From Tilletiopsis washingtonensis (Eukaryota; Basidiomycota; Exobasidiomycetes; Entylomatales), in NCBI RefSeq assembly GCF_003144115.1, contig NW_020312005.1:740391-804390 (forward strand): 64,000 nt of DNA. The letters are read 5' to 3'. The translations under genes and the position numbers were made by a program. Every line of letters begins with the position of its first letter. Within the stretch, counting starts at the first letter, position 1. Under the pieces are notes generated by a model. That model did not search any database. It was not told where the DNA came from and was given only the letters and a program-made list of their open reading frames with translations. Below are positions 1 through 64,000 of the stretch, piece by piece.

Positions 1-2125
1 AGTGGCGCGCACGGGCGACGAGGAGCCGAAGGGCGCAGAGGGGCCCGACGAGGCGGCAGCGGGAGCGTCGGACGACGGCGGCAGACTTGCTGCGTCGGAG
101 CCAGGCTGCGAGGAGGCCTTGCGGCTGTGCGTTGGCGGAGCAGCCTGCGTGCGGCTCGCGGCCTCCGCTGGCTGCGCGTTGGGCAAGCCGCTGGAGGACG
201 CTGCCACGCCTTTGGCAGCGGCATCTGTGCCAGCCGCCTTGGCCGATGGCGCACGCCCGCGTCGCTTGGGCACCTCGAGCACCTCGCTCGACGGCTGCGC
301 CGACGAAGATGCTGGCGCGGCTCCCGGAGCCTGCGACATGACAGCGTCCTCTTCGGCGGCAGGCGCGGCGACCGGCGGCGGGACCTCGGTCTCGTCGTCG
401 CCGACATCGCGCTGGCGAGAGGACGAGCTAGCACTGCGCGCAGCTGCGCCCTTGCGGCCGGAGACTGACCGCGTGGAAGCGGAGCGGGTGCCTCTCGTGC
501 CCGAGGAGCCAGTCGACGGGAGCGGGGCAGGGACCGCCTCGCTTGCGTCGACGTCCATCGGAGCTTCGTCCACATCATCCGCGATGGGCGCTCGCGCTGT
601 TGCGTCGCCGTCTGCGCGATCTGAGCTTGCGGGCACAGCGGCGGCCTGTGAAATAGCCTGCTGCTGATCGTCGACGTCGTGCTGAATCATCGTCGCGTCC
701 GGTGCCGCCTGCGCCTCGGGCGCCTCATCGGCAGGCGCATCGTTCTTGCGCGTGCGCGCCGAGACGGCCCGGCCGCGCCCTTTGCCGCGCGCAGTCGAAG
801 CTTTGCGAGTGATTGGCGGCGACGGCTGCTGCACTTCTTCCTCCTCTGCAGCAGACTCTTGCGCTTCAGCGGCTGCCGCTTCAGGCACGGCCGCGCCTTG
901 CTCCTCCTCCTGCTCAGCCTCATCTTCGCTGGCGGCTTTGCGGCCGCGCACCGTGCGCTTCGAGGTGCTTGCTGCACGTGAGGCCGCGCGCGTACCTGTC
1001 CGTGTCGGCCGCACTGACTCCGACGTCGTTGACGGCGTGAGAGCGGCCCGCTTCGTACGTCGTGTGCTGCAGAGGTCCAGTGAGGACAGTCCCACCGACT
1101 GAGGTCTTCTGCAACTCACCTGCGAGTGGCTGTGCCCTCTGCCGTCTCAGGCTCAGTCTCGGGCTCCGTCTCCTGCTCTGCTCCGATCTCGGCCGCCGAC
1201 GCTTCGGCCTCCGATGCGCGCGCCTCCTCGGCCTCCTGTGCAGCTCCGCGACGGCTGACGCTGCGGCCCTTCTTGGTGGCCTTCGCTGGCTTCACGGCCT
1301 CCTGCTCCTTCACCTCCTCCGGCAGGGCGCTCGTGAAGAAGTAGCAGTCGGGCTCGCGACGCCGGTGCTCCTCGCTGAGCGCTCTTGTGTGAGATTACAG
1401 CGAGCCGTGCTGCGCGTCGCCGAACTCACATAGGATCGTCGTTCTTCTCCCAGCCGCCCAGAGACCGTTCGCAGTATGCGCACGTGGCGTTGTCGGCCTC
1501 TTCTTCTGACGGGGCGTAGTGAAAGCCGGCCTCTGCTAGCTGAAGGGGCATGGTCTCAGCTCACGCTGCATCGCTGATGCTCAAGCTCGTGAGGCGGCTC
1601 GACCACGCGTGTCCCCGGCATGGCGACGCTCATGCCGACCTGCACAGCTGCTGCACTCACCCGCGCACTGGTGGGCCGCCAGCCCTTCTTGCCGTCGTAC
1701 GGCCACGCCTGGCCGAACGTCATGATGCGCGCCTGCGTCATGCGCTCGTGCCGCGGCGCCAGGCTCTCTGCGGCGACGGCGGCGGCGTCGCGCTCGCGCG
1801 CCGAGCGCAGCACGAGGCCCAGCGGGCACTCGGGCGCCACGGCCGCCAGGCGCGCCAGCGGGTCGTCGGCGGCGCGCCACGTGTCGAGGGCGACGGCGCA
1901 GAGTGCATGCTCGCAGCGGTCTGGCGCCGCCGCCGAGGGAGCGAAGCGGAAGCCCTGCTGTGCAAGCTGCGCCGCCGAGGGCCCGCCCTTGCGGCTGGCG
2001 TGCGGCCAGCCGGCGTGTGTTGGTGCGGCGGCGGCGGCGGCGGCGCCCTTGCCGCGCCGCGACGGGCCGCTGCCCGAGGCCGACGGCGCGCTGAACGTGG
2101 CGAGGCGTGCCTCGTATGTGTCCAT
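1..2125 (-). CDS. BIR1: BIR-domain protein, Bir1/survivin-like; 3' part runs off the window
   Basis: Probable chromosomal passenger complex subunit that links Aurora kinase/INCENP to centromeres and the spindle; that role is known for fungal Bir1 and is not visible here. Exons: 2125-1661, 1539-1430, 1374-1120, 1066 to below 1. Two BIR domains lie in the first about 205 residues. The second is complete: C175, C178, H195, C202 in the exact C-x2-C-x16-H-x6-C spacing, with the GFHYAP start and a WxxxDDP core. The first (about 40-105) keeps GFRFAP and a W..ADDP core, but its zinc positions read H73, C76, L93, C100, so it is probably degenerate. After the BIRs comes a long disordered tail rich in A, S, E, R and K with short basic patches (TRRTKRA, RGRKAA), as in fungal Bir1. 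Start chosen at the first ATG before the BIR frame. The C-terminal INCENP-binding end is outside the window. Confidence 0.85.
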
Positions 2126-2977
2126 GCTGCGTGCGTGAGTGTCTTGGGAATGTTGAGGGCGCAGCGGGGCCGCGCGGGTGTGGTGGAGCGGTGCCAGGCA
2201 GCTGCGTGCGCGGTGCTGCACGTTGCCGCGCGCCGCCGGCGTGTTGGTTGGGCACCGAGTCGCGCCGTGCGCGTGGGATCACGTGCGGCGCCGGTTGAGC
2301 TGCCCCCTGCCCCGTGAGCAAGCCAAGCCCTGCGCATCGACCAAGCTGCCTCTGCGATCGTCTCTCGCCCTCGAGCAGGCCTCTCGAGCCTCGAGCAGGC
2401 CTCTCGAGGTGCCTGAGATGCCACTCGTTCATCAAGGCAGCGCTTCGTGCTTGCATCTGCGCAGGGCAGAGTGCCGCTGCAGCACCCGCCGGCCCCGCAC
2501 GCAGTACGTGAGACGCGTCGGCTGTGGGCCATCTGACGCCGCGCTGTCTGTGGGTCAGCCAGGCAAGCCTCCTTTACTCCTCCTTCACAGAGACAACACA
2601 CTGTTGCTGGCCAGCACTCGCACTACATTTTGACGCCATCTGCTGTTGCATGGTGAGCCTTTGCGCCGCTTGCAGCAGCGTGCGGAGGGGTGGCTGCCTG
2701 CACACCTAACTCACGCGCGGGTGGCGCGGCCTTACTCGTGCGGGCGTCGCTCGCGGCCGGCGAGCCAAAAGTGGGTGGCTGCAGCCTAGCAGCGCAGGCC
2801 GGTGCTGCTCCTGCGCCGGGGCCGAGTCATCGGCCCCGCTCCTTCGCAGCATCGGACACCCGCGTTTCCTTCCTGACGACGGCACCCAGCACACCCCGAG
2901 CCATCCCCTACGCCCCGTCCCTACGCGCCCTCCTCACAGCCACAGCTCGTCCACTGCACGCTCTCGCATCGCCCGCC
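2126..2977. promoter_or_regulatory. Divergent intergenic region between BIR1 and ILV2
   Basis: 852 bp between two start codons facing away from each other, so it should hold both promoters. It contains a perfect 20-bp tandem duplication at 2369-2408 and becomes C/T-rich on the plus strand over the last 100 bases before the ILV2 ATG. I see no convincing coding exon and cannot name a specific factor site. Confidence 0.6.
2369..2408. repeat. Perfect 20-bp tandem duplication with CTCGAG palindromes
   Basis: Two exact copies of CCTCGAGCAGGCCTCTCGAG, at 2369-2388 and 2389-2408. Each unit holds CTCGAG palindromes flanking AGGCCT, so the tract could fold or act as a doubled binding site. It lies about 245 bp upstream of the BIR1 ATG. 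Confidence 0.9.
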
Positions 2978-5474
2978 ATGGTCCTGCCTCTGCGCCTGGC
3001 GCGTGCGCGCCTCGCCGCCGCCACTCCGGCATCGCCGGTGGCCGCCGCCGCTGCCGCCGCCGCTCGCCGCTCCTTTGCCGCTGCCGCAGCGCGCCGCAGC
3101 AGCGCCGCCTCAGCACAGGCCGATGCCGGCATGGCCACGCCCAACACTGCCAGCCTCACACAGCCCAAGGGCGCGCCGTGAGTACCCGTCCAGGCAGCTG
3201 CGCGAGCGGGCAGCGGTGGAGGGCGTTGCGGGTGGCGCCTCGAGAGCTGCGGCCCTGCACCCGGATGCCGCAGGAGTGAGCGTCCGGCGGGGCCGTCATT
3301 ACTTGACGTGCGGAGGTGCTATGCGCCATCGCCCGCCCTGTTCACGCCGCTGCCGCAGCTCTGGTGCCCGCATCTCCACGTCGGCTCTGTGAATTTCGCT
3401 GACCCCTTGCTCGCAGTCGGCCAGAGCCCGCACGGAATTTCCAGCAGACCCCGTCGCCCTCGCCGTTGACGTCGCGCTCGCCGACCGAGCTCGACTCGTC
3501 CTTCGTCGGCATGTCGGGCGGCGAGATCTTCCACGAGATGATGCTGCGCCACCAGGTCAAGCACGTCTTTGGCTACCCGGGCGGCGCCATTCTGCCCGTC
3601 TTCGATGCGATCCACAACTCGAAGCACTTTGACTTCATCCTGCCGCGCCGCGAGGATGGCGCCGGCCACATGGCCGAGGGCTACGCGCGCGTCACGGGCA
3701 AGCCGGGCGTGGTGCTCGTCACGTCCGGCCCGGGTGCGACCAACGTCATCACGCCCATGCAGGACGCCATGAGCGACGGCACGCCGCTCGTGGTCTTCTG
3801 TGGCCAGGTGGCCACGTCGGCGATTGGCAGCGATGCGTTCCAGGAGGCAGACGTGATCGGCATCTCGCGCAGCTGCACCAAGTGGAACGTGATGGTCAAG
3901 GACATCAACGAGCTGCCGCGCCGCATCAATGAGGCGTTCAAGATCGCCACCAGCGGCCGCCCGGGCCCTGTGCTTGTGGACCTGCCCAAGGATGTCACGG
4001 CCGGCATCCTGCGCAACGCACTGCCTTACTCCAGCACCACGCCCTCGCTCGCTGCCCTGCCCTCGCGCGCCGCCGCAAGAGCACCGCGCGCCCGCGCTCT
4101 GCGCCACTCGGCGCAGCCCGCCGCGCAGTCGGCCAGTCTGCCGGACGATGCCGTCGAGATCACGCAGGCTGCCAAGCTGATCAACGGCGCCAAGCGGCCC
4201 GTCATCTACGCCGGCGCCGGCATCCTCTCGACGCCCGAGGGCCCGCAGCTGCTCAAGGAGCTGAGCGAGCGCGCCAACATTCCCGTCACGACGACGCTGC
4301 AGGGCCTGGGCGCCTTCGACGAGCTCAACCCGCTGTCGCTGCACATGCTCGGCATGCACGGCTCTGCCTACGCCAATCTGGCCATGCAGGAGGCCGACGT
4401 CATCATCGCCCTCGGCGCGCGCTTCGACGACCGCGTCACGGGCCGCGTGGACAAGTTCGCGCCGCAGGCCCGCGCCGCCGCGCTCGAGGGCCGCGGCGGC
4501 ATCATCCACTTCGAGATCATGCCGAAGAACATCAACAAGGTCGTGCAGGCGACGTGCGCGCTCGAGGGCGACGTGGTGCGCAACCTGGCCAAGGTGCTGC
4601 CGCACGTCAACGCCAACAAGCACCCCAAGTGGCTCGGCCGCATCGCCGAGTGGAAGGAGCGCTTCCCCTTCACGTACACGCCGAGCGACCCGGCCAAGGG
4701 CGAGTTCCCGAAGCCGCAGGAGGTGATCGAGGCGCTCGACCGGGCGATTGAGCCGCGCAAGGAGCAGACGATCATCAGCACCGGCGTGGGACAGCACCAG
4801 GTGAGTTGCGCCGCGTGTACGTGCCGGCAGCGCAGGGCTGACGCAGCACCGGCAGATGTGGGCGTGCCAGCACATCCGCTGGCGGTACCCGCGGTCATGG
4901 GTCTCGAGCGGCGGCCTCGGCACGATGGGTGAGCATGCAGCGCAGCCGGCCCGCCCGCATGCGCCCGACTGACCTCCCTTGCGCGTGCGCAGGCTTCGGC
5001 GTGCCCTCTGCCGTCGGCGCCAAGGTGGCGCGGCCAGACGCGACAGTCGTGTGCATCGACGGCGACGCGTCGTTCAGCATGACGGCCATGGAGCTGGCGA
5101 CGGCGCACGAGTTCAATGTCGGCGTCAAGATTCTCGTGCTGAACAACGAGTTCCAGGGCATGGTGCTGCAGTGGCAGGACCTGTTCTACGAGCAGCGCTA
5201 CTCGGGCACGCGCATGACGAACCCCAACTTCACCAAGCTGGCCGCGGCCATGGGCTGCCACACCATCTACTGCGACGCGGTCGCCGACCTGCCGCGCGCC
5301 ATGAAGGAGTTCATCGAGTACGACAACAGCCGCCCCGTGCTTTTCGAGTGCCGCGTGCACACCAACGAGCACTGCTACCCGATGATCGCCGCCGGCAAGG
5401 CGCTGCACGAGATGACGCTGCACCCGTCGCTCATCAAGAGCGACGTCGAGCCCATCACCGCGCCCGCCTCGTAG
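2978..5474 (+). CDS. ILV2: Acetolactate synthase, catalytic subunit, mitochondrial
   Basis: Thiamine-diphosphate enzyme that condenses two pyruvates (or pyruvate and 2-ketobutyrate) in the first common step of valine, leucine and isoleucine synthesis. Exons 2978-3177, 3417-4800, 4856-4928 and 4993-5474 give 712 aa. The first about 65 residues are Arg/Ala/Ser-rich with no acidic residues until late, a typical mitochondrial presequence. The core starts at [16 protein letters not shown]. It contains the ThDP glutamate segment [24 protein letters not shown], the [20 protein letters not shown] stretch and, in the last exon, the ThDP/Mg motif [12 protein letters not shown]...[11 protein letters not shown] basic Ala/Arg-rich insert sits near residues 260-290 between the first two domains, where the yeast enzyme also has a variable linker. 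The first intron is 239 nt. The regulatory subunit ILV6 is not in the window. Confidence 0.96.
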
Positions 5475-6922
5475 GGCGCCGTGCATCAAAATACTGCGTG
5501 CGCGCACCACCGTGGGTGCGCGTGCCTTGGCTCGCTGTCACACGTCTCGTCTCTGTGTTCTCCCCCCCCTCTTCCACCGCCATGACGATTCTTATTGCGG
5601 AGCGCCGGCGCGTGTGTGTGTTGCGTGCAGCCGAGGTGTGATTGCGGGAAGGGAGCGTGCGCTGAAGGCGTGAGCGGTTGCGAGCCATGCTGCAAAGATG
5701 CAACTTTCGAGCTGCTGCGCCGCACCTGACGGCTGCATGCCTGATCGGATGGCTGCACCAGAAGCAGGCGCCGCCGAGAGCTGCGTGCTGCGATGCTGGG
5801 ACGATGAGGCGCCAAGCCTCCGCCAGCATGCGGCGAGCCCCTGAACGGGAGGCGCGCGTGCAGCGCGCATGACGGGCGGGTGTCGCTTGTGCTTCTTCTC
5901 TCCGCAACGCTGCGCGCCAGAATGGCGGCCTTGTCCTCGCTGACGGCGAAGCAAGAAGCACGCAGCGCAGGCTGGAGAAGGACGACCTGCTCACAGGTGG
6001 AGTGTCAGCCTCGCTCGTGTGCTCTTCGACTAGCTTGAGGAGGCGGGCGGCGGCGGGATATGCGTGATGGCACGCGGGCGGCGGCGCCACCATCAGAGGA
6101 GGCACCTTGGCCCCTCTCGCGCTCCACCACAGACAGGGCGCATCGCTCACAGAGACAGGAACGGCGTGCTCTCTCCTCCCTCTGACAGGCCTCTTCTGCG
6201 CCGTCTGTCTGCCTTTGGTCTGCGCTTGTCGCTTCTCGAGGCTGCTTTCTGCCTGCTGGGTGCTCGAGAAGCCTACGCTGGCGGAGCAGACGAGCGCGGC
6301 ACAGCCCAGGCACCTGAGCCGTGTCGAGCGCGTTGGACCCCTGATGCCGCTGCAAGGCAGCAAGCGCAGGCACAGCAGCAGCACCGCACATGCCGCCGCG
6401 CGCCGAAGGGCAGCTCCGCCTCGCCGCCGCGCGGTGCTGCGCCACGGCGCGAGCAGGCGAAGAGCGGCGCGCGGCGCGGCGCGAGGGGCACGCCACGGCG
6501 ACGGCGCGCTTGAGCCGCGCGCGCCGGCGAGGGGCACGCTCGGGCATCCAGCATCAGCCGCCGCCATCCTCCCATCCTTCCCCTCTACGCTCCTTGACGC
6601 CCCTCCTGGCCCTTCTCCCCGGCCTTCACACACGAACCTCACCGCCGCCTCGGCCCCCTCACTCGTCGCGCCTTCTCGCGTGCTCCCGGCCGCCGCTGCT
6701 CTTGCGGCTGCTGCACGCCTCGCCGCCGGCACCGCCTCGCTCGCTGGCCCGGTCTCTCGTCGCTGCGTCACGTCGCTCTCAGCAGGCCTCAGAGCTACGC
6801 GCGCACCTCTTCGCCCTCTCTCGCGCAGCTGCTTATCGCTGAGCGCTGCCGCGGCATCTCGCCTCTCTCACCTCGCAGTGTGCTCTGCCTGCGCCTGCTA
6901 GGTGCAGCCCGCCGCAGTCGCC
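5475..6922. other. Long intergenic region upstream of the P4-ATPase
   Basis: 1448 bp between two plus-strand genes. The first part should hold the ILV2 3' UTR. The last about 350 bp are strongly C/T-rich on the plus strand and look like a promoter/5' UTR. A TAG-GTGCAG just before the ATG at 6923 could be an intron end in the leader. A long open frame exists on the minus strand, but its product is Ala/Arg/Ser-biased with no recognisable domain and I treat it as compositional. Confidence 0.5.
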
Positions 6923-9900
6923 ATGCCGCTCTTCGGCCCCGGCCGTCCCCTGCCGAACCTCGATGATGCGGGCCATCACTACGACCCGCATGCCGGGCCC
7001 TACCAGGCCGGCCCGTCGGGGCGTGACCACGTGAGCGACCCGACACATCCCGACTACGACCCGGCCATCGACCCCAACCTGCAGCTGCGCACCGTGCGCA
7101 CCGCTGCCGAGTCCATTGCCGAGTCGCACCGCTCCGAGATGCGCCGCGACGAGCGCAACAAGGCGCGCCGCCGCGGCAACGGCTCGCTGCTCGGCAAGCT
7201 GGGCCGCGGACGCACGCTGCTGCGCCGCGGCCAGAGCCAGAAGGCTCCGGCGCTCAAGGGCATGCTCGAGGACGAGCTCTCGCGGCCCGGCGCCGGCTTT
7301 GGCGCGTACGGCACGGGCGGCGAGGGCGTCGGTGTGCCGTTTGAGAGCGCGCAGCAGGACACCACGCCTGCTTACCCGACCGAGAGCGCAGCGAAGCGCG
7401 CCGAGGCTGAGGCGCATGCCGAAGCTGCAGAGGTCGGCGAGCCTGTGCCCGAGCAGAAGCTCGACACCGGCATGCGCAAGGGCAAGAAGAAGCCTGCGTC
7501 GCGGCGCAACGTGTACCTCAACATGCCGCTGCTGCCCGCCGACCAGGGCAAGCACGGCGAGCCCAAGGCGCGGTATGCGCGCAACAAGGTCCGCACGAGC
7601 AAGTACACGTTCATCACCTTCCTGCCGCGCTTCCTCTCCGAGCAGTTCCGGCGCCTCGCCAATGTCTACTTCCTGCTGCTCGTCGTTCTCCAGTGAGTCC
7701 TGCTGTGGGCGTGATGGCGGCGCTCGGAGCAGCTCTGACGCGGGTCTCGCGCCGCAGAGTCTTCCCGCAATTTGGCGCCACGATCCCGCAGATTGCCATG
7801 CTGCCCCTCGTCGCCATTCTCACGATCACTGCGATCAAGGACAGTATCGAGGACTACCGGCGGCACATCCTCGACAACCAGGTGAACAACAGCGCGGTCA
7901 CGCGCCTCGGCGCCTGGCGCAACGTCAACCAGCCGCGCGCCAAGCGCACTTTCCTGGGCAAGCTGTTCGGGTTCGGCAGCTCGCCGGACAAGGTCTCCAA
8001 GGGCGTGCGCAAGCTGCGGGAGAAGGAGGATGCCATCGGCATGCGCGCCGTGCGTCAGGGCAGCTCAGCCAGCGCGGCCGCGATGCCGTACGGCGCCTCT
8101 GGCGCGCAGGACGCGCGCAACGACGCCCGGCTGCGCAGCGACAGCCTCACGAGCGCCAGCGCGCACGGCTACAATGGCCTCGAGACGATTGCGTCGGAGA
8201 GTGACTACCACTCCGGCGGCAAGTCGATGGGCCGCAGCGCCAGCGGCTACATCGGGCAGCCTGCGTCGAGCGTGGCGTCCTTTGGCCCTTCCTCCGGCGC
8301 GGTGCTTGCCGGCAGCTCGTCGCAGCACACGCCCAGCCCCAACGGCGTCGTCGACTACAGCCAGAACACGCCGGGCACGGCGCGCTGGGAGCGCACGCTG
8401 TGGAAGAAGCTCGAGGTGGGCGACATTGTGCTGCTGCGCGAGAACGACCAGGTGCCTGCGGACATTGTGCTGCTCAACTCCTCGGACCCTGACGGCAACG
8501 CGTTCGTCGAGACGAAGAACCTCGACGGCGAGACGAATCTCAAGGCGCGCAAGTGCGTCAAGGCGACGATGGGCATCCAGACGGAGGAGGACATCGAGCA
8601 CGCGCGCTTCACGATCGACTCCGAGCTGCCGCACGCCAACCTGTACGCCTACAACGCGCTGCTCAAGTATCACGCCGGCGGCAGCCGCGAGGAGTACGAC
8701 GTGGAGGATGCGTCGCGCGGCGCACCCGTCGCGCGCCCGGGCGAGAAGGTCGAGCCGATCACGACCAACGAGCTGCTGCTGCGCGGCTGTGCGCTGCGCA
8801 ACACGGAGTGGGTGATTGGCATCGTCGTGTTCACGGGCGCGGACACCAAGGCGAGCTGCTTGTGTGTGGCTGTGCAGCGCGGCCCTGACTGACGCGTGAC
8901 GCTGCAGATCATGCTCAACGGCGGCGAGACGCCGTCGAAGCGCTCCAAGATCGAGAAGGAGACAAACGTCAACGTCGCCGCGAACTTCGTGCTCCTCATC
9001 ATCATGTGCTCGGCGTGCGCCGTCGTCGGCGGCATCTTCCTCAACCGCACGGACACGAGCCGCAACTTCTACGAGCCGGGCGCGCTGGACAGCGACAACA
9101 ACATCCTCAACGCACTGATCGTGTTTGGCACGTGCCTCGTGCTCTTCCAGAACATCGTGCCGATCTCGCTTTACATCTCCATCGAGCTGACAAAGGTGCG
9201 TGCCCTCGCCGGCGGACTGCTTGCGCAATGTGCTGACGCCTGTCCTCTGCCACCAGACGATCTCGGCCTTCTTCATCTATCAGGACATCGACATGTACTA
9301 CGCGCCGCTGGACCATCCCTGCGTGCCCAAGACGTGGGGCATCGTCGACGACCTCGGGCAGATCGAGTACATCTTCTCCGACAAGACGGGCACGCTCACG
9401 CAGAACGTCATGGAGTTCAAGAAGTGCTCCATCAACGGCTGTGAGCGCGGCGCGTTGCTTGCACACGGCCTGACATGCGCTGACCCCGCCCTGCGCAGAC
9501 TCGTACGGCGAGGGCATCACAGAGGCCATGATCGGCGCCATGAAGCGCGAGGGCAAGGACACGTCCGGCATGGGCTCGTCCGAGCAGGAGGAGCGCCTCG
9601 AGGCCTCGAAGCAGGCCATGATCGAGAAGATGAACCGCACCTTCAAGAACCGCTACCTGCGCCCGGACCAGCTCACGCTCATCTCGCCGACCATGGCCGA
9701 CGAGCTCGGCCCCAACCCGCCGTCGGGTGCCGATCAGCGCCGCAACATTATCGCCTTCTTCCGCGCTCTCGCCCTCTGCCACACGGCGCTGGCCGACCGG
9801 CCCGAGGCCGACTCACCGTTCGTGCTCGAGTATAAGGCGCAGAGTCCCGACGAGGCCGCCCTCGTGGCTGCTGCGCGCGACGTCGGCGCCGTCTTCATCA

Positions 9901-12620
9901 ACAAGAACAACACCGTCGTCGACATTGAGGTGGCCGGCCAGCCGGAGCGCTACACGCCGCTCAAGGTGCTCGAGTTCAACAGCACGCGCAAGCGCATGAG
10001 CGTCATTGTGCGCGAGCCCGACGGACGCATCCTGATGATCTGCAAGGGCGCCGACTCGGTGATCTACCAGCGGCTGCGCCGTGACCACGACGCGCGCCTC
10101 AAGGAGCAGACGCAGCGCGACCTGGAAGACTTTGCCAACGCCGGCCTGCGGACGCTCTGCATCGCCTACCGCTACCTCGAGGAGCGCGAGTATGCCGAGT
10201 GGGCGCGCATCCACGACGAGGCCGCGGCCAGCATCGTCGACCGCGACGACCTCATCGACGAAGCGAGCGAGAAGATCGAGATCAACCTCACGCTGCTGGG
10301 CGCGACGGCGCTCGAGGACAAGCTGCAGGTTGGCGTGCCGGAGACGATCGAGAAGCTGCACCAGGCGGGCATCAAACTCTGGATCCTGACGGGCGACAAG
10401 CTGCAGACGGCCATCGAGATCGGCTTCAGCTGCAACCTGCTCTCGACGAACATGGAGATCATGATCATCTCGGCGGACCACGAGGCGGGCACGCGCACGA
10501 TGATCGAGGCGGCGTGCAACAAGATCGCCGCGGCCGGCCGCCCGGTCGTCATCGAGAAGACGGAGCGGCGCGGCGGCATCACCAAGAAGACGTCGCACCG
10601 CCTCAACATTGAGCGCACCGAGGAGGCGCCCGTCGGCGGCTTCGCCGTCGTCATCGACGGCGAGACGCTGCGCTACGCCCTCGACCCGAAGCTCAAGCCG
10701 CTCTTCCTCGCCCTGACGACGCTCTGCGAGACGGTCGTGTGCTGTCGCGTGAGCCCGGCGCAGAAGGCGCTGACCGTCAAGCTCGTCAAGGACGGCAAGA
10801 ACGCCATGACGCTCTCCATCGGCGACGGCGCCAACGACGTGTCGATGATCCAGGAGGCCCACATCGGCGTCGGCATCGCCGGTCTCGAGGGCGCGCAGGC
10901 GTCGATGAGCGCCGACTACGCCATCGGCCAGTTCCGCTACCTGGCCAAGCTCCTGCTGGTGCACGGCCACTGGAACACGTACCGCATCGGTGTGCTGCAC
11001 CAAGTCTTCTTCTACAAGAACCTGATCTGGACGGGCTGTCTGCTCATCTTCCAGATCTTCACGCAAGCCGACGCCACGTATCTCTTCGACTACGGCCTTA
11101 TCCTGCTCTACAATCTCGTCTTCACGTCGCTGCCCGTCATCATGCTCGGCGCGCTGGACCAGGACGTGCGCGCGCCGGCGCTGATGGCGTACCCGCAGAC
11201 GTACCGCCCCGGCCGCGAGGGCAAGCTGTACACGCGCACGCAGTTCTGGACCGCCTGTCTCGACGGCGTGTATCAGGCGGGCGTTTGCTTCGTCGTCGCC
11301 TGGGCCGCCTGGTTCTACTACCCGGCCGTCATGGCCGACGGCACGAGTCTCGACCCGCTCTCGGCCCTCGGCACGACGGTCGCCACGTCTGCCGTTGTCG
11401 CGGCCAACTTCTACTGCGGCCTGGCGCTGCAGAACTGGTCTGGCATCATCTGGTTCGTCATCATCGGCTCCAACGCCGCCTACTTCGCCTGGATCGCCAT
11501 CTACAGCGCGCCGTTCTGGGGCACGACGTTCAGCGGCACGGCATACGTGCTGTTCAGCACCGTGCAGTTCTGGGCCATCGTGTGCCTGTCTGTGCTGCTG
11601 TGCCTGCTGCCGCGCTACACGTGGAACGCGTGGTGTTCCTCATTCAACCCGACCGAGGTCGATCTCGTGCGCCAGGCCTGGATCGCCGGCGACCTCAAGC
11701 AGCGCCTCGGCCTGCGCGCCGGACGGCAGATGCAGGGCGAGAAGAACGTGTTCGAGGAGCCCGGGCACGCCAGCCAGGCCGAGCTTGGCACGAGCGCCTT
11801 TGCCGACGCCGCGCCCGCCAAGCGCGACCGCGAGTTCTCTGCCGGCACGCAGTCCGACTCGTCCGTCTCGCCGCTGCCCACGAACTACGAGCAGCGCTAC
11901 GGCGACCGCACGACGCACGACCAGCAGCGGCGCGAGTCGCTCGGCCCGCCGGCGCGGACAGGCACGAACATGTCTTTCTACGACCCCGACCAGCTGCCGG
12001 CGACGTACGCAGACTCGCCGGACGTGTCGCGCGGCCCCACGCCGCACGGCATCGCCGACACGAGGGCCTTCCCTCCGAGCGCCCGCAGCTCGGCGTCGCA
12101 CTACCCCGACGCAGATCTGGCGCCAGAGATCCGCATCCAGCGTGCGTCCGGCCAGTCGCAGGCGCCGCGCGCCGGCTCGCAGTCGCCGTACGCCAATGCG
12201 CAGTCGTACGCGACGAGCCGGACAGCACTTGCATCGCAGAGTACCGACTCGTTCGACGCGCAGTTTGACTCGACGTTCGCCGACGAGCAACAGCGGCCTC
12301 AGCAGGCGCCCGCGGCTGCCACGTACGCCTCGCCGCCGCGTGTGGCGGCCGTCGCCGCGGACCCCGACAGCCCGGCGTCGCCGGCTGAGAAGTTCCACAA
12401 CCGCTTCAAGCAAGGCCAGACGCAGTCGCCGCCGCGGCCAGGGCAGGCGCCTGCCGCGCAGCTCATCGACGACTCGCTGGCGCGCCCCACGCCGCCGTTT
12501 GCCCAGCATCCCGGCATGCACCCGCGCGAGGAGTCCAACGTCACGCAGGGCAGCTGGCACACTGCCGGCGGCAGCGACGACGATGGCACGCCGCGCAATG
12601 CGCAGGGCGCATGGAGATGA
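6923..12620 (+). CDS. P4-type phospholipid-translocating ATPase (flippase), Dnf1/Dnf2 class
   Basis: Membrane pump that flips phospholipids from the outer to the cytosolic leaflet at the plasma membrane and endosomes. Exons 6923-7692, 7758-8850, 8908-9195, 9257-9440 and 9499-12620 give 1818 aa. The N-terminal about 210 residues are disordered, then [20 protein letters not shown] leads into TM1. The actuator domain carries [13 protein letters not shown]. The phosphorylation site [16 protein letters not shown] has its Asp near residue 759. Next come [19 protein letters not shown] and [19 protein letters not shown]. The [14 protein letters not shown]...KKCSING context matches Dnf1/Dnf2 rather than Drs2. 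A long insert (about residues 300-430) separates TM2 from the actuator motif, and the last about 330 residues are disordered. Intron 2 (8851-8907) begins with GC, not GT. Such pumps need a CDC50/Lem3 partner, which is absent here. Confidence 0.95.
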
Positions 12621-13010
12621 TGCATGCCCCTCGCCGAATGCGTCGCCGCGGTTCCTCTTCCTCTATCTTAACGCTCCTTCCGGATCTGGACACGAATCTC
12701 CCTCTGCTTGCCTCTCCTTCCTGCCCACATCGACGCCGCGGCCCCTTGCATCGCCCGCCTTACGACGCCGCTCTTGGCACCACCCTCGCTCCTCTCCCTC
12801 CCGTCCGAGCGCACGCGTCGGTAGCTATACCCCTCTCCGCATCACTCTCACGTCCTTCATGCCCCGCGCGTGTGTCTTTTCCATCCCAGTGCCTCCCTTT
12901 CTTGGCTGCGCGGCTGCTCCAGCAATCAGAATGATGACTAGTACTTTGATAGTTCCGGCGGACATTCTGTTTGTGAGAGCAAGAGATGGTGCAGACAGAC
13001 TGCGAGCCGT
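12621..13010. other. Convergent intergenic region
   Basis: 390 bp between the P4-ATPase stop and the stop of the minus-strand membrane-protein gene. It is pyrimidine-rich, then AT-richer around 12930-12990, as expected for two facing 3' UTRs. No coding exon seen. Confidence 0.6.
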
Positions 13011-14485
13011 TCACTCGTCCTTGAGGCCGAGACGTGCACGCTCGGCGAGGTGCTCGCGCCTGCGCCAGGGGACCGGTCAGCTCCGCGGGCCAGTCTGCCG
13101 CAGACTTGACTCACCGGCGGAAGTAGAGCGCGAACGCCGCTCCAGGGCCAAGGGTGAGCAGGCCCATGAGGCCAAAGATCTGCCAGCAGGCGGTCAGGAC
13201 ACGGACGCGGCAGCACCAAAGGCGTGACACACCTCCTCGAAGAAGAAGCGGCGGTGGTGCACACGCTCGCCCGTCGCCTTGACGCGCGCCTCGTCGGCGT
13301 ACGAGTCGATGAGCACCATGAGGTACGCCGCCACCATGCCGCCGATCATGTCGAGCGTGAGCACGTGGTAGCCTGCGCAGTGACGAGTCAGCACTGCGCC
13401 GCACTGCCGTCTCCGGGCCGCCACGCACCGTCGTGCGTGAAGCCGCCGCGGCGCCAGGCAGCGAGCACCACGGGCCCGTACTTGTACACGCCCGCCCACC
13501 ACGGCGCAATGAGCAGCACACTGAGCAGGCGGTACGAGTCGGCGGCGGCGGCGCGCGGCTTGTCGCTCTGCCGCGACAGAGGCAAGAAGAACAAGATAAC
13601 GTAGAGGAGCGGGTATGCTTGAAAGACGACGTTGGGCAGGAGGAAATTGCCCGAGTCCGGGCCCGTCGACGGCAGGAGCATCGGCAGGAAGGTGAGTGCG
13701 GTGAGCAGCGTCGTCGTCGTGCCCGTGTGCACGGCCCAGCGCGCGGGCGAGGGCAGCGGGTGGATGTCGACGGTCTTCTTGCTCGTCTGTTGAGGTGAGG
13801 TCAGCCTGGAGCAGCACCTGTGGAGCCGAGGCCAGGCTGCACGGACGCAGCACACAGCGCAAGCCATCGGGCGCATGCGCTGCCGCAGCACACAGCCCAC
13901 CCCAGCGCGCCAGGCCGGCACTCACCTCCTGCCAGCGCGTGTAGGCGTACACGGGCACCCAGAGGATGTTGGACGCGGCGCCGATGAGGATGACCTGCCC
14001 GAGCGCGGCGCTGAGGGCAAAGAGGGCGGGGTGCAGCAGCGCGTGGCGGCCCTGCTTGAGGCTCTCGAGCGTCTGGAAGGTGATGAGCGGCGCAAAGACG
14101 GAGGCGAGGATGAGAATGAGCTGGCAACGGTGCAGCAGGGCGCGTGGCGGAAAGGCGTCAGTGCGGGTGTCGGGAGCAGTGCCACGCATCAGCCACGCAC
14201 GCCATCGGCCCTGGGCAGCCTCAGCATGTCCCGGAAGAAGAACACTAGCGAGCCAAAGATCCGCCCTGCCTCGTTTTCGGGCCACGCACCCGGCGCCACG
14301 CCGATGTCGCGGTACAGCGCCGGCGTGTCGAGGTGCGCGAGCTGCGCGTAGAAGTCGCCAGGGTTAATAAAGTTGAAGGCTAGATGACGCAATGTCAGGC
14401 CGAAGACGATGGCAAAGGCGCCGAGAAAAGCGAGCGGCGCCGTCGGGCGCGGCACTGCGGCGGGCAGCTCGGAGAGGCGGGCCAT
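13011..14485 (-). CDS. Unrecognised multi-pass membrane protein
   Basis: Not assigned to a family. Exons 14485-14201, 14120-13926, 13786-13429, 13372-13233, 13179-13115 and 13059-13011 join in frame to 363 aa. Hydrophobic segments are visible near the N-terminus (FLGAFAIVFGLTLRHLAF), in exon 2 (LILILASVFAPLITF and a VILIGAASNILWVPVYAY stretch), in exon 3 (around LLTALTFLPMLL, YVILFFLPL, LLSVLLIAPWWAGVY), in exon 4 (TLDMIGGMVAAYLMVLI) and in exon 5 (IFGLMGLLTLGPGAAFALYF). That makes about 7-8 spans with a short charged C-terminal tail (REHLAERARLGLKDE). All six exons keep one frame with good splice signals, which supports a real gene. No catalytic motif is evident. It faces the symporter gene across 398 bp. 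Confidence 0.75.
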
Positions 14486-14883
14486 GCTGGGCGCGGTGGA
14501 GGTTTGTTTTGGAGTCGTTTTACCCAGCAAGAAGCCGTGCGGCTTATGAGGCTGGTGAACGAGAGAGTATTGACGGTGAGGTGGTAGCGAGGGTAGGTGG
14601 AAGCGACGCGCGCCCGTGGTGGTAGGAGGTGTCGGTGTGGGGAAGCGAGCGGGCCGCTGCGGCTGCTTTCAGGCGGAGGCGCACCGGCTCGCCTTTATCC
14701 GGCGCGGCGCGTGCGGTGCCCGAGTGCCGAGGCAGTCACGTGTGCTCCCGACGCGGTCACCGAGCTGCCGTGCAAACTCGCTTCTCACGGGTGCAGCCGG
14801 CAATCACCTGGCTCTGCGCTCGCACGCTTCTGCGCCCTGCTCCCCACCACCCCATTCCCCACACCCCGCACCCGCCGCCCGCC
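14486..14883. promoter_or_regulatory. Divergent promoter region, membrane protein / symporter
   Basis: 398 bp between opposed start codons. A C-rich run (CCCCACCACCCCATTCCCCAC) precedes the symporter ATG. No coding exon or nameable site found. Confidence 0.55.
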
Positions 14884-17400
14884 ATGCTCGCCGTCTCGCA
14901 GGGCAACGCGCTCGTCTACTCGACGCTCTGCGCCTTCATGCTCGTCGGCCTCTTTGCCGGCTACCGCACGCAGAACGCCACGCAGTTCCTCAGCGGCCTG
15001 CGCACCCAGAGCGGTGAGTGGCGCGCGCCGGCGCCGGCAGGCGGCACAGGATAGTGCAGGGAGAGAAGGGCGGCCGCAGGAGGGTCGTGGCAGTCATAGG
15101 CCGGTGCTGCTCGACGCCGGAGCGTGGATTTGCATCTGCAGCACGGTCGACTGTGCCTCTTCTGTCCCAGCACTGCGCCGCACACCTGCGCACGTCTCGC
15201 TCACACCCGCCGCACCCAGCCTTCCCGCTGGCGCTCAACTGGATCGCAAGCAGTTAGTTCAGCCCGCGCCCATGCGCCGCACCCGACGCCGCCCGCTCTT
15301 CTAAGTCGCAGCATGCCTCGCTCTCTCCGCACGGTAATGTACCATCTCCCTGCTGTTCAACTCCACCCTGCACACGGCGGCGCGCCGTGGTCACCTCGCG
15401 TGGCCACGGCGCGTGCGTCGCTGCGGGCCTGGGCACTACAAGCTACGGGTGCTGAGGACTGACTGGGCTGCACCGGCGCTGCAAGTGCGCGCCGGCGAGG
15501 GCCCGTGTCGTCCGAGGCTGAGATTATACCGTCCACCGCTCGGTGCGCGCCGTGCTGCCGGCGGCAACGCCGGCGCGGGCACGCACCACATGAGCTGGTT
15601 ACCACCGGATCGAGACAATGCTCGCGACGGGAAGCTGCCCCCCTCTCCTCCTCGCTCCTGCCATGCGAGGCGCGCCTTGTCCAAGGCGCCAGTGCCCGTC
15701 TCATGCCTGCCCCCCTCACAGACATGTCTTCGTCGCTCTTCTTTGCGTACCCGCAGATTGCCGTGATCCCCAACTCGGGCATTCTGGGCCTGACGGCGTA
15801 CGCCTTTGCCACCGTTGTGCCGCTCTGGGCGTTCGCCCTGCTCGGTCCGTTCATGCGCCGCGTCTGCCCCGAGGGCTTCACCATGGCGCAGTATGTGCGC
15901 GTGCGCTTCGGCTGGCCCGTCGGTGTCCTCCTCGCCGTGATCGTGAGTCTGCCGCTTGCCAGCCCCCGTCTGCCGTCGCTGACGACGTGGCCCTGCAGTT
16001 CTGCGGCTTCATGCTGTGCTTCATGATCGTCGAGCTCAACACGTACGGCTCTGTGGTGAACCTGCTCGGCGGCGTCAACTCGACGGTCGCCGCGCTCGTC
16101 GTGGCGATCATCACGACGATCTGTGCGTGCCGCACGCCGCGCGCCGCTGCCTTGTCCGCGCGCTCACTCTGCCCGCACAGACACCGCCTACGGCGGCTTC
16201 AAGGCGTCGCTGTGGACGGACAACGTGCAGGCCATCGTGATCATGATCTTCATCATCATCGGCGGCGCCGCGATCGGCACGCGCATCGAGATCAGCCAGG
16301 AGCGCATCGACTCGAGCGGCCTGCTGACGGCGAACCGCTTTGGCGGCCAGCTGTTCTTCATCCTGCCTGCGGCGCTCATCTTCAGCCAGATGTTCAACCA
16401 GGGTGCGTGGCGCCGCGCGCTCGCCTCTTGCCGTCGCTGACGTCGGCTCTACAGGCTTCTGGCAGCGCACCTTTGCGTCGAAGAACAACAAGACGCTCTA
16501 CCTCTCCGTCGGCCTGGCCACACTGCCGCTCTTTGCCATCTGCTTCCTCGTCGGCATGACGGGCCCGCTTGCGCAGTGGGCCGGCCTCTTCGACGGCGTC
16601 ACCGCCGAGGACGACGGCTCGAGCAACTTCTTCTACATCATCGCCACGCTGCCCAACTGGGTGCAGGGCCTCGTGCTCGTGCTTGCCGGCGCACTCACGA
16701 GCTCGGCGTACGACACGCTGCAGAGTGCCCAGATCAGCACCATCCAGAACGACGTCTGTGAGTTACGGTCTCGGCGGCCCACGTCGGCCGCGCACTGACT
16801 GTGGCGCACAGTCATGGGCCGCGTGAACCTGTGGTGGTGCCGTCTGATCCTCCTGGCAATCAACGTGCCCGCCGTCGTGCTTGCCGTGCGCAACGTCGAC
16901 ATTCTGCAGGTGTTCCTGATCGCCGATCTTGGCGCCGCTGCCGTCCTGCCCGGCACGCTTCTCGGCCTCATCCCTTCGCTTCACTTCCTCAACGGCCTGG
17001 ACGTGTGAGTGGTCCTGCGCCTGTGATTCACTGCCTGTTGCTCACCCCCTCCTGTCATAGCTTCGTCGGTGGCTGCGGCGGCTTCTTCACCGTCTTCGCT
17101 GCGGGCAGCGTCTACTACCGCGATGCCGTGCAGGGCGGCAAGCTCATTGCGCTGCCGCTCGGCCTCTACGTGGGCGGCGACGACTACTCGGTGCTGCTGG
17201 CCTTCTTTGCTGCGCCGCTCGGCTCGCTGGGCTTCACCCTCGCCTCGGCGGGCGTGCGCATTGGCTTCATGTGGCTGCTCGCCAAGCGCCGCGGCGAGCC
17301 CTTTGTCCTGGAGCGCCGCACCTGGAACGCTGCCGAGTTCGCGCTGCCCGAGGACCGCCCGGCCGTGGACTCGCGCGACGACAGCGTCAAGGATGCCTAG
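14884..17400 (+). CDS. Sodium:solute symporter (SSS) family transporter, possibly urea-type
   Basis: Plasma-membrane or organelle cotransporter of the SSS superfamily; substrate not determinable, and fungal urea permease (DUR3-like) proteins are the nearest group I know. Exons 14884-15013, 15220-15252, 15722-15942, 15999-16122, 16181-16402, 16455-16757, 16812-17004 and 17061-17400 give 521 aa with about 12 hydrophobic spans. Family-like stretches include the ALNWIASNM join across exons 2 and 3 (N, W and S near the predicted ion site), YTAYGGFKASLWTDNVQ (the conserved gGl.av..TD.vQ segment) and GALTSSAYDTLQSAQ. The exon 2-3 intron is 469 nt, much longer than the others, and begins GTTAGT, so a missed small exon is possible there. 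The C-terminal tail is acidic and short. Shorter than plant or yeast DUR3 (about 700 aa). Confidence 0.85.
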
Positions 17401-17611
17401 GCCCGCACGCCATCACCTGCTTTCGCGGCTTTGCTGCAGCGCTGTGGAAGCGCAACCCCTTCAATCTTACACTCCCCAACACTACGCGCGTCTCCCCCGT
17501 GACCAAGACTCCCTGTGACAGATGCATTGAGGCAATAGATGCAGATGCAGTCGAGACCGTCTCCTTGCTGCCGGAGTTGGGCCCATGCCCGGCGTCGCCG
17601 CGCATCATGCG

Positions 17612-18602
17612 CTAAGCCACGTTGCCTGCCGCGCCGTACTGGTGGAGCACCATGTCAGAACGTGGCCCCAGCTGCTCGGCTACCGTGGCGCCACTCACGT
17701 TGGGCGGCTGCACACTCGCGACGGGCGCGGCGCCGTCGACGGCGACGTACTGGCCGGAGCCGATGTACATGTACTGGCCCTGTCCGAACTCCTCCTCGGC
17801 CTTCATCTGCTTGTAGATCTGCGGGTGCGGCGCGGCAGGGTGAGCTGGAGACGCAAGCACACACCGCGGTGGCGGCGGCACGACTGACCAGCCAGAAGGC
17901 GTGGATGTGGCCGGGAATGTAGCCGAGCAGCGTGAGACAGATCTGTAGGGAGTGGTCAGCGGCGGTGGTGGAGAGAGAGCAGAAGTAGCATGAGCATCAA
18001 CACTGGCAGCAGCGGTCGCAGCAGCTAGTAGCACCGGCAGCAGCATCGCCAGTGACGTTGCCGAACGACGACATCACCGGCGGCCACTGCCGTTCGGCGG
18101 CAGTATCGTTGGGTACCGCAACATGGCTCTGCATCCTTATCGCTGCTCGGCCGTGCCGCTCAGCAACGGGCTGCAGTGCCGCACAGCAGCGCTGCACGAC
18201 AGCCTCGCTCCGCACAGCAGCGCTGCACGACAGCCTCGCTCCGCAGCATCACCCCCCATTGCCGTGAAGCACTGCTCTGCAGCGCCGAGCGACAACACCG
18301 CGCGGTGGCACTTGTCCCAGGGCGACAGCGCCGCACGCCTCCGCAGCGCCGCTCAATACCGTCTAGCGCCTCGCAGCACGTCCGGCGTCGTCCCTCTACA
18401 GCTGTGCAGTGTCAAGCACCCTCGCACTCCTGCACGCGGCACCCGTTCCTCTGCCGCGCCCCTACCCCCCTCCTGCCCGCGCATCGCCCCCACGCACGTT
18501 GATGAGCATGTCGCACGAGCAGCAGCCGGCGACAAAGGCGGCGGCGGCGGGCGGGAAGAGGATGGCGACGAGGCAGAGGAGGATGTCGGACGCCTTGACC
18601 AT
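17612..18602 (-). CDS. PMP3: PMP3/Ric1-type small hydrophobic stress-response protein with extended C-terminus
   Basis: Small two-span plasma-membrane proteolipid of the UPF0057 family, which affects membrane potential and salt tolerance in yeast. Exons 18602-18498, 17942-17889 and 17818-17612 give 121 aa. The family core is clear: MVKASDILLCLVAILFPPAA, CSCDMLIN, then ICLTLLGYIPGHIHAFWL and IYKQMKAEEE. The canonical protein is about 55 residues. This one adds about 60 polar residues after IYKQ (Gly/Tyr/Val/Pro-rich, ending HQYGAAGNVA), as many filamentous-fungal homologues do. Intron 1 is 555 nt, by far the longest here relative to the gene, and contains a perfect 31-bp tandem duplication. 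The donor of intron 2 is GTCAGT. Confidence 0.92.
18180..18241. repeat. Perfect 31-bp tandem duplication inside the PMP3 intron
   Basis: Two identical 31-base units, 18180-18210 and 18211-18241, beginning CGCACAGCAGCGCTGCACGA. A partial third start (CCGCAGCATC) follows. The surrounding intron is rich in GCAGCGCTGCACG-like words. Confidence 0.92.
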
Positions 18603-19459
18603 GCTGGGCAGCGACGAGAGGGGGAGAGGAGAAAAGAGTGGGTGGAGGCAAGAGGAGGGCGGGAGACAGAGGCAGCGGCAGGGTGTGGAGGCGTGCGGAC
18701 GGCGCTCTGCTGCTGCCGGTGCGCAGCACAGCCGGCTGCGCATCGCGATGCATCTCGCACCCGCATCAACACGTGGCTGCGCGTCGGCCGTAAGCTGAGA
18801 AGCATCGAGCAGCTGGGCCTCGCTGCACCCCCGCGGCTTCAGCAGCGCCGCGGCAGCAGTCCGTCGACCGTCGCATCTGCGGGACAAGAACATAGGATGG
18901 TGCCGGCGAGGAGAGGCTCGAGGTCAACGGGAGCATGCTGCTGCGAGGTGCGCTGCTGTGTGCGCCTGCAGGCACACCGCTGCCGCCGGCGAGCCCCTGA
19001 CCGCGCGCACCGCCGCGGCCGCCGCGCAGACTCCGCGACAGCGCCGCCGCGCCTGCCTCTCGCTCCCGTAGGCGCCGCCCGGGCAGGCGCAACCACGCTC
19101 GATGCCGATCTCTGCGCTGTTGAGGATGGCCGCACAAGGCACTGGCGGCAGATGCAGCGCCGAGCGAGGGCGTGAGCCTGTTGCTGCTGCCCGCGTGCGG
19201 CGACGCTGAGCCGCCGGCGCAGCTCGCCCGCCGCGACGCCGCCGCGCCCCTCGGCCGCCAGATCACGCGCGGCTGCGCTGCGTCAGCACCGCGTGACCGC
19301 CTCGCTGTGCTGTGTGTGCTCCACCGCGCGCCCGAGCCTCATCTTCCTCCCGCACCACCACCACCCACTCGACTGCTGTGCCTGCCGCAGCACCGCGCCG
19401 CGCCGCTCTCCACCCTCACCCTCTGCCGCACACGGCACACCCGCCACCTGCGCGCCGCC
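18603..19459. promoter_or_regulatory. Divergent promoter region, PMP3 / bZIP factor
   Basis: 857 bp between opposed ATGs. It starts purine-rich on the plus strand (18600-18690, GA-rich) and ends C-rich before the bZIP ATG. No supported coding exon. Confidence 0.55.
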
Positions 19460-21033
19460 ATGGCCTCCGTCGACGTCGCCGTGCCCGCCGCGCCCTCGTC
19501 GCCCGCGCCCTGGGCTGCGCTCTCCTTCGACGACTTCCTCACCTTCCCTGCGCCCTCGCCGGCCCCGACACCGGCGGCGCTGCCGTCTGCGCCGCCTGCT
19601 GCTGCCGCTGCTGCCGCCGCCGCACCGGCCCCCGCGCCGTCGCCGCGCCGCAGCGCCGCCGTGGCGCCCAGCTCGGCGGCCACCGTGCAGGTCGCCGGCA
19701 CGCCGCCGGGCGCCACGGGCCCGCCGCCGCCGCCCGGCTCTGCGCCCGAGGTGCTCTTCGTGAGTGGTGCCGCTGCCTGGGCGCTGCTGGACCATCGCAC
19801 TGACTCGCACACCCTCGCGCAGCGCTACTATCTCGCCGCCGAGCTGCGCCGCATCGGCTCGTCGGCCGACGACCACATCATCGAGAAGTACGTGGCACAG
19901 CACTACTCGTCGATCAGCAAGAAGGCCGCCGCGCCCGTCGCATCGTCGTCGTCGACGGCTTCCGCGGCGCACGCACCCGTCGCCCAGCCCACGCTCAACT
20001 ACGAGCCCTACCGCCGCGCGCCGTCGCCGCCCGCGCCCTCGTTCGCCCACGCCCAGGCGTTCCGCGATGCGACGCCGCCGTCGCCCGAGGCGTTCCTCGA
20101 CCCGCACTCCCTCGTGCTGCCGCCGCCCGCGCTCGCGACGCTGCCGCAGCAGAGCTCGACGGTCGGCGTGCACGAGCCCTTCACCGTGACGCGCGCGCCC
20201 ATCGTGCCCTCGTCGAACGCGTCCGGCAGCTACAGCAAGAGCCGCCGCGCCGCCGACGCAATGTCCGAGGACTCGTCCGACGGCGGCCAGTCGGAAGACG
20301 ACGACGAGGACGACAAGGCCTCGTTTGCGCACCTCGGCTCGAACACCGGCGGCCGCGGCACGTTGAGCGCCGCGGCGATGCTGCGCCCCAGCCCCGAAGA
20401 GTACCGCAAGCTCAGCTCCAAGGAAAAGCGTCAGCTGCGCAACAAGATCAGCGCCCGCAACTTCCGCACGCGCAGGAAGGGTGAGTCGTGCCTCGAGCCC
20501 GTCCGCGTCTGTCCAGCGGCTGTTGTGCCGAGCTGCTGTCCAAACTTCGAGCTGCACGCCGCCGTTCCGGACGGGTCTCTTTCCGTCACCATACTGACTC
20601 TGCGCTCATTGCAGAGCATATCACTGCGCTCGAGTCTGAGCTCTCCGACCGCGACTCGATCATCGCCGGCCTGCGCGCGCAGCTGTCGCAGCTGAGCGTC
20701 GCCAACGCGTCGCTGACCGAGGAGGTGCGCACGCTCAAGCGCACCCAGCTCTCGGCCACAGACGTGAGCCGCATTCTCGAGGCGCTGCAGAAGAGCACCG
20801 GCGTGGCCCTGCCGGCCGGCGCGGCGCCAGCGTCGGACGATCAGGCCATGTTCGCCTCGTCGTCGAACCCGGCCAGCCGGCCGAGCACGCCCACCAGCCC
20901 GCGCCCCGGCCTGCGCCGCAACGAGAGCTCGCTGCTCAACACGCGCAAGGACGTCGGTCCGGCGGCGGCCTCCAAGAGCTTCTGGGGCGGCCGCAGCGCC
21001 GCGCAGGGCAGCGCGCTCGTCGCCGCCAGCTGA
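19460..21033 (+). CDS. bZIP transcription factor
   Basis: Nuclear DNA-binding protein. Exons 19460-20480 and 20615-21033 give 479 aa. The bZIP basic region EEYRKLSSKEKRQLRNKISARNFRTRRK ends exon 1, with the N-x2-SARNF-R signature at NKISARNFR. The split codon G|AG continues into EHITALESELSDRD, and the leucine-zipper heptads run through about LRAQLSQL...LTEEVRTLK in exon 2. The DNA-binding domain is thus interrupted by the 134-nt intron exactly at the basic region/zipper border. The N-terminal half is Ala/Pro/Ser-rich; an acidic patch (SEDSSDGGQSEDDDEDDK) precedes the basic region. The C-terminal tail is Ser/Pro/Arg-rich. I cannot assign it to a named regulator. Confidence 0.92.
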
Positions 21034-21079
21034 TGGCGCACCTGCATCGTCACGCCATTGCCACCATTCCGAAGCACGA

Positions 21080-21096
21080 CTCTCTCTCTCTCTCTC
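21080..21096. repeat. CT dinucleotide microsatellite
   Basis: Uninterrupted CT alternation of 17 bases, 47 bp after the bZIP stop codon. Confidence 0.9.
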
Positions 21097-21248
21097 GGTA
21101 CATTTGCCTGTCTGATAGCCCTTCCCCACATTCTTGTTACACCGTCCTGTCCTCTGCTGATCCGAGCACGCCGCGCCTACGCCCCGCGGCCTGCCTGTCG
21201 CGCCAGTGCTTGCCTGCCGGCTCCGTCACCCGGCCCACATACTTCTCT

Positions 21249-21268
21249 TCTCTCTCTCTCTCTCTCTC
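21249..21268. repeat. TC dinucleotide microsatellite
   Basis: Uninterrupted TC alternation of 20 bases preceded by CTTCTCT; second such tract in the same intergenic region. Confidence 0.9.
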
Positions 21269-21464
21269 GTCATCCTGTCGCCCATTCTGATACAATGTGA
21301 TCCGATTAACGCGCGAAAGCTGTTGTACAAATGTGTTTCCTCCGCGCCTGAGCGTCCCCAAGCCGCGCTCCTCCGAGTCGCCGGTGCCCTCCCCTCGAAG
21401 CGTCGTGCGGCGCGCCACCAGCGCTGCGTCGTCTGACCGCCGTCCTCTCGCCCCTGCTCGCGCG

Positions 21465-21794
21465 CTACCACCAGCCAGCCAGGCCGTGCTGCCCACCCGC
21501 CGCGCTCCAGTTGAGGCTGCTGGACTTGACCTGCGGCCAGTACCACGCCAGCGCGCCGCACGCCACGAGGAAGAGGGCGTCGAGCGTGAGGAGCGTGTAG
21601 GGGCTCCAGCGCGGCGCGGCCGCGGCGGGCACCTGTGTCTGTGCCTGCGGCGACGGTGCTGCGGCCCCGGGCGCCGCATCGGCGCTGCGAGTGGCCGTCT
21701 TGCTGTCCGAGCTGCCAAACATGCCGGCAATGGTCGGGTGCCCGACGGGCGGCGTGCCCGTGAAGCCGAGTGGGCAGCGCGGGGCGTCGGCCAT
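21465..21794 (-). CDS. Small single-span membrane protein, unrecognised
   Basis: A single-exon frame of 109 aa. It begins MADAPRCPLGFTGTPPVGHP, continues with a Ser/Ala/Pro/Gln-rich linker, and carries one clear hydrophobic span (TLLTLDALFLVACGALAWYW) near residues 70-90, followed by a short tail ending GLAGWW. The N-terminal RCPLGF contains a Cys-Pro dipeptide of the type seen in heme-regulatory motifs; whether it binds anything is unknown. The reading frame is clean, the ATG is the first Met of the conserved-looking part, and no splice sites are needed. I cannot name a family. Could be a tail-anchored-like organelle membrane protein. Confidence 0.55.
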   Translation of the reverse strand: MADAPRCPLGFTGTPPVGHPTIAGMFGSSDSKTATRSADAAPGAAAPSPQAQTQVPAAAAPRWSPYTLLTLDALFLVACGALAWYWPQVKSSSLNWSAAGGQHGLAGWW

Positions 21795-22187
21795 GCTGCG
21801 CGCGTGCTGCGGCGGCAAGCCGGGCAAGAGGCGCGCGGGCGGACGGGCGCGAGACGCTGCGTGCGTGAGTGAGGGGCGCTTGGCGGAGGAGTGGCGCAGC
21901 AGCCAGGCGAGAGCGACAGTGGAGAAGAGTCGGGCGTGAAGGGCTGGTGGAGAAGAGGCAAGGACGCTAGCCGCGCCGCCGGGCCGACGTCACGCAATAG
22001 CGCGCGCGCGCGCATTGCCGCGGCGCACGGCTGCGGAGCGCCCATCGGCTGAGCGGGCACGACACATAGCCTGACACTCCCAGACGCAGACGTCTGCTCA
22101 CGTGGGTGGGCAGCGCTGCCCGCTACTGAGCTGCAGCTCGGATCTCCTTGCACACGGGATGCCATTCGCTACGCAGCCTGTTCGGAC
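21795..22187. other. Intergenic region between two minus-strand genes
   Basis: 393 bp that should contain the 3' UTR of the ferredoxin fusion and the promoter of the small membrane protein. It holds an alternating GC run at 22000-22013. No gene seen. Confidence 0.5.
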
Positions 22188-24041
22188 TCAGAAGCGTGGC
22201 AGCACGATCCGTCCGCCGTGGTCCTGCATCCACTTCGCCAGGGCAGCGCTGACCGGCACCTGACAGCACAGCCGGCTGCTGCCCAGCCGTCCGATGGCAT
22301 ACTCGAGCATGTCGAGCTCCGCATCGCTCGGCACGGCAGCCGCGCCAAGGACCTCGTCTGGCGGCGCTGCATCCAGGGCGAAGCGGTCGCGCGCCGAAGT
22401 GGCATCCTGTGCGCCCGTCGGTGCGGCGATGTAGGCGTGACATGTGGCACACTCGCCTATCAGGCATGGGTCAGCAGCTGCAGAACGGCTGGCCGGGCTC
22501 AAAGACTCACAGACACCTCCGCACGTCGCCTCGATGCTCGGGAGCCCATGGCGCTTGGCGACATCCTTCAACGTCTCGCCGGCCACAGCCGACACGGCAA
22601 AGGACTCGCCCTCCCACGAGACAAAGTGCAGCTGCAGCTGGTCCTTGCCGGACCCAGACGCTGACTCGACGTCTGCGGCAGCCTGCGGCGTGACAGCGGA
22701 ACCCGCCGGCACTTGGGACGCGGCGCTGTCCAATGGCGCCGGCGCAACGCGTGCTCGTGGTGCGAAAGACGCAGTCTGCACTCCTCCACCGCCCCACTCG
22801 TCGCGCTTGTCGTACGTCTCCTGGTCGCTGAGGCCAAGTCGTCCGCGCCAGCGGCTCCAGTGCACCAGGCGCTCGCGCCGATCCTGCACATCGTGGAAGC
22901 TCGTGGCAGGGGCGAGCGCGGAGCGCAGGAGCAGCGGCGAGTCGAATCTGCGCAGGTTGCCGTACCAGTCGCCGTGCGGCTGAACGATGGCATTGGCTGC
23001 CCACTGCGCGGCATCTCTCAGCACGTGTGCAGCGGACTCCGCTCTGGTGCAGCCACTCACCTTGTGACCACCTACGTGGCTGATGGCCCAGACCCTCACG
23101 CGCTTCGTAGCTCCGCCCTCCACGCGCACCTGCTCACGCTGCGCAACGATGTCGCCGATCAGGCTCTCGATCACCTCTGCGCCGGCCACACCGCATCGAC
23201 AGTCGCGCGCGCCGTGTGCACACACGAAGATGTCGGCCGCATCATCGCGCCGCTGCTTGGCGGTCTGGAGGCGCGAGGCAGCGAATGCATCCTCGATGCG
23301 CTGAGGCAGAGGCTGGCTGTCTAGCGAGTCTAGCGAGAGCGGCGGCAGCACAGCAATTCTGCCGGCGCGGTACAGCCGCAGCTGATAGAGCTCCTGCTCT
23401 GCTCTGGGTGGCGCTCGCGAGAAGCGGCTCGCGGTCGGGTCCCAGGCACGCAGCGGCGGGTCGACCATCCCGGCATCGGCCGTCGCCACGTCGTCGTGCT
23501 CGCCTGGCAAGGGCGCAGGCCCGATGAAGTGCGCCAGTGAGAGCAGACAGCCAGCCAGACTCCCGCCGGCGCGGCAGCGTGACTCGAGCTCGGCGTAGAG
23601 CGGCGAGGCTGCCGCCAGATGCGAGGGCCACTGGTCTGGCGCGCGAGGCTGCAGGGGCACGACGACGAGATGTGTGGTGTGCGCCGGAGCAGAGCCAGCG
23701 AGAGGAGCGGCATCGTACGGCGCCAGCGGCACAGTGGCGCCTTCAGGGCCCAGCGCCGGAGCGCAGTCGACGTGAGGCGGAACGAAAGCGTTTGTGTGCG
23801 CCTGTCGCACCGGCGCCACATGCAGGTGCCGCAGCGCGGCCGGGCCGACGGAGCGGGAGGACGGGCAGGCCTGCGAGAGCAGTGATTGGTGCTTCGCAGC
23901 GCGGCAAGAGGCCCCTGCACGGCTTGCAGTTGTCGTCAAAAAAGGTCGACTGCTGCTGGCGCCGGCATCGTGTGCCATGCGACGGGCAGGACCCGTGCCC
24001 AAGAGGCGCAGCCCTCGCGGCACCGACGGCCCGGCGGACAT
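22188..24041 (-). CDS. Double-ferredoxin protein: Apd1-type sucrase/ferredoxin-like domain fused to an adrenodoxin-type [2Fe-2S] domain
   Basis: Probable mitochondrial or cytosolic iron-sulfur electron-transfer protein of about 580 aa. Exons 24041-23061, 23003-22511 and 22456-22188. The N-terminus is Arg/Ser/Ala-rich (possible presequence). The middle domain has the Apd1-family thioredoxin-like ferredoxin signs: FVCAHGARDCRCGVAG (C-x-C pair), then SHVGGHKWAANAIV formed across intron 1 (two ligand-type His), and HGDWYGNLRRF. The C-terminal about 150 residues are a plant/adrenodoxin-type ferredoxin: HFVSWEGESFAVSAVAGETL, then ATCGGVCECATCHAYIA formed across intron 2, and SRLCCQVPVS with the last cluster cysteine. 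Both introns (57 and 54 nt) are multiples of three without stops, so the unspliced frame is also open. An Apd1-like plus adrenodoxin-like fusion is unusual to me. Start chosen at 24041 after the promoter; other Met are possible. Confidence 0.85.
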   Translation of the reverse strand: MSAGPSVPRGLRLLGTGPARRMAHDAGASSSRPFLTTTASRAGASCRAAKHQSLLSQACPSSRSVGPAALRHLHVAPVRQAHTNAFVPPHVDCAPALGPEGATVPLAPYDAAPLAGSAPAHTTHLVVVPLQPRAPDQWPSHLAAASPLYAELESRCRAGGSLAGCLLSLAHFIGPAPLPGEHDDVATADAGMVDPPLRAWDPTASRFSRAPPRAEQELYQLRLYRAGRIAVLPPLSLDSLDSQPLPQRIEDAFAASRLQTAKQRRDDAADIFVCAHGARDCRCGVAGAEVIESLIGDIVAQREQVRVEGGATKRVRVWAISHVGGHKVSGCTRAESAAHVLRDAAQWAANAIVQPHGDWYGNLRRFDSPLLLRSALAPATSFHDVQDRRERLVHWSRWRGRLGLSDQETYDKRDEWGGGGVQTASFAPRARVAPAPLDSAASQVPAGSAVTPQAAADVESASGSGKDQLQLHFVSWEGESFAVSAVAGETLKDVAKRHGLPSIEATCGGVCESLSPASRSAAADPCLIGECATCHAYIAAPTGAQDATSARDRFALDAAPPDEVLGAAAVPSDAELDMLEYAIGRLGSSRLCCQVPVSAALAKWMQDHGGRIVLPRF

Positions 24042-24862
24042 GGCCCGAAGGGATCCGACGAGGCGCAGTATGTACAGCTGCAGCGGTTTGCGTGCAGTTA
24101 CTGCCTTGCGTGCTCGTTGCTGGCTGTCCGTGTCGTCTGTCGTCCGTGCTGTGTTGTGGTGAGAAGAAAGCGAAAGCACGCGCAACCGCGCGGCGTGGCC
24201 GCGGCGCCGCCTTCCTCTCCAGCATCATCTCTCGGCCGACACAGGAGTCAGGGTGCAGCGCAAGCCGCAGGCTCGAGGCGACGTCTTCGCCACCTCCGTT
24301 CGCCGTCCCTGTCTGCAATGCAGGCGCTGCGCCAACCGCAGCGCCGTACGCGGCATGGTGGTCCTCGAGGCAACGGTGCTCTGCCTCTGCCGCAGCATGG
24401 ACCTCTCCTTGTCCAGGGGGTGCTGAGGCATGGCGGCGTTGCCGACGCCGGAATTCGGGAGTCGCGCATCTTTCACGGTCCCTGCCGCGGCGGATCGAGA
24501 GGTCCACCGTTGCTGTACGCGAAGGGCCTGCTGCGGCCGCAGCAGAGCCGCAGGCGGCCTCGTTCCTCTGCAGCATGCCGACGGAAGGCGAGGCGAGGGT
24601 GAGCATCGTGCTCTCGCGAGGCGGCGTGCGCGTCGGCTAATGCGGAGTGACGGCGGCGGCGGCGTGGCAGCGCAACACCCCGCACCCGCATGGCACCGGC
24701 ATGCGGCGAGCGGACATGCCGGCCGCGTGATGCGCGCATCGCGATTGGTCGGCTGCCGGCCGCGCGCGGTCACTGCAGCCGCCCAGGGACCCGCCTTTGC
24801 CAGGCGCCGCGGCCGGCGCTCCATCGAGCGTCTCGCCCACCACCATCTCACGTCTGCCCGCC
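24042..24862. promoter_or_regulatory. Divergent promoter region, ferredoxin fusion / ETF-QO
   Basis: 821 bp between opposed start codons of two probable redox enzymes, so they may be co-regulated. Open frames in it are compositional and show no domain. No specific factor site recognised. Confidence 0.5.
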
Positions 24863-27103
24863 ATGCTCGCTCCGCGCCTTCTCGCACGGCCTGCTGCTGC
24901 AGCACGCTCGGCCACTGCCGCCGCCGCTGTGCCCTCGCGCGCCCTGCCGCGCCTCGCGACTGCGTCCGGCACGCGCCGCCACGTCTCCTCGCGCGCCGCA
25001 GCCGCCGCCTCGTCGGCCGCCGCGCCCCGTGCGGCACCTGTGCGCCGCCTCCACGCCTCGGCGCGCCGCTCCAACGCTCAGCCCGTCGACGACGCCGAGG
25101 CGCCCTTTGATCTCGCCAGCGTAGAGCGCGTCGAGGACGAGGCGGACGTGCTCATTGTCGGCGGCGGCCCGGCCGGCCTCAGTGCCGCCATCAAGATCAA
25201 GCAGCTGGCCGAGGCAAAGGGCGAGGAGATCCGCGTGGTGCTGCTCGAGAAGGGCGCCGAAGTGGGTGAGTGGCAGCTTTCCGGCAGGCGCGCGGGCCGC
25301 AGAGGTGCCTGTGGCGACTGCGAGACGGCTAGCGCGCTGCGTCGCCGCCGCAGTGTGGCCAGAGCCCTGCGACTCGGCCTTCGACGCCGCTGAACCCGCC
25401 GCGCTTCTGCTGATCCGCTTGCCATGCAGGCAATCACATTTTGTCCGGCGCAGTGATCCAGACAAACGCGCTCGACGAGCTCTTCCCCGACTGGAAGGAG
25501 ATGGGCGCGCCCCTGCACCAGCCCGCGCTCGAGGACCACATGCGCTTCCTCACCGCCTCGTCGTCGTTCCCCATGCCGCACCCGCCGCAGATGAGCAATA
25601 AGGGCAACTACATCGTCTCGCTCTCGCAGGTCACCGCGTGGCTGGGCGAGCAGGCCGAGGCAGCCGGTGTCGAGATCTATCCTGGTTTCGCTGGCGCGGA
25701 CATTGTCTGGCAGACCGACGCCGACGGCAAGAAGACGGGCGTGCGCGGCGTGCGCACCAACGACATCGGACTCGACAAGAACTTCCAGCCCAAGGACACG
25801 TTCGAGCCGGGCATGGAGTTCCACGCGCCGATCACGCTTTTCGCCGAGGGCGCGCACGGCTCGCTCTCGCAGAAGGTGATCAAGGAGCTGGGCCTGCGCG
25901 AGGCGGTCGGGGCAGACCCGCAGACGTATGGCCTCGGCATCAAGGAGGTGTGGAAGGTGGCGCCGGAGAAGCACCAGCCGGGTCTCGTCACGCACACGCT
26001 CGGCTGGCCGCTCGACGCCAAGACATACGGCGGCAGCTGGTGCTACCACATGGCTGACGGACTCGTGTCCATCGGCCTTGTCGTGGGCCTCGACTACAAG
26101 AACCCGTATCTCTCGCCATTCCGCGAGTTCCAGCGCATGAAACACCACCCGCTCTTCGCGAATTTGCTTGAGGGTGGCACGTGCGAGGCGTACGGCGCCC
26201 GCGCGCTGAATGAGGGCGGGTACCAGTCAATCCCCAAGCTGCACTTCCCGGGTGGCGCCTTGCTCGGCTGCTCCGCTGGCTTCCTGAACGTGCCCAAGAT
26301 CAAGGGCACGCACAACGCCATGAAGAGCGGCATGCTCGCGGCCGAGAGCACGGTCGAGGCATTTCGCAAGCGCAGCGAGGCCGGCTCCGAGGATCTGCTC
26401 GACATTGAGGACTACCGGACGAAGCTGGACGCCTCTTACGTCATGAAGGAGCTCAAGGAGGTCCGCAACCTCCGCCCATCCTTCCACAACCCGCTCGGCC
26501 TGTGGGGCGGCATCGCCTACTCGGGCCTCGACTCGCTGATCCTCAAGGGCCGCACGCCCTGGACCTTCCACCACCCATGCGAGGACCGCGATGCGACGCT
26601 GCCAGCATCGCAGTGCACTCCGATCGACTACCCCAAGCCCGACGGCAAGCTCTCGTTCGACATCCTCACCTCCGTGTCGCGGACAGGCACGAACCATGCC
26701 GAGAACCAGCCCGTGCACCTGCACGTGAAGGGCGGCGACTACGAGGGGCACACCAAGACGAACGTCGGCGAGTACGCCGGTCTGCTGGGCCGCGCCTGCC
26801 CTGCTGCAGTGTACGAGTACGTCGATGCCGAGGGCGGCAAGGAACACGCGTTCGGCAAGCGGTTCGAGATCTCGAGGTAAGGGCGAAAGACGTGCTCGTG
26901 CGACACGCCTGGCGCTGACGACAAGTTGCCTCCTGCAGTCAGAACTGCATCCACTGCAAGACGTGCAGCATCAAGGTCCCGGACGCCAGCATCGAGTGGC
27001 GCGTGCCCGAGGGCGGCGGCGGACCAAAGGTGAGCAAAAAGCACGCCCGCGCCGGCAAGGCTCTTCTCACAACCACATGCTTCCGCAGTATTCCCTGTCT
27101 TGA
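24863..27103 (+). CDS. Electron-transfer flavoprotein-ubiquinone oxidoreductase, mitochondrial
   Basis: Inner-membrane FAD and [4Fe-4S] enzyme that passes electrons from ETF (fatty-acid and amino-acid dehydrogenases) to ubiquinone; orthologue of human ETFDH and yeast CIR2. Exons 24863-25265, 25430-26876, 26939-27029 and 27089-27103 give 651 aa. The first about 75 residues are an Ala/Arg/Ser presequence ([10 protein letters not shown]). The FAD-binding motif [16 protein letters not shown] follows, then [29 protein letters not shown] and SGMLAAE, all hallmarks of the family. The cluster ligands are [10 protein letters not shown] near the end of exon 2 and [13 protein letters not shown] at the exon 3 start. 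The protein ends GGPKYSLS. The last coding exon is only 15 nt. Confidence 0.96.
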
Positions 27104-27305
27104 TGTCGCCATCGACTCCGTGCGCGGCCCCCTTCACACTGTTCGTCCTCATCAATGATACACTGACGTCGCATTAGATGGCATCACCGCGCTGCGCCCG
27201 CACCACCCTCGACACGCAGGCTGTGCAATACTCAATGCAGGCCTCGTCCGGCTCCGTGCGTCACAGCGCCAGCAGCGTGTTCGTCGTTCCACATGCCGGA
27301 CTGTG

Positions 27306-30300
27306 TCAAGAGGCGCCGATCGGCTGTCGGCACGCCGGACACGTGCGAGCGTTGCGGAGCAGCATCGTCGCGCACGCTTCATGGAAGCTGTGTGGAGTGA
27401 GCGTCAGCGTGCGCGCGCATCTGAGCGAGCGTCGCCCATCGGGCTGCGGCGGTGCGTCGGAACTCACATGTGCAGGCAAGGGAAGATGCAGGCTCTGAAG
27501 CAGTCCGATGTCAGCGGACCTGGATCGGGCGCGTGAGCGCAGCATCTGACTCACCTCTGCGCATCTCGGAACTGCGCAAGGCAGATGCCGCACTTCTCCA
27601 CGCGGATGCCGGCGACTCCGAGCTTCTGCTTGACCTTGCCCTCCTTGTTCACCCGCCTGCTCAGCAGCTCGACCACACCAACACCCACGTTGGCGAGGTC
27701 TTCGGCAGATGCGCGCGTCTCCTTGGCCGGACCGATGAATTCCGCGATGGCAGCGAGCTCGTCGTAGTGAGCCCCCTCGAGCTCGAGCCTAGAGGCCAGC
27801 AGGTCCAAGTCGGTGAACTCGACCGAGCCTTGCCGTGCCGGTGCAGCTTGCTGTTGCCCCGGGTCGGTTACTTCGCCAACAGGATGGTCGTCGCTGCCAA
27901 GCCGGCCCGAGGGCTCCGGCGTCGTGGGAGAATGCCGCATCTGACCATTGCCTAGGTGCCGAGCGGAGCCTCCGTCTGACGCAGCATCGTCATTGGCGCG
28001 AGAACGATCGGCACGAACAGGCGTTCTGTCACGCAGATGTGGCTCGACCGAGACAGATTGGCTGGCGGCACTGCTCGAGGGCGAGACGAAGGCGGAAGCA
28101 GGAGGCGGACTTGCGGCGCTCGGAGCAGAAGGCGGCACAGGCAGTGGCCGAGCGCGCCGCGGAGACATGCCTGCGAGCGTGCCTCGCTCATGTGCGGCGC
28201 TGAGCTCAGCGGCGCTCAATGCAGAGCTTGTGGACTGCGCAACAGGAAGGCCAGGCAAAGGCCGTGGACAGCTGCCAGCTGCCGAGGTTGCACTGCGGCG
28301 AGATGAGGCAGCTAGGCCGGCAGCCAGCGATGCGGTGACGCGCGATGCGTCCTCCGGCGGGAGAAAGGGTGAGCGCGGCATGCGCGAGTCGCCATTTGTC
28401 AGCAGCTCCAGGGTCTGCGTACGTGGAGACTTTGACGTGGGGCTGACGCCATCGTCATGCTCTGCCGCCGTCGTCCGACTATCCTGAGCCGCGAGGCCAC
28501 GTGCGGCCGCCGCAGATGCTCGGGACGGAGGTGCTCCTCGAGGTGGGGGCGGCGGCGGCCTTCTTCTGAGTTTGCTCACGCGCCGATCAAGTTCCTGGTC
28601 CGTCGTGTCGTGTGCCGTTGTTGCATGCGATGACGTTTGTGGCGGGCGAATCCATGTGCCTTCAGCGCGCGGGTCGCCAGCCAGCGAAGCTCCTTCGAAG
28701 CGTGAGACCATCGCCGAGACGTTCGTCCTCGGCCGCGACGGCACGAGGGGCGCCGGCAACGCTGTTCGCTCCCTCGCGGGAATTGGATCTAGCAGCTCGA
28801 CATCCCTGGCGCTCTCAAGTGTCCCGCGCTGCGGTGAAGCGCTCTCATGCGCCTCAGTTCCGCCGCGCTGGCTCGAGGGCGCGAAGTGCCGCGTGGCGGC
28901 TGTGATCGTAGGAAGACGTCCCAGCGGCCGGGGTGCCATACTTGAGCGCGGGTTCACGAAGCTGGCTGGGCGGATGTTGCGCGCTGCAGGCTCGTTGCCG
29001 GACATGGGATTCGAATCGAGAGAAGACGGCACAGCGTGCCCATGGCCGAGACCGCGCTGCAGCAGGGCCTCCAGAGCTGAAAGTGAATCTTGCCCCGTGC
29101 TCGATGATGATCGCAGGCGCGAGATGTCTGTCAAAGCCTGTGCTCGAAGCTGATGTTCACGATGAGTCACGGCAGACATCTGCGCCGGACGAGGCGGAAG
29201 CGCCGCAGGCTTTGGCGCCCAGTGCTCTGGCTCTGGACTTCGGCCTCCCTGCGCATCGCGCGAGGGACGAACCAGAGCGTCCGCGTGGTGCGTAGCAGCC
29301 TCTGTGGCGCTTGGAGCGGAGAGAGTCGTTGCGAAGAGGACTTTGAGGCGGTAATTCACCGCTGGGCGATCCTGCGGGACTACTTGAGCCTCCGTCGCAG
29401 CAGGTGAAGAAGGTCGCGGCCGCGTATCTAGGACCGTTCGGTCAGGATCGTCCTCGCTTGAGGAAGCGAAGGAGTCACTGCTGCCGTCAAATTCGACGAA
29501 AGTGCCAGCGCGGTCGGGCTCTGGCTGCGCTTGATCTCTTGTGGGGCTGATACTGCCGGCTCGAGGCCGGGCGTCCGTGGCGCTCGGTGACAGCAGCCAG
29601 TCGACAGGCCGCACCGGCGCCTTGCCCTTGTCCGCTCCCGCAAGTCTCGTCTCACTGTCCGCCGCACCGCTGAGCAGTTGAGACGTGGCATCGCCGCAGC
29701 CGGGCCGCACGTTCTCATCAGCAGAGTCGCTCAATAACGCAGCGCGAGCACGTAAAGCAGACCGGATCTCGGGAGCAAGAGTCGCTGAGCCTGCAGTTGA
29801 AGCGCTCGCTCGATCGTGCAGTCGAGGGCGGCCGGTGCCACTTTGTGAGGGACTGTCGCTAGTCTCCTCGGTGCTCGAAGGACTCGTCCCTGCGGCCAGA
29901 TTGCCGGCACGCATGATCGAGCGCCGGTCCGAGGTCTGCTCGCTACGCTGGCGTTCTTCGCTTGCTGATGGGCGCCAGCTGCCAGGCACACGGTCGAGAG
30001 GCGGTGCTTCGTCGGCGCTGCTCATCGGCGACGCGGGTCGACGCTCAGCGCTACGGAGTGCTGCAAGAGCTCTGTGTTCTTCTTCCCAAGCAGCTTCCGA
30101 ATCGTCAGAGTCTGAGGCCTCAGACTGCGATGTCGTGCTTCGCGTCGATACCGAGCTCTCCTCCTCTTCGACTTGCTTGCGAGAGGATTCGACCTGAGCG
30201 CTGGCGATGGCGGGCATTACTGGCGCCTGTGCCAGCGTATGCGGCGTTGAACTTGTGGCTCGATCAGCCCAAAGAGCGCTCCGTCGCTGTGCAGCTGCTG

Positions 30301-32260
30301 CTGCATCGTCGCGAAAGCGAGAATGCGACTCGCTCGGCGGCCGGGGCCTAATGCGTGTGATGCCGCCCCGCGCGGATGAGCTGCTACTTGCCAGAGGGCG
30401 GGAAGCGGGCTGAGGACGATCTTGCGGCTTCCTTTGTGCTGCGCGAGATGCTTGCTGCCGAGGCTTGCCGGCATCTGAGAGGACGCGCGGCGGTGGCTGA
30501 CCTGTTGCAGGCGGCGAAGAGATCGGCTGGCGCGAGTTCACGCGACTTGTCCCGGAAGGCGGTCCCGGCGCCGAGTGAGGTAACATCGCGCGGTCCGAGG
30601 GGTCTGTCTGCTCAGAGGGAGGGTCTGATCCGTGTCGTGTCGTGCTGACTGGGGTGCCCTTGCCTATTTGCGATCGCGACGACGAGGATGTGGGCACAGT
30701 CGCGGACGTTGCAGAGATTGCTGCGACGGCCGAGGCTGCGCTCGCGTCCACCGGCTCTTGCTCCCTATCAAGGGACTCGTCGGATGCTTGCAGCTGCCGC
30801 CGCCGCCTCGCCTCCACCACCAAGGCGCCCAGATTGATGTCGGGCGCCGCGGCGATCACGCTCGGAGCATCTTGCGCCCGCGATGCGCTCTCTGAAGCAT
30901 GAACCTCGCTCGCGGGCGGCGATGGCACCCGGTTCACGTCCGATGGCGCAGCGGAGTGAGCGGCCGGGTCCACAGCGCCTGCGACAGGCGCCTCCGCAGA
31001 AGCAGCCGCCTCATCTCGTTCTGCCTCGTCGACTTGCGATGTGGCCACCAGGTTGGAACGCCGCGAGTCAGGCGTGCCGACGCTTTCTGCGAAGCGCGCT
31101 GCCGCCTCGGCATCATCGGAAACGAGCTCGTCTTGTGCGCTGTCCTCCTCATCAGACGCGGGAGCAAGCTCGGCGCCGCGACGCGCGAGCTCTCGCTGAA
31201 GCCGGTCGTCGAAAGGAAGGCCGTCTCGGAGATCTTGCTCCCAGGCGCTCGGCGCAGCAGCCGTCTGCTCTTCCGCGTCGTCGCTCTCTTCGTCGGAGCG
31301 GAAGGGCGGCGGAGGACTGTCGGGCACTCTTCGAGACTCTGCCTCTTCTTGCTCGCGCAGCTGCCTGGCGCTCCAGCTTCCCCCGGGTCCTTCGGGAGTG
31401 CCCGGCGGCCCGGGTGGAGTCAGCGGCCGCGTGGCACCCTCGGGAAAGGGCGGCGGTTGGTCTTCTTCCGCGTCGAGCAGCATCTCGGCGCCCGGTGCGC
31501 CGCCGAGGAAGTCCGCAGAGTATATATCGGTGCGCGGCCGCGAGGCCATCTCGGCAGCCACGGCAGCGATCTCGGCTGCGGCAGCCGCATCAGCAGCAGC
31601 TCTCGCGGCGGCACTGCTCTCCGGTGCCTGCGCAGTCTGCTGCCTGGACACCAAGACTGAGGATAGGCCCGAGGCTGGGGCACTTGAAGGCTGCGAGGAC
31701 CGCGCATCCGCCCGCAGCACGTCGGGCGCGGCGTCTGGCCGCGCTGCTGGCTCGGTCGTGTGACGAACACGGCGGCGACGCGGCTGAGCCTGCGCAGTCT
31801 GAGGAAGCAGGGCGGCGGCTGCAAGAGTCTCCAGACGACCCGCCTGGCTGCTACTTGGCCGATCCTGCTCCGCACCGGCTCCGCTTGGCCCTGCCCCCGA
31901 TTGGACAGCAGTAGCAGCAGCAGCATCCTTGCGCCGTTTGGTCTGCGCTTTGCGCTTCTTGGCTTCTTCTCGCTGTCGCTGCATGTTGTCGGGCGGACTC
32001 AGTGCTGGCCGTGTGCGCAATGCAGCATCGGCCGGATCATTCGGGCCGCCAGTCGAGGCTGCCGACGCCCCTGCGCCGACCAGGGAGGACGACGAGCCTG
32101 CATCGGCGAGAGAGTAGAGACGGGTGCGGGACGTGGGCCGGCGCGGTGCCGCCGCTGGCGGACGCAAGGTGTCTGACACAGCGCACTGTCAGTCACATCA
32201 CAGCTGCGAGATTGAGCGCAACTCACTGTCGGGGCCGATGGCATCGGTGCGCCTGGGCAT
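27306..32260 (-). CDS. Very long disordered protein with C-terminal RING-H2 domain (probable E3 ubiquitin ligase)
   Basis: Exons 32260-32227, 32172-27555, 27494-27468 and 27387-27306 give 1586 aa. Nearly all of exon 2 is low-complexity, rich in Ser, Ala, Pro, Arg, Glu and Asp without predicted folds. A basic stretch QREEAKKRKAQTKRRK lies near the N-terminus. The last about 80 residues look folded: an alpha-helical lead (LEGAHYDELAAIAEFIG ... [17 protein letters not shown]) runs into the RING. The RING is assembled from three exons: EKCGICLAQF, then the 27-nt microexon giving ACIFPCLH, then FHEACATML and RTCPACRQPIGAS. The order C-x2-C, C-x-H, H-x2-C, C-x2-C is a complete RING-H2 set. Substrate and location are unknown. 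Confidence 0.85.
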
Positions 32261-33633
32261 CGCAGCAGATCGTGTCGGCGGTCGCGCCAAGGCCCGGCCG
32301 GGGCCCGCCCAAGCCAGTCAGCCGCGGGTAGCTCGTAGTGCGACGAACAGGTCCGAGGCAGCGCCGACCGCTAGAGGATGGCTCCGCAGTGCACGCGGCT
32401 GCGCTCTGGCCGGGGCACCAGGCCGGAGCACCCGGCCGACGCACGGGGGCGCCAGGCTGCGGGAAGCAGCGCGCACAGGCTCTGTTGCCGCGTGCTTGCG
32501 TTGGTGGGCGGCGAGATGCTGGATGCGCGGCGCAGACCGTCTGCTGTGAGAGCCAGGGCTGCGCTGCGCGCCAGACGCAGCCAATGCGAGCGGGAGGAGG
32601 TGATGGAGAGGCGTACGGCGCGAGTCGAGTGGAGGAGCTGACGGTGCTGGGGCGTGCTGCTGCGCGCTGCCAAGGCCGCCGCTCCAGTCCGCCGCGCGGC
32701 GGTCGAGCTGGCAGCTGCATCTCGCGTCTGTGCACCAACCAGCCTCTCTCCCACGCTCACGGAGCGCTCAAGAGACAATAAGAGCCTCCCCGGATGAGGC
32801 CAAAATCACGCTCTTGCTTTTACCCTCATCATGCTGCTTGTCTCGCTCTTCGTTCTTGCCTAGCTAGATACGGCAGCGGAGATGAGCTGGGTCCGCCGGG
32901 GCTGGCGGCCGGCACGCACGCGCTTTGCCGGCGCGTGAAGCACGCGACGGGCCAGAGCTGCCTGACGAGTGGGCGTGCGCACGACCCGCCCCGTCTGCGT
33001 CGGCTGAGGATCATCTGCTCATCTCGCGCAGATCGGTCTCGCATTGCCGCCATGCCGTCCGACGGCCATGCTTGTTCTTTCGGATGCGCAGCCCTTCCCT
33101 GCGCCAGCTGGCGGTGCTCGCACGGGCGCGTGCGTTGTTGTGTGCCGCCCGGCCGCGTGATACCGCGGGATGCGGCGCGCACGCCGCGCCGCCGCGCGCG
33201 AACATCGCCGCGCCGCTCGCTGCCCCTGCTCCTTCCCTTCCCCCTCTCGCCACCACGCCCGACGCAGCCCGGCGTCCTCGCACGACACAGCGCACTCAGC
33301 GTCTTATCCCACTTGCGTTCCCGCACGCACTCGCGCCCTCCTACTCGGCCTGCTTGCTCGTGCTAGCACCCGCAGCGCACGCATACACGCCGGCTCCACA
33401 GTGCGGCGCCCAACCGCACAGTCCCTCCAACCGCCTGAGCAGCTGCCCTCGTCGCCCCTTCCACCCTTCTCGAGCGCTGCTCGTACTGTGCTGGCCCCGC
33501 CGACTACAGCGAGCCGCAACTTGCTCGCTCGCGGCAACGTCTAGAGAGGCAACGCAGTTTTCGTTCCCCGGCAGTCCTCGATTCGACCGCCGCCGACCGC
33601 GCTCAGCTTCGTTGGCTGCGCGGCGACCGTGCG
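32261..33633. promoter_or_regulatory. Divergent promoter region, RING-H2 gene / LIS1
   Basis: 1373 bp between opposed ATGs. The half near LIS1 is C/T-rich on the plus strand. Open frames on both strands are Arg/Ala/Ser-biased with no domain. I see no supported gene. Confidence 0.5.
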
Positions 33634-35505
33634 ATGTCGGCGCCTGCTGCACTGTCCAGCCTGACAAACTCTCAGAGGCAAGAGCTGTGCGTTGTCTCCG
33701 GCGCTGCCCATTCGCACCGCGGCTGACGCTTGAAGCACAGACACTGTGCGCTACTCGACTACCTGCATCGGCAAGGCTTCGAGTCTGCGTACGATGCTCT
33801 GAGACAGGACGCAGACCTGCCCGACTTCGAGCCGGGATCTACGAGCGCGAAGATCCAGGGCCTGCTCGAGAAGAAATGGACCGGCACCGTGCGGCTGCAG
33901 AAGAAGGTGAGCACTGCTGGAATCTCGCTGCACCGCACCCGACCTTGGCTCACCCCCAACGCGCCTGGACCAGGTGCTGGCTTCGGAACACCGCATCGCC
34001 CAGCTCGAGGCGGAACTCAAGAGTGCGCCGACTGGGCGGCGCCTCACGTCGGACGCCGACTGGATTCCATCGGACGCGCCGGCGCGCATTCTAGAAGGCC
34101 ACCGCAAGCAGGTCATGTCCGTCGTCTTCCACCCGACGTTCAGCGTGCTTGCAACGGCGAGCGACGACTGTGACGTCAAGGTCTGGGACTGGACGACCGG
34201 CGAGTGCGAGGCGACGCTCAAGGGGCACACGCAGAGCGTCAAGGACGTCGACTTTGACGGGAAGGGCGAGCGCATCGGTGAGTTGCACACGGTGGCCGCA
34301 CAGAGGCTAGAGCACCACGACCGTACCGGAGCAACGCCCATCGCCCGTAGTGCGTCAACATCGTGTGCTGACTCGATGTGTGGCCAGCGTCGTGCTCGGC
34401 AGATACGCAGATCAAGCTCTGGGACGGCAACAATCAGTGGAAGTGCGTCAAGACGCTGGCGGGGCACGAGCATGTGGTGTCGGCAGTGCGCTTCGTGCCC
34501 GGGGGTGCGCAGCTGGTGTCTGCGAGCCGCGACCAAACGATCCGGATCTGGGAGGTGTCTACTGGGTGAGTGCGCGCTGCATCAAGGCGGCGGACGACCC
34601 GACTGTGCGCATGCGTGAGCGGCGGTCTGACCAGCGCACGCCACAGGTTCTGCATTCGCACGCTCCAGACCGGCGCATGGATCAAGTGCATCTCCTTGTC
34701 CGAGGATGGCAAAACTCTGCTCACCGGCGGCGACGATCACGTGTGTGCACCTGCCTCCACCTCCTGACAGTGCACTGACGACGCGTGACGTGGTCCACAG
34801 CTGGCAAAGGCGTGGGATCTGACCACTGGCAAGATGAAGAGCGAGAGTCGCGAGCACGAGCACGTCGTCGACGCCGTCGCACTGGCACCGCCATCTGCCT
34901 ACCCGGCGCTGCGCACTCTCGGCGGCCTGGCCAAGTCGGCCGACGCCGCACCTGGCCAGTTTGCAGCGTCTGGCGATCGCGAGAAGACGGTCGTCATCTG
35001 GGACACGGCCACGGGCCAGACGATCAAGAAGCTGGTGCGTGTGCGCTGCAGTCAGTCTTGCAGTGTCACTCTGACCGCCCCTCCAGCTCGGGCACGATGG
35101 CTGGATCCGCGGTCTCGTATGGGCCCCAAGGTGCGTGCGCTGGCCCGTGCAGCCGCCGAAGCGCTGTGCTGACATCCGCCGCTTCAGCGGCCGCCACCTG
35201 ATCTCGTGCGCCGACGACGGGCGCATGCGCGTGTGGGATCTTGGCTCCGGTGGGCGGTGTTACCGCACCGTCGACAACCCGCACGACGAACTGGGCCGGT
35301 CGCGCTTCTGTGAGTCGGCTGATCGCACCAGCTGCTGTGCGCTCGAGCTGACCGCTTCCCCATAGTGACGAGCGTGGCGTGGGCTCGCGCGAAGCCGGAC
35401 GCCGGCCCGCGCCCAGACGGCGAGGCCTCGACTGCCGGCGCGTCGCGCGTCAACGCGCTCGCGACCACGGGCTCGGACTGCAGGGTGTGCGTCTGGCTGC
35501 CGTGA
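33634..35505 (+). CDS. PAC1: Nuclear distribution protein LIS1/PAC1/NudF, dynein regulator
   Basis: WD40 protein that binds cytoplasmic dynein with NudE and supports nuclear migration and hyphal growth. Exons 33634-33686, 33741-33906, 33974-34277, 34388-34565, 34647-34740, 34801-35034, 35087-35130, 35188-35309 and 35366-35505 give 444 aa, the usual length. The LisH domain is [20 protein letters not shown], formed across intron 1. A coiled coil ([18 protein letters not shown]) follows, then seven WD repeats. Examples are [73 protein letters not shown] and the last, DCRVCVWLP. The 44-nt exon 7 encodes the [13 protein letters not shown] strand. The short exon 1 with the LisH start was chosen because it restores the canonical N-terminus. 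Confidence 0.95.
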
Positions 35506-36977
35506 TGCTCGCGGTGCCTACCTGCAGCGCGTGCAGCACGTCTAGAACCCCTCTGCCCACCACACATACCCCGGGCTTGCCTACTGAATGTCACTTGCAC
35601 TGCTGCAGACTGTCGCCACGTACGGGGATGGTCTGGCGTGCTCGTCAGCCGGCCGCTCCTCGATGTCTGCGCGCGCAGTGTGGGACCCAGTGTGGCTGTG
35701 GCGTCCTGTCGTCCTGCAGCAGACATGCAGGCATGCGACGCTGGTGTGCACAGCCGGCAGACTGTCTGCTGTGCCTCCGACGCAGTTCCGCGAGTCCAGC
35801 TGCGCTTCTCTGCTGATGTTCACGGGCATCGAAGCATCGCAAGATCTGTTTCTGCCGGCGAGCAGGCAGCCGTGGGCGCTCAGTCGCCTGTATTAGGCGG
35901 CGCGCGCATCAAAAACGATCCGACGCGGCCGTAAATGGGCGGCCACGGCGTGTTGCAGGGCGCGAGCGAGCCTGCTGATTATCTGCGCGCAATGTGCATC
36001 ATTGTCGTCCGCGCCGCCGTGCGCGCGACACCTGCACCGAGCCGGCCGGACAGAGCAGTCGCTTCTGTAGCAGCAACCCTGCGCAAACGGTCGACTCGAG
36101 ACAGCACGACCGTGCGGGCTGCACATGATGGATCGAGAGGCAGGTCGAGGTCATGAGTGTCAGTCACATGCGTCGCAGCCATCCATCGGCGATGTCCGCC
36201 TTGTATGCATTGCGTGGACCGCCACTTGCAGCGCACAGCAGCATTGCCTGTACGACGCTCTGTCAAGCACTGGACCGCTGGATACGGGTCTGACGCGCTG
36301 CATGTGAGAGATCATGCGCCTCGGCATTGCGATGCCGCACCAGAGCGAAGACACACTCGATGCTGTCTCTTACCGGCTACACGCTCTCAGCTCGCTCTGT
36401 GCCGCGAGCGATCCAGCAAGAACGTGCCCGCAAGGCTCACAGGTGGAGCATCCTGCCCTGCTACGCTGTCAGCGCTCGTCTGTGGCACCAGATGGAGCAA
36501 TCTACGGCTACCGCAGCGTAGCGCTGATGCTGCAGCGCTGCTGGGCCGACTGTGGAGCCGCCAGAGGCGGCAGCGGGTCGGCGGCAGCGCGGCGCGCGGC
36601 GCGCAGCAGAAAGGGGGCGGCAGCGCGTCGCGCGACTCCCGCGGAATTGAGCCGACGCGCGCCGCCGCGCGTGCTTAGTCAGCACCTCCACCTGCACCTG
36701 CCCTGAGGATCGCCGCGCCCGCCGCGGCTCGGCTCGCCCTTCCCTCTTCACTACCATGTCATCCCCCGACCTGCCCTCATCCCCCGACCTGCACTCAGCC
36801 GTGCAGAGCTCCGACGTCTCAGCTTGTCTCGAGCATGCCTCGTAGGCCATTCACGCTCAGCACCGGACGCCAGCGAGCCCCGCCCTCTCCTGCTTAGCGC
36901 GCTGGCCCTCTCGCGTTCAGTGATCGCTCGTGCCCGTTCCTCACCGCACTGCGACGGCGCGCGCGACGACACACGCG
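35506..36977. other. Long intergenic region between LIS1 and the ZNHIT2-like gene
   Basis: 1472 bp between two plus-strand genes, with lower GC than the flanking exons. It should hold the LIS1 3' UTR and the promoter of the next gene. I found only short, domainless open frames on either strand. A non-coding transcript cannot be excluded from sequence alone. Confidence 0.5.
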
Positions 36978-38511
36978 ATGGAGGCGCTGTTGAGCATTCG
37001 GCGCTCCGCTGCGCACAATCGGCGCTTCGCTGCTGCGAGCGACCCAGAGGGTCAAGGCGAGGCGTCCTCCTCCCGCGCAGTCGGCGAGCGCTGTGCCATG
37101 TGAGTAGCGTGCATCCTTCGCCTCGCTCGATCTTCTCTCAATCGGCCACCAGATGCCGCCAGGAGGAGGCTCGCTACACCTGTCCATCGTGTCAAGCGCC
37201 GTATTGCTCGCTTCGATGCTACAGAAGCACAACGCACGCCAGCTGCTCTCAGCTATTCACCCAGCGTCTCCTCGAGTCCGACGCTCAAGAAGGCGATGCG
37301 CCCGGCGCGAGCGAGCAGGAGAGGCGAGACATTGCTGATTTGCTGGTCAGATACCGCTCGGGTGCGGCAGACGAGCGCGGCGATGGCGACGGCGAGGAGG
37401 AAGGCAGCCCTGCGTCAGTCTCTGATGTCCACGCTGATGACGGGGCGCTGCACATCGATGCGCTGACTCTTGGTGCGTGGTGGCTGGCTCGCCTTCAGCT
37501 CTGCGGGTCTATGTGCTCACCTGCCCATCGCAGACACTGCCTCTCCCGCCGAGCTTCTGAGACGCCTGACGCCGGCCCAGCGTGCGGCATTCTCCGAGTA
37601 TCTCAGCTCGGGAGACCACGCAGCGGACGAAGCGGCGACGCCCTGGTGGGAAGGCCACCCTCTGGAGCTCTCTGCTTCGTTCAAGGCCGCTTTGGCTCCT
37701 CTGCAAACGGATGGCCGAGCGCTCGGATCGAGACTGCACGCCAATCTCCTGGCGGTGGTGCTGATCTACGTGCATCTTCTCAAGACGCTGGAGCTGCGCT
37801 CGCTCTCGGACGTGATCATGCCGCCAACACAAGTCACAGTCCCGTCACACAGCCCTCCGCCGCTAGAGGCTTCCCTGCCGCTGGACGAATTGCCTCGATC
37901 AGGGCAGCAGTCCAGCAATATCGAAGATCTGCTCAGCCGCGAAGCAGCATCCTACCTGGCCACTGTGCGCACAACGCTTGCTCGTGCCGCGCCCTTCTTC
38001 GTGCACAGCCGTGGGCCAAGCGCGAGGGAAGTCATCGCGGACGCGCACGGAGCCGGAATGCGAGTGCTGGGCGCATTGACGCTCGCAGGAACCGAGGTGC
38101 GTGGTGGGCAGAAGTGCTACGCTCGCCTTCGTGTGTCACTGATGCTTCCCACGGCGTACGCAGCCCGCTGCTCATCTCCTCTCCCTCATCGACGGCGCTC
38201 AGGCGTTGCTGTTTCCGGGAGTGAGCAGCGAAGGACCGTCTCGCGTCGAGCTCGTCTTCTCCGACATTGCGCAGGCAATACCCGAGACGCTCAGAAAGGC
38301 CGCGTTCTACGCCGCCGCTTGGCGCGACAGCTCGCACGAGACACTCCGACACGACATGGCGCAAGAGCGCGCTCGCCTGTCGGCTGAAGTCGAGCGCACC
38401 GTCGACGAGGAGCGCCTTCGCGCCGTGAGAGAGCGTGAGGAGAGCATTCTGGACGCGCGGGCGGCTCGACCAGGCGCCGGCACCAGCACGCGCACGATCA
38501 ATGTCATCTGA
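36978..38511 (+). CDS. HIT-type zinc-finger protein, ZNHIT2-like
   Basis: Exons 36978-37099, 37153-37472, 37534-38096 and 38203-38511 give 437 aa. The zf-HIT finger is assembled across intron 1: ERCAICRQEEARYTCPSC, then QAPYCSLRCYRSTTHASCSQ, with the Cys/His pattern C-x2-C...C-x2-C...C-x3-C...H-x3-C. After the finger comes an acidic region. A helical domain follows with LTPAQRAAFSEYL and TPWWEGHPLEL, which matches the ZNHIT2 layout. ZNHIT2 works with the R2TP/HSP90 chaperone system in U5 snRNP and box C/D snoRNP assembly; that role is from the family. The C-terminus is a charged helix (RHDMAQERARLSAEVERT). Its TGA ends one base before the stop of the opposite gene. Confidence 0.85.
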
Positions 38512-41500
38512 TTAGAGCTGCTCCTCCCACCTCGACGGCCACTGCGCTTCAGGATGAAGTCTCTGGTGCGCCGTGCCCAGCTCCTTCCACAGGCTGCTCA
38601 ACAGGCCCTCAACGAGCATGTCCTCTTCGGCGACGTGCTGCGGCAGCTCTGCATCGCTGTAGCATTTGGCCCGAGCGAGGTCCACGAGGCGAACGATAGG
38701 CTTGCGACTGACTCCGCCGCTCGAGGAGGATTCGCTGCCGCTGCTCCGCGCAGATCTGCTCGAGATGGTGGACGGAGGCGTGACAGTTACGTCTCGCGGG
38801 TTGACGCCGTGCTTCGCGGGAGATGCAGAGCCGCTGAAGCTAGGACAGGTCGGAGGCGTCAACAGCTTCCCGACCTGATGCTGTCCCGACCGTTTAGCTG
38901 CCGGAGCGTTGCGCGGCGTTGATGCTCGTACGCGCGTCGAGTCTGCGTCATGAAGTGGCGCCGGTTTGAGGTCGTTGATGCGCACGCAAATGTTGCGGAG
39001 AGCGACATCGCCATGGCACCAGCCGCTTTGATGCAGCGCTGCGAAGCACCGCTGCACCTCTGTGACGAGTTGACGTGCCTCGGAGCAGGTAAATCCCAGC
39101 ACATCCAGCAGATCTTCAACGGCAAGCTGTTGGGACGACACTGAGCATAGCAGCGGCAAATGCATCGCCGTCTTACTCACAGAGCAGCCGGCGTCAGCGA
39201 AGGCGAAGAAGGTCTTGCCGCCGCGGAAAACTCCCAGCAGTGGAGCGACAGACTCTGCGAGCACATGCGGTGGCAACTGTCGCACCACAACTGCCTCGCG
39301 CGCGGGCCCGTCCTCCAGTCCCGCCATCGCTAACAGCGTGGCATCACCCATGTACGCCTCGCCCGCATCTCGATCGTACTTCGCGATGCACGGCTCGTGA
39401 CCTGGCAAGGCGCAGCGCCCGTTGGCCCCAAGCCGCCCACCCGCAGCTATCACATCCTCTGTCTCTCGGTACGACAGACTGGGACACCACGCCGGCGGCT
39501 CGCTAGAGATGAGTGCCGGCCCCGAGACGATGCAGCCGACGTGAGCGACGGCGAAGCGTCCCCTCGCTGCTTCTACTCCGCGACACAGCAGGAAGCGCCG
39601 ACCGCCATAAGCTGGGGCGTCCGGCGCGGGCTCGATCGCGGGCGACGCTGGGCCGGTAGCCCGTGCGAGCGCGCGGTCGGGGCCTTTTTGATCGCCTTGC
39701 TCAGCAATGTGCGGCGCGCCATCTCCATCTGGATCCGCGGTCGGAGGCGGTCGCGCGTCTCCGCTGTTCTCGTCCGCATCGAGAGGTTGCGGGTCGAGCT
39801 CGGGCGACCGTGCCTCGGAATCCATGGGGGGCCAGAACGGCGCGATGTGCACTTTCTCGTTCAGCAGCTCGACGGCGCGAAGGCTGAGGGCTAAGATGTG
39901 GGCGACGATGTTGCAGGACGAGTCGACGGTGAATGCATGTTGCGAGCAGCCTTGATGCGGCGACGTAGCTGCAGGACAGTGCGGCAGTGCAGCTTGACGA
40001 ATGTTATCGTCGGCGGCGGCAAGCTGGTCGGAGACCTCGAGGGCGCATACCGCCTTGTGAACGTGGATGTTCGCCTTCGGCTCGGCAGCGTCCAGCATGC
40101 CGTCTGCACAGTCGCGCTCCAGAGCGATGACAGCGTTGCTTGTGAGCAGCACGCTAACCGGGGTGCAGTGACGGCCATTTGACGCGACAGTTGGTCGAGG
40201 AGGTCGTGAGACTTTTCCCCCCAGCCTCGGCTTGACTCGAGCATCGGCGCCTGCTTGATCGAAGCGGGTCCGTGGCAGAGCAGCGCATACGCTGCGAAGC
40301 AGAGCTGGACGAAGGGCTTCATCTGGACGACGGCCGCAACGCGAGCGGTGCGGTCTTTTGCGTCGACGGGCGGACCTGACAGAGCAACACCGCTGGTCAG
40401 CTGTTGACCAGAGCCTGATGCGGACGGTGACCTACGGTAAATGCAGTAGAAGTCCGCCCTGACTTGATGGTCGCTGCGCTGCGATGCTAGGCACGTGTTG
40501 GAAGATGTCGACGCAGCGACGCCCGTCTGCGAGGGCTCGCTCGACGGCCCCGAGTTCCTTGAGCTCGGGAAAGAGAGACACGAGTCGCGTAAAGTCTCTC
40601 TCGCCGACCCAGAACAGCATCGCTGTGTCGCCCTGGCTCTGGGTGATGGACGTCATACAGAGCGCGGTGACCATGCGGAACAGGCCCTCCTCGTTGAGCC
40701 TCTGGAACTCGTGCTCATCCAGATCGTGATGCCTGATACGACCGCTTGGAGGAGGCCGCAGCTTCGGATTGAAGTTCGGCGTGTCCAGTCCCATTTCTTC
40801 CCACAGACGCTCCGGGAACGTCGCGGCACGGATCGGCGATGGAGGCGTCGGCGTGTGGCGACTCGCCTCTGGTGCGAGCAAAGCATCGAGCGCTCGCGCT
40901 CCGAGTTGATGGAGCAAAGGCCACAAGGGCGTCGGCCCGTGAGTTCGTGTCGCGGCAAAAGGCGCTTCGTCGGGAAGCATGCGTGCTTCGCACACTTTCA
41001 GAGATGCCCAACGCCTCCGCCACGGCGCGACGACTGCCGAGGCGGCAGACGCTCGCTGATTTGAGGCGTCAGAGTCACGCGATGATTGCTCAGGCACATC
41101 GCTGCCGCGGGACGCCAGATCTGACGCCTTCGAGTGCGTCGTCTTGAGTTGCTTCTCTGGTCTAGAGGCCGTTTCATTCGTGCCTGGCTGCTGCGTCATG
41201 TTGCGCGTCTCGCTCCGCCGGATTGTACTCTCCTTCGCTTCTGAGACGGAATTCTCGGCGACGCGGGCGAAGAACGTTCGAACGCGACGGAGGGAGAAAG
41301 GCTTGCGCTCACCGGGACTGATGACCCAGGGCTCGAGGAGGTCGAGGCCGCTCTCGGTGTCTGCGCCGTCCGGCTGCTGCACTGGCCCTTCCCGCAGGTC
41401 ATCGAAGAAGCGGGACGGCTCCCGTGAGCGGGCGATCTCGCGGAACGACGATGGCCTCGCTATCATCAGGGCTGCATCGTCGACGAGGCACGTGACAATT

Positions 41501-41514
41501 TGCTGCGGAGCCAT
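38512..41514 (-). CDS. Protein-kinase-like protein, tentatively fungal-type (FunK1-like)
   Basis: A 943-aa model from 41514, or about 925 aa if the stop-free 54-nt intron at 39127-39180 is also removed. Likely introns are about 40463-40376 (boundaries uncertain) and 40232-40150 (GTCAAG donor; restores LEDVLLTSNAVIALERD). The first third is Ser/Arg-rich, then a folded stretch TAMLFWVGERDFTRLVSLFP. The kinase-like part carries CFAALHQSGWCHGDVALRNI, an HGD-type catalytic loop with downstream Asn, and RKPIVRLVDLARAK, a D-L-A in place of DFG. A Ser/Pro-rich insert separates them. Basidiomycete FunK1 proteins share this layout, but the assignment is tentative, and activity is uncertain given the HGD and DLA variants. 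Confidence 0.65.
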
Positions 41515-42368
41515 GGTGGGAGAGCGGGCTGTGCCACATCGGCGCGCGCGGCTCGCAGCTGGTGCACTCGACGACGGGACGCAGGAGCTTGCGGACGTCT
41601 CCTGCTGCAGTGCAAGACTCGGGCGAACTCCTGCATGCCAGGGAAGCCAGAGATCGTCAGAGGATGCTGTTCATCGGGCAGGATGCTGCTGCATGACTGA
41701 CCGCGTGCTCCTGCGTCTCCAGTTTGCGCCGCGTGAGGTTGATGCGCCGCGCGGGGCGTGTGGAGGGAGATCGGCGCAGACCAGCGCAGTCACGCTGAAT
41801 TGACATCGCGGCAGGCGTCAGTCCAGACACGACGGATCTGTGATACGACTCGCACCTGAGCGCCGCGTGGCAGGTGTGGCCGGCCCGACCGGGCAGGCAG
41901 TGAAGAGGCGTCGGTAACTGCGGCGGGGGTGCTGGTGGGTGAGGAGAGAGGGGTGCGGGGCGGCGCCTCGGCACACGAGGTGCGGCGCATCAGCAAACGG
42001 CTGCGGCGCGCGCGGCAGCGGCAACGGCAGATGATGCAGGTAGCGCTCTACGCTCGACTGGACTTCGCCCGTTTTCATCTCGTGCATTCGCCATTGCTGC
42101 CGCGCGAGATGACTGAGCAGCAGAACGCCAGAGCCAGCGCAGCGCAAGTCTGCTGCTTGCCATGCATTGTGCTCTGCGTGAATGCGGGCGCTGTGCCGTT
42201 CGATTGTGTACGCGCGGGCGCCCACCCGAAGGTGCTGGGGTGTGGACGCCTGCCCGGTCCTCCTCCAGCGGCGCCGGGAAGAAGCAGTGTATTATGGTCT
42301 TGCGTGCGCGTACAACTGGCGCTGGCAGGGGACGCATATCTGGGCGCTGTGCGGCATGCGGTCACAGC
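41515..42368. other. Intergenic region between two minus-strand genes
   Basis: 854 bp holding the AP-2 mu 3' UTR and the kinase-like gene promoter. Several short open frames exist on both strands; none shows a recognisable domain or needs-met splice structure. No gene called. Confidence 0.5.
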
Positions 42369-44347
42369 TCAGAAGCGCACGGCATACGTGCCCTGCGCCC
42401 GGGTGAGATAGCGCACCCATTTCACGCTTTGGTCTGCTCGTTGATGCGGGTCAGCTCGGGGCGCGGTGTGACAGTCATCATGGCATCACGCACAATTGCT
42501 CTTCTCAAAGACCTGTGGATCGGACAGCGCGGAGGTGGGTGCTCAGAGGTCAGCTTTGTTGCCCGAGCCGCGCTTGAGCGACACGCACCTTCAGGAAGCG
42601 CACGAGCAGCCCTGACGCGGTGAACATGAGCACCTGGAAGTCGACTTCGATCGGTGCGCGGCTCCATGTCTTCTGCGTAGTGGTGGCGCTGCGCTCAAGG
42701 TCGGCCTGCAGCGTCACCTCGGTCATGCCCTGCATCTTGGGGATCCTGCGCAGCGCAACGTCAGGTGCAGACAGGCGGCACAGGCAGCGGGGCGCGACTC
42801 ACTTCCACACGATCAGGTTGTCTGCGGGCACGTACTTGGCCTTGCCGAGCAGCACCTGGCACTTGACATTCGTCGTGTTGAGCGGCGTGGGGATGCGCAG
42901 CACGATGTTCGAGCCGCTGAGCTTGGCGTCAAAGTTGGCCTTGAGGTTGATGTTGTACTCGACGCGGCTCTTCGAGACCTCGTCGACGATGGGGTGCACC
43001 TTGAACGGCAGATTGACATTCGTCGTCGACCGGTAGCTGCACGGCCCAGCTCAGCTAGGCAGCGCAGAGTGCGGTGCGGCGCAGCTGCTGCACTCACCGC
43101 ATGAGCTCAAACTCGCCGTCGGGCGGGGTGAAGCTGATGCTCCGGTCGGTCTCGTACTTGTTCAGCTTGACGCACTGGTGGAACTGGCAGCTGTCGAGCT
43201 CGACATCCGCAGCATCCGACGCCGCACCTCGTTTCCGATCGCTGATGCGCGTGTCAGAGCCGGGCGAGGCGTGCATTGCCGGCGCCACTCACCTCTTCTC
43301 GAGCACGAGCTTGTCGTTGAGCCCGAACTTGCACTCGGGCACGCCGCTCAGATATGCGCGCATGAGAATCTGCCCGTCGACATCGGCGCGCAGCACATTT
43401 CCTGCGCGAGGAGGAGCGTCAGAGGGCGCAGCGGCCGGAGAGGCGTGCAATGCGACGCACCCTTGGCGCCCATCATCAGATTGACATTCTCAATGACGTC
43501 GACGAACGCCTCGTTCTTGCGGTACTTGACGTCGGCTCGCCGCCAGCTCGTCGCGCCGGTGGCCTGGATGGTGATCTTGGCGCTGTCCTCGCGCACCGCC
43601 TGCTCCGACTTGACGCCCTCGGTGGTGATGTACATCTTCAGCGTGTCGGTCTCGCTGTTCTGCGGATAGCCAAAGTCGAGGATCTCTGCGCAGTCAAGTC
43701 AGTGCCTGATGCCGCGGGCAGTGCGGTGCAGGACATGGCGCACCGTCCAGCAGCTCGTAGAAGAGGACAAAGTTGTTCTTGATCGCCTCCTCGTCCACCT
43801 TGCCAAAGTAGCTGCGTCCGATCTGGATGGCGCGATAGAGGAACTCAAAGACGAGCGCAGCGTTGGCGTTGCATCTGTGGCTCGCCGTCAGCCGCTGTGC
43901 CATCGCCCCGGGGTGTGCGCCCAGGCGCAGGCGCCCGATGGAGCTGGCCTGCGCACCGCCTTCAGCAGCCCTGCCACATCTAGGCCGCACTTGAGCAGAG
44001 CAGACACTCACTTTGTCACGGCGACCACATAGATGTTCTCGTGGCGTACATGGAAGAAGCTGGTGCTGCCGAGGGTGATGATGGGCGAACGGACGTCCGG
44101 GTTCGACACGACCTGGATGCGAAAGATGTCCGCGATGGAGCGTCTGGGCGGAAGCGACAGGTCAGAGCAGGAGCGCGCAGGACGCCCAGCGGCGCTACGC
44201 ACTTGAGGTCGGACCGGAAGAGGCGCGAGATGAGCACCTCGCCCTTCTGATTGAAGATGAAGAAGGCCTGCGACGTGACCGCGTCAGCGCGGCCAACCGA
44301 CGGGCGGCGGTGCGCCCAAGGGGTCTGTGCAGACGCACGGAGATCAT
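42369..44347 (-). CDS. AP-2 clathrin adaptor complex, mu subunit
   Basis: Medium chain that binds tyrosine-based sorting signals in endocytic cargo at the plasma membrane. Eleven exons: 44347-44339, 44267-44203, 44143-44012, 43874-43744, 43685-43461, 43401-43293, 43241-43098, 43036-42803, 42745-42589, 42512-42494 and 42433-42369. They give 429 aa, close to the human 435. The start is [21 protein letters not shown], with a first coding exon of only 9 nt. Diagnostic stretches include [53 protein letters not shown] and [14 protein letters not shown]. The C-terminus reads [20 protein letters not shown] and ends YAVRF, formed across a 19-nt exon. AP-2 rather than AP-1 fits [14 protein letters not shown] and the TSFFHV segment. 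Confidence 0.94.
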
Positions 44348-45093
44348 GGCGCCGCAATGAGTGAGCCGTAATGCTGCAGGTCGCACGCAGAAGTTGAGCG
44401 GTCGACCTCTCTCGGAGAGCGATGCGTGCCGACCGGCGCTGGCGCTCCAGCGGCAGAGACTGGGCTTCTGCCACAGGCGCTGCCCGGGCTAGACTCCGAG
44501 ACGCGAGCGATGTCTGCACACCGAGGTATGCTGTGTGCGGCCTGCGGTCTGGACGCTCTGAGAGCAGATGGATCGGCGGGCGCGGCCGTGCGAGTGGCAA
44601 GCTCAGAGCGCGACGAAAGGCGGGAGAGGCGAGGTATCGAGCGGAAGGGTGTCGGAGATCGGAGCCTGGGCAAGCGGACGCGTAGACTGCGGGCAAGGAG
44701 AAGCGAGCGAGAGAGCCGCGAGCAGCGCAGTGGAGTGTGGCAGGGTTGATGTGGTGGAGAGACATGCGGGGTCAGAGAGGCGCTTGCTGCCCGAGTCGAG
44801 TGCCTTGCCCCGTGCACCGCCGGGCGCGGCGCGGCGCTGCGCTCGTGCGAGAGCGAGACGAGCCGCGGCGAGCGCCGCGGCGGCGCAAGACAAGCAGCCG
44901 CGAATCCGCCTTCCAGTCCGTGGCGCAACGCCTGCCGGGCTTCTTCCCTCTCCTCCACGTCCAGCGCTCTGACTCTCAGCCCAGCTTCTGCCCGCCCCCA
45001 CGCTCCGTGCTGGCTGCCACGCCGGGCACTCTGCCTCGACCCCCGCTGCGTCTCCTTGCCTGCCGCTGCCGACGCGCGCAAGGCTCGCCGGCC
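44348..45093. promoter_or_regulatory. Divergent promoter region, AP-2 mu / cyclin
   Basis: 746 bp between opposed ATGs; GA-rich on the plus strand around 44600-44740, C-rich near 44940-45060. No coding exon or named site supported. Confidence 0.5.
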
Positions 45094-47109
45094 ATGCTCG
45101 CCTCCGCCGCAGCGGCGTCCGCCGAGGGGTCTACGGCAGCTGCGCACCGCCAGTCGCTGCAGTGGCTCTTTGCGCCCGAAGACTTGGCGCTCACGCCGTC
45201 GGTGCGCGCCGGCATTGCGCCAGAGACGGAGCGGGCACTGCGCGCCAAGGGCGTCTCACACATCTTTCGCATCGGCGAGAGTCTGCGCTGGTGCGTCGTT
45301 TGTGGGCCTGCTTGACATTGCCGCGTTGGGCTGCGGGCGCGCAGACAGAACGCTGCAGCAGCAGAGTCTTACGCTGCGTGCGTGTGCAACAACACGCTGG
45401 ACTGGCCCGCTCGCAATCGCCTCTGTGATGCCGATGATCCGTGGCTGACGCATCCTTCTCGGTCGCAGCGGTCTGCACGTCCTGTCCACGGCCGCTCTCT
45501 TCTTCCATCGCTTCTACATGAGACGGGCCCTGCTGCCTCCTGGGACACGGTCTGCTTCAGCGCGCGACACGTTCGCCATCCATGTGAGTAAACCGGGGCC
45601 TCTTTGGCGGAGCGTCAGACGCTGATCTGCGCGACAGGAACTGGCTCCCGCGGCACTATGGCTGGCGTGCAAAGTGGAGGAGAGCCATCGGCGCGTCAAG
45701 GACGTAGTCGAGTACACCATGATGCTGAACGACAAGACGCCAGACGGGCTCAGGGCCCAGGAGAAGGGCGAGTGGCGCGTCGATCAGAGCAGCAGGGTGA
45801 GGGAGCCGCTCTCGTTGCGCCGTGTAGCCCGATCTGACCCGCGGCTCAGGAGTTTGGGCTGTGGCGAGACTCGATCTGCTACTGCGAGACGGCAATTCTC
45901 GAGGCGCTTTGTTTCGACCTGATCGTCGACTGTCCGCACTACCACCTCACCACCGCTGCTCGCTTGCTCGGCGCCTCCTGGAACGTCACGCACCTTGCGG
46001 CAGAGCGGCTCACGAACCTGTAAGCCTGCCGGCAACTTTCTGACCTGTCGCACCGCTCTGACGCTCCCGCTCGCAGCTTCTTCTCTGCGCTGGTCACTTG
46101 CTGGGACGCGCCGATCCTGGCCGCGTGTGCGTTCGAGTTTGCGTGTCGCGAGGTCGGCATCGACCCAGCCACATTCTCCACGCCCGCGGAGTATCGATGC
46201 GGCGACGAGCCCTCGCAAGGCTGGCTGGACGCTTTTGATGTGGATGCGACTGAGCTGGATGGTGCGTACCTAGTCTGCGGCGTGTCTTGCGTCGCTGAAG
46301 CTGAGCCGTCCTTGCCGCCAGACGCCCTCCCACGCGTCGCCGATTTTCTCGCAGAGCATGCGCTGCACCCCACGCACCGCACAGCCGGCCCATCGGCAGG
46401 TGGCTCTGCACTGCCGTCGACAGCAGTCACGCCGCGAGCGCGAACTGATGGCAGTGCGCCGATAACCAGCCTCGGTGGCACGCCCCTGGGCTTCGCCGGT
46501 CTCAGCGATCCGGCCACACCTGCTGCCGCGACAGCCCAAGCAGCGCTGGCAGCGAACCCTCCTCCTGCGTCCTTGCTGGCGCCTGTCGCGGGGCCCAGTC
46601 ACGCAAAGGCGCCGGGACCAGGATTCAGCCCTTCCTCGCCCTCGACTCACGCTCGACCTCCGAGCCGGCATGGGTCAGCCCCCACAGGCGCCTTTCCTCC
46701 TGCCTTCGGCGCGGCAACTGGACCCAGTCGGCTGGATGACACGCGACTCCAGGAGCGCGCAAACGCTGTGGCGCCATCTGCCACCGCTGCAGAAAGCGCG
46801 ACAGCTGCTCCGTCTACGAGCGCCTATGTGCCGCTCTCTCCGCCTGGACTGCGCAGTGCAACGCCAGAAGGACCCGCGCGCAAAGACCATCCGCCACCAG
46901 CTGCTGCGCCGCCCACAGTCGCCGACACTGGCTCGCTTCGACTGTCTTCGAGTGATGCGGCGGGCTCGACTGGCGAGACGCTGCCATCAACTAGCGTCAA
47001 GCGTCCTCCCGCGCCGTCGCCACCCTCGAGCGACCGCGTCCAGCGCCGGCGCATCGATGTGGAGGAGCGGGAGGAAGGCGAGTCGAGCGAAGAGGAAGGG
47101 GCTCTGTAA
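45094..47109 (+). CDS. Cyclin of the T/K/L transcriptional type
   Basis: Regulatory partner of a transcription-elongation CDK (Cdk9 or Cdk12 type); the exact partner cannot be told. Exons 45094-45290, 45469-45583, 45638-45796, 45850-46019, 46077-46261 and 46322-47109 give 537 aa. The first cyclin box runs from about residue 65: GLHVLSTAALFFHRFYMRRA, ELAPAALWLACKVEESHRRV and the helix FGLWRDSICYCETAILEAL. The LCFDLIVDCPHYHL stretch leads into a second box (FFSALVTCWDAPILAACAFE). The C-terminal about 270 residues are Pro/Ser/Ala-rich and end in an acidic run (VEEREEGESSEEEGAL). The intron at 46262-46321 is 60 nt, stop-free and in frame, so retention would add 20 residues just after the second box. 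Confidence 0.88.
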
Positions 47110-48405
47110 GAGCCTTGCATCGCGCAAGCACGCCCTCTAGTCAATACCACGCGTGCTGCCGCTTCTGTTGGACCCGCTCGCCCGTCTTCTCGGAGGGTCA
47201 GGCGCAAGGTGGGGCGTCGTTGCACGTGCTGCTCTGCGTAGGTGCCAGCCCTGTGCTGCGCTGCGTTGTTCAGGGGCACAGCCGTAGATCGTCCTTGCGC
47301 CCGCCGCGGCGCGCGGCGCCTCCTGCTGCGGCTGTGCTGCGCGGCGCTGCGCCGGAGGTCGCGCTCATCGCCTCGGCCTTCTTCGGTGTGCAACGTGCAG
47401 CGCAGCCCTTCTACGTCCGCAGGATCACAGAAGGAGCTCTCGCAACGCAGCAAGAGCAACGCTGGATGTGGGGCTGCTCAGCGCCCATGCGGGCACCCGT
47501 CGACACACACCTGATGCTGCGTCGCCGCGCGGGTCGTGCGATCGAACGTCCTGCAGTCCTCCGCGCTCAGAGCGGCGCTGTGCGACAGGGGTCGCGCCGG
47601 GCCGGCCGCCGCACGCCGTGCACCTGTTTGTGGCCGGTGATGTGCCCGCATGCCGATTGCCGCAGCACGGACGGGACTCAGACTGCGCTGGCGCCGAGAG
47701 CCGTTCTGAGCATCCTCTTGCCGCTCTTGATACCGTTTCGAGCTGGGGTGCGCGCGGCAGTCGAGTTGCGGACATCAGGCGGCACAGTAAACCACGAAGC
47801 ACCGACGAACTGGTCCCGCTCAGACACGCTGCTGCCGCCTGCCCGAGAGATCTGGGCTTCGCTGCTCCTCTGCTTCGATATCTCACCGCCACGAATCAGT
47901 CTCATCCCGCCCTGGCGTGCCCTGGCGCCGTGCGCCGTGCGGCACGGCGGCGGTGCCCGCGACGTGCTCAACAGCAGCACTGCCCCGCCCTCTGCATCTG
48001 GCCGACGGCCCCGCTGCTGCCCTTCAATCAATTGCCGTCCTGGATCAAGCGCAAAGGAGCAGGCGGCAGGGGCAAAAAGACTTTGCTTCGTGACGAGCTC
48101 CTTATTCTGCGCCAGCGCCGCGGCTGCGGCTAGGCTGCCAGATCGCACAAGAAGAAGACGGTGTGCTGGCAACTGGCGGCTGTCTTCAAGCCCGTCTCAC
48201 TCGCCCATCACTCCGCCACGGCACCATCCGCTGCGCTGCGAAGCTTTCACTTGCAGCGTCTCCTTCATCGACGTTCGGCACCTGGCTAGTCCCCAGCCTA
48301 TGGCCCGGGCCGCCAGACGCCGGCATCTTCCTTGCGTCCCCAGCAGGTGAGTAGCAGGCAATCCGTCACGCGAACCGCAGGCGCGCTGAAGCCCGTTCGT
48401 CCAGC
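47110..48405. other. Intergenic region between cyclin and an unrecognised gene
   Basis: 1296 bp between two plus-strand genes. Open frames are present on both strands but are Arg/Ala/Ser-biased without a domain. Just upstream of the next ATG, GTGAGT (48348) and CAG (48380) could bound a 34-nt intron, which I consider too short. No gene called. Confidence 0.45.
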
Positions 48406-49413
48406 ATGCTGCATCCAGCCAAGCGTCCGCTCGCAGACGAGGCCGTGGGCGACGGGCCAGGAGCACAGCGAGCGCGTCTCGACCGCTACGCCGCTGCTGT
48501 CGTCGCCGACGAGCAGCGTCCGGCCGCCAGCGTGCCGCAGTATGCTGCGAGCAGCAGTCACGCGCACCAGGGCCTGCCATTCTTTCCTGCTGCCCACTAT
48601 CGCGACGGCCTCGCCCTGCCGCTGCGTACAGACGGCGGCATGGCCCCGGCGTCTTCGATGCCGAGTGGGCTGCTGCCCTTCGCGCCGGCCATGCCCGGGC
48701 GCTCGTTCACTCCGGGCGTGGCGCCCGGCGCCGACGTCCCGCCGCCACCGCTTCCTGCTAGCGTGGCTGCCCCCCGCGCCCCTGCTGCTTCCTCGTCCTC
48801 GTCATCGTCGCACGCGCTGGCGCCAGCCGCGGCGGCCAGCTTCGCCCCCGACGGCCGACCGGCATGGTGCTCGCCCGCCGGCTGGGCGCGCGTCAAGTGG
48901 ATCCAGGAGCAGCATCCCGGCCTGCTGCCCACGCCGCAGGAGTACGCGCCGACGGCGAGCGAGCGCCTCGAGCAAGTCCTCGCAGGCGAGGAGGCCGTCA
49001 TCGTCTATCGCTCCGGCGCCATCGAACTGACACGGCTGTGGGACAAGCGCAAGACCGGCGAGCGCGTGGGCTGCGTGCGCCTCATCCTGCCGCTGGCACA
49101 CGTCTGCAAGGAGCACGGCTGGCCGCTGAGCCTCGTCAAGGCGCCCGAGAAGCGCTCCAAGTTCCTCCTGCGCTTCGCCCTCGATCCCGCTGCTGGCACG
49201 GCCGATGCGACCGGCCCGCTCTACTTCGAGCCCACGCTGGCGGCCACGTTTCCGGCGCACCAGATCTGGATCCGGCGTGCCGTCGCGAGCGCCGACCAGG
49301 ATGCGGAGCCGTGGGTGCTGTACCGGCAGAACATCGAGCAGAGCAGCGACCCGCGCGTGCTCTCGATGGAGCGCAACATAGCCCTCTTCATCTGCCTGCG
49401 CCTGGGGTCCTGA
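48406..49413 (+). CDS. Unrecognised protein with a folded C-terminal domain
   Basis: Single-exon frame of 335 aa. The first about 150 residues are Ala/Ser/Pro-rich and disordered. From WCSPAGWARVKWIQEQHPG on, the composition changes to that of a folded domain with mixed hydrophobic and charged residues. It includes SERLEQVLAGEEAVIVYRSG, IELTRLWDKRKTGERVGCVR, VCKEHGWPLSLVKAPEKRSK and a C-terminal VLYRQNIEQSSDPRVLSMER before IALFICLRLGS. The change in composition and the codon-level coherence support a real gene. I do not recognise the family and see no catalytic motif or membrane span. Confidence 0.7.
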   Translation: MLHPAKRPLADEAVGDGPGAQRARLDRYAAAVVADEQRPAASVPQYAASSSHAHQGLPFFPAAHYRDGLALPLRTDGGMAPASSMPSGLLPFAPAMPGRSFTPGVAPGADVPPPPLPASVAAPRAPAASSSSSSSHALAPAAAASFAPDGRPAWCSPAGWARVKWIQEQHPGLLPTPQEYAPTASERLEQVLAGEEAVIVYRSGAIELTRLWDKRKTGERVGCVRLILPLAHVCKEHGWPLSLVKAPEKRSKFLLRFALDPAAGTADATGPLYFEPTLAATFPAHQIWIRRAVASADQDAEPWVLYRQNIEQSSDPRVLSMERNIALFICLRLGS

Positions 49414-49741
49414 GCAGCTGCGCGGCGGGAAGGGCAATCGAGAACGAACAGAAAGTACTCATGGCTCGTGCCGGGAAGCGTGTGCCGCGGCGACGGGCTG
49501 CGCGAGAAATGCATCGTCCGTTTCACGATGGCCGGCGCCTGCTGCGCGATCGTGCTCATCGTCCTCGATCGCGCTCCTGGCCCTGAGCGCGTTGCTCGCG
49601 CCCGTCTGCTCCATCAGCCTTCGCGCGGTGCCGCCGCGCGCTGCGCCCAACGCTGCAGTGTGACAGTGACTTATCATTGAATCGTCCTGGAGCTGTGCGA
49701 GGGGATAGCGCAGGATACATTCGGAGCCAGGCGCGCGCGGC
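49414..49741. other. Convergent intergenic region
   Basis: 328 bp between facing stop codons (unrecognised gene and PEX13). An AT-richer stretch around 49665-49715 fits 3' UTR sequence. Nothing else seen. Confidence 0.5.
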
Positions 49742-51135
49742 TCACTGGGCTGCGCTGGCCTTTGCCGGCGCCGAGGTGTCCTGCGTCGCCGCGTCCACGG
49801 TCGCCGGCGCTGTGGCGCTGGAGGCCGCCTCGACGGCGCGGCCCTCAAGAGCAGCCTTTGCTGCGCGCTCCTTTGCAGACTCCAACGACTCAACATAGCT
49901 GCAGGCAGGAATGGTGCAGGGTCAGACATCGGCGCTCCACAGCACAGTTGCAGCAGCGATTGAACTCACGTGCTTGGAAACCAGCCGATGCGCCCGTCTC
50001 GAGTCCGCCCGCGCCACCAGGTGCTCTCCTGGCCCGTCTGCGGGTCGTTGCGGCTGAGCACGGCGACAATGTCGTTTGGCTTGAGACTGAGCTCGAGCGG
50101 GTCGCTGGCGTCGTAGGCGTACATCGATCGCACAAATTCGAGCTTGCTGGGATCCAGCTGCGCCTCCTGGCCGGGCGGCAGCTGCCCTGCAGCAGCAAGG
50201 CGCGCCCGCTCAGCCTCCTGCCGCACGGTGATGAGCTTCACCAGACGGCCCATGAGGTACGGCAGCCCGATGACGGCGAGGAAGAAGACCACGAGCGGGC
50301 GCTTGCTCGGGCGAGCCGCACCAGTGGCCGCCGCGCCCTTGCCGCTGGCAAAGTCGGCGAACTCGCGGCGGTCGAGCTCGAGCGCCGGCTTGCGGCCCGT
50401 CACGCGCAGGACCAGATTCTTGAGGTACCGCGCGAGTGCGAAGATGGAAAGCACCTGGCCGAGGTAGTTGCGCAGATGCGCGAACTGGTCCGCCACGCCC
50501 ACCATCGCGAAGAAGGAGCTGTGCGTCGCCATGAAGGTGCTCTCGAGCATCTGCGCAAAGCCACCGAACGCGCCGACGATGGAGCTGATGAGCTCAAAGG
50601 TGGCGGCAGTGCCGGACTCCATGCGCTGTGTGAGCGACGCTTGATCTGGGCCCATCATGCCGGGCGCGCCGTAGGCACCCATGCCGCCGTAACCCATGCC
50701 ACCGTAGCCTCCCATGCCGCCGTAGCCGCCCATACCCCCATAGCCGCCCATGCCGCCATAGGCGCCCATGCCGCCGCCGTAGCCGCCCATGCCGCCGTAC
50801 GACGAGCCGTACATGCCGCCGCCGCCGAGGCGCGAGTAGGGCGAGCCGTACGAGGCGCCGTAGCCGCCGCCCAGCGAGCCGTAGCCGCCGCCCGCAGCGA
50901 GCGAGCCGTAGCCGCCGGCGCCGGGCATGCTGCCGTACGGCGTGGCGGCGCCGTATGCGCCAGCACCGGCCGTGGCGCCGAGCGTGCTAGGCCGTTGCGG
51001 CAGTGCGGGGGCTGCGGCGTCGGCGCCGGACGCCGTGCTGCTCGACGCGGCGCTGTCGGCGGGGCGTGGCGGTGCGACGGCGGCAGCAGCAGTGCCGGCG
51101 CCGGCACGCTCCCAGGGCTTGGGCGGCGCAGGCAT
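49742..51135 (-). CDS. PEX13: Peroxin 13, peroxisomal docking protein
   Basis: Peroxisomal membrane component of the import docking complex that binds PEX14 and PEX5. Exons 51135-49970 and 49898-49742 give 440 aa. The N-terminal region is Pro/Ala-rich, then a Gly/Tyr/Met repeat tract (GGYGGM units, about residues 85-155), typical of PEX13. The membrane region contains FELISSIVGAFGGFAQMLES and a later span PLVVFFLAVIGLPYLMG. The C-terminal SH3 domain reads EFVRSMYAYDASDPLELSLK, NDIVAVL, STWWRGRTRDGRIGWFPSTYV, with the YPAL-like final strand split by the 71-nt intron. A coiled, Ala-rich tail (VESLESAKERAAKAALEG) of about 45 residues follows. Confidence 0.94.
50640..50800. repeat. Coding minisatellite in PEX13 (Gly-Tyr-Gly-Gly-Met units)
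   Basis: On the plus strand, imperfect units of the form CCGCCGTAGCCGCCCAT recur through this stretch, encoding GGYGGM and GGMG repeats on the minus strand. Unit length is a multiple of three, so copy-number change would keep the frame. Confidence 0.8.
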
Positions 51136-52204
51136 GGCGGTGCTGCGGGCGTGCGGCGATGCAGCAGCGACGCGGCCGGCGGGGCAGGAGCCGCGCGTCT
51201 GGCCGCTGACGGGGCAGCTCAGCGTGGATGCGGCGAAGGTGGGAGGCGGGCCGGCGGAAGGCGCGGCGCTGCGGCGACGCGGTCAGGCGGCGGTGGCACA
51301 GAGACCAGCGGGCGAGCGACGAGCGTGGCGCAGCGGGGCGCAGCGAGCGAGCGAGAGGTGCGGCGTGTGCGGCAAGGGTCGTGCCGGACGTGGGAGGATG
51401 TGGCAGAGAGGCTGGAGCTGCGAGCTGCTGAGGGTGCTGAGGCGAGTCGAGTCGCGGCGGCCGCGGCGAGCGACGCCGCCGCGCGCGCAGCACGCGCAGG
51501 CAGCCGCCCCCGCCTTCGCCGCGCGCCATCGTGCATCCGGCTCCCGGGTGCGGCGCTGCCGACTTCCACGCGCGCCGCGGCCGCGCCCAGGGCCCATTCT
51601 GATTCTGCTTGTCACTCTCCAGAACCGTGACACAGTCGCTGTCTCGTTGCAACCGGCAGCGTCTGTGGCTCCGCGCCGCCCGACCTCCCAGGCATGTCTG
51701 CCAATCGTTCAAAATGCAGCTTGTGTTGGCGTGGACCAAGAGCAGGCCTTGCCCTTGCGGTGTGTGACGCGCCCAGGCTGGCACAACCTCACATCGAGGC
51801 GCCGTGCCAAAACGGAAGCGCTGCGATGCACAGCCAGCGCCGGAGGACTTGCAGTGCGGTACTTGAACAAGCAGCACAGACTGGAGGATATTTCGGGACA
51901 CATACAGGCCGCCGAAGCAGCACTTGGGTGTCGTGGCGGACGTCACAGTGTCGGGGGCGATAGAGGCGCGCGCGGGTGCCAGGCAAGGCGCTCGGCACGC
52001 GCGGCGGCGCTCTGCTCGTGCGCGAAGGCCCCGGCGCGACGTCCTTCCCTTGACGAACGCTTCCTTTCGCGCTTCGCCGGCGCGCCTCACTCTTACTGCT
52101 GCTTCGCTCACACGACCTCCACACCCCCTCCCTCTTCCGTTCCGCAGCACGCCCTCCGGCCATCGCACGGGCTGCCGCGCGTGCGCCTCCCCGCTGCTTC
52201 GCCC
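51136..52204. promoter_or_regulatory. Divergent promoter region, PEX13 / dCMP deaminase
   Basis: 1069 bp between opposed ATGs. The half near the deaminase is pyrimidine-rich. Long antisense frames cross it but show no domain. No specific site recognised. Confidence 0.5.
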
Positions 52205-53552
52205 ATGCTCGTCCTGCTCGTCGGCTCGCCGTGCGCCGGCAAGGAGCGCGTGGCCGACTTCCTTGTGGCAGCGCATGCCTTCCGGCGCGTGCGTGTGCGG
52301 GCGCCGTGCTGTGCGCCGCCGCCGCGCACACCCACCGCCGAGGCCGCCGCAGCGGGCAGCCAGAGCGGCGCGGGCAGCGGCGGCGACGTGAGCTTCGCCG
52401 ACCCGGCGCACCTGCTCGACTACGCCACGGCGCACTGGACGCAGAACCTCGTGTGCCGCGACATTGCCTGCGCGCGCGACTTTGCCGTCGGCTTCGACAA
52501 GCGGCCCTGGGTGCTGCTCGTCGCCGTCGATGCGCCGTTGGGCCTGCGCTGGAAGCGCCACCAGCTGCGGTGAGTGTATGCGCGACAGGCGAGGGACTGG
52601 GCAGGCCGTTCTCCGTGCCAGCGGTACAGAGCTGCCTTTGCCTGCACGAGGCGTTTGCTGCGCACAGCTCGGGCACGCCTGGCATGTACGGCACCTGCGG
52701 CAGCTGACTCTGCTCCCAGCCGCGCAGACGACGCCGCGACCCCGGACCTGGCCGCATTCGTGGCCGCTGACGACACAGTGCTGTACGGCGCCACGTGCGT
52801 CTCCTTGCCGCCCTTGCCGCACCTGCCGCCTTCGCTCAGCCAGGCAGTGCAGCCGACTAGCGCGCTCAAGACGTCTGGACCGGCAACTTCGCTGCAGGCG
52901 CTCGTGGCTGCAGCAGGCCTGCGCGTGCTCAACGCCTTCGACACGCTTGACGAGCTGCACGCGCATCTGGCCTCGCTCGACCTGCCCTCGCATGCGCGCC
53001 TGCGGCCGAGCTGGGACACGTACTTTCTCTCGCTGTGCACGCTTGCGTCGCTGCGCAGCAACTGCATGAAGCGCCGGGTCGGGGCAGTGCTGGTGCGCTC
53101 GAACCGCGTGCTCTCGACCGGGTACAACGGCACGCCTCGCGGCCTGCGTAACTGCAGCGAGGGCGGCTGCGCGCGCTGCAACGCCGGTGCAGAGGGCGGC
53201 ACGAAGCTCGACGAGTGCCTGTGCTTGCACGCCGAGGAGAACGCGCTGCTCGAGTGCGGACGCGAGCGCGGCGGCGCGGAAGGCACAGTGCTCTACTGCA
53301 ATACGTGAGCCCCGACCGCGACCAGATTGGCCAGGGCTGCAGCTGACGCTTCTCCCAGCTGTCCGTGTCTGCGCTGCGCAGTCAAGATCGTCCAGGTGGG
53401 CATCCAAGAGGTGGTCTACGAGTGGGTCGCACGTTGCGGCGCCGCCGGATGTGCCCCGCTGACCTGTCGCCAGGCTCAACTACGCCGTCGATGGGCGCAC
53501 GGCCGAGATCTTCAGGGACGCCGGCGTCAAGCTGCGGCAATGCACTCCATGA
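52205..53552 (+). CDS. DCD1: Deoxycytidylate (dCMP) deaminase
   Basis: Zinc enzyme converting dCMP to dUMP for thymidylate synthesis. Exons 52205-52569, 52720-53304, 53359-53421 and 53474-53552 give 363 aa. The N-terminal about 120 residues look like a P-loop-type lead (LVLLVGSPCAGKERVADFL), as in fungal DCD1. The deaminase domain starts at SWDTYFLSLCTLASLRSNCMKRRVGAVL. It then has GYNGTPRGLRNCSEGGCARC and the zinc/catalytic LCLHAEENALLE (H-x-E). TCPCLRCAVKIVQVG supplies the P-C-x2-C and is formed across intron 2. The C-terminus is ELNYAVDGRTAEIFRDAGVK. Intron 3 uses a GTGGGT donor. A 45-nt stretch at 52795-52839 begins GTGCGT and ends CTCAG in frame; it may or may not be spliced. Confidence 0.94.
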
Positions 53553-53618
53553 CGGCGGCTGCATGCGTGCGGTGCATTGCGCTACCAGGCAACCCCGGCG
53601 TGCCCAAGGTCACCGCCG

Positions 53619-56600
53619 CTAGCCGCTCAGCTCGCGATCGAGCAGGCGCTCGAGGGTGCTGTCGCGCCACCACTCGTTCTGCTCCTCGAGCGTGGCAAAG
53701 AGCTGCTCCTCGCCGATGCCGTATTGCGCGTAGACGTTGTCCCTCGGCACCCAGGCAGCGTCTGCCTCGACGCTGCGCAAGGCTGCAGGCGCGGAGGCAG
53801 GCTCGGCAGCTCCTTGCTCGGCCGGCACCGGCAGGCCAGCCGTGACAGCTGCGGGCGCTAGACCCATCGACGCGTCGCGATAGTAGACGCGCAGTGCAGC
53901 GGCGTTGTTGCCTCGCAGGATGGACGTTAGCTGCTCGGAGGGTCAGCTCTGAGCGGCGATCTGGCACAGACGAATGCGATGGCCGCTACCCACCTCGGCG
54001 CGGTCGGGCGCGTACAGCCGAGCGGAGAGCAGCTTGACGATTGCCAGGCCGGCACGGAAGATGAGGGCATCGCCCTCCTCGAGCAGGCTGAGGCAGCGTC
54101 AGTCAGCGCTAGAAGGAGATCTACACCTCTCGACGCACATGCAGTCCCACAGCCTCGCGACTGCGTCAAACGGCAGGAACGGCACGAAGAGCGTGCGCAC
54201 CCAATCGCGCACGTAGGCGCTCGGGCGCACGCCGCGCGCCTGCATGTTGGCGTAGACCTGCCGGAGGCTGAGCAGGGGCGACGGCACGGGCGCGGCACTG
54301 GGACGCACCTTTGGCATCTGGTCGGCAAGCAGCGTGTCAAAGACGCGCTCGAACCCAGCAGCTGCGTCTTGGCGGAAGGCGGGCGCGCCAGGCGTCTTGG
54401 TGTGCAGGTGCGTGTCTCCCGCCGCCGGCGCCGGCGCTGGAGCATACAGAGCTCGCAGCCATGGCCGCTCAGCCAGCAGATTCAGCAGCGCGACGAGCGT
54501 CTCTGACGGCGAGAGGTTCGCCAGCAGCATCGCCGCCAGCGGGGCCGCACCTGCGCAGTACGCTATTGGCCCCTGCGCCGCATGCTGCGACTCGCGCTGG
54601 CGTGACAGCTGGTCGAGGCGCACCATGACATAGGCCGACAGGACCTGGCACGGAATGGCAGTCAGCTCCGCGCTTCGCTCCAGCATGGGTGCGCGCTCTG
54701 CTCACGTCGCGCAGATCGTCAAAGAGCGGACCCGTGTCCCTCTGGAACAGCTTGAGGCTCGGCAGTGTGCTGGCAATGTCTGCCTCGATTGCCTCGTCGT
54801 CGCTGGCCGGGAAGGTGCCGTCGGCGCGCGCGGTGCGCGCTGCGCTGGCGGCCGAGGTGAACAAGTTGCGCGGCAGCATCTGTGCGTTGCCACACGCCAG
54901 AGCCCAGACTCGGCCTCGCAGATTGGGCGGCGCGCCGCGCCACCACACCTGACGCAGACGTGCCTCGCGCCGTGCTCGCGTCCACGACGGCAGGATCTCA
55001 TCGGACCAGATTGACTGCGCGGCGGAGAGCTCTGCGTCTTTGACTCGTTTGCGCTCTTCGTCAAGCTCCTGCCGTTTCCTTTCGCTCTGCTTGTACAGCT
55101 TCATCATCTCTTCGAAGTCGGACAGGTGCTTGACGTCCTCGGCACGTGCCTTTGGCGGCAGGTTAGTCATGCGCGTGCGCGACTGCAGACAGTCGCTGGA
55201 TGTCAGCTACGCCGGGCTCAGGGCTCGCAGCACTGCTCACGATGTGCTGCTCCAGCGCGGACGGCCCCCGCGACGCTCGTCTTCCGTGCCCTGGCTTTGC
55301 CTCCGAGTCGGCGGCATCGGTGAGGGCAGGAACGGCCGCCATGCTGTCCGCATGCGCGTCCTGTTGATGCGGCGGGGCTGCTGAGGGGTCGTTCGGCCCG
55401 CCGACGGCCGATGGGCTTCGCGCAGGATCCGCGCGCTCTTCGAGGACAGCGTCATGCGCGCCGTGAGTGGCATCGTTGCTTGCCTCATCGTCGAGCGAGA
55501 CGATCTCCATGCGCCCAACCTCGGGGCTGCGCAGGCTCCCGTTGCTCGCCGGGCTCAGCACGATGTTGATCTCGCCGTCCTCGCCTGCCACCAGCATCGT
55601 GGCGCCAGTGTTGATCGGGGCCAGGTCGCGCCTCTTCAGTTGGCCGAGGCGCGTGGAATCCTGCTCGTCGCCGGCGTGCCGGTCCTTGCCTGCACTGAGC
55701 CGGTCTGCACGGGCCACGCCCACCTCTTCGGGCTGAGCGCTCTGTTCTGCCGGAGCTGGCGCGCCAAGACTACTGCGGCGGCGCTCTCTGTGCCCGTCAA
55801 GCGGGCTGATGTGCTGCCGCACAGCCTCGATGCTGTCGCCCGAAGCGCGCCCTGACTCGGCACCGAAGGAGCTTTGCTGCCCGTGCCGCTCGCGCATGCG
55901 TTCGCGATGTGCGGCCGCCGCGGCAATGGCCTTGGCCGTGCTGCTGTTGCTCGAGATGGAGTCCTGGCGCACCTCGACGCTGGAGCGCGTGCCGTACGCA
56001 GCGCCCGGCCCGTAGGGAGAGAAGGCAGCGCGCGACGGCCCGGCGCTGTCCAGCTCGACATCCACGAAGCCGTGCACGCGGTCGCTGCCCGAGCTCGGAT
56101 GCCGCCGCGCAGTGGTGCGTGGCGCCCAGTCGGCGTCTTCATCGCCCTCGGAGACGTCGTCCAGCCCTGGCGATGGTCCGTGCGCTGTCGTAGAGGACTC
56201 GGGCAGGTCGAAGCGCTCGGGCGGCACGGACTCGAAGCGCCTGTGTCCGAGCGCTGCGGAGGCGGGTCGGGCCGTGGCACGAGAAGCCGGTTCAGCTGCA
56301 CCACGAGGACAGAGCGTCAGTCTAGCTGCTGCTGCTGTGGGACCCTAAGGGAGCGCAGAGCTCCTGAGCCGTGTGCCATGCTGGCCGTGCATCGCCGTAT
56401 CGCGCAGAGCTGCATCGGCCACTCTGGCTCGCGTGCGCCAGGTCCTCGGCTGTGCAGCACCACACTACTGCGTGACTGCGCAGCGGCCTGCGTGTCACTC
56501 ACAGGACTGAGACAGCAGCTGCGGCTGGTCCTCCTCGACGGCTACGGGCAGTGACTCGGTCGGCTGCGGCGCGGCCTCGCTCACAGGCTCGGGCAGTGAT

Positions 56601-56944
56601 TCGCTCGAGCTGGTGCGCCGGGGTGCCTCAGCAGGTGCTTCCGTGGGCGCGGCACTCTCCACGTTCTCGTCGACCGGCAAGTCGTCCAGCGGCACAACGT
56701 CGAAGCTGCTGCGAGGCTGCGACAGATCTGCATCTGAGGCGGTAGCGTGCGGCGGCAGCGCTGCGGCGTCGGCGTGCTGCGCCTGCTGCGCGGCCGGCGT
56801 GCGGTCTCCGTGCTGTGCCCCGCCGTGCCGGTCTGGCGGACTGTGTGGTGCCTCAGTGCAATGCGCTGGGCCGTCGCTCAGGCTCACGCTGACGGCCGAG
56901 CCGGGGCTCTGCGGCGCCGCATCGTCGTCTGCGGCCGGCGCCAT
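53619..56944 (-). CDS. TBC-domain Rab GTPase-activating protein
   Basis: Stimulates GTP hydrolysis by a Rab in vesicle traffic; the SIWSDEILPSWTRARREARL..VWWRGAPPNLRGRVW entry resembles TBC1D12/14-type proteins. Exons 56944-56503, 56295-55241, 55182-54706, 54644-54309, 54257-54127, 54087-53994 and 53930-53619 give 948 aa. About the first 500 residues are disordered and acidic/Ser-rich. The TBC domain holds LRGRVWALACGN and YVMVRLDQLSR (a degenerate YxQGM region). The FDTLLADQMPKVYANMQARG segment is formed across a 51-nt intron (54308-54258), followed by VRDWVRTLFVPFLPFDAVAR and LWDCMCVESLLEEGDALIFR. The IxxDxxR Arg finger and YCQ Gln could not be placed with confidence; the stretch between exons 3 and 4 (DTGPLFDDLRD|VLSAYVM) looks shortened. 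Confidence 0.85.
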
Positions 56945-57472
56945 GGCGCACACCGCCGCTCAGCCGCAGCCGCCGGGCAGGAGCGGCGGACAGCGCGTGT
57001 GGCACGCGCGGTGCGTCTGGCTGTGGCTGCGACGCTGTCCGCTCTGCCAGGCGTCAGTCGCAGGCAGTGCGAGGCGCGGGCGCTGCGCGGAGGCGGTGGA
57101 GCGGCGGCTGCGTTGGCTGCACGGGGCAGCAGCTGCACGTGTGGCTCCGGCGTGTGTCCCGTGCGCAGGCAGGGGGCGCAGGCGGGCGTGGTTGGAGGGC
57201 CAGGGGGTCGGGCAGGGCGTGCTTGTTGCAGAGCGAGGGTGGGAGAAGGAAGCTCCAAGGCGCAAGGAGCAGCGGCTGCCTGCTGCTGGTGCGGCACACA
57301 AGACGCCGGCCGCGCGCGCCCGCCGCCTCAGGCGCGCCGCGCCGCCGCGCGGCGCATCGTCGCGCTGCTCCTCCACCACCACCCACCAAGCCTGTCGACT
57401 CGGCCGCCGCTCACCGCCGCGCCTGCCTCACACCTGGTCGCCACCGCCGCCCGCTCGCCCACCGCGCGCAGC
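56945..57472. promoter_or_regulatory. Divergent promoter region, TBC / PWI genes
   Basis: 528 bp between opposed ATGs. C-rich close to the PWI gene start. No coding exon or nameable site. Confidence 0.5.
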
Positions 57473-59282
57473 ATGGGCGACGCCGCCTACCGCGGCATCT
57501 CGGCCTCGCACGGCGACAGCCGCTTCGCCGGCAAGGAGGCTCGCCAGATTGCCGCCCTCGCCGCGCAGGGCAAGTTCCCGCCGAGCTTTGCGCAGCGCGT
57601 CGACGTGCGCCGCGTCGCGCTCGACGTCGTGCGCCCGTGGATCGCCGACAAGACGCGCGCGCTGCTCGGCTTCGAGGACGACGTCGTGTGCGAGTATGCC
57701 ATGGGCATGCTCGAGGGCGACGAGAACCGCGTGAGTGGCGGCGCATCTAGACGACCAGGGCCCGGCTCTGCGGAGCGGCTGCAGGGGTGCTTGAGCGCGG
57801 GCGAGTGAGGATGCGCTTGTGCGGCAGTGCAGCTTCCGCATGACATGCGGCCTGCGCGTCTCCCTGTGCTGCGGCTACAGGCTGTGCAGGCGGCGCTGGG
57901 AGCGCCCGGCTAAAGGCACGCAAAACGCGAGTCGCGAACGCTCGAGGCATCTGCGTGCTTGTCAGCCATGTGCTGCTCGCGTTGCTGGCCTGCCACAGTC
58001 GACGCCCTCGTCGCGTGCGCCCTCGCTGACCTCTCTCGCCAGTTTCCCGACCCCAAGAAGATGCAGCTCTCGCTCACGGGCTTCCTTGAGTCGTCGACTC
58101 CGGAATTCATGTCGGCGCTCTGGGCGCTTCTGCTCGACGCGCAGGACGCGCCCGGCGGCATCCCGCGCGAGCTCGTCGAGCTCAAGAAGGCAGAGCTGGC
58201 CAAGGCTCGTGCTGCGGATGCAGAGGCTGTACGCGCTGCCAGCGTGCGTGGCGCTGGTGCGTCGGGCATGCGCAGCGGAGAAGGCGGCGGGCGCCCCGGC
58301 TTTGCTGGCGGTCGAGGCGGACCGCCCTACGGCGGCAGAGGCGGCGGACGCGGCCCTGCGAACGTGTTCCAGGACAAGAGCGGCAACGTGACCGAACGCT
58401 CGCAGGATGTCGGCTGGGTGAGTGCATGTCGCGTGGCAAGCAGCGCAGGCTCGTCGGCGCTGTCGGTGCGGACCACCACGTCCAGTTGATTCTTGGCCTG
58501 CTGCTGCGCGTCTGGGCCATCTTGTGCTGACGCAAAGACCGCAGGGAGCGCGTGCGGGTCCACGCCACGAGGAGCGTGGGTCCGACCGCTACGGCAGCGC
58601 GGCGCAGCCTCCTTACTACGAGCGCGCGCACGATTCCCATGCGCGCGACCCTCGCAACCACCGCGACCGCGACTACGATCGCGCGCACGCCCGCGACGAG
58701 CGCTCGCGCTACCTCGATCGAGGCGACGCCGGCGGCCAGCGGCGTTCCTCGAGCCGCGAGCGCCCGTCCCGTGCGCGCTACTCCGGCGGCGGCCGCGAGT
58801 ACTCGCCGCCGCCACGCCGACGTGAGGCGTCGCGATCCTCGTCGCGCTCGCGCAGCCCAAGCCGCAGCCGGTCACGCAGTCCTCGCCGCAGCTCGGGCGC
58901 GCCGCGCAGACATGTCTCTCGGAGCCCGCATCGCCGCAGCAGCTCGTGCGGCGATGCCGGGCGCTCAGCTCCGCGCGACGCTCGCCGGCGTCGCGACTCT
59001 ACCCCGTCGTCTGCTCGAGACCGCTCCGCGGGCTCGACGCCTCCGCTTCGCGCACGTCGCGACCCGCGCGACCACTCTCCTCTGCCACGGAGACGCGACT
59101 ACTCTCGCGAAAGCTCGCCAGCGTCGCCCCATCGCCGGCCGTACGTGCCGCGCGACGACGACACGCCGCCTGCGCGCCGCTCCTCGCACGCTGCCCGGAC
59201 CGCCGAGAGGAGCCCCTCGCCCGTCCGTCGGCCGCGCGAGGAGGACGTGCCACAGCCACGCAAAAAGAGCCGGTGGGACTAG
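57473..59282 (+). CDS. PWI-domain, Arg/Ser-rich splicing factor (SRm160/SRRM1-like)
   Basis: Nuclear RNA-processing factor. Exons 57473-57730, 58043-58417 and 58545-59282 give 456 aa. The PWI domain is split by the 312-nt intron 1: RVALDVVRPWIADKTRALLG (the P-W-I itself), FEDDVVCEYAMGMLEGDENR, then FPDPKKMQLSLTGFLES and SALWALLLDAQDAPGGIP. After it comes a Gly/Arg-rich linker (GGRGGPPYGGRGGGRGP) and a long RS/RD region (YERAHDSHARDP, SRSSSRSRSPSRSRSRSPRR, RRDSTPSSARDRS). The end is QPRKKSRWD, a conserved finish in SRm160-type proteins. The PWI domain binds nucleic acid; RS repeats mediate spliceosome contacts. Confidence 0.93.
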
Positions 59283-60569
59283 AGGCAATGCATACGCGCT
59301 GCGATCATCCCGACTGCGTGATGCAGGCGAGCAGGCTGCAGTGCGAGTCGTAGCTGACATGACTTGGGCGAGTGAGAGCGGCTTGCGCCCCACCGCAAGA
59401 TCTGCAGCGGTGCTAGCCTGACAGCGGAGGCTGGCGGGCTGGGGATCATAGCGAGCGCCAGCATCAGGCGCGAAGCACAAAGGCGTGCAGCTGACGTCTC
59501 CGAGTCGACCAGAAAGCATGTCAGCTTCTGATGCCTCGCACGCGAGTGCCGGTGAGCAGAGCGCACTGCCGATGCCGTTGCCGACGCCGGTGACCTGAGC
59601 ACACAGCAGCGCACTCCACCCGCGCCGCGTCCCTCGCTGTTCTCGCGCAGCGACTCAGCTGCCCGTACGCCCGCGCTACTGCTGCACCCCAATGACTTAG
59701 CAGATGATCATGGTCATTACGTGGAGTGTGCGCTGCTCAAAGTCAGAAGCAAGCTCCGGGGCGCCGGCTCTCGCCAGACACCCGCAGCTGCCCCCCGGCT
59801 TAATCGGCAAGCGAGCGCTGGCAGCGGCGGCACGCCGGCGCGAGCCGGGTGCGCGCACGCACGCCAGCGAAATCCGTCGGTTTGACTCCGGCTCCGCATA
59901 CCGCCCGGCTAGGAGGAAGGACGAGGCAGTTGGCAGCGACAGGTGTCGGCGCCCGGGAGGGAGATGTGTGTGGGAGCCAAGTGCGGCGCGCGCGCCGCGC
60001 CGCGGCGTTCTTCTGCAGCGTCGCAGTGCAGGCGGCGCACGTGACCGGCCCGAGGCGGCGCCGCCCTCGGGCTGCTGTGGGACGCCGAGAGCGTGCCGCT
60101 TGGCTCCCAAAGCGCCGACCTCCACCCTCGAGTGAGAGGCAGAGGAAACAGGGAGAGGACCATTCAGCCTCTAACTGCAGCCCTCTGCCGTGCGACGCTC
60201 CGCCAGCAGCTTCACAGCGCCCACGCCCGCAGAAGCAGCTCCACAGCGCCCACGCCCGCAGACCTCGCCGCATTCAGATCCAGCATGCATCGCATTCGCC
60301 TGTGCGCCGAGCGCGCGGGAGCTGCATGGCTCCGAAGCACGTTGCAAAGCCGGACATCCGGTGCTGTATTGTCCGTGCAGCTGCACGCTATATTGCGCTG
60401 CTGCTGTCGCCGCCGCCGGGCGCTGCTGCCCACGGCCTGACCTCGTCGAGCCCCGCTAGTCGGCGCCAGCCCTCGTCGAGCGCCTCGCTCGAGCCAAGCT
60501 CGCCGTGTTCTCCGGCCATCCGATCTCCTTTGCTTTGCCCTTCTTGTCTTGCAGCCCAAGCGCCATGCC
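59283..60569. other. Convergent intergenic region between PWI and CKS1 genes
   Basis: 1287 bp between facing 3' ends, longer than other convergent gaps here. It includes a 29-bp tandem duplication at 60204-60261. Open frames on both strands are Ala/Arg-biased and lack domains. No gene called. Confidence 0.5.
60204..60261. repeat. 29-bp tandem duplication
   Basis: Two adjacent 29-base units (60204-60232 and 60233-60261). They share an identical 20-base core CACAGCGCCCACGCCCGCAG and differ by a few bases in the rest. Confidence 0.85.
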
Positions 60570-61337
60570 TCAGTGCTGGCGCAGATTCTGTCAGCGTCCG
60601 CAGCAGTGACGCGCATGCGCTGCAGCCGAGGGTGCTCACCTTCTCGCCAAAGTCCTTTGCCCGCCGGAAGAGCAGAATGTGTGGCTCTGGAGCTGCATCG
60701 CGCGCTGGTGTCAGTGCACGAAGCACAGGCGGCGCTTCCGCGAGAGACTCGCGCCTCGGAGCAGCGTCCGCAGATGAGGCACCGCTGGGCAAAGCTCGCT
60801 GCCGGCTCTGCCTTCGCAGTCGGCTGCCCCATCGCGTCCGCACCAGAGCGACCCGCAGCAGCTCGCATCCTGCCTGCTCGACTCACCATGGACCTCGTAG
60901 TGCTCCCAGCCCAGACTCTGCGTGATGCCGATGCCGCGCCACTCGGCGTCGCTCAGAATCCGCAGCACGCCCGGCTCCTCCGGGTCAAAGTAGGTCTTGG
61001 GGATGAGCTTGAGCAGCGGCTTGGGCAGTATGACATGGCTGTGCGGAGCGGTGAGTGCGGTTGCGACAAGGCGGCAAGCGCGACGCACCGGTATTCCCAC
61101 TTGTCGTCTGAGTAGCGCTCCGAGTAGTGGATGCTGCAGCAGGGGGCATGAGCGAGTGCTGCCGAGGGTATGTCCGGCGCTGTGGCCGCACAGCGCGACG
61201 GTGTGACGGTCTGGCCGCACAGCGCGGCGGGCTGGCGCAGTGGCCGCACAGTGTGACGGGCAGATCGCTGCCGCACGAGCCAGCTGGCGCACTCACCGCT
61301 CGACGTAGTCGTCGTAGCTCGGCTCGTTGGACGCCAT
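60570..61337 (-). CDS. CKS1: Cyclin-dependent kinase regulatory subunit CKS1
   Basis: Small adaptor that binds CDK1 and phosphorylated substrates. Exons 61337-61297, 61133-61089, 61038-60887, 60692-60640 and 60575-60570 give 98 aa. The family sequence is clear: [79 protein letters not shown]. These cover the phosphate-binding Arg/Trp positions and the HxPEPH hinge (here HAPEPH). The first two introns interrupt the opening strands. The last exon, as I model it, is 6 nt (His and stop), with a good GTGAGC donor, CTGAC branch and CCAG acceptor. If that intron is not removed, the frame runs about 85 residues further to a stop at 60388. Confidence 0.93.
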
Positions 61338-62671
61338 GGCGACGGCGGGAGGCAGTGCGGCGCACGAGCGGTGCGGCGGTGCTGCGAGGCGTGCGAGGGC
61401 ACGAGCGATGCGCTGGACCCGGGCGCAGCGGCGCGCGCGGCGGCACGAGGCGACGGGCGCCCGCAGACGGAGCGAGAAGAGCGGGGCAGGTGAGGCCGGC
61501 GCCAGGCGCGGCGGCAGACGAACGGCGCCACGGAGGTAGAGGGCGAGAGCAGGCGGCGGGGAAGGCGAGGGGCGAGCCGGGTGCCGGGTGTTGGTGTTGC
61601 GGAGGGCGGCAGCGCGCAACGCGCAGCGCGCCGTGCCAGACGCGTCGCCTCGCGGGCGCGCCCAGGCCAACGGGGCATGCCAGGAGGCGTCACGTGTCTG
61701 GCACAGCGTGGGAGCGGCCTGCCGTGCAGCGAGCTTGCTTCTGTTTGCTTGCCCTTGTGGATGAGCAGTGGCTTGAGGCAAGGGTGTGATGTGACTGAGT
61801 GGATTGGGCTTGCAGGCACAGCTGCTCCAGGTGCGCTCAGCACAAGCAGCAGAGGCCAGGACCCTGTCTACTTGAAATCAGGTGCTGGGAGGCTTGGGCA
61901 ACCTGATTGGAGAGCGACTGACAAGCTGCAAGAGGCGCAGCAAGTTGCTAAGGCAATGGATTGACTTGAGAAGTGTTGCAGTTGCACGCGCTGAGCAAGA
62001 CGCGGGCGAGTGCGGTGGGAACACTGAGCTTGCAAGTGAGCGGCAAGCGGCAACAAGCAGGCGTGATCAACTGCTAGAAGCACAATGCTGCGGCAGAGTG
62101 CACCGGCAGCGGAACAAGGAGACGTGGAGAGGCTTCGGAAGCAAGAGTGAGGGTTGCTCAAGCAACGGAAGACTTGAAAGAGGCGCGGCAACAGTGACAA
62201 GCAAGATCTTGTCTGTGCCACTGCGCACCTAAGCAAGGATTTGCCAATGACCTAGAGTTGGCAGAGAAGGCAAAGCGGCGCGAGCCAGGTTGACAGACGT
62301 AAGAGGGTGAGAGCCCAATGCGTATGGATTAGGGGTGTCGGTGGTGGAGTAGGTGAAGCAATACACACGGGGGAAGGGGGAACTTGCGCCTTAAGAGGGA
62401 TTGAGATGGTGTGCAAGAGAACACTGTCGAGATGCCGAGAGCGTGTGAGTGCTCAAGGAAGCAACGGCGACAACACCGGTGAAGTGCCAAATGAGGAGCC
62501 GTGCGTCAAGGCGCAAGTCTTGTTGTAGGAGACACCTACATCCTTTCCTAGGCTTGCAGCCGTAGGAGTAGGTTCAGCTGCCTCCATCATCTGCCAAACA
62601 AAGAGAGAACGGAAACAAAGAGCCGTAGAGGGGCCAAGACGGCGTCAAGGCCCCGCCGGAAGAGGCGGCTC
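61338..62671. other. Start of subtelomeric region, degenerate sequence
   Basis: Up to about 61.7 kb this is CKS1 upstream sequence, GC-rich. After that the composition shifts to AT-richer, purine-rich plus-strand sequence. Short plus-strand fragments (for example around 61882-62232) encode Gln/Glu/Lys/Ala-rich helical-looking pieces, but stops and frame changes interrupt them. It looks like a decayed coiled-coil gene or other relic. No rRNA, tRNA or transposon termini recognised. Confidence 0.4.
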
Positions 62672-62673
62672 TT
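62618..62673. other. Imperfect inverted repeat (possible hairpin)
   Basis: AAGAGCCG at 62618-62625 pairs with CGGCTCTT at 62666-62673, and nested GGGGCC (62630-62635) pairs with GGCCCC (62649-62654). The 13-base loop is 62636-62648. It ends on the stop codon of the minus-strand ORF at 62672. Confidence 0.55.
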
Positions 62674-63028
62674 AGTCATAGATGACTGCGACGGCGGCTT
62701 GTGCAATGTTGAGTACACAGCCAACGCGCTTGGGCGCCTTTAGAGACGTGCCAGCCCAAAGATGCCTAGGAGTCATGTATGAGTCAGCAACACGGGAAGC
62801 GTTTACTAAAGAAGGAGAGAAGGCGGAGAGGGGTGTTGGCAAAGAGGTGCGGGCAAGAGCATTGATGATGAGGTGACGGCAGCAATGTTCTTGAGGGGTC
62901 ATGTGCGGACCGTGCGCAGGCGCAAGCGACGGCGGCAGAGGCAGACCGTGAGAGCGGACCAATTGGCGTGCGCCGCCAAATGGCAAGCCGGCAAGCCATT
63001 CTTCAATTTGTCTGACTGGTACCTCCAT
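62672..63028 (-). CDS. Subtelomeric ORF, unrecognised
   Basis: Open frame of 118 aa from an ATG at 63028 to TAA at 62672. It begins MEVPVRQIEEWLAGLPFGGA, continues with PLPPSLAPAHGPHMTPQEHC and a Ser/Thr/Pro-rich middle, and ends with LKAPKRVGCVLNIAQAAVAV. The mixed composition differs from the Arg/Ala-biased random frames elsewhere. The frame is open upstream to 63160 without a better start. The adjacent frame 63003-63491 ends inside it, so the two could be parts of one gene joined by an intron or broken by a frameshift. No family recognised. Confidence 0.35.
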   Translation of the reverse strand: MEVPVRQIEEWLAGLPFGGARQLVRSHGLPLPPSLAPAHGPHMTPQEHCCRHLIINALARTSLPTPLSAFSPSLVNASRVADSYMTPRHLWAGTSLKAPKRVGCVLNIAQAAVAVIYD

Positions 63029-63491
63029 TGCAGCGCCACGCTTTGATGCGCATGCTGCCCCTCTGCTGCAGGCCTTGAACAACCTCAAGAGCGCGCGCAA
63101 GCAAGCGCACCGCCTCCTTGTCAAGGTCAATACGTCCTTTGAGCGCAGCAGTGACTCCATGGGCTTGCTTGCCTGTCAGACACGGACTGCCAGTGACAAG
63201 GCAACTACTGCCCAGCAGGCGCATGCACTGCTGGTTGACTTTTGCAACCAGGCCCCCAACAGCTGCAAGGTGCTTTGGCAACAGTTCCTCCATCCTCTGC
63301 ATTTGCAGTTCAAGTCTGTCAGATTGGCTGCGCATGCCTACTGCAATTGTCACCCCTAATGCTACTGTGATCCTCTGTTTCTCATTGAGCACCATCTGCT
63401 GCAGCTGCCCCCAGAGCAGCATTTGATTGAGAGGCAACAGGGTGCGCAGGGTGCGCATTCTCCGGCAGGGAAAGCAGAGGTGCACGTGCAT
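63003..63491 (-). CDS. Subtelomeric ORF with helical region, unrecognised
   Basis: Open frame of 162 aa. The part from NEKQRITVALGVTIAV on looks alpha-helical and amphipathic (SDRLELQMQRMEELLPKHLA, LDKEAVRLLARALEVVQGLQ), which argues for a once or still functional coding sequence. It is less than 600 bp from the telomere repeats and overlaps the next minus-strand frame by 26 bp. Start uncertain; a plus-strand frame (63075-63359) over the same DNA is also open, so strand choice is a judgement. No family recognised. Confidence 0.35.
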   Translation of the reverse strand: MHVHLCFPCRRMRTLRTLLPLNQMLLWGQLQQMVLNEKQRITVALGVTIAVGMRSQSDRLELQMQRMEELLPKHLAAVGGLVAKVNQQCMRLLGSSCLVTGSPCLTGKQAHGVTAALKGRIDLDKEAVRLLARALEVVQGLQQRGSMRIKAWRCNGGTSQTN

Positions 63492-63904
63492 GCTCCCATG
63501 CCAGCCAACTGTCCTTGCGGCCTGCTACAGCCGTGCGCGTGCGCAAAAAAAGGGTCTGTAGGCAGCAGAGCAGTCTCTGCTTGCCCCTCCACCTCTCTGC
63601 CATGCGCGCCATTGCACTCTCCCTCATCTCCAGACCCATCCTGTGGCTGCTACATCTGCTACATGCCATCCCAAAGTCCTCACCTCTCATGCGCATGACA
63701 TGAACGCTGCGCCTTCTACACTTGCATCTGTGGCGTGCCCAATTTTTGGGCTGTGGGACGTGCAGCTTGACACTCACGTCTGCGCAGTTCACTGATGATT
63801 ATGGTATCAAGCAAACAGCTGCACCAGGGCCATCTGGGCCTGAGGGCCATTCTGCCAAAGCAGCATCAGGGCATTTTGATTGGCCAGTGCTGCTTGAGGT
63901 CACC
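63492..63904. other. Telomere-proximal sequence
   Basis: About 410 bp between the last minus-strand ORF and the telomere. Frames are short on the minus strand. On the plus strand a frame through 63780-63904 (FTDDYGIKQTAAPGPSGP...) stays open into the telomere repeats. No known subtelomeric element recognised. Confidence 0.4.
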
Positions 63905-64000
63905 CTAGGGTTAGGGTTAGGGTTAGGGTTAGGGTTAGGGTTAGGGTTAGGGTTAGGGTTAGGGTTAGGGTTAGGGTTAGGGTTAGGGTTAGGGTTAGGG
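63905..64000. repeat. Telomere, (TTAGGG)n
   Basis: A leading CTAGGG is followed by 15 perfect TTAGGG units to the end of the window, G-rich strand running 5'->3' outward. This is a native chromosome end and fixes the orientation of the contig. Confidence 0.99.

What the first reader, a model, noticed from the sequence alone, without database searches (positions are those of the whole stretch)
22188..24041. Two different [2Fe-2S] ferredoxin folds fused in one protein
The middle domain has Apd1-family marks (C-x-C in HGARDCRCG, HVGGHK, HGDWYG). The C-terminal 150 residues carry an adrenodoxin-type C-x5-C-x2-C...C set. Known Apd1-type proteins, as far as I recall, end after the thioredoxin-like ferredoxin. 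A built-in second cluster could make a self-contained electron relay. This is the best candidate in the window for an undescribed arrangement.
Basis: partly seen in the sequence, partly recalled or inferred. Interest (0 to 1): 0.75.

Follow-up and report, generated by a model that had tools for sequence, protein, structure and literature searches.

The report
Mitochondrial two-cluster ferredoxin fusion in fungi
This fungal gene encodes one protein holding two different iron-sulfur electron carriers; the arrangement is old and common in fungi, but in smut-fungus relatives the second carrier is replaced by lipoyl synthase, which hints at what the whole family is for.

Summary
The minus-strand gene at 22188-24041, with introns of 57 and 54 nt, encodes a 580-aa protein: presequence-like N terminus, Apd1/Aim32-type domain (PF06999), C-terminal adrenodoxin-type ferredoxin. 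A model of the near-identical public protein shows both folds, joined by a disordered linker. One correction: by homology with Aim32 the cluster ligands are the outer cysteines of CX8C plus HX3H, not C-x-C.

The window is Tilletiopsis washingtonensis. The fusion is not unusual: 99 of 129 homologues collected carry both domains, from Basidiomycota to Mortierella and chytrids. I found no paper describing it in the open library searched.

The stronger lead lies outside the window. In 10 of 10 named Ustilaginomycetes homologues the ferredoxin is gone and a lipoyl synthase sits in its place, a single swap on the tree. Tilletiopsis has a separate lipoyl synthase gene and a separate Yah1, so this looks like a second mitochondrial ferredoxin.

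Best reading: an internal relay from adrenodoxin-type cluster to bis-histidinyl cluster in the mitochondrial matrix, plausibly serving lipoate synthesis. The relay rests on anatomy. The lipoate link is gene-fusion inference, with real counter-evidence.

The parts
23061..24041 (-). Exon 1 (residues 1-327): presequence-like N terminus (about residues 1-90), N-terminal half of the Suc_Fer-like domain, CX8C motif and HVGGHK
   Evidence: public model P0001 starts at residue 22 (23978)
23004..23060 (-). Intron 1, 57 nt, GTGAGT...CGCAG, in frame, interrupts HVGGHK|WAANAI
   Evidence: absent from P0001; read through in the environmental ORF P0002
22511..23003 (-). Exon 2 (residues 328 to first base of 492): end of the Suc_Fer-like domain, linker, start of the ferredoxin up to and past its first cysteine
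22457..22510 (-). Intron 2, 54 nt, GTGAGT...GATAG, interrupts the ferredoxin cluster loop
   Evidence: absent from P0001; read through in P0002
22188..22456 (-). Exon 3 (residues 492-580 and stop): last three cluster cysteines and C terminus of the ferredoxin
22914..23702 (-). Suc_Fer-like (PF06999) domain, residues 114-357, intron 1 included in the span
   Evidence: E 5.8e-23, 82.4 bits against a cut-off of 34.9
22839..23246 (-). Thioredoxin-like ferredoxin fold, residues about 266-382 (P0001 230-346), intron 1 included in the span
23193..23222 (-). CX8C: C274 and C283, inferred ligands of one iron
   Evidence: C in 99/99 ferredoxin-fused, 19/19 LIAS-fused and 11/11 other homologues at both positions
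23064..23078 (-). HX3H (HVGGH): H322 and H326, inferred ligands of the other iron
   Evidence: first His 98/99, 19/19, 11/11; second His 99/99, 19/19, 11/11
22650..22781 (-). Disordered Ala/Ser/Pro-rich linker, residues about 402-445
   Evidence: P0001 366-409 has pLDDT below 50
22191..22649 (-). Adrenodoxin-type ferredoxin domain, residues 446-580 (C488, C494, C497, C556), intron 2 included in the span

Best explanation
The gene encodes a mitochondrial (matrix) two-cluster electron relay. It is an Apd1/Aim32-type thioredoxin-like ferredoxin (TLF) with an inferred 2Cys-2His [2Fe-2S] cluster, carrying a second, adrenodoxin-type [2Fe-2S] ferredoxin on a flexible C-terminal tether. Inferred flow: NADPH to ferredoxin reductase (Arh1/FDXR) to the C-terminal ferredoxin, then to the bis-histidinyl cluster, then to a client. 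Shown here: reading frame and intron positions, both folds in a predicted model, conserved ligand sets, the fusion in distant fungi, and a separate Yah1. Inferred: cluster occupancy, matrix location, direction of flow. For the client, the best single candidate is the lipoyl synthase step, because in Ustilaginomycetes the same domain is fused to a lipoyl synthase where the ferredoxin sits in their relatives. I put the relay at about 0.6 and the lipoate client at about 0.3.
For: Both ligand sets are almost invariant in the fusions: CX8C 99/99, HX3H 98/99 and 99/99, ferredoxin cysteines 97, 96, 96 and 87 of 99 (the 12 without the last have a gap there). The order TLF then ferredoxin holds in 99 of 99. 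Two confident domains with a disordered linker; both fold types found in the PDB. The helix-3 acidic positions important in FDX1 are acidic in 92/99 and 86/99 (PMC12855868, passages). A standalone Yah1 exists in the genome and groups with yeast Yah1 and S. pombe Etp1 (100/98), apart from the fusion ferredoxins. Lipoyl synthase: 19 of 129 homologues, the TLF ligands intact in 19 of 19; one swap on a 30-row tree, 99/99. FDX1 is needed for lipoylation in human cells (PMC10470009, abstract).
Against: No experiment. Yeast delta-aim32 is reported to fail on respiratory medium at 37 C, anaerobically, and after loss of mitochondrial DNA (PMC8482512, passages), which does not look like an essential lipoylation factor. 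The Apd1 cluster potential as I recall it (about -164 mV, not from a call) is higher than FDX1's -240 mV, so the TLF cluster would be a poorer reductant for a radical-SAM enzyme. Linkers of 18 of 19 LIAS fusions carry a presequence-like R-x-[YF]-A-[ST] motif, so the two halves may be cut apart after import. In FDX1 the two acidic positions tolerate alanine and mutants keep activity in vitro, so their conservation is weak evidence. Gene fusion can reflect shared targeting only. No targeting predictor was run.
Confidence: 0.5

Rival explanations
1. Thiol/disulfide quality control: the protein does what yeast Aim32 is reported to do, keeping mitochondrial protein cysteines in order, with the attached ferredoxin as its private electron source.
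For: Aim32 binds Erv1 and import components, and its loss raises aberrant disulfides (PMC8482512, passages of abstract and text). Same ligand motif, and the TLF fold in the model.
Against: Does not explain the lipoyl synthase swap. The yeast data concern a protein without the ferredoxin domain.
Confidence: 0.3
2. A precursor that is cut: the fusion is only a way to import two independent ferredoxins together, as I recall for S. pombe Etp1, and there is no internal relay.
For: Long disordered linker. 18 of 19 LIAS fusions keep a presequence-like R-x-[YF]-A-[ST] motif in their linker (the exception, P0056, is a scrambled sequence).
Against: The Tilletiopsis linker itself has no R-x-[YF]. The order of domains is the same in 99 of 99 fusions.
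Confidence: 0.2
3. The lipoyl synthase fusion is a gene-model artefact: two neighbouring genes merged with the ferredoxin exon skipped, so it carries no functional message.
For: Merged models occur in this family: Malassezia P0011 and P0029 run into a mitochondrial SSB-like sequence, and P0053 is a chimera. No Ustilaginomycetes DNA or RNA could be fetched.
Against: 10 of 10 named Ustilaginomycetes, from three orders (for one species of each), agree. Unnamed ORFs of source 'lgn' show the same join (P0033, P0035, P0038, P0041, P0046, P0055). Such collections can read through introns: P0002 (source jgi) plainly does and P0059 (jgi, lgn) appears to, so an uninterrupted join there suggests contiguous coding DNA or one transcript; the gene callers used are not known to me. 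Among the best 120 rows of a lipoyl-synthase-only search no named Ustilaginomycetes has a separate copy.
Confidence: 0.12

Closest known systems
Aim32 / Apd1 of S. cerevisiae (bis-histidinyl thioredoxin-like ferredoxins, PF06999)
   Same: CX8C and HX3H ligand motif, TLF fold, a conserved C-terminal tryptophan (W343 of P0001, invariant in 51 aligned rows; its match to the Aim32 tryptophan is my reading)
   Different: This protein goes on for about 200 further residues with a linker and an adrenodoxin-type ferredoxin
Mitochondrial adrenodoxin-type ferredoxins (Yah1, FDX1, FDX2)
   Different: Tethered to a TLF domain; longer loop before helix 3; the genome has a separate Yah1 that groups elsewhere
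S. pombe Etp1 (2wlb is its ferredoxin part)
   Different: Its N-terminal partner is Cox15 as I recall (the one review passage seen, PMC7140478, names Arh1 instead), not a TLF. Etp1's ferredoxin groups with Yah1; this one is additional to Yah1
Suc_Fer-like-lipoyl synthase fusions of Ustilaginomycetes (e.g. P0036, P0043, P0032)
   Same: Presequence-like N terminus and TLF domain with all ligands
   Different: Lipoyl synthase (PF16881+PF04055) in place of the ferredoxin

Membership tests
Apd1/Aim32 thioredoxin-like ferredoxins | PF06999 above curated cut-off | tested here: met
   82.4 bits against 34.9
Apd1/Aim32 thioredoxin-like ferredoxins | CX8C and HX3H ligand motif | tested here: met
   C274/C283, H322/H326; counts; motif definition from PMC8482512 and PMC11138216 passages
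Apd1/Aim32 thioredoxin-like ferredoxins | Thioredoxin-like ferredoxin fold | tested here: met
Apd1/Aim32 thioredoxin-like ferredoxins | Bis-histidinyl [2Fe-2S] cluster by spectroscopy | not testable with these tools
   needs purified protein
Apd1/Aim32 thioredoxin-like ferredoxins | TLF domain is the C-terminal one (as in the yeast prototypes) | tested here: not met
   a second domain follows at 446-580; it is an extended variant of the family
Adrenodoxin-type ferredoxins | C-x5-C-x2-C...C and fold | tested here: met
Adrenodoxin-type ferredoxins | PF00111 hit on the spliced protein | tested here: not met
   none at E up to 1; the unspliced exon reaches 21.4 bits against a cut-off of 21; 30 of 129 homologues carry PF00111 with PF06999 in the precomputed column
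Adrenodoxin-type ferredoxins | Acidic helix-3 residues (docking face in FDX1) | tested here: met
   first position D here; D 87, E 5, gap 7 of 99. Second position E here; E 73, D 13, A 5, V 1, gap 7 of 99
Lipoate-pathway electron donor (FDX1-like) | Supports lipoyl synthase turnover or lipoylation | not testable with these tools
   gene-fusion inference only
Lipoyl synthase (database name of Malassezia homologues) | LIAS_N and Radical_SAM domains | tested here: not met
   absent from this protein; Malassezia homologues P0010, P0011, P0016, P0029, P0034 and P0050 carry the name without those domains
Mitochondrial matrix protein | Cleavable presequence | tested here: inconclusive
   first 86 residues: 10 R, 1 K, 1 D, 0 E; residues 1-61 of P0001 disordered in the model; no predictor run

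The most novel reading that the evidence does not exclude
Fungi have a dedicated, ancient lipoate-synthesis electron donor that is separate from Yah1: an Aim32-type TLF fused to its own ferredoxin. In Ustilaginomycetes it was wired directly onto lipoyl synthase. This would give a client to Aim32-type proteins, whose function is disputed, and a second solution to the division of labour that animals made with FDX1 and FDX2.
Probability: 0.27. Interest if true: 0.8.

Novelty: new variant of a known kind. Interest (0 to 1): 0.5.

Why it matters
Thioredoxin-like ferredoxins, the class of Apd1 and Aim32, have no agreed function (PMC11138216, passages). A fusion found in distant fungal phyla suggests that an adrenodoxin-type ferredoxin is their natural partner. 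The single swap of that ferredoxin for lipoyl synthase in Ustilaginomycetes names a testable client. If right, it joins an unexplained protein family to lipoate synthesis, where the fungal electron donor has been assumed to be Yah1 (my understanding, from no call).

Tried and rejected
Rarity of the fusion: rejected. C-x-C as the ligand pair: rejected in favour of CX8C. This fusion as the only mitochondrial ferredoxin: considered when PF00111 found just two places. The other place reads as a complex I 75-kDa subunit (my reading), and a Yah1 query then found a separate Yah1, so the idea was dropped. The fusion ferredoxin as a recent copy of Yah1: not supported, since Yah1 of this genome groups with yeast Yah1 and Etp1 (100/98); whether all fusion ferredoxins form one clade is unresolved (39% of bootstrap trees). 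Lipoyl synthase next to this gene in the window's genome: no, it lies on contig C24. Bacterial neighbourhoods: of the 64 loci of the one genome-contig scan, 63 matched the ferredoxin part and one (L075) the TLF part; I translated 8 of the 64, all for the ferredoxin tree, and looked at no neighbouring genes, so it says nothing on lipA neighbourhoods. In the VIA list most rows are of the ferredoxin domain; the N-terminal half of the Suc_Fer-like domain was not folded alone, so its fold is untested. I recognised no named ascomycete among the rows (word-limited searches), so how far Ascomycota lack the fusion was not measured.

Full report
WHAT IS THERE. The window is part of contig C8 of the genome held as G000 (C8:740391-804390). 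A public protein of Tilletiopsis washingtonensis (Exobasidiomycetes) on a contig of 804390 bases is the same gene product (P0001, 97% identity because of gene-model differences). On the minus strand, 24041-22188 is one open frame even unspliced. Two introns of 57 and 54 nt with GT-AG ends keep the frame; both lie inside conserved motifs, and their removal gives 580 aa. The public model omits both as well. It starts 21 residues later and leaves out 15 further residues (23504-23548), at a stretch that the homologue P0003 appears to keep. The environmental ORF P0002 carries both introns as translated sequence, so that source is not intron-aware.

HOW COMMON. Two searches gave 70 and 68 proteins, 129 different ones. 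With my own profiles (built from 13 of these, so circular for those 13) 99 of 129 carry the ferredoxin at E below 1e-10, 19 carry a lipoyl synthase motif (CEEARCPN), and 11 carry neither. Of the 11, I read P0053, P0059 and P0066; they look chimeric, frame-shifted or cut short; the other eight were not read. The precomputed Pfam column lists PF06999 with PF00111 for 30 of the 129 (my count). Ferredoxin fusions occur in Ustilaginomycotina outside Ustilaginomycetes, Rhizoctonia and Tulasnella, Microbotryomycetes, Mortierella and kin, Dimargaritales (for Dispira), Calcarisporiella and many chytrids (species names; groups not looked up are from recall). Each search scored only about 8000 candidates sharing most words, so absences mean little.

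THE LIPOYL SYNTHASE SWAP. Ten named Ustilaginomycetes (Violaceomyces, Sporisorium x3, Pseudozyma flocculosa, Thecaphora, Ustilago x3, Melanopsichium; class checked for three of the ten) have Suc_Fer-like plus LIAS_N plus Radical_SAM in the precomputed column, and none of the ten has the ferredoxin. P0036 passes all three Pfam cut-offs. On a tree of the Suc_Fer-like domain of 30 of the 129 rows (those I had named) the LIAS group is one side of a branch, 99/99, among ferredoxin-fused Ustilaginomycotina: one change. The two chytrid rows are long branches, did not form one side of any branch as outgroup, and the order of the groups around the swap is open. The motif CTRGCRFC is present in 19 of 19, VRSSY in 17 of 19 (the two lacking it, P0042 and P0056, have a scrambled C-terminal part). 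A lipoyl-synthase-only search, limited to 201-640 aa, listed the best 120 of 7992. It shows separate copies in Malassezia, Tilletia, Tilletiaria, Ceraceosorus, Jaminaea and others, but none named for the ten species. Three unnamed close sequences (P0130-P0132, 85-89%) begin inside the linker or inside the enzyme. So the fusion is probably the only lipoyl synthase of those fungi. This is inferred, since no DNA of them could be fetched.

THE WINDOW'S OWN GENOME. One PF06999 gene was found, a separate lipoyl synthase gene on C24 and a separate Yah1 on C12 with its own presequence-like start. The genome search ignores introns and may miss genes. In a 39-row ferredoxin tree this Yah1 joins yeast Yah1 and S. 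pombe Etp1 (100/98); the fusion ferredoxins lie outside that group, their single origin unresolved. So Tilletiopsis seems to have two mitochondrial-type ferredoxins, one of them tethered.

HOW IT PROBABLY WORKS. I favour electron entry at the adrenodoxin-type domain, whose helix-3 acidic residues are kept as in FDX1 (PMC12855868, passages), then transfer to the bis-histidinyl cluster and on to a client. A potential near -164 mV for Apd1 (recalled, no call) against -240 mV for FDX1 makes that direction downhill. It also makes the TLF cluster a weak donor for radical-SAM chemistry, a real objection to the lipoate client. If the client is lipoyl synthase, the help may concern repair of its sacrificed cluster or a thiol step rather than SAM cleavage; this is speculation. 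FDX1's need for lipoylation in human cells is reported (PMC10470009, abstract and part of the introduction). Yeast delta-aim32 phenotypes fit redox quality control better than a lipoylation block.

CAVEATS. No RNA evidence; no spectroscopy; no targeting prediction. Linkers of 18 of 19 LIAS fusions carry a presequence-like motif, so the two halves may part after import; the Tilletiopsis linker has none of that form. Merged gene models occur in this family (Malassezia P0011, P0029). I argue under the rivals why that is unlikely for ten species and several unnamed ORFs, but it is not excluded.

NOVELTY. Both domains are known kinds, and the two-domain architecture is already visible in database annotation. 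In the open library I found no description of the TLF-ferredoxin fusion or of the TLF-lipoyl synthase fusion (listings, with passages of the few papers opened). The JACS 2019 paper on Apd1 and Aim32 was not read. I call it a new variant of a known kind.

Noticed in passing
window about 24863-26880, + strand: Divergent neighbour is the electron-transfer-flavoprotein:ubiquinone oxidoreductase gene (PF21162, PF05187 on its 3' exon; ATG at 24863), about 820 bp from the start codon of this gene; another mitochondrial electron carrier, possibly by chance.
   Followed up: partly
P0077-P0082 and P0088 (chytrids; not in the window): A third architecture: Suc_Fer-like plus ferredoxin plus FAM210A/B-like domain (PF06916) in seven proteins from several chytrid genera (rescanned for P0077 alone), perhaps a membrane-anchored version.
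   Followed up: no
P0010, P0011, P0016, P0029, P0034, P0050 (Malassezia): Named 'lipoyl synthase' in databases though they lack lipoyl synthase domains; probably a name carried over from the Ustilaginomycetes fusions.
   Followed up: partly
P0011 and P0029 (Malassezia): Models run on into a single-strand-binding protein domain (PF00436), apparently a neighbouring gene merged by the annotation.
   Followed up: no
P0056 (listed under chicory, Cichorium endivia): A Suc_Fer-like/lipoyl synthase fusion filed under a plant; looks like smut-fungus contamination of the plant assembly.
   Followed up: no
window 20420-20479, + strand: A basic stretch (KEKRQLRNKISARNFRTRRK) that reads like a bZIP basic region (recalled motif); Pfam gave no hit on the two unspliced frames scanned.
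   Followed up: partly
window 23504-23548, - strand: The public model P0001 removes 15 residues (LLSLAHFIGPAPLPG) as a 45-nt intron with an unusual donor (GTCTGC); the homologue P0003 keeps a similar stretch, so the removal may be wrong.
   Followed up: partly
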